Below, in pieces: positions 1 through 21,022 of a stretch of 21,022 nt of DNA. The notes under the pieces are model-generated. The model was not told the DNA's origin and ran no database searches. It was given only the letters and a program-made list of their open reading frames with translations. Source of the stretch: a virus. Each line of letters begins with the position of its first letter. The stretch's first letter is position 1. A program made the translations under genes and the position numbers. The stretch spans positions 1 through 21,022 of IMG/VR virus record IMGVR_UViG_3300032296_001974, one strand, 5' to 3'.

Positions 1-143
1 ACGCCGTTGTCAGTCAGCTTCACCGGGTCGCCGGAGAAGATGTTCGCCGCGTAGGTCGAAGCAATCGTATAGGCTTTCGGGCGCATCTGCCCACTGTTGT
101 GGTAGGAAGGCCGGAAGCCGAAAGGCGCGCTAGTCGAAGACAT
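1..143 (-). CDS. Putative major capsid protein, N-terminus only (runs off the left edge)
   Basis: Only the first 47 residues are present; the reading frame is open to base 1. The protein begins MSSTSAPFGFRPSYHNSG and continues through a segment like IASTYAANIFSGDPVKLTDNG. This APFGxRP opening is one I recognise from coat or virion structural proteins of aquatic tailed phages. The ATG at 143-141 has GGAG about 9 bases upstream and lies 26 bases after the stop of the 176-residue gene. Its place after a scaffold-like gene is where a major coat protein is expected. It could instead be another abundant virion protein, because the shell domain itself lies outside the window. Confidence 0.55.
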   Translation of the reverse strand, partial: MSSTSAPFGFRPSYHNSGQMRPKAYTIASTYAANIFSGDPVKLTDNG

Positions 144-169
144 AGCAAAGCTCCAATTCGGAAAGGGGG

Positions 170-700
170 TTACGAGAGGTCAAAAAGAGCCTCCCGACGC
201 TGCCCAATCTCCAGATTGCCTTCACCGATTTGCAACTTGGACTTAGACGCCCTGGCCTGCTGCTCAAGGAAGTCGGCTGTATCAGTCAACTTTTCCTCTT
301 CTCGCAGCGGCGCATCATGGTGAGCTTCATGCATATACTTCTCGTAAAGAGAAATAGGCAGCTTGAAGGCCAACATTTCATTCACGCCAATAAGTCCCGC
401 CCAATCTCCGGTCTTCAGAGTGGCATATTCCCAGCCGGGAACATCTTCCGGCTTCACGGGCTCGTAGCCCAAACGGATGCGCATCTGAATTGAATCACGG
501 GGATTGGTAGTCGTAAGCCAGCAGGTGTGCCAGCCAGGAATCGGAGGCAAGTCCGGTAGAGAGGACTGAAAAAATTGTTGACGGAACATTGCAACCCGCT
601 CGTCATCCGAGATTTCGCGATTTTGGGTCACAGCGCGATCCTGCATCGCCCTGGTTTCGCGACCTTCACCAGCAGATTTCCTAAACCGTTCGTCAGCCAT
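170..700 (-). CDS. Conserved-type phage protein of unknown function (176 aa) between scaffold and capsid genes
   Basis: I do not recognise a named family. The 176-residue protein starts MADERFRKSAGEG after a strong ribosome binding site (AAAGGAG). It is hydrophilic at both ends, with a central part rich in Trp, Pro and Gly (GWHTCWLTTTNPRDSIQMRI, VPGWEYATLKTGDWAGLIGV) that looks folded and beta-rich. The C-terminal 60 residues look helical and charged. There is no signal peptide or membrane segment. Its position between the scaffold-like and coat-like genes suggests a role in head assembly, or a minor head protein, but that rests on context alone. Confidence 0.75.
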   Translation of the reverse strand: MADERFRKSAGEGRETRAMQDRAVTQNREISDDERVAMFRQQFFQSSLPDLPPIPGWHTCWLTTTNPRDSIQMRIRLGYEPVKPEDVPGWEYATLKTGDWAGLIGVNEMLAFKLPISLYEKYMHEAHHDAPLREEEKLTDTADFLEQQARASKSKLQIGEGNLEIGQRREALFDLS

Positions 701-728
701 AACATCGCTCCTTTCAGCGATTGGGGGA

Positions 729-757
729 AATATGGAATGTAAGACTTACAAAAGCAA
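729..757 (-). promoter_or_regulatory. Possible sigma70-like promoter with an 11-bp palindrome in its spacer
   Basis: In the 62-bp gap upstream of the 176-residue gene, the minus strand reads TTGCTT (752-757), a 17-bp spacer, then CATATT (729-734). The spacer holds the perfect palindrome GTAAGACTTAC (739-749), which could be a regulator site. The -35 box matches consensus at only 3 of 6 positions and the -10 at 4 of 6, so this is tentative. It would give the coat-protein genes a separate transcript. Confidence 0.3.
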
Positions 758-762
758 GCATT

Positions 763-1665
763 TTAAGACCTGTTCTGCCGGTCATACTCTGCGTACCTCT
801 GCACATATTTGTTCCTCAAGACGGGGTCATCCCAGACCCCCGCCTCAATCAAGGCCTGCTTGCGCTCGGGCGAGATGTAGATTTCCCGGCGCGTTGTCGC
901 AGGCGCATGCTCACGGCCAGAGCCCACGGCCGGGCCGCCACGGGGCTCACGCTTGGGCTCCCGACGGGGCGCCTCGCCCTCAAACCGCTCAGGAAGCCGC
1001 TTGGACGCCCTCCGGCGCAGCTCCTCCCAATACTCCTCAGTCTGGGGGTTAAAGCCCTCCTTGGCCAAGGATTGGTCAATGGCGATGACAATGGCACTGT
1101 CCTCGTCACGCCCTTGGGCGTCATACCAGGGGTTCTCCTTAATGAACTCCTGGGCATAGTGCATCGTCATTTCATTGATTTGCTGCGGCTGCGGCTTCTG
1201 GTTACCAAATTGCATCTTTTGGTAATTCAGCTGCTGGATCTTGGCCAGGGCCTGATCCCGGTAGCGCATGGCCTGGGTGACATCCTCGCCATTGCCGGCG
1301 GCCACCGCCTTGGCAATCACGCGGTCAGCCATTTCGGCCTCCTGCGTTGCCTTGGCAATCGCCCCATCAAAGGCGCTCAGGTCTAGGCTGTGCGTCCGCT
1401 GCTCCTGGGCGGAAACGCGCCGCTCCAGGTCGTCATTCCTTTTGCGCAGAAAATCAAGCTCAAGCTTGTCCCGGCTGCGGGCCTCATCCCGACGCTGCTT
1501 GCGCTCAAGCTTTTCCTGCCGGCGCCGGTCCCGAATGAAGCCTCTTTCATCCCCACCCTCGCCGTCGTCGTTGCTTAGGCGGGCGTCTTCATCTTGATCT
1601 GGGCTTTCTTCAATAATGACCAGCTCTTCTTTGCTGTCGTCATCTTCCTTCAATACTTCAGACAT
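763..1665 (-). CDS. Putative capsid assembly scaffolding protein (300 aa)
   Basis: The protein is acidic at the N-terminus (MSEVLKEDDDSKEELVIIEE), followed by a long charged helical stretch, roughly residues 50-150, with likely coiled coil (RQEKLERKQRRDEARSRDKL). A more ordered C-terminal part ends in a basic segment. This layout and size, plus its place before the coat-type gene, fit a phage scaffolding protein that shapes the procapsid and is then lost. The start used is the ATG at 1665, with GGAGG 8 bases upstream and 2 bases after the Tad2 stop. The frame extends upstream to 1749, but those residues lie inside the Tad2 gene. Scaffold identity is inferred from composition and position. Confidence 0.7.
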   Translation of the reverse strand: MSEVLKEDDDSKEELVIIEESPDQDEDARLSNDDGEGGDERGFIRDRRRQEKLERKQRRDEARSRDKLELDFLRKRNDDLERRVSAQEQRTHSLDLSAFDGAIAKATQEAEMADRVIAKAVAAGNGEDVTQAMRYRDQALAKIQQLNYQKMQFGNQKPQPQQINEMTMHYAQEFIKENPWYDAQGRDEDSAIVIAIDQSLAKEGFNPQTEEYWEELRRRASKRLPERFEGEAPRREPKREPRGGPAVGSGREHAPATTRREIYISPERKQALIEAGVWDDPVLRNKYVQRYAEYDRQNRS

Positions 1666-1667
1666 GA

Positions 1668-1952
1668 TTAAACCTCCACCCAATCGTTTGCTTGCATGTC
1701 TGATTGACTTGCGAGCCAGCCGGCTTGATACCGATTTTGCGCAGTCCACATATCAAAGTGTGGCTCAATAATCATTTCATCAAGACCGCGACTTTCGAGA
1801 AAAGCCTTAGTGATTGGGGCATCGGAGCGTAAATTGTCTTTGTGCACACTGTAACCGCCGGCTTGTAGGATAAACATCCCTTTGCCGTTCCACCCTTCTC
1901 GGGCCACTTTTTTACCTGCTTTTAAAGCAGCAATTGCTTCACCAAAATTCAT
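1668..1952 (-). CDS. tad2: Tad2-like anti-Thoeris protein (DUF2829 family), 94 aa
   Basis: The 94-residue protein opens MNFGEAIAALKAGKKVAREG and continues WNGKGMFI. It ends WLASQSDMQANDWVEV. These are the two hallmark blocks of DUF2829: an N-terminal FxEAlxaLKxGKKVxRxGWNGKGM and a C-terminal WxASQxDMxAxDW. Members named Tad2 are known to bind and sequester the cyclic ADP-ribose-type signal made by ThsB, so the Thoeris effector is not triggered. The length matches the family. It has a strong AGGAG site 8-9 bases before the ATG. It sits inside the head-gene operon, 13 bases after the co-chaperonin gene and 2 bases before the scaffold gene, so it is probably co-transcribed with structural genes. 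Not all DUF2829 proteins have been tested, so activity is inferred. Confidence 0.85.
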   Translation of the reverse strand: MNFGEAIAALKAGKKVAREGWNGKGMFILQAGGYSVHKDNLRSDAPITKAFLESRGLDEMIIEPHFDMWTAQNRYQAGWLASQSDMQANDWVEV

Positions 1953-1965
1953 GGTTCATCTCCTT

Positions 1966-2373
1966 TCAGATGAATGCTTTGATTGTCAGCGGATCACCTT
2001 CAATTTTGCCAATGATGTCCAGATCATTGAAGATCACGAACATGGCGCTGTCGTCCTTGGTCAGCGCAACTTCCCAGCGATCGCCGCCGTACTTAGGCAC
2101 GCGCACGAAATCGCCGGCATGGCACCACTCGCCCTCCGGCCACGTCTGCTGAGTGTCGCGATTTTTGAACGCCAGGGGGCCAATTGAAACCACCTTGGCA
2201 ACCTGCGTGTTCCACTTCTCGGTATCTTTGGTGTCGGTGGCCAGAATAATGCCACCCTTAGTGACTTTGCGCGGTGTGCGAATTTGGACCAGAACGCGGC
2301 TCCCGAAAGGCTGCACGCCGGCATTAACTGCCGGAAAAGCCTCCGCTAAAGCGTCCTCATAAGTCGTTGTCAC
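1966..2373 (-). CDS. GroES-like (Cpn10) phage co-chaperonin, 135 aa
   Basis: The protein contains the Cpn10 pattern. VQPFGSRVLVQIRTPRKVTK leads into GGIILATDT, followed by a beta-rich body (TQVAKVVSIGPLAF, EGEWCHAGDFVRVPKYGGDR). GGIIL corresponds to the hydrophobic triad of the GroES mobile loop that docks on GroEL. At 135 residues it is longer than host GroES (about 97), as are phage co-chaperonins such as T4 gp31. The likely start is GTG at 2373, because GAGGAG lies 8 bases before it; an in-frame ATG at 2388 has no comparable site. It overlaps the preceding gene by 17 bases. It probably helps host GroEL fold the coat protein, given the neighbouring scaffold and coat genes. Confidence 0.8.
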   Translation of the reverse strand: MTTTYEDALAEAFPAVNAGVQPFGSRVLVQIRTPRKVTKGGIILATDTKDTEKWNTQVAKVVSIGPLAFKNRDTQQTWPEGEWCHAGDFVRVPKYGGDRWEVALTKDDSAMFVIFNDLDIIGKIEGDPLTIKAFI

Positions 2374-2554
2374 TATTCTTCTCCTCATCTAGGATTTTCA
2401 AGAGTACATCGATCGCAGCCTCGTAGCCGGCGACCAATCCAACGCGATACCCGTACTCAAAAGCATCGCGATGCTGGGGCCGCTTCAAGGCGTCAACAGA
2501 AAATTGCTGCTGCGCCGCCTTGAGGCGGTTTAAGAGCTTCGTCTCAAAATTCAC
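2357..2554 (-). CDS. Small helical protein of unknown function (65 aa)
   Basis: The protein (MNFETKLLNRLKAAQQQFSV at the N-terminus) is predicted to be nearly all helix, with a central block like DAFEYGYRVGLVAGYEAAID. It has no obvious membrane segment. The start is GTG at 2554-2552 and overlaps the stop of the 45-residue gene as GTGA, so translation is probably coupled. Its 3' end overlaps the co-chaperonin gene. I do not recognise a function. The setting between portal and co-chaperonin suggests an accessory head role, but this is only positional. Confidence 0.7.
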   Translation of the reverse strand: MNFETKLLNRLKAAQQQFSVDALKRPQHRDAFEYGYRVGLVAGYEAAIDVLLKILDEEKNSDNDL

Positions 2555-2688
2555 GCTTGGTTCTTTTCAACCTTCGGCTCGGGCGGCAGAGACTGCCCGT
2601 CAACTTTCTCGCCAGCAGCCAAGCGGTGCTTTTGCTTCACATAGGCACTGTTCATAGAGACAGTGCCTTCCTTCGGCTTATCGGCCAT
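2551..2688 (-). CDS. Small hydrophilic protein (45 aa) after the portal gene
   Basis: The minus-strand frame from ATG 2688 encodes MADKPKEGTVSMNSAYVKQK and ends EPKVEKNQA. It is preceded by AAGGA about 8 bases upstream, lies 10 bases after the portal stop, and its TGA overlaps the GTG of the next gene. The tight fit between two real genes, the ribosome binding site and the coupled stop/start support a true gene despite its length. The composition (Lys, Glu, Pro rich) suggests a disordered peptide. Function unknown. Confidence 0.7.
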   Translation of the reverse strand: MADKPKEGTVSMNSAYVKQKHRLAAGEKVDGQSLPPEPKVEKNQA

Positions 2689-2698
2689 GGTGATTTCC

Positions 2699-5197
2699 TT
2701 ATCGCGTTCCTGGGTTGATCCCGGTGCCGGTGCTTACCGCCACCTTCTCGCCGGTGGCCATTTCGGCCGCCGCAAGCAACTTGGCGGTGTCATTGTCCGC
2801 CGTATTCATGCGCTCACGCACGGCCACTTCAGCCGCGGTACGCTGGCTTTCAGCCATCTGCTTAAACTGCTCAGCTTGCAACTTCTCGGCACGCTCCTGC
2901 TGTCGATCGGCTATCTTGGCCGCATCATTCTGCTGCTGCAATTGCAACTTTTGCTGATCAAGCTGGATCCGAGCCTGATCAACCTGAGCACGCTGCTGCA
3001 GGGCCTGCCCCTGCATTTGCGCATTGAGCTGCGCAATCTGCATGCTGCTGTCGGGCGGCATGGGCGGCTGCGGCCGGAATTGCTGCGCTGCCTGATCAAT
3101 GAGAACCAGTTCTTGGCCAAACGTGCCAAGTTGCTGCTCAATGAATTGCTGGACCTGCAAAATCACCTGCGTCTGCTGCGCGGCCTGCTCTGGGATCAGG
3201 TTTTGCTTCTGCGCCTGATCCACAGCCTCATGCGCCTCAGACAGGTAGTAATTCAACAGGTGGTCGCGCAGGTGAATGGCCATCGGGAACATCAACGTCT
3301 TCATAATCACCGGATTGCCACCAAACAGGGGCGACTTCAAAAACGCCAAGTGCGTCATGATGTGCGCAAGATGATCCTGTTGCGGCAAGACGTAGATCGG
3401 GCTGCCCATGGTCGCGGCGACATTCTCGCTGACCGGGTCCATGTTCTCGTTTTTCTGCTCAGGTATCAAAACTTCGTCTGCAGGCACCTTCAGGGTGCGG
3501 AGAAACATTTCCTCCACCGCCCTGACATTGTACAACTGCGGCGCGACAGAAGCGCGCTGCATAAGAGCCTGGGTTTGAGCAAACCTCTGGGCCTCAGAGA
3601 AAATAGAAGGATTGCTGACCGGCACCACATCAAGCGGCCCATCAAAATCAGCCGGGCTGATTTCAATGCCCGCGTCTTGGGCCTCAATGTCTTCTTCCGT
3701 CAGGTAGGCACTGTTGAGGCGGTGCAAAATCTTGAAGCACTTCGCCATGGAATTGTGAAGGCGAGAGTGAATGCTTGAGAAGACCACCATGCCCTGTTCA
3801 ATGAGGGCCATAGTCGTGCCAACCGGCTGATTGGCATTCTGCTCCGACAGCTTTTCAAACGACGTCTGCACGACGCCCTTGCCGGCATTGACCAAGAACC
3901 CCAGCAATTCAAACAGCACCGGGCTCGGGGGGTTGAACGGCATCGGCATGGCCAGCTTGCGCACGTCATCAATCAGCGCGCCTCCCTCCATTTCCACCAC
4001 CTCGGTGGGCTGGAGATTGATTGTCTGGCCGCCAGGGCCTCCCTTGAGCTTCAGGAGGGTCGGCATGTTCTGGATGTGCGCACTGTCCAGCAACGCACGC
4101 AAGGCGCCTGTGGCCGCGCCAGAAAGGCCGCCAATCATATGCGTCAAGCCAATTGGATAAGCGCCGCGCCAGGGCACAAACGGAAACTCGACAATCCAGT
4201 CGAGCTCCTTGCGCTGGTCGTCATCTGGTTCCCAGTTGCGATATAGCGAGAGTGCCTTGCCGCTCGACTTGTCGATACTGAGAATGTAGGGGCTCATGCC
4301 CTCGTCAAAATCAAGGTAGGTGTAGATTTCAAAGATGGTGCGCAGGCCATCTTCATTGTAGCTCGTGCTCTTGCGACCCTCAATCTTGTCGTTGGCGATT
4401 GACGCCTTGCTGAACTCTGGATCATCCGGGTAGCCAAGATCCACATCAATATACATGCCGGCCTTAACGCGCCGCTCATATTCCATCTTGGTGATGTACT
4501 GAACGTGCGTCTTGCGCTCGGCCGTATAGAAATTGGTGGCCGCAAACGGCAGATAGACGTCATCAATCGGCACAAATTCAGATTGCGGCCGGCGATGCTG
4601 CTGGTTCCACATGAACTTCATGTACTGGCCGCCGCCCAAAGGCAGCTGCGTGCTCAACTGCTCAAGCTCACTGCGGAACTCTGGCATTTGCTCAGTAGTC
4701 TGCCAATTCATGAAAGTGGCCTTGCGGTCAGCCTTTTCCACCTTTTCTTTACTAGACTCGCCGTAAATTTTACTTTTTACAGGCCCGTTTGGCGGGAAAA
4801 TTTCCTTCATGAAGCGGGCGCTAAAGTCTACGCACGCCTCCACCAGCATGGGGTGCACGACTTTATTGGCGCCGGTAAACTGCGCGCCGCCGGGCGCATC
4901 GTCGCCCAGGCCAGTGCGACGCAGGCCCTCTTCGTAAAGCTTGTCGCGTTTTTCGCGGGCCTCTTTGTCACGGTCAACCTTTTCGAGGAGGTCGTTTACT
5001 GCTTCCTTGAGAAGACCTGGGTCAACTTCTTCAACGATGTTTTCAAAGTGCTCCAGGCTGCGCTTATTTTGCTCTTCATTTTCAAGGCGAATGATTGCGC
5101 CGCCATCTTCAGTGTCCTCTACGTTTGAGTTTTCGGGGATGAACTCAACGACTTCACCTTCTTGGGCTTCATCATTTTCAGTAAGCATTCCAGACAT
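2699..5197 (-). CDS. Portal protein (832 aa)
   Basis: This would form the dodecameric portal ring at one head vertex through which TerL drives DNA. The N-terminal 100 residues are acidic. A body follows with portal-type segments such as FTGANKVVHPMLVEACVDFS and PFVPWRGAYPIGLTHMIGGL. Around residues 430-500 comes a long helical stretch (FLVNAGKGVVQTSFEKLSEQ, then GTTMALIEQG) like the stem helices. The last 200 or so residues are Gln/Ala-rich helix (QIAQLNAQMQGQALQQRAQV), as in P22- and N4-type portals with a C-terminal barrel. The size matches large podovirus portals. It starts 3 bases after the ADP-ribosyltransferase-like gene; a second ATG lies 9 bases further on. The family call comes from sequence character, order and size. 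Confidence 0.82.
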   Translation of the reverse strand: MSGMLTENDEAQEGEVVEFIPENSNVEDTEDGGAIIRLENEEQNKRSLEHFENIVEEVDPGLLKEAVNDLLEKVDRDKEAREKRDKLYEEGLRRTGLGDDAPGGAQFTGANKVVHPMLVEACVDFSARFMKEIFPPNGPVKSKIYGESSKEKVEKADRKATFMNWQTTEQMPEFRSELEQLSTQLPLGGGQYMKFMWNQQHRRPQSEFVPIDDVYLPFAATNFYTAERKTHVQYITKMEYERRVKAGMYIDVDLGYPDDPEFSKASIANDKIEGRKSTSYNEDGLRTIFEIYTYLDFDEGMSPYILSIDKSSGKALSLYRNWEPDDDQRKELDWIVEFPFVPWRGAYPIGLTHMIGGLSGAATGALRALLDSAHIQNMPTLLKLKGGPGGQTINLQPTEVVEMEGGALIDDVRKLAMPMPFNPPSPVLFELLGFLVNAGKGVVQTSFEKLSEQNANQPVGTTMALIEQGMVVFSSIHSRLHNSMAKCFKILHRLNSAYLTEEDIEAQDAGIEISPADFDGPLDVVPVSNPSIFSEAQRFAQTQALMQRASVAPQLYNVRAVEEMFLRTLKVPADEVLIPEQKNENMDPVSENVAATMGSPIYVLPQQDHLAHIMTHLAFLKSPLFGGNPVIMKTLMFPMAIHLRDHLLNYYLSEAHEAVDQAQKQNLIPEQAAQQTQVILQVQQFIEQQLGTFGQELVLIDQAAQQFRPQPPMPPDSSMQIAQLNAQMQGQALQQRAQVDQARIQLDQQKLQLQQQNDAAKIADRQQERAEKLQAEQFKQMAESQRTAAEVAVRERMNTADNDTAKLLAAAEMATGEKVAVSTGTGINPGTR

Positions 5198-5200
5198 GAT

Positions 5201-8200
5201 TTAGAAAGCCCTCCGATAGCCGAATAATATCTCTTTGTGACGCAAAGTAGGATCCACCGCCACATCTAATCCCAACGTCCCGCCAATATTTGACTCTGGG
5301 AACAGCCTTTCGAGTGGAACCTGCAGGCCTCCCGTGATTTGAGTGCCGGCATTCCCCATCCCAACAGCGCCGCGCCGCCCGCTCATGATGCTGCCGCCAA
5401 TGTTTGCCGTGGTGCCCTCTTCATCAAGCGGAATATTCAAATTGCCGCCGTAAGAATACACGCCCTGCGGCTTTGCGCCAGAAAAGCTTGGCGTCATGGT
5501 TTGATAGCCGCCAAAGATGCTGGCAGGCCCATAACTGGCAGACACCCGAGGGCCGTAGCCCGTCATCCCATAATCGCCGGCATTTTCCATGGCCATCAAG
5601 CCAGCGCCAATGCCAATCTTGCGCTCTTGGTCAAGAATGGCATTGATGCCCGTGCTCAGGTTCCTCATGCCAGCGCGCTGCCCGTAACGGTCATCTTCAA
5701 CCGGGATTTCAAAATAATTGGTTGAAGACGTCACGTTTTCATTGCGCGGGTAGCGCATGTAATTCTCTGGCAAATCCTGCGCTCCAGCCACCATGGGGGT
5801 CTTCACATCAAGGCCCCTCATCAGCATGCGCGCACGCTGCGTCACATCCACAGGGGAAATTTCCCGCATAAATTCGCTGGCGATCGTATCAACTTCCCTG
5901 GGATCATAGGGGCGCGCCATACCCTCATCGCCCACCTCGCCGCCCTCGGCATAGCGGTGGTGCAATTCCTCCAGAGACTTTTTGCCTTCTACCATGCCGC
6001 CGTGCTTCATAAGCCTCGGGGCATTGGTAGCCAAGTTACCCCAGTTGCGGGCAAGATATTGGTCAAGCGTCTGGTTGTTGGCTTCAGCATCACGCTGAAT
6101 TTGAGCCCAATTCCAAGGAGTGTATGCCGGCGCGCCGCTCAACTGCTCTCCATATCTTTGATTGAGGGCAGACAAACTTTGATCAATGTTTTGACCGGCA
6201 TTTTCATCCGCCGCGGCGCCAGAGCCAGCATTGCCACTGCCCATGCCGCCAACGCTGGAGCCAACAGTGCTGCTCGTGCCGGCAACGCTGGAGCCCACAT
6301 TGCCAGTATTCGTAGTACTGCCAAACTCAGGCGAGCCAAAAGACATTACACTGGGAGAAACGCCCAAGGCTTGGCTCACCTGCGACCCAATCATGCCGCC
6401 AAGCATCCCAAGGCCAGGAACGCCCGTAGCAAGCCCAGCAATGCCCAGGCCAAGCCCCACCGGGTCAATTGATACTGCCGGAGTTTGAACGCCAAACTCG
6501 TCTACCGAAACACCAAGACCAATGCCGGGCGGAGAAAAAGCAGACTGCGCGGCATAACCAAGAGCCTCCGCCAAACCAATCTCGCCACGACCCAACGCGC
6601 CAAAAGCTTCGCCAATACCGGGCGCCGCACTAAATCCGGTAGGCGCAACATTGCCTGTGTCGGCAATACCAATGCCACGCCCTGCCTCTTGCGCGGCCAC
6701 GGCCGTGTTCATGTTGGCTGCGGCCTGGGTTGCCTCAGGGTCTTGGCTGGACATCATGCCGCCAAGGCCGGTCATGCCTTCCATGCCGCTCATGCCGCCT
6801 ACACCGCCCTCTCCAGGGCCAGGGCCATTTTCGCCAGTATCTCCAGCGCCAGCGCCCGTAGAGCCGGCGCCGGTGCCAGAAGTGCCGCCAGCAGCGGCAG
6901 CCGTGCCAGCCTCGGAATTAGCGGCATCCTGGCCGGCAGTACCTTGGCCGCCCTCGCCATTGCCGTCGCCGTTGCCGTTGCCGTCGCCGCCGCCGTTGCC
7001 ATCACCACCACCACCGCCGTCGCCATTGCCGTCGTCAAATGCCGGCACGCCATAGCGCGTCATGCGGCCGGATCCGCCGTAAGCTTTCAGTAGCGCAGCC
7101 TCCTCCGGCGTGATGTAAGCCAGCTCATGCCCCTGGCCGCGAATAGTGGCCTCCTTGGGTGCACGCACAGTGCCGCCATCTGCATACTTGGCATCAAGCG
7201 CAGCAAGCCCGCCCTCGGCGTAGCGACGCGTGATGTCAATCAGATCATCGCCAAACATGACGTAGTTGCGGGTGCCATCTTCTAAGCCACGACTGCTTGC
7301 GTCAAAATACCGAATACCAGGGATTCCTTCCTCGCGTAGCAACATTGAGGATTTGGGATCTCGCAAGGTTTTCTCGGTAAATTTTCTTTGCACCACATCA
7401 TTTACGTTATCGTAATTATACTGCCGTCCGTAAAAGGATTGTATTTTTTGATTCACTAAATCTTTTAGCGCGTCAGGATGGGTAAACCCAGACGTACCTA
7501 TCCGGTCCCAATCAAGGAATTTTTCTGGGTCAGAATGAATGTTCACCTCATACATGTGACCCCGCGCGCTGGGTTTCACTAAAAGCCTTTTTGCTTCGGC
7601 GATTCTTGAAGTGAAAGCCATTGTTTCAGGATTGCGACTAGCAAGACCACGTTGAACATGCGGCATACGAAGACGATAATTTAATTCTGCAATTGCATCT
7701 TCAACAGAAAGGCCGTCATCCAAAAGCCTTGCCGCAATTCCTTGCGCGCCTTCTCCACGCGCCGCATAAGGCCCAAGAAGGGCGAGCCTATCACGATACC
7801 CTCGCGCTACAGGCTCTGCCTCCGCAAAATACAACCCATGCCCGTAAGCTTGATTTCCCTCACCCGTGCCAATCTTGTTAATGTCAAAACGATCAAAACG
7901 ATACGGGCTGCCATGGTAGGCGCGAATGCTGGCCGGCCCCTCAGCAAAGCCGCGCACGAAATTGATCTGGCGCTCTTCTTCGGGCGTGGGCTCAACATCA
8001 CCACGCACCACAGCACTCATGCGCTGGCCAGCCTCGCCAAAGGAGCGCGGCATCGGAGCAAACCCGCGCCCCTCGGCAGAACGCAACTCACTCACAGGCT
8101 CGCCAGAGCCAATTGCGCGGGCAGCAAGGCGCTCAATGAAATCGGGATCGTAAGGCGTGCCCACCGGCGCCGCGGCAGGCCGGCGTACAGAACCGCCATC

Positions 8201-8269
8201 AGCAAACTTCTTGGGCTTGCCGCGATACTTGCGAGCCAAGGCGGAGAGCGATTTGTTTCCGTGAGCCAT
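5201..8269 (-). CDS. Giant virion-type protein with ADP-ribosyltransferase-like domain and beta-rich C-terminus (1022 aa)
   Basis: Residues about 115-355 carry AYHGSPYRFDRFDINKIGTG, then QAYGHGLYFAE, and close with GIRYFDASSRG and NYVMFGDDLIDI. This matches the ADP-ribosyltransferase domain of phage polyvalent proteins (ART-PolyVal type); YHGS would hold the NAD-binding His and GLYFAE the central core strand. A block ITPEEAALLKAYGGSGRM, common in phage internal proteins, is followed by a Gly/Asp/Asn-rich linker, a Gly/Ala-rich region, then about 140 C-terminal residues of alternating beta strands ending LFGYRRAF. YADGG/YAEGG motifs recur. ATG 8269 is preferred (AGGTG 6 bases upstream) over a GTG at 8278. 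It may be an ejected effector or internal virion protein; catalysis is unproven. Its plus-strand neighbour is unusual. Confidence 0.75.
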   Translation of the reverse strand: MAHGNKSLSALARKYRGKPKKFADGGSVRRPAAAPVGTPYDPDFIERLAARAIGSGEPVSELRSAEGRGFAPMPRSFGEAGQRMSAVVRGDVEPTPEEERQINFVRGFAEGPASIRAYHGSPYRFDRFDINKIGTGEGNQAYGHGLYFAEAEPVARGYRDRLALLGPYAARGEGAQGIAARLLDDGLSVEDAIAELNYRLRMPHVQRGLASRNPETMAFTSRIAEAKRLLVKPSARGHMYEVNIHSDPEKFLDWDRIGTSGFTHPDALKDLVNQKIQSFYGRQYNYDNVNDVVQRKFTEKTLRDPKSSMLLREEGIPGIRYFDASSRGLEDGTRNYVMFGDDLIDITRRYAEGGLAALDAKYADGGTVRAPKEATIRGQGHELAYITPEEAALLKAYGGSGRMTRYGVPAFDDGNGDGGGGGDGNGGGDGNGNGDGNGEGGQGTAGQDAANSEAGTAAAAGGTSGTGAGSTGAGAGDTGENGPGPGEGGVGGMSGMEGMTGLGGMMSSQDPEATQAAANMNTAVAAQEAGRGIGIADTGNVAPTGFSAAPGIGEAFGALGRGEIGLAEALGYAAQSAFSPPGIGLGVSVDEFGVQTPAVSIDPVGLGLGIAGLATGVPGLGMLGGMIGSQVSQALGVSPSVMSFGSPEFGSTTNTGNVGSSVAGTSSTVGSSVGGMGSGNAGSGAAADENAGQNIDQSLSALNQRYGEQLSGAPAYTPWNWAQIQRDAEANNQTLDQYLARNWGNLATNAPRLMKHGGMVEGKKSLEELHHRYAEGGEVGDEGMARPYDPREVDTIASEFMREISPVDVTQRARMLMRGLDVKTPMVAGAQDLPENYMRYPRNENVTSSTNYFEIPVEDDRYGQRAGMRNLSTGINAILDQERKIGIGAGLMAMENAGDYGMTGYGPRVSASYGPASIFGGYQTMTPSFSGAKPQGVYSYGGNLNIPLDEEGTTANIGGSIMSGRRGAVGMGNAGTQITGGLQVPLERLFPESNIGGTLGLDVAVDPTLRHKEILFGYRRAF
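6955..7040 (-). repeat. Gly/Asp/Asn-rich coding repeat (DGNG-type)
   Basis: Within the ADP-ribosyltransferase-like gene, tandem GGC/GAC/AAC-type codons encode a run of DGNG and GGGDG units, including DGNGDG. It is a slippage-prone, low-complexity linker. DxNxDG resembles calcium-binding loops in other proteins, but with so little context I regard it mainly as a flexible hinge between the enzymatic domain and the C-terminal part. Confidence 0.75.
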
Positions 8270-8303
8270 TTCAAGCACCTATTGCGAAAACATCAAAACC
8301 CCT

Positions 8304-8326
8304 TAAACTGTCGTTTTGACAATTTA
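8304..8326. promoter_or_regulatory. Operator-like inverted repeat between divergent genes
   Basis: TAAACTGTC (8304-8312) and GACAATTTA (8318-8326) form 9-bp arms with one mismatch around GTTTT. The site sits in the 71-bp gap between the plus-strand gene (ATG 8341) and the minus-strand giant gene (ATG 8269), just upstream of the plus-strand ribosome binding site. It shares ACTGTCG with the 11-bp repeats near 19182-19448, which may be chance. A TTGACA occurs at 8316-8321, but no matching -10 box is seen at the right distance. Confidence 0.4.
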
Positions 8327-8340
8327 CCAGGGGAAATAAA

Positions 8341-8592
8341 ATGGACGCAAAGTACAGCCCAAGCACCGGCACCGGGGCTTTGGTAAAGGCCATGATTGAA
8401 GCCGGGATCAAGTCAGATCCACGGCCGATCGACGTTGCGCGCTGGTGGGTGCGTGGGAATCCGCATGTTGTATCTTGGCCAAAAGGTGAGGCGGTGCCAG
8501 ATGAAATCTGGGGCATCATTCCGCCTCACGCCCGCGAGAAGATCCCCCGCGATCAATGGCCTGCTCAAGCCCAACCGCCCCCAGAAGCGTAG
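8341..8592 (+). CDS. Lone plus-strand small protein (83 aa), unknown function
   Basis: This is the only plus-strand gene I support. The ATG at 8341 has AGGGGA about 7-8 bases upstream. The protein starts MDAKYSPSTGTGALVKAMIE, continues GIKSDPRPIDVARWWVRGNP, then HVVSWPKGEAVPDEIWGIIP, and ends in a Pro-rich tail. The composition looks like a real folded protein with a short helical N-terminal half, and it might be a small DNA-binding regulator; I cannot name a family. It converges on the giant transglycosylase gene and overlaps its last 77 bases tail to tail. It lies inside an otherwise one-directional late operon, as phage 'moron' cargo genes do. Confidence 0.65.
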   Translation: MDAKYSPSTGTGALVKAMIEAGIKSDPRPIDVARWWVRGNPHVVSWPKGEAVPDEIWGIIPPHAREKIPRDQWPAQAQPPPEA

Positions 8593-11500
8593 CCGGCAAA
8601 CCTGCGGGGCCATTGCGGATGATGTAATCCCGCAAGCCTCGCAGGCCAGACATGGACACGATGCCGAGCATGCGCTCATAATCGCGCCGCTGGCCACGGC
8701 CACCAAACTCTATTAGGCGCTGCAAATTCTCTTCAGCCTTACGGCGCACCGTGGGGCTGTCGAGCAAACGTTCTTTCGAGGTGCCGGGCATCGCGTCGAT
8801 GTAGGTGAAAGCCTTTTCAGTAGCGCGCCCAAGACCCTGGTTCGCCCGGCTAAATTCTTCCGACAGATCCACATAATCGCCGTCGCGCCGGCCGCGATAC
8901 ACGACAGCTTGAGGATTGATCTTTTCAACCTCGGCCTGCAGCTTCTTCATCATCTTGCCGGCCTGCAGATTGGTCATGTCGTCAAAATTCAAGAACGCCG
9001 CGCCGTTCCTGCTATTGGCAAAGCTTAACCCTTCGCGCTCCGCAACAGCCTGCAAGGCATCAGCCTCGGGCCGCGTCAGCTGACGCCCAAAGTCGATGCG
9101 GAAATTGTCTTGCGGGCCACCACCGCGCCCAACGCGCTGCGGGTCTGGAGCCTGGATGTAATACCATGGGCTGCCCTCCTGAGCGTCAATCAGGCCGCGC
9201 GCAGCCTGCATGCCGGAAAGGGTCTTACCGGCCTCAGGATCAACGCCACGCGGCGCAGCGCCCCGCCCGGCAGAAGGCAGCTCCACATTGGGCACCAGCA
9301 CCGTGGCAACCTCCGCCGGGTTGCGCTCCAGAACGCCCTCGGTGTTCCGGTAGATCCCAGGCGCTGATTGCGTGTACCTGCTCATCAAGCCAATGTCTTG
9401 CGCCATGCCTTCATTGCCGCGCGCATTCCGCCAGCTGCCCATGCGACTGAATTGCTCTCGGGCCGCGGCATTCTCTGGGTCCAGCAACTCAGGCAGGATC
9501 CCCGTTGAGCGGCCAGGAACCTGCTCGTACGGCAGGTACGCGCTGTAATTTGGCGCATAGTCTGGATAGGTGCGGTTCATCCTGGCAACCGCCTCCTCGT
9601 AGGGAATACCCAGACGCTCGGCATTCAGCTTGCCGCCCAAAACCACCCAAGGCACTTCCTGAATGTTGGCCGCACTCCAATCACCAACGCCGCCTGCCTT
9701 GCGCTCATTGGCACGCTGCACGGCAAGCACAGTCTCATAATCCATGAAGGCGTGCTGCTGCGGGCCCACACCGCCCTTATACGGGCCGGGATCTCCATCC
9801 GGGTTGGTATACCCGAAAGCTCGCGCCATCCATGTGTCATTGGTGCCGGTGGGCGCATAAGGCGCGCTGGGGTCAATCTGCTGCGCATAGACACCAGTCT
9901 TCTTGCCCAGGCGCATTGACGGCGTTTCTTCGTCAATCAGGCGCTCGCCGATCGGCGGCTGGTTGTGACCAATCATCGGGCTCTCGCCCTCGCGATACGC
10001 GGAAGCCGGATCAAACCTCAGGGCATCACGCCCTTCATTGTACGCCCTGGCAGTCGTACCCGTGCGCACGATCGGCGCAGGCTCGCCGCGCTCATAAGCC
10101 GTCAACGCCTGCGTGAGGAAGTTGAGGTTGGTGTCAGGCGAGGCTTGCGGAGACGTCACGCCCAGGCCTTGGGAAATGTGCCGCTCGCGAATCGGATCAC
10201 CGCCGGCAATCTCGCGGGTGAAGTCACGCGTGTTCTGATACCAGCCGCGGAATTGGCCGCCCTCATCAATCAGCGCATCAAGGTCAGCCCGCATCTTCGC
10301 GAGGTCTTCTGGGCTCTTGATCCAACTGGGCGCGCCCACATAGCCGCCGTCTTGCGTCCTGATCAGGTGGGGCTCGCTGGCAGCAACCCTGCCAGCATCC
10401 TCTGCAGACAGAACGCGCAGGTTGGGCACGGCCGCCATGCCGCGCCGGCCAGTGCCAAGACCTTCAATCGCGCCAGGGTTCACGATGTCGCCGGCCTCAG
10501 GCGGAACCTCAACGGGCCGCGGCGTGCTTTCTGGCATGTCTGGCCCACGCGGCGGACGGCGGCTGCGGCCAGCTCCAAACGTGCCAGCCGGGCCACCCTG
10601 CACGCCAGCCATAGGCAGCAGGTCCAACGCCCCAGGCGCGGCAAAAGACACCTCGCCAGTGTCCACATCCTGGCCCACAGGCAGCACCGCCGAGCGGCGC
10701 ACAGTCGGCGCGAAGTCGCGCACGTCACGGCCGCCACGCCCCTCAGGATCAATCAGGCGGCCGTCTGCAGTCTCAATCGCATAGCCGCTGCGTGTCACGT
10801 CCGTCTGCACGATGCGGCCGCCCTCGGGGATCTCAATCCCGGCCATGGCGCTCAGCATGCCGCGCTGCACATCCTCAGGGCGCGGGATCAGGCCAGCAAC
10901 GGCCTCAAATGGCGATACGGCATTGCCGGGGTACATCGCCCGGCCACCGCGCGGCACAGGAGCGCCAGCCACGCCCATGCGCGAAGCCGGCGTCATCAGC
11001 GGATCACGCTCGGCCAGACGCCGGTCATACTCGTCGTCGCTCAGGCCGGTGGCAGCATCCAAGATGCGCGCAACATCAGGCCCCGCACGCCGAGGCCGCG
11101 CTGCAGGGGCGTCGGCATAACGGTCTTCCATATCGTCCAGGCTCTCACGCACCGGGCCGCCCTCGGCATAGCCCTCCACGCCAGCACGGCCCATGATCTT
11201 CTTGACGTAATTCTGCGTCTCCAAGATCTGCGGGATCTGGTTGCCGGCACGAGCCACCCTGTTAGGGCCGGCATTGTAGGCGGCCAGCGCCAGGGGCATG
11301 GAGCCAAAGCGGTCATAGAGCTGCCGCAAGTATTGCGCGCCGGCCTCCAGGTTCTGGGCCGGATCATACCGATCAGCCTTTAGGTCCGACGCCGTGCCGG
11401 GCATCAGCTGCGCCAAGCCATATGCGCCCTTGGGGCTGCGCGCCTCAGGATTGAAGCGGCTCTCCTGGTAGACCAGGGACAGAAACACGTCGCGCGGCAA

Positions 11501-11833
11501 ATTGTACTTCTCGGCCAACCTGCCGGCCTCGGCCACCCAAGGATTGTCGGGCGGCAGCGCAGCGCCAAGGCGGGTCGGGATGGCGTCGCCGGCAGTCTCG
11601 CCGGGAAACACGCTAGGGGGGCCAGCCTCTGCAGAGCCCCCAGTCCGCTGGGGAGGAACGGCTGGAGGCATGGGCGGCAGGGGCAGAGGCTGGCGACGGG
11701 AAGACCTGCGCTGCTCGGCAATCGCCGCGGCAACAGGGTCAAACTCTTGGGCGGCAGAGCCGCGTGATTGCATCTGGCGCAGCAGGTCAAGCGGCGGCTG
11801 GGGCGGGATGGGAAGAGAGCGGGATCCAGACAT
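8516..11833 (-). CDS. Giant virion-associated protein with lytic transglycosylase (SLT) domain (1105 aa)
   Basis: Residues about 97-215 form a soluble lytic transglycosylase domain. VYQESRFNPEARSPKGAYGL contains the catalytic Glu (about residue 124), followed by AQLMPGT, AAYNAGPNRV and ETQNYV, the four usual SLT blocks. It would cleave peptidoglycan between MurNAc and GlcNAc, making a local hole for DNA entry. A Pro-rich stretch lies at 45-62. A YAEGG motif follows the SLT domain. Residues about 505-780 (GWYQNTRDFTREIAGG, GLGVTSPQASPDTNLNFL, TNDTWMARAFGY) resemble a domain seen in phage polyvalent proteins whose function I cannot state. The C-terminal part is helical and charged. There is no signal peptide, so it is probably packaged in the virion and ejected. 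It starts 1 base after the DUF6321-like gene. Confidence 0.85.
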   Translation of the reverse strand: MSGSRSLPIPPQPPLDLLRQMQSRGSAAQEFDPVAAAIAEQRRSSRRQPLPLPPMPPAVPPQRTGGSAEAGPPSVFPGETAGDAIPTRLGAALPPDNPWVAEAGRLAEKYNLPRDVFLSLVYQESRFNPEARSPKGAYGLAQLMPGTASDLKADRYDPAQNLEAGAQYLRQLYDRFGSMPLALAAYNAGPNRVARAGNQIPQILETQNYVKKIMGRAGVEGYAEGGPVRESLDDMEDRYADAPAARPRRAGPDVARILDAATGLSDDEYDRRLAERDPLMTPASRMGVAGAPVPRGGRAMYPGNAVSPFEAVAGLIPRPEDVQRGMLSAMAGIEIPEGGRIVQTDVTRSGYAIETADGRLIDPEGRGGRDVRDFAPTVRRSAVLPVGQDVDTGEVSFAAPGALDLLPMAGVQGGPAGTFGAGRSRRPPRGPDMPESTPRPVEVPPEAGDIVNPGAIEGLGTGRRGMAAVPNLRVLSAEDAGRVAASEPHLIRTQDGGYVGAPSWIKSPEDLAKMRADLDALIDEGGQFRGWYQNTRDFTREIAGGDPIRERHISQGLGVTSPQASPDTNLNFLTQALTAYERGEPAPIVRTGTTARAYNEGRDALRFDPASAYREGESPMIGHNQPPIGERLIDEETPSMRLGKKTGVYAQQIDPSAPYAPTGTNDTWMARAFGYTNPDGDPGPYKGGVGPQQHAFMDYETVLAVQRANERKAGGVGDWSAANIQEVPWVVLGGKLNAERLGIPYEEAVARMNRTYPDYAPNYSAYLPYEQVPGRSTGILPELLDPENAAAREQFSRMGSWRNARGNEGMAQDIGLMSRYTQSAPGIYRNTEGVLERNPAEVATVLVPNVELPSAGRGAAPRGVDPEAGKTLSGMQAARGLIDAQEGSPWYYIQAPDPQRVGRGGGPQDNFRIDFGRQLTRPEADALQAVAEREGLSFANSRNGAAFLNFDDMTNLQAGKMMKKLQAEVEKINPQAVVYRGRRDGDYVDLSEEFSRANQGLGRATEKAFTYIDAMPGTSKERLLDSPTVRRKAEENLQRLIEFGGRGQRRDYERMLGIVSMSGLRGLRDYIIRNGPAGLPATLLGAVGLEQAIDRGGSSRGREAE

Positions 11834-11834
11834 A

Positions 11835-12110
11835 TTACCACTTCACCTTGTTTGCCCAGTATGCCGCGCTGCTCGGCCCCTTGGCGATGTTGGCAGAATG
11901 CCACGCCTTGAACGACGCGCGCTTGGTCTTCATCCGATCGCTCTCGCCCTCTTTGGGTTTGCCGGCGGTCTTGGCGCCCTGCTCCCCAAAGCGGATGACT
12001 TTCTCTTTGCCGTCATAGCACGCCTTCACGACGTGCGACTTCTTCGGGTGGTCAGGCGTGCGGCGCGGCTTGTTGCAGGCCATCGCATCCTTATCAACGC
12101 GCTTGCTCAC
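11835..12110 (-). CDS. Small basic phage protein, DUF6321-like (91 aa)
   Basis: The C-terminal half (GESDRMKTKRASFKAWHSAN then IAKGPSSAAYWANKVKW) matches a motif I recognise from short phage proteins placed in DUF6321. The N-terminus has CNKPRR and ACYDGKEKVIRFGEQG. It is strongly basic, which suggests nucleic-acid or head association, though no function is established. The start is GTG at 12110-12108, overlapping the stop of the 54-residue gene as GTGA. It is followed after 1 base by the transglycosylase gene. Confidence 0.72.
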   Translation of the reverse strand: MSKRVDKDAMACNKPRRTPDHPKKSHVVKACYDGKEKVIRFGEQGAKTAGKPKEGESDRMKTKRASFKAWHSANIAKGPSSAAYWANKVKW

Positions 12111-12271
12111 TTCTTCCTCGCGGCGCGCATGTTATCAACCATGTTGGGATAGGGGCGGCCGGCAGCCTTCGCCATGGCCTTCGCGGAGGTCTTCTGCTCG
12201 TCAGAGAGGCCCTTGGGCTTACCCAAGTCCTTGGGGCGCTTCTTGTCCCAAATGGGCTTCTTAGGCGGCAT
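12107..12271 (-). CDS. Small basic protein after terL (54 aa)
   Basis: The minus-strand frame from ATG 12271 encodes MPPKKPIWDKKRPKDLGKPK, then GLSDEQKTSAKAMAKAAGRP, and ends NMVDNMRAARKK. It overlaps the end of terL by 11 bases, and its TGA overlaps the GTG of the next gene. Lys/Arg/Pro-rich peptides of this kind, with AGRPYPNxVDNMxAARKK at the end, recur next to terminase genes in phages I know of. Function is unknown; the charge suggests DNA or RNA contact. Confidence 0.75.
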   Translation of the reverse strand: MPPKKPIWDKKRPKDLGKPKGLSDEQKTSAKAMAKAAGRPYPNMVDNMRAARKK

Positions 12272-13832
12272 ACGGGTTTACCCTTTCGCGCTTGTATTGC
12301 CGGGGCTCGTCTCTCTCACGGGCCTGCGGCAACTCGAACCAACCCTCGTTCTTCAGGTAGATAATCGCCTGAGTGAAAGTATCCACATAATCGTCGTGCT
12401 CAGCAACCGGAAACTTTGCAAGCTGCTTCATGAACGGGACCGCCCAGCTGACCACCTGCCCTCGGTTCTTGCCGGACTCTGGCACCCATAACAGGCCCAG
12501 CTCCAGCGTAGGCGAGGCTTGGTGCGCCCTGCTGACCTTGTCTGCGTTGCCGGGGTTGTAGCCGATCGCAGGCACTCTCGCCAAGCGCAAATCCTGCAGC
12601 AGGGACTGCCCCGACGCCTTGGCCTCCACCAGGATGCGGTCAGCGCGCCGGGCGGTGCGCAGGCCATCCTTCACCGTCGTGCCGCCATACTCGGTTGACC
12701 AGTCCTTGACCACGCGCGCCCTCAGGTCAGGGTAGCCCAGGTGCTCGTCCCAGGCGTCAATGAGCATGGCGTTGCGCTCACTGTTGTGGCTGAAGATCCC
12801 CCAGACCGTGCAGGCTGTGGGGTCGCCCGAGCTCTTCTCGGTGAAGGCGCAGTCATAGGACTGCAGGATGTACTCAAACTGAGGCAGGCCCTTATCCGCC
12901 GGCCACATCTGGAAGTTGGCCGTCTTCAGGATGCCGCCCTGATTGGGCACCGGATCCTGCTGCAGCTGGCCGGCAGTGCCGTAGGTGCCGAGCAGTTGCT
13001 TGAGCTCGGTGATTTCCTTGGGGCCAAACCGCTCTGGGCAGATGAGCTCGCCCTTCACCTTGCGGGGGTCGTAGGGCCCGACAGACGTGCTGCGCCGCAC
13101 GCCATCCCACTCGGCCGGGATCATCAGGTGCTCCCACCCGCCAATGTCTTCCAGGATGTGGCCGCTGATGTCACGCTCATGCAGGCGCTGCATGATGGTC
13201 ACCATGGCGTCCTTCTTGGGGTCGTTGAGGCGGGTGCTCCAGACCACGTCAAACCATTCCAGGGCGCTCTCGCGGATCACGTCGGACTGGGCTTCCTGGG
13301 CGCTGTGAGGGTCGTCCAGGATCAGGCGGCTGCCGCCCTCGCCCGTGGCCGTGCCGCCCACGCTGGTGGCCAGCCGGTAGCCCGTGCAGTCGTTCTCAAA
13401 ACGCTGCTTGGCGTTCTGGTCGCCGGCAAGCTTGAACATATGCCCCCAGCGTTCCTGGTACCAGGGAGACTGGATCAGGCGCCGGGCCTTGAGGTTGTCG
13501 CGGATGGAGAGGTTGCCGGAGTATGAGGCGCAGAGAAACTTCTGGCTGGGCTCGGTCAGCCATTCCCACATGGGCCACATCACGCTGACGATCGTGGACT
13601 TGGAGTGCCGGGGCGGGATGTTGATCAGGAGCTTGCGGATTTCGCCCGAGCTGATGGCCTCCAGGTGCTCGCAGATTTCCTGGATGTGCCAGCTCGGGAT
13701 GAATGGCACGCCCGGCTCCACGACGTGCCAAGCCTGCTTCACAAACTCGTAGAGGCTGGCAGACGCCGCCCGCCGCTCCTGCTCTCGCTCGATCAGGCCC
13801 AGCATGATCTGCGGAGAGACGGGGGCGTTCAT
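12261..13832 (-). CDS. terL: Terminase large subunit (523 aa)
   Basis: This is the packaging motor ATPase and nuclease that translocates DNA through the portal. The ATPase motifs are a Walker A-like NIPPRHSKST (about residues 71-80), where most relatives have PRHGKS, and Walker B RLILDDP (169-175). The nuclease domain shows the RNase H-like acidic set: SYDCAFTE (Asp about 327), ILVEAKASG (Glu about 403) and AEHDDYVDTF (Asp about 480-484). The length is usual. The start overlaps the terS stop as ATGA, so the two are translationally coupled. The Gly-to-Ser change in the P-loop is odd but at a position that can vary. Confidence 0.95.
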   Translation of the reverse strand: MNAPVSPQIMLGLIEREQERRAASASLYEFVKQAWHVVEPGVPFIPSWHIQEICEHLEAISSGEIRKLLINIPPRHSKSTIVSVMWPMWEWLTEPSQKFLCASYSGNLSIRDNLKARRLIQSPWYQERWGHMFKLAGDQNAKQRFENDCTGYRLATSVGGTATGEGGSRLILDDPHSAQEAQSDVIRESALEWFDVVWSTRLNDPKKDAMVTIMQRLHERDISGHILEDIGGWEHLMIPAEWDGVRRSTSVGPYDPRKVKGELICPERFGPKEITELKQLLGTYGTAGQLQQDPVPNQGGILKTANFQMWPADKGLPQFEYILQSYDCAFTEKSSGDPTACTVWGIFSHNSERNAMLIDAWDEHLGYPDLRARVVKDWSTEYGGTTVKDGLRTARRADRILVEAKASGQSLLQDLRLARVPAIGYNPGNADKVSRAHQASPTLELGLLWVPESGKNRGQVVSWAVPFMKQLAKFPVAEHDDYVDTFTQAIIYLKNEGWFELPQARERDEPRQYKRERVNPYAA

Positions 13833-14428
13833 TCCTTCTTGCCCGCGGCCTTTATCATCAGGGCTTGCATCTGCGCCAGCTCAGTGTCGCTCAGGTTCTT
13901 GAGATTGAGGCTGGCGATATTGATGGGGCCGCCGTCGGCGCCGGTGAGCTCTTGCAGTATTTTGTCGCCGTAGATTTTGGGCAGCACCTTGGACAGATAC
14001 CACTTGCGCGTATCCACCTGCAGGCGCTTGTGGGCGACAGTGTCGGAGCTGAGCGGGATGAGGCGCTTTTCGACAATGGGCGCGCCCTTGTCGTCAAACA
14101 TCAGATTGCCGTGCCGATCGGTCTTCTGGACCATCACCCACTCGTGGGTCTTGTCGGACAGGTCAATGATGTCCTCGGCCATGCTGCTCAGGCCGGCCTC
14201 GCGCGCCGACAGATACCGCTGCCGCGTGCCTGCCGGGTTATCGTCACGCACCCAGACACGCACGGTCATGTGGTCGGGCATGCCGGGATCTGTGGTGCAG
14301 ATGTTCAGCAGGGAGCGGCCGAGGGCCAGCTGCTCGCAGACGTGCGTGATGATTTTCTCGCGGTCATAGAGTTGGGGGCGGCCGGCGCTCTTTGCGTTTT
14401 TGCGGCGCTCAGGTTCGGGCGTCGTCAC
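13829..14428 (-). CDS. terS: Terminase small subunit-like protein (199 aa)
   Basis: It would bind the packaging site and regulate TerL. The N-terminal part (SAGRPQLYDREKIITHVCEQ, then MPDHMTVRVWVRDD) looks like a helix-turn-helix of the Sf6-type small terminase. The middle holds SAREAGLSSMAEDIIDLSDK, and VAHKRLQVDTRKWYLSKVLP then KIYGDK is a typical closing block of this family. The C-terminal 35 residues are helical. The start overlaps the stop of the upstream gene (ATGA) and its own stop overlaps the terL start. Its position directly before terL supports the call. Confidence 0.88.
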   Translation of the reverse strand: MTTPEPERRKNAKSAGRPQLYDREKIITHVCEQLALGRSLLNICTTDPGMPDHMTVRVWVRDDNPAGTRQRYLSAREAGLSSMAEDIIDLSDKTHEWVMVQKTDRHGNLMFDDKGAPIVEKRLIPLSSDTVAHKRLQVDTRKWYLSKVLPKIYGDKILQELTGADGGPINIASLNLKNLSDTELAQMQALMIKAAGKKE

Positions 14429-14763
14429 CGGAGGTTCTCCAATTTGTAGAGCGTGCTCATGTGCAGGGCCGTCAGGTCATCCAGGATATTCTCCAGGGCC
14501 GGCACGCCCTTGCAAATGGCGCTGCGGTTTTCATTCAGCCAGATGAGTTCGTCGTTGATCATTTTGACGACGTCATTGGTTTCGCTCATGCCCACGAGGC
14601 CAAAGGCACCCTGGTAGGCTTCAATCAGGTCGTCCACCGTTTCGATGACGTTTTCGTAGTAGCCGCCGAGGGCTTTGTGCTGGGCATAGGAATTGGTCTT
14701 CCAGTGCTCCAGGTGCGCCGCATTGCGCGCCGCGAACATTCGCTGGATTAGGTCTTTGATCAT
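14425..14763 (-). CDS. DUF5856-like helical protein with Dps/ferritin-like residue spacing (112 aa)
   Basis: The protein begins MIKDLIQRMFAARNAAHLEH, then WKTNSYAQHKALGGYYENVI and ETVDDLIEAYQG. I recognise this as the type of short phage protein named DUF5856. The His29, Asp44 and Glu48 spacing equals the H-15-D-4-E spacing of the Dps ferroxidase site, and an HW pair lies just upstream, so a ferritin-like helical fold is possible; metal binding is inference. The C-terminal half is helical (VVKMINDELIWLNENRSA). It is first in the packaging operon, behind the promoter at 14786-14814. AGGGG lies about 7 bases before the ATG. It is coupled to terS by ATGA. Confidence 0.78.
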   Translation of the reverse strand: MIKDLIQRMFAARNAAHLEHWKTNSYAQHKALGGYYENVIETVDDLIEAYQGAFGLVGMSETNDVVKMINDELIWLNENRSAICKGVPALENILDDLTALHMSTLYKLENLR

Positions 14764-14785
14764 GGTCCACCCCTGGGTTCAACAT

Positions 14786-14814
14786 ATTGTATGCAGGGAG
14801 CGGGATTGCCACAA
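14786..14814 (-). promoter_or_regulatory. Sigma70-like promoter for the packaging operon
   Basis: On the minus strand, TTGTGG (14809-14814), a 17-bp spacer and TACAAT (14786-14791) stand 23 bases before the ATG at 14763. The -10 box matches consensus at 5 of 6 positions and the -35 at 3 of 6. It lies between the terminator of the early-type operon and the first packaging gene, the expected place for a new transcript. The rest of the gap (14815-14937) shows no convincing gene. Confidence 0.55.
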
Positions 14815-14937
14815 GCAAAAGCTGGCTTGCGTGCCTTTTGGCTTCAAGAAACCATTTTGCTGAAGTCAGAAAAATAAATGTTTTCAATGGGATCGCGCGC
14901 GTAGTTGCTAAGTATCATCAGAAGAGGCGCGGCGCAT

Positions 14938-14966
14938 AAAAAGATCAAGGGGGCCGGAGCCCCCTT
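14938..14966 (-). terminator. Intrinsic terminator closing the early-type operon
   Basis: On the minus strand, AAGGGGGC, loop TCCG and GCCCCCTT form an 8-bp GC-rich stem (14947-14966), followed by GATC and TTTTT (14938-14942). It begins 8 bases after the stop of the 52-residue gene. The 3' U run is on the minus-strand side, so it ends transcription coming from the replication module. Confidence 0.85.
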
Positions 14967-14974
14967 TGTTTGGC

Positions 14975-15133
14975 TTAGCCTTTTGGTTTGCGGGGTGTTG
15001 GCCCATGCAGCCAGATGCCGGGCTCTTCTTCTGAGGGGCCGCACCAGCAGCTGGGACTTTTGATGTGCCGTTTTGTTTCGGTGGATGGGATGACGTGCAG
15101 GTCACCACCCTCCGGCAGTGTGAGCGTGTTCAT
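14975..15133 (-). CDS. Small protein (52 aa), last gene of the early-type operon
   Basis: The frame from ATG 15133 encodes MNTLTLPEGGDLHVIPSTET, then KRHIKSPSCWCGPSEEEPGI, and ends WLHGPTPRKPKG. It contains a CWC pair and a His-rich context but no complete zinc-ribbon. Its ATG overlaps the TGA of the preceding 57-residue gene (ATGA), and its TAA lies 8 bases before the terminator stem. The coupling and the neat fit before the terminator support a real gene. The family is unknown. Confidence 0.7.
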   Translation of the reverse strand: MNTLTLPEGGDLHVIPSTETKRHIKSPSCWCGPSEEEPGIWLHGPTPRKPKG

Positions 15134-15303
15134 GGTGCCTCCTGTTTCGGTTGAAGCTCCACCACCAGCAGCACCTTGCCGTCTGGCCGGATTACATGGA
15201 ATGGCGGCTTGGTGAAGCCGGCGCGGGTGAGGGGGAGCTTGGGCAACTCAATGAATGTGCCGCCCTCGTGGTCAAGCCAGTAGCCCCAGATTTTCTCAGT
15301 CAT
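15130..15303 (-). CDS. Small protein (57 aa), unknown function
   Basis: The frame from ATG 15303 encodes MTEKIWGYWLDHEGGTFIEL, then PKLPLTRAGFTKPPFHVIRP, and ends DGKVLLVVELQPKQEAP. It looks like a compact beta-rich fold with aromatic residues near the N-terminus. It begins 2 bases before, and is coupled to, the stop region of the helix-turn-helix gene (stop 15296-15298), and its own stop overlaps the next start. It has no membrane segment and I recognise no family. Confidence 0.7.
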   Translation of the reverse strand: MTEKIWGYWLDHEGGTFIELPKLPLTRAGFTKPPFHVIRPDGKVLLVVELQPKQEAP

Positions 15304-15496
15304 GTTTTTTTGCCTTGATCATGAATTGCAGCATGCGGATTACGGACACCGGCACTTGAGCTCGGCCGCTGGTCCAAGCGTATGCGCTGGTGCGGTGGAC
15401 GCCGGCCTCTGTGGCCAGCTGGTCTGTGGTGAGGTTCAGCTTCCCGAGCAGCTGCTTGAGGTGCTCGGGGCTGGTGTCTATGCGGGTGGTGATCAT
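15296..15496 (-). CDS. Small helix-turn-helix DNA-binding protein, Cro/XRE-like (66 aa)
   Basis: The segment LTTDQLATEAGVHRTSAYAW followed by TSGRAQVPVSVIRML fits a Cro/XRE-type helix-turn-helix: helix 2 at DQLATEAG, recognition helix at HRTSAYAWTSG, then a third helix. At 66 residues it is the size of a minimal phage regulator. The start overlaps the upstream stop as ATGA. It may act on operator-like repeats such as 16008-16032 or 8304-8326, but no link is shown. A role in timing early transcription is a reasonable inference. Confidence 0.75.
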   Translation of the reverse strand: MITTRIDTSPEHLKQLLGKLNLTTDQLATEAGVHRTSAYAWTSGRAQVPVSVIRMLQFMIKAKKHD

Positions 15497-15681
15497 TTGC
15501 TCACAATGCCCACCAGATTGGTGGGCTCATAGAGGATGGAGGTGGCCGGGTATCCATCCGCGCTGTAGGCGCAGCGCAGGATGATATGGCCGAGGGAATT
15601 GGCGGAGATGCTGATGACGTGGTGGCCGTCGGCCAGCACATCACCAATCTGCACGTCGTCGGGTTTGATGTACTTGATCAC
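15493..15681 (-). CDS. Small beta-rich protein (62 aa), unknown function
   Basis: The protein opens MIKYIKPDDVQIGDVLADGH, then HVISISANSLGHIILRCAYS and ends NLVGIVSK. The GDVLxDGHxV pattern and alternating hydrophobics suggest a small beta barrel, like a short SH3 or Hint-like turn, without catalytic residues I can name. It starts 3 bases after the stop of the preceding gene, and its TGA overlaps the next ATG. It is a conserved-looking but unassigned early gene. Confidence 0.7.
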   Translation of the reverse strand: MIKYIKPDDVQIGDVLADGHHVISISANSLGHIILRCAYSADGYPATSILYEPTNLVGIVSK

Positions 15682-15684
15682 GTC

Positions 15685-15963
15685 TCAGCCCTCCGCGGTC
15701 TTGGCTTTGACGCGGAGGGTGGTCACGACGCTTTTCTTGGTGCAGGCGGCGATTTGCTCAGCGGAGAGGAAGGACTTCGCCAGGGTCTGGTCGAAGGTGG
15801 CGCGCTCGGAGAGGGTCACCTTCACGTCGGCAAATTCGCCGACCACGTTTTCCACGCCAGAGGCGATGATGTCGTCGCGCACGGCCTTGAGCTCGGCTTC
15901 GAGTTCGTCAATGCGGGCCTTGAGGGTGGCGTACTTGTCGGCGGTGCTGAGGTTGTCGAGCAT
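15685..15963 (-). CDS. Small protein with N-terminal coiled coil (92 aa), unknown function
   Basis: Residues 5-40 (TADKYATLKARIDELEAELK, then AVRDDIIASG) form a likely coiled coil. The C-terminal half, with GEFADVKVTLSERATFDQTL and SFLSAEQIAAC, looks globular. The ATG at 15963 has AGGAGA about 8-9 bases upstream. It is the first gene after a 172-bp gap holding an operator-like repeat, so it may begin a transcript. Function not recognised. Confidence 0.75.
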   Translation of the reverse strand: MLDNLSTADKYATLKARIDELEAELKAVRDDIIASGVENVVGEFADVKVTLSERATFDQTLAKSFLSAEQIAACTKKSVVTTLRVKAKTAEG

Positions 15964-16007
15964 TTTAGTGTCTCCTGTTTTTCGGCTTGATTGCCTTGAG
16001 GAGACTT

Positions 16008-16032
16008 CTACAGGGTGTAGCGAAACTCTACA
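16008..16032. promoter_or_regulatory. Operator-like triple half-site (CTACA / TGTAG)
   Basis: CTACA (16008-16012), TGTAG (16016-16020) and CTACA (16028-16032) are arranged as an inverted pair with a 3-bp spacer and another with a 7-bp spacer. They lie 45 bases upstream of the ATG at 15963, inside the largest non-coding gap of the early-type module (15964-16135). AT-rich DNA at 16033-16075 could hold a promoter, but no clean -35/-10 pair is seen. A small regulator such as the Cro/XRE-like protein could bind here. Confidence 0.45.
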
Positions 16033-16135
16033 ACACCTTTTTTAGATACTTAACCACTTTTTATGTTTTACCGGAAAATCCCCCCAGCGCCGGGAGAGTT
16101 TGAGCGCCGAGGGTAGGTCCAGGAGAACGGCGTTT

Positions 16136-16375
16136 TTAGGCGCCGCGTTGAGTATCCTCTGCCTCTAGGGCTTTTTCAAGGATCTTGTCTTGCCGGGCGA
16201 TTTCTTGTTCTACCCTGGCGATTTCCAGCATGGTGCGTTGGTGGGCCAGAGTGTCTCTGGCGGCCAGATCTTGCTTGGCGCGGTCATGCAGGTGCGGCAG
16301 CCTGTAGCGCAGGGCGCGTGGGCTGTTCAGCAGCCGATCGAGCAGGGCTGGGTCTAATGGTTTCATGTGAAACAT
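16136..16375 (-). CDS. Small charged coiled-coil protein (79 aa), unknown function
   Basis: The protein starts MFHMKPLDPALLDRLLNSPR and has a long helix with coiled-coil character (MLEIARVEQEIARQDKILEK, then ALEAEDTQRGA). The ATG at 16375 overlaps the preceding TAA as TAATG; a second ATG lies three codons on. No catalytic motif or membrane segment is visible. It is the last gene before the 172-bp gap. Confidence 0.7.
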   Translation of the reverse strand: MFHMKPLDPALLDRLLNSPRALRYRLPHLHDRAKQDLAARDTLAHQRTMLEIARVEQEIARQDKILEKALEAEDTQRGA

Positions 16376-16584
16376 TAGTCCAGTCCCAGCAGTTCGCGTG
16401 CTTCGCGGTTGGCTTCTTTCGCGCGTATCAACTCAAACTCAAGATTGCTTGGCTGGATTGGCTTGAAGAGTTTTTCTGCTCGGATGACGTGACGCATGAA
16501 ATCAGCCAAATCAAGGTCAAGATCACGAGGATCAGCGTCATCAAGAAAGACCCCATGCCGGGCAGTTCTGAGTTCTTCATTCAT
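16375..16584 (-). CDS. Small helical acidic protein (69 aa), unknown function
   Basis: The protein reads MNEELRTARHGVFLDDADPR, then DLDLDLADFMRHVIRAEKLF, and ends ANREARELLGLD. It is mostly helix with an Asp-rich middle. It has one of the best ribosome binding sites in the window (AGGAGG about 6 bases before the ATG), so it may be made in quantity. That site overlaps the stop of the tiny membrane protein. I do not recognise a family. Confidence 0.75.
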   Translation of the reverse strand: MNEELRTARHGVFLDDADPRDLDLDLADFMRHVIRAEKLFKPIQPSNLEFELIRAKEANREARELLGLD

Positions 16585-16593
16585 CGTTTCCTC

Positions 16594-16707
16594 CTATGTG
16601 AAGAGCAACAGCAGGATTAGTCCCGCGGCCATTGTCCCGAAAAAACTGCAGCCCATGATCAGCAGGAGGGCGAGGACTGCACTGCCCCAGTCTGCACGTT
16701 TATGCAT
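16594..16707 (-). CDS. Tiny hydrophobic membrane protein (37 aa)
   Basis: The frame from ATG 16707 encodes MHKRADWGSAVLALLLIMGC followed by SFFGTMAAGLILLLLFT. A short basic head (HKR) precedes about 28 hydrophobic residues, enough for one long segment or a tight two-pass hairpin. It overlaps the end of the ruvC-like gene by 8 bases, and its stop lies in the ribosome binding site of the next gene. The gap would otherwise be 115 bp. The hydrophobic run is far from random translation. Pinholin, membrane anchor or host-modifying peptide are possible; none is shown. Confidence 0.6.
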   Translation of the reverse strand: MHKRADWGSAVLALLLIMGCSFFGTMAAGLILLLLFT

Positions 16708-17170
16708 TGGCGTTTCCTTTCGTCGCCACCCACCGGGCAAGCAGGGCCGCTTCAGCCCGGCCGTCATCTTTCACGCGATCAAAATCCCGGCACCCTGGCC
16801 AAAAGCGTTGGGCCATTTGCCGGGCGCCTCCCTTGTCTGCGGGGACGCCGGCGGCGCGCTTCCATACCGAGGGGCGGTGTAGGCTCACGGGCACCCTGAG
16901 GCCCGCGCAAACGCCCGCCAGGATGCCTGCGCTATACCCAAAGTTGAACATGCTGGTCACACCCTGGCCGGGCATGGCGCCCACCTCTTCGATCGCGGCC
17001 AGCTTGATCAGGTCGTCGTGCTCTTCAAGCATGGCCACCAGCATCTGGGGGCTGACCTTCTTCTTGCCGGCGACTTCCACGGTGGGCATGTCGGCCACCC
17101 TGATCAGGTGGCCGGTGTCTGATACCCAGGCGATTGCGCCATTCAGGCCTGGGTCAATGCCGAGGATCAT
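16700..17170 (-). CDS. ruvC: RuvC-like Holliday junction resolvase (156 aa)
   Basis: The protein has the RuvC RNase H-like fold pattern. MILGIDPGLNGAIAW carries the first catalytic Asp (residue 6), AAIEEVGAMPGQG the Glu at about 61, and VKDDGRAEAALLAR the C-terminal acidic pair (Asp136, Glu140). It would cut four-way DNA junctions, resolving recombination or replication branches before packaging. The length is normal for phage members. The start overlaps the upstream stop as ATGA. The neighbouring DNA-binding and GapR-like genes fit a DNA-metabolism operon. Confidence 0.9.
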   Translation of the reverse strand: MILGIDPGLNGAIAWVSDTGHLIRVADMPTVEVAGKKKVSPQMLVAMLEEHDDLIKLAAIEEVGAMPGQGVTSMFNFGYSAGILAGVCAGLRVPVSLHRPSVWKRAAGVPADKGGARQMAQRFWPGCRDFDRVKDDGRAEAALLARWVATKGNANA

Positions 17171-17550
17171 GACGTGTGGCCTGGGAATGTGCCGGCGTTC
17201 ACCTGCTGGGCGGGCGTCACATATTCCCCCCGGTTGAGGCGATCAATTGCCGTCTCAATTGAGTTGTGTGATCTTCCCATGATTTCACAGATTTGGACGA
17301 TGGTCTTGCCTTCCTGCATTAACTGCAGGAGGCGCGCCAATTCCTCCGGCGTCCAGGAGCGCCGATAATTGGCGGGCCTTGCTGGGGCCTGTATCTGGGG
17401 CTCGCTCATGGCGGTTATGGTTTCCGCCACCCACCTGGGTGCTGGGGTTGGCCCCTTAAGGAATACCTCCATTTCGTGGGCCAATTCCATGGCCGACTTA
17501 GGGTCTGGCGCGTGGGCCAGGGCGAGCTTCAAAATTTCCATTCTGTCCAT
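17167..17550 (-). CDS. Myb/SANT-like helix-turn-helix protein (127 aa)
   Basis: The N-terminal 50 residues (MDRMEILKLALAHAPDPKSA, then MELAHEMEVFLKG) are helical. The C-terminal part RRSWTPEELARLLQLMQEGK followed by TIVQICEIMGRSHNSIETAI fits a SANT/Myb or sigma-like helix-turn-helix, with a Trp at the start of helix 1 and MGRSxxSI as recognition helix. The start is ATG at 17550, 2 bases after the previous stop. The open frame continues upstream to 17931, but that part is Arg/Pro-rich antisense-like sequence inside other genes. It is probably a transcription regulator or DNA-binding accessory factor. Confidence 0.8.
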   Translation of the reverse strand: MDRMEILKLALAHAPDPKSAMELAHEMEVFLKGPTPAPRWVAETITAMSEPQIQAPARPANYRRSWTPEELARLLQLMQEGKTIVQICEIMGRSHNSIETAIDRLNRGEYVTPAQQVNAGTFPGHTS

Positions 17551-17552
17551 GA

Positions 17553-17825
17553 TCAATCCACCTTGAGTTTGGCCAGCAGCACGGTGCCGGCTGGGTCGCG
17601 TCGTTGGGCTGTCGAGATTGTGCCGTCGTCCACCATGGCCTTGCAGACCCTCCACTGGTCGCGTGGCATGGTTGGCTCCCATTCGCCCCTGCCGGAGGGC
17701 CTGACGGCCACGATGATCCAATCGTAGCCAATCTCCTCCACGCCTCCTGCGCGGGCCTGTGTGGCCACGGGAGGCGCCGCTGGGGGCATGGGCCCCCTTG
17801 GCTGCTGTGTGGGCTTCCTGGCCAT
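17553..17825 (-). CDS. Small protein (90 aa), unknown function
   Basis: The first 25 residues are Pro/Ala-rich and likely disordered (MARKPTQQPRGPMPPAAPPV). The rest has EEIGYDWIIVAVRPSGRGEW then EPTMPRDQWRVCKAMVDDGT, and looks like a small alpha/beta domain. The ATG shares its first base with the GapR-like stop (TGATG), so translation is coupled. I recognise no family. Its place next to GapR-like and helix-turn-helix genes hints at DNA work. Confidence 0.7.
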   Translation of the reverse strand: MARKPTQQPRGPMPPAAPPVATQARAGGVEEIGYDWIIVAVRPSGRGEWEPTMPRDQWRVCKAMVDDGTISTAQRRDPAGTVLLAKLKVD

Positions 17826-18130
17826 CAGAAACGCTCCTGGGCGGCCTTGCCGAGCGGCGTGTCCGCCAGCTGGCCAAGGGCAGCCATGTAGGTTTCCAGG
17901 AGGGCCTCACGCTCTTCGCGCTTGGCTTCATCTTCCGCCCGGTGTTTGATGATCAGCCGGATGGTGGGCGCGTCAAAGCCCGCGCTCTTGGCCTCCCGAT
18001 AGATGTCTTTCACATCCTCGGCCAAGTTCTTCTTCTCGGCCTCCAGGGCTTCGATGCGCTCAATGATGCTGAGCAGGCGCTTGGCCGTTTGAGAATTGAC
18101 GCTGCTGTTGTGTCCGATTTTGTCGCTCAT
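17825..18130 (-). CDS. gapR: GapR / DUF2312-family DNA-binding protein (101 aa)
   Basis: The protein starts MSDKIGHNSSVNSQTAKRLL, then SIIERIEALEAEKKNLAEDV and KDIYREAKSAGFDAPTIRLI. It closes with the family block ALLETYMAALGQLADTPLGK. This is the DUF2312 pattern: a coiled-coil IERIExLExEKK region and a GFDxxxIRxIIKxRxxD block. GapR of Caulobacter clamps over-twisted, AT-rich DNA ahead of replication and transcription forks and stimulates topoisomerases. The start at 18130 overlaps the previous stop as ATGA and matches the usual MSD-IGHNS opening; an ATG at 18136 is also possible. A phage copy may help its own replication or alter host chromatin. Confidence 0.9.
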   Translation of the reverse strand: MSDKIGHNSSVNSQTAKRLLSIIERIEALEAEKKNLAEDVKDIYREAKSAGFDAPTIRLIIKHRAEDEAKREEREALLETYMAALGQLADTPLGKAAQERF

Positions 18131-18555
18131 ATCCATTCATCCTGTTTCGGTTCGTTGGGTTCATCCAGCCACACTCCCTCCCCCGTGGCCGGCTTGGGGT
18201 TTCGTTCTGGCGCCTCGTCGGCGATGGCGTCGCGTTCAGCTGCGTCCACCGGGTCGTCGATCGTGAAGTGCCGAATACGGATCATGTCGGGCGCGGGGTG
18301 GCAGTTGCAGCACCTCCATCCCAGGTGGGGCGCGCCCAATTCAGTCCAGAACCTGATGCCCCCGCCGCATGGCTTGCAGGGCTCGCCTGGGGGCATTGGG
18401 AGCGGGTCGCTCCAGCCAACGTACTGCATCTCCGGTCCAATCTCCCACGCCTTCCGCCACCGGGCCAAATCCCGTGGCGATGCTTGAATTGCCATATGCG
18501 CCAGGGTGGGCGCCTTTTTTGTGTGCCTAGACCTTGTTGCGTTTTTTGGGGCCAT
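18127..18555 (-). CDS. Cys-rich zinc-ribbon-like protein (142 aa)
   Basis: Two Cys pairs are visible, CKPCGG and CCNCHP, about 24 residues apart (GIRFWTELGAPHLGWRCCNC), as in a small zinc ribbon. The N-terminal 30 residues are basic (MAPKNATRSRHTKKAPTLAH), followed by a helix SPRDLARWRKAWEIG. The C-terminal tail is acidic and Pro-rich. It may bind nucleic acid, but no named family is recognised. The ATG at 18555 gives a 29-base overlap with the previous gene; the ATG at 18495 is an alternative but lacks a Shine-Dalgarno site. Confidence 0.7.
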   Translation of the reverse strand: MAPKNATRSRHTKKAPTLAHMAIQASPRDLARWRKAWEIGPEMQYVGWSDPLPMPPGEPCKPCGGGIRFWTELGAPHLGWRCCNCHPAPDMIRIRHFTIDDPVDAAERDAIADEAPERNPKPATGEGVWLDEPNEPKQDEWI

Positions 18556-18817
18556 GACAGCTCTCGCATTTACGGGGGGTTGGCATTCTGTCTTCTGAGA
18601 TTTTTGCGGCCGAGGTCGCGACTATTGGCTGCCCGCACTTGCAGGTTGTCTGCCACAGAAAAATAACCGATGGCATGCCGAACCGATTGATCCATGGGAT
18701 CCAATCCGTGCAGACAAATTCCTGGCCTTTTTGGGTAACCTTATGCCCGAGCTCAAAGCCGGATACCTTGTCATTCGTGACAGGCCACGGGCGTTCATGT
18801 ATGACAGCGTCAGCCAT
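18527..18817 (-). CDS. Cys-rich putative zinc-binding protein (96 aa)
   Basis: The protein starts MADAVIHERPWPVTNDKVSG and contains CKCGQP and CESCH about 26 residues apart, a four-Cys arrangement typical of zinc ribbons. The front part (FELGHKVTQKGQEFVCTDWI) is beta-like. AAGGA lies about 10 bases before the ATG. The short gap upstream (18818-18881) shows no other gene. Function unknown; its similar metal-site layout to the next gene suggests the pair could act together. Confidence 0.65.
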   Translation of the reverse strand: MADAVIHERPWPVTNDKVSGFELGHKVTQKGQEFVCTDWIPWINRFGMPSVIFLWQTTCKCGQPIVATSAAKISEDRMPTPRKCESCHGPKKRNKV

Positions 18818-18881
18818 CCTGCTGGTCCTTCAGCTTGATGTGTTAGGGCCGGGCTGGTGTTGGTAGCACCTCCCGGCTCGC

Positions 18882-18893
18882 CCACTATAGTGG
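18882..18893. promoter_or_regulatory. 12-bp perfect palindrome CCACTATAGTGG
   Basis: A perfect palindrome lies between the first Cys-rich gene and the repeat region. Its core CACTATAG recurs at 18919-18926 in the T7-promoter-like element 36 bp away, so the two may be related sites. No known operator is matched. Confidence 0.4.
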
Positions 18894-18908
18894 CTCCGAA
18901 AATTCTTT

Positions 18909-18928
18909 CAATCAAAATCACTATAGGG
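18909..18928 (+). promoter_or_regulatory. T7-type phage RNA polymerase promoter-like sequence (plus strand)
   Basis: CAATCAAAATCACTATA followed by GGG aligns with the T7 late promoter (TAATACGACTCACTATA + GGG): 12 of 17 bases upstream of +1 agree, including the whole block TCACTATA, and the initiating GGG is present. It points toward the inverted repeat and the iteron-like array, opposite to the gene direction. No single-subunit RNA polymerase gene is in this window, so its use is uncertain. Confidence 0.25.
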
Positions 18929-19112
18929 CTTCCGCGGCGACAGTAGGCGCGCCAGCGGGGCCGTCAGGCCCCCCCGCGCTAGCGGGTGGCGCGCCTACTG
19001 TTGCGCGGCCAGCCGACCTGTGATCGTTCATTCTTCCAATCTCCTCTACTCTGTTACCTGCAGCCGTTTTATTTTTTTTTTTTTTTTTTTTAGGAAAATC
19101 TGCTTCAGTCAT
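18921..19112 (-). CDS. Doubtful small ORF (63 aa) with Lys run
   Basis: The frame from ATG 19112 encodes MTEADFPKKKKKKNKTAAGN, then a Gly/Ala/Pro-rich tail. The six Lys come from the A20 run on the minus strand, and the tail is read from the GC-rich inverted repeat. A possible ribosome binding site (AAGGGGG) precedes the ATG. The composition is governed by the underlying repeat DNA, so it may well not be a gene; if translated, length changes in the A run would shift the frame. Confidence 0.25.
   Translation of the reverse strand: MTEADFPKKKKKKNKTAAGNRVEEIGRMNDHRSAGRATVGAPPASAGGPDGPAGAPTVAAEAL
18940..19001. repeat. 14-bp perfect inverted repeat with GC-rich loop
   Basis: ACAGTAGGCGCGCC (18940-18953) and GGCGCGCCTACTGT (18988-19001) are exact reverse complements separated by 34 bp, which can pair further (AGCGGGGCC with GGCCCCCC). 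The outer ends carry GCGACAGTA (18937-18945) and TACTGTTGC, degenerate copies of the 11-bp element found in the array at 19182-19448. A strong cruciform or RNA hairpin is possible. It has no U run, so it is not a standard terminator. Confidence 0.75.
19072..19091. repeat. Homopolymer run of 20 T
   Basis: Twenty consecutive T (A20 on the minus strand) lie between the inverted repeat and the iteron-like array. Such a run is rare in GC-rich phage DNA. It may act as an easily melted or bent segment, or be inflated by a sequencing or assembly error. Confidence 0.8.
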
Positions 19113-19161
19113 TTTTCCACCCCCTTCCCGGCTATTCGCTCCCGCGAAGCCGGTGGGGGCC

Positions 19162-19199
19162 GATACCCTCCTGCGACCAGTTTACTGTCGCAAGGTATC
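19162..19199. repeat. Nested inverted repeat around one array element
   Basis: GATACC (19162-19167) pairs with GGTATC (19194-19199), and inside them TGCGAC (19172-19177) pairs with GTCGCA (19187-19192). The inner arm is part of an array element and its partner is a degenerate one, so this is a two-step hairpin at the left end of the repeat array. Confidence 0.5.
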
Positions 19200-19448
19200 T
19201 CCCCGCGTTTGCGACAGTAACAGTTTTCCTACTAGGGGGATTTTACTGTCGCATCCAATGATTTCAATGACTTAGCACGCGACAGTAAATTTACTGTCAC
19301 AAACCCAATGTTATCAATGGCTTGCTTCATTTTTTCTTTCCTACTCGCAAGGACCAGCACTCTTCTGTAAACCCCCTCAAAAAGGGGCTGCGACAGTAAT
19401 TGCGACAGTAAACCCCCCTTAAAATTTACTGTCGCACTTACTGTCGCA
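19182..19448. repeat. Iteron-like array of TTACTGTCGCA in both orientations
   Basis: Seven exact copies lie at 19182-19192 (+), 19210-19220 (-), 19243-19253 (+), 19389-19399 (-), 19401-19411 (-), 19426-19436 (+) and 19438-19448 (+). One-mismatch copies lie at 19278-19288 (-) and 19291-19301 (+). The last four form a symmetric block: two minus copies 12 bp apart, then two plus copies 12 bp apart. The array begins just after the RepA-like ATPase gene and fills a gap without any confident gene. Iterons of this spacing are typical of replication origins, partition sites or clustered operators. I see no CRISPR pattern, because spacing and orientation vary. Confidence 0.85.
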
Positions 19449-19453
19449 CGCAT
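19232..19453 (-). CDS. Doubtful small ORF (73 aa) over the iteron-like array
   Basis: The ATG at 19453 overlaps the ATPase stop as ATGA, as real neighbours do here. The product (MRATVSATVNFKGGLLSQLL at the start) is, however, largely a translation of the 11-bp repeats: ATV and LLSQ are read from the two orientations. It could be a small translated tail gene or leader, but I favour non-coding repeat DNA. No domain is visible. Confidence 0.3.
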   Translation of the reverse strand: MRATVSATVNFKGGLLSQLLSQPLFEGVYRRVLVLASRKEKMKQAIDNIGFVTVNLLSRAKSLKSLDATVKSP

Positions 19454-21022
19454 CAGAAGGGGGCCTCATCCGGTTTTACGGGCTGGCTCGGCATCTGCAT
19501 CTCTGAGAATTTAACCCTATCTACCACATAGGCGGGGCGAACATGACGGTCAGTCGGGTCAAGGATTTTCTTGTCGATTGTGACCGCGCCGCCCCTGATG
19601 CAAGCGTCTAGGTACTGCTTGATGAGCTTCTCATCAGCACCGATAATCTCGCCTAGCCACCTGGGGGCATAGTCGTTGCTGTGGTGGTGGGTGCGGCACC
19701 GCTCTGGGCCGGCCTCCAGCATCAGGCGGAGGATTTCTATTTTCATCTCGCCGGTCAGGGCAGCGATGCGGTCAGGCGGCGTCCAGGGCAATGCGGCGGC
19801 CACCTGCTCGCCATTGGGGATGGTCTGGCCCTGTAGCTGGTACCATGCCACCTCACCCAACGGGGTGTAGTTCGCCTTGGCATTGTCGATGCGGATGAAG
19901 CTCGCCCGCTGCTCTTTCGGGATCTGCAGGGCCTCCGCCTCTTCCTCGGTCATGCGGGTTAGGGTCAGCACGATGCGCGCCGCACCCTGCAGGGCCGAGG
20001 CGCCTCTCATCCGATCAACGTCGCCGGCAATGCCCACCCCTTTGCGATCATGGTGCAGGATGACCACGCCAATGTTCATCTCCTTGGCCAACTGGCGGAA
20101 GGCCGCCAAGATGCTCCTCATCGCCGTGTTGTCATTCTCCTCGGCCGTGTGCAGCTCGGCCAGGGGGTCCACGATGATGTATTCTGCCTCCTGCTCCTTG
20201 ATCAGGGTGCGGAGGTCTTCCATGGCCGCCGTGGGCACCACCTCGCCACTGTCCGGGTCGCGGTTGAAGAGCACGCCCACGCCCTCCGGGCCTACGCGGA
20301 TCACAGACCTGATGGCCTGCCGATCTACGCCAGTGGCGTATAAGAAGGCGGCATACCGGCGGCGCTGCTCGTCGCGGTCGTCCTCGGTGTTGTAGTTGAT
20401 GCCACGCATGGCCTTCACCGGCGCGGCCTTGCCATACTGGATGCCGGCGGCGATCGAGGTGGTCAGGCCGACGACGTAGGACGACTTGCCCCCGGCGCCC
20501 TGGCCGGAGAGGAGGGTGACGCTGCCACGCAGGATGATGCCCGGCACCAGCCAGGGGCGCGTGGGGATGTCGTCCAAGTCATCCCCGTCATCCACCCACA
20601 GACCCTGGCGGGGCTTGGGCGTGACAGCGTCAACAAAAGGGTCGCGGTCTGGCAGATCCCATTTCTGCCGGCCGCCGTCGATCATGGCCTGCAGCTCTTC
20701 ATGCGTCTGGCGCAGGGTGAAGCCGGGCAGCGTGAGGGCCGGGGCAAAGAGGTGGATTTCTTTGTCGCTGAGTCCGCGGTTGAGCCAGGATGCCACCAAG
20801 CGGAGCACGCTGGCGTGCCACTGGCCGGGCTGGCGGGTGGCGGTGATCAATTCGCTGATGGGCGCATTCTGGCGCACAGGCGGCTGCCACGCCTTCTCGG
20901 GGGCCTCCACCGGCTCCTGGGCTGCCGGCGCATCGAATGGCGCGGCATCATACTCAGGCGCCCTGGTGGCCAAGAGAAACTGGTTGGCTTCGCGTACGGT
21001 GTTGAGCAGCTCGGGCGTGTGC
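19453..21022 (-). CDS. RepA/DnaB-like AAA ATPase, probable replicative helicase (5' end beyond the window)
   Basis: Counting residues from the TTG at 20973, VTLLSGQGAGGKSSYVVGL (about 152-170) is the Walker A loop. EAEYIIVDPLAELH is Walker B, NIGVVILHHDRKGVG a sensor-like strand with His-His-Asp, and MRGASALQGAARIVLTL the later conserved block of RSF1010 RepA-type ATPases (AAA_25 family). The C-terminal 100 residues look like a winged helix (RWLGEIIGADEKLIKQYLDA). The frame is open past the TTG to the window edge (HTPELLNTVREANQFLL), so that TTG need not be the start, and a primase or other domain may lie upstream. It would unwind DNA at the adjacent iteron-like region. Confidence 0.85.
   Translation of the reverse strand, partial: HTPELLNTVREANQFLLATRAPEYDAAPFDAPAAQEPVEAPEKAWQPPVRQNAPISELITATRQPGQWHASVLRLVASWLNRGLSDKEIHLFAPALTLPGFTLRQTHEELQAMIDGGRQKWDLPDRDPFVDAVTPKPRQGLWVDDGDDLDDIPTRPWLVPGIILRGSVTLLSGQGAGGKSSYVVGLTTSIAAGIQYGKAAPVKAMRGINYNTEDDRDEQRRRYAAFLYATGVDRQAIRSVIRVGPEGVGVLFNRDPDSGEVVPTAAMEDLRTLIKEQEAEYIIVDPLAELHTAEENDNTAMRSILAAFRQLAKEMNIGVVILHHDRKGVGIAGDVDRMRGASALQGAARIVLTLTRMTEEEAEALQIPKEQRASFIRIDNAKANYTPLGEVAWYQLQGQTIPNGEQVAAALPWTPPDRIAALTGEMKIEILRLMLEAGPERCRTHHHSNDYAPRWLGEIIGADEKLIKQYLDACIRGGAVTIDKKILDPTDRHVRPAYVVDRVKFSEMQMPSQPVKPDEAPF

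Follow-up and report, generated by a model that had tools for sequence, protein, structure and literature searches.

Described relatives of the phage protein considered here include T4 rI.-1/MobD.6, LIMEstone1 ORF78 and Sajous1 gp217. In a review, over-expression of T4 rI.-1 is reported to have made lysis inhibition slightly longer, and its combination with rIII to have given slight interference (Golec 2010, via PMC6832632); a relative is also carried by RaK2, described in its report as a phage without T holin or RI (PMC3622015). The other two come from virion proteomics. LIMEstone1 ORF78 was found in the virion proteome by three unique peptides with 28.21% coverage (PMC3296691), and Sajous1 gp217 by 10 spectra in CsCl-purified phage (PMC10892097), while members from the Klebsiella phages VMC03 and VMC04 gave 26 and 27 spectra, also in CsCl-purified phage and over the virion-protein cut-off of the authors, by whom the protein was grouped with DNA-associated proteins (PMC13119998). 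That contaminants are possible in such preparations is acknowledged in both of the latter papers. Phyre2 assigned Sajous1 gp217 to 'Ferritin' at a confidence of 96.7, and its authors proposed a ferrojan-horse mode of entry; infection of TonB and FeoB mutants by Vi01-like phages was unchanged, which gave no support for such a dependence (PMC10892097). Canonical Dps and Mn-catalase of other phages have been discussed (PMC8008677), and host dps and catalase go up during YerA41 infection (PMC7354516).

By profile, T4 rI.-1/MobD.6 (E 5e-33), LIMEstone1 ORF78 and Sajous1 gp217 all belong to the Pfam family DUF5856, and the VMC03 protein was the one of the Klebsiella pair whose membership was checked in the same way. 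The likeness of members of this family to ferritin is partly published already; the protein described here is a further member. Our literature searches found no mention of DUF5856 by name and no paper joining rI.-1 with Dps, the term 'virion-associated ferritin' did not occur among the matches listed, and nothing on metals, ferroxidase activity or mutants of any family member turned up in the papers examined. Dps itself is a dodecameric cage with its metal site at the two-fold interface.

The Locus and Its Gene Family

The window, that is, the whole stretch of DNA analysed, is a virus fragment of 21,022 bases, and a megablast search of its full length against phages returned no match. The gene of interest lies with the terminase genes:

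12261-13832, minus strand: terminase large subunit (phrog_38, E 3.2e-88)
13829-14428, minus strand: terminase small subunit, TerS (Sf6_terminase, E 9.1e-26; GTG start)
14425-14763, minus strand: DUF5856 / PHROG 858 gene (ATG start, 112 aa)
14947-14966, minus strand: terminator-like hairpin upstream of the DUF5856 gene (pattern match only)

The stop codon of the DUF5856 gene and the GTG start of TerS share 4 bp (GTGA), and the large terminase gene comes after TerS. An earlier, sequence-only reading of this DNA had described the product as the first protein of the packaging operon, a description that fits both the overlap and the hairpin upstream, the latter as a pattern match only; the interval 13700-16500 holds nine sites of the terminator-like kind, where shuffled sequence averages 3.7 (sd 2.1).

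The window protein matched the Pfam DUF5856 profile (PF19174) over positions 1-94 of 94, with an E-value of 4.1e-17 and 63.5 bits (curated cut-off 34.6), and PHROG 858 with an E-value of 1.3e-19. The label of the latter, 'starvation-inducible transcriptional regulator', is a transferred annotation. The family is a large one: tblastn with the window protein found 1351 phage records at E <=1, and in 1323 of these the match spans 80% or more of the query. At 112 aa the window protein is of similar length to LIMEstone1 ORF78 (117 aa), the T4 protein having 128 aa and that of Slopekvirus 140 aa, and in one close relative the DUF5856 frame is shortened to 66 aa (sites given: L021, 9-209; L003, 4268-6182). 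In a control list of 14 genomes, B. subtilis alone had a match, below the cut-off. The Pithovirus LCPAC404 protein A0A481ZC29 was among the BFVD structural matches to the window model (E 0.025), and on the basis of that predicted structure the family may extend past phages.

Other genes of the window, all on the minus strand, include one for a 94-aa Tad2-like protein (1668-1952; PF11195, Thoeris anti-defence 2-like, E 2.3e-24) and one for a GroES-like co-chaperonin (1966-2388; Cpn10, E 3.9e-10), a gene that is also present in DSL-LC05, immediately 5' of the portal gene. The 1025-aa product of 5201-8278 has glycine-rich stretches and a weak match, under the cut-off, to an ADP-ribosyltransferase in polyvalent proteins (PF18760, E 8.6e-4), and the 1105-aa product of 8516-11833 contains a lytic transglycosylase (SLT) domain (E 3e-28) and is possibly an ejected virion protein. 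A GapR-like DNA-binding protein is encoded at 17825-18136 (E 3.9e-27). GapR is typical of alphaproteobacteria, and the gene is in that respect a hint to the host.

Metal-Ligand Residues

The feature that had drawn attention to the protein was a set of three residues, His29, Asp44 and Glu48, at the H-15-D-4-E spacing of the Dps ferroxidase centre, with an HW pair upstream placed three residues closer than in Dps. Both parts of that statement are borne out by alignment of the family and of Dps. In the window protein, H20 is followed by W21, and the intervals are nine from H20 to H29, 15 from H29 to D44 and four from D44 to E48; in nine aligned Dps (one PDB fragment and eight from phage-collection records, one of them unverified), H15, W16, F23, H27, D42 and E46 are invariant, with intervals of 12, 15 and four. 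The codons concerned are:

14713-14715, minus strand: His17 (87 of 89 sequences; aligned to a His in S. aureus Dps and NapA)
14704-14706, minus strand: His20, equivalent of the Dps HW histidine (89 of 89)
14677-14679, minus strand: His29, equivalent of the second Dps ferroxidase histidine (89 of 89)
14665-14667, minus strand: Gly33, fifth-ligand position, acid missing (alignment of 89)
14632-14634, minus strand: Asp44, equivalent of the Dps ferroxidase Asp (89 of 89)
14620-14622, minus strand: Glu48, equivalent of the Dps ferroxidase Glu (89 of 89)

The 89 distinct sequences, the window protein included, were obtained by pooling alignments A2, A3 and A5 and adding Sajous1; the members were chosen by hand, and near-duplicates and truncated frames were left out. 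Across the 112 positions of the window protein, H20, H29, D44 and E48 are the sole fully invariant columns. H17, which matches the first His of the HNFHW found in some Dps, comes close; D95 is 97% conserved, and every other His, Asp or Glu position 63% or less. H29, D44 and E48 do not, then, vary freely among homologues, and it is this conservation over 89 sequences that was decisive in our judging the original observation confirmed. That the pattern might be a chance motif in an unrelated helical protein can hardly be right: the bare H-x14-D-x3-E does arise in 1.7% of 100,000 shuffles of the window protein (0.026% when H[WFY]-x5-12 is required ahead of it), but the four ligands are invariant, Dps comes first in a PDB sequence search by profile, and the predicted fold of a T4-type relative is ferritin-like, as set out below.

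The likeness to the Dps site is nevertheless incomplete, in that four ligands (H20, H29, D44 and E48) are present and the fifth is not. The position four residues after the second His, which we take to be that of the fifth Dps metal ligand, is Gly33 in the window protein, and over the 89 sequences it holds G in 64, N in 10, E in nine, D in three, Q in two and R in one. All 12 acids are in T4-type members, of which there are 13, the exception (L162) having Asn. Read by eye from alignment A4, eight of the nine Dps carry the fifth-ligand acid. A canonical Dps of phage S-SRM01 (L175, 265-696) has, also by eye, a Gly at this position, like the branch to which the window protein belongs.

Relationship to Dps

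Since phmmer with the window protein alone found no sequence in the PDB, profiles were used for the search. A broad profile of 23 diverse members, run against all PDB sequences, had as its best matches S. aureus Dps (E 3.2e-4) and H. pylori NapA (E 8.2e-4), followed by a designed helical protein (E 1e-3) that represents helical noise. Among the best 60 of 67 matches, 31 belonged to Dps, NapA, Dlp, MrgA or ferritins, a number that includes two Dps-spike chimeras. Four of the five alignments printed were with Dps- or ferritin-type proteins; in these the Dps ligands were matched by H20, H29, D44 and E48, and the A-B loop was three residues shorter than that of Dps. The narrower A2 profile of 70 members put NapA at the top (E 6.4e-3). 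Profile-profile comparison by hhalign with the nine Dps gave a probability of 92.6% (E 4.4e-7) for the 23 members and of 57.5% (E 1e-4) for A2, both values being uncalibrated against unrelated helical families.

The Pfam Ferritin model (PF00210) did not match the window protein at E <=1, nor did any other ferritin model; two of eight other family members reached E-values of 0.15 and 0.017, below the cut-off. The same model found nothing elsewhere in the window record (0 of 1) or in the contigs of relatives (0 of 8), records that are perhaps fragments. Taken with the conservation of the ligands, remote homology between DUF5856 and Dps is well supported as far as sequence comparison can carry it, and the window protein looks to be a DUF5856 protein derived from, or sister to, Dps. 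It was not filed as a Dps because the fifth ligand is absent, the protein is acidic and PF00210 does not match.

Predicted Fold

The model of the window protein, built with 70 sequences, had a mean pLDDT of 94.1 and a pTM of 0.73, and comprised four helices (2-22, 26-54, 65-78 with 80-84, and 88-110) in an open arrangement that did not superpose on Dps. In a Foldseek search against the PDB its top three rows were Dps chains, at E-values of 0.45 or worse and an rmsd of about 17 A; by VIA its best match was a rubrerythrin-type protein with a Z of 7.7 at 5.5 A, where the bar for helical bundles is about 13; and in BFVD one phage protein superposed over its full length (TM 0.84), most of the next rows having a TM of about 0.4. 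Because the model is open, a domain swap of the sulerythrin kind was considered; the span from G52 to N92 is 39 residues as against 40 in the T4-type protein, and the idea was not relied on.

The model of a T4-type relative (L167; 39 sequences, pLDDT 91.2, pTM 0.85) was a compact ferritin-like bundle. It matched YciE (3ogh) with a Z of 14.9 at 2.0 A over 123 residues, MsDps2 with a Z of 14.5 at 2.2 A over 119 residues, and 2gs4, of the YciE/YciF type, with a Z of 13.8, and its best 50 structural matches were, by title, mostly Dps, bacterioferritin or YciE/YciF-type proteins. Foldseek gave Dps chains at a probability of 1.00 and a TM of up to about 0.73; the first row by E-value was a pectin methylesterase inhibitor, and no row fell below 0.001. 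The proposal of a Dps-like metal site accordingly agrees with homology and full ligand conservation in the sequences and with the predicted ferritin-like fold of the T4-type model, all of them computed likenesses.

Function and Rival Explanations

The reading that we prefer, with a probability of roughly 0.6, is that of a phage ferritin-like DUF5856 protein, related to Dps, which handles iron or peroxide late in infection and is able to travel with the virion. It would probably be made late, in this case from the head of the terminase operon; for LIMEstone1 a putative late promoter is annotated before ORF78. The conserved H-H-D-E lies on helices A and B; it most likely binds iron (or manganese) between subunits in the manner of Dps, and the second site would be weaker, since Gly33 stands in place of the fifth ligand. 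The protein probably acts on metal much like Dps, through a reduced centre, most likely as a late sink for iron or peroxide and not as a coat for DNA, and it could enter, or stay on, the virion. What we infer for the window protein itself comprises metal binding, an oligomer, late expression, a location on the virion and the physiological purpose. The statement in the sequence-only reading that such a protein next to the terminase genes has no known role was too strong, given the presence of members in the virion preparations of three studies, one of them called a ferritin, and the effect of over-expressed rI.-1 on lysis inhibition.

The main rival, a serious if minority alternative, is a structural protein of the virion, a small helical part of the neck, tail or internal head in which H-H-D-E binds a structural metal and has no redox role. 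It is compatible with the preferred reading on fold and metal, and the three virion studies speak for it, although the spectral counts there are modest, 10 to 27. The genomic surroundings of relatives bear on it in both directions. In DSL-LC05 the DUF5856 gene is directly 3' of the portal gene, and among 64 downstream neighbours scanned at 70 representative loci tail-fibre families are frequent, with up to 14 of the 64 for one family among the 25 commonest families listed; contexts nevertheless vary widely (terminase, lysis, primase, rI), which is odd for one fixed part.

Distinctly unlikely is a modulator of lysis timing, made late and stabilising lysis inhibition or the control of holin, for which the metal or redox state would be the input. 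Of 11 annotated T4-type loci, 10 have an annotated rI gene immediately upstream; the eleventh (L158) has an unnamed gene there. An endolysin gene adjoins the DUF5856 gene in Caulobacter phage GB2A, relatives of lysozyme and endolysin do so in L100 and L118, and in a Manatee Spring phage it has a lysozyme gene on one side and a lipoprotein/spanin-like gene on the other. Endolysin families account for at least 4 of the 64 downstream neighbours and for one or two of those upstream, where 67 neighbours were found and 46 of them scanned, among the 25 commonest families listed. The T4 effect that points the same way is slight, dependent on over-expression and slightly reversed with rIII (PMC6832632), RaK2 as described carries its relative in the absence of T holin and RI (PMC3622015), and the neighbour in the window is a terminase gene and not a lysis gene.

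Quite improbable, finally, is a DNA-binding Dps or helper of TerS, with a part in coating or condensing DNA or in regulating packaging alongside the small terminase. The operon shared with TerS, the PHROG label and the placing of the VMC03/04 member under DNA-associated proteins in PMC13119998 favour it, but the label is a transferred annotation. Of the 149 loci where a family gene was detected, several of which share a contig (L015 and L075 do), only 25 have a match to the window TerS; in 23 of these it lies no more than 30 bp downstream. In L003 and L021 more than 1 kb separates the DUF5856 gene from TerS. The window protein is, moreover, acidic, with a pI of 5.06 and a charge of about -6, so that non-specific DNA binding is unlikely, and the earlier suggestion of a DNA-protecting protein is not supported in the DNA-binding sense.

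The preferred reading of a Dps-related protein for late iron or peroxide handling can be carried further, to DUF5856 as a mini-ferritin widespread among phages and packed into the virions of T4-like phages, Ackermann- and podophages, which would bring a metal- or peroxide-handling enzyme into the next cell; in the present branch it would have become a protein of the terminase operon whose site is reduced to a single metal. This extension is speculative and we think it doubtful. The preferred reading offers a family found in about 1,300 phage records, T4 rI.-1 included, a biochemical identity that can be tested, a Dps-type metal site, and it joins three threads that we did not find joined in the literature searched: rI.-1 and lysis inhibition, the virion 'ferritin' of Vi01-like phages, and DUF5856. 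If the metal binding is real, both the ferrojan-horse idea and phage oxidative protection become testable in T4 with point mutants.

Comparison with Known Systems

With Dps, as represented by S. aureus 2d5k, H. pylori NapA and M. smegmatis Dps2, the window protein has in common the H-H-D-E order, the H-15-D-4-E spacing and the HW of helix A. It differs from them in its acidity, in the absent fifth ligand and the PF00210 match that it lacks, and in its length, the Dps among the matches listed being of 142-211 aa. The canonical Dps of phages (Grimontviridae, Streptomyces and Lactobacillus phages, S-SRM01) are likewise phage-borne and have Dps-type ligands, but one of them (L176) matches PF00210 with an E-value of 1.2e-11, as the window protein does not. 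A query with S. aureus Dps found 102 phage records at E <=1e-3, some unannotated and possibly host DNA, a count not strictly comparable with the 1351 obtained with the window protein at E <=1. The YciE/YciF ferritin-like stress proteins, to which the T4-type model gave some of its best structural matches, are absent from the best 60 of 67 PDB sequence matches. The ligands of YciF differ from the Dps pattern, which is the one that DUF5856 follows.

It is to its own family that the window protein is closest. Both of the modelled members, the window protein and T4-type L167, have four predicted helices, and the invariant H-H-D-E is common to T4 rI.-1, LIMEstone1 ORF78, Sajous1 gp217 and the window protein. 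Its branch has a Gly at position 33 where nearly all T4-type members have Asp or Glu, and the window gene stands at the head of a terminase operon.
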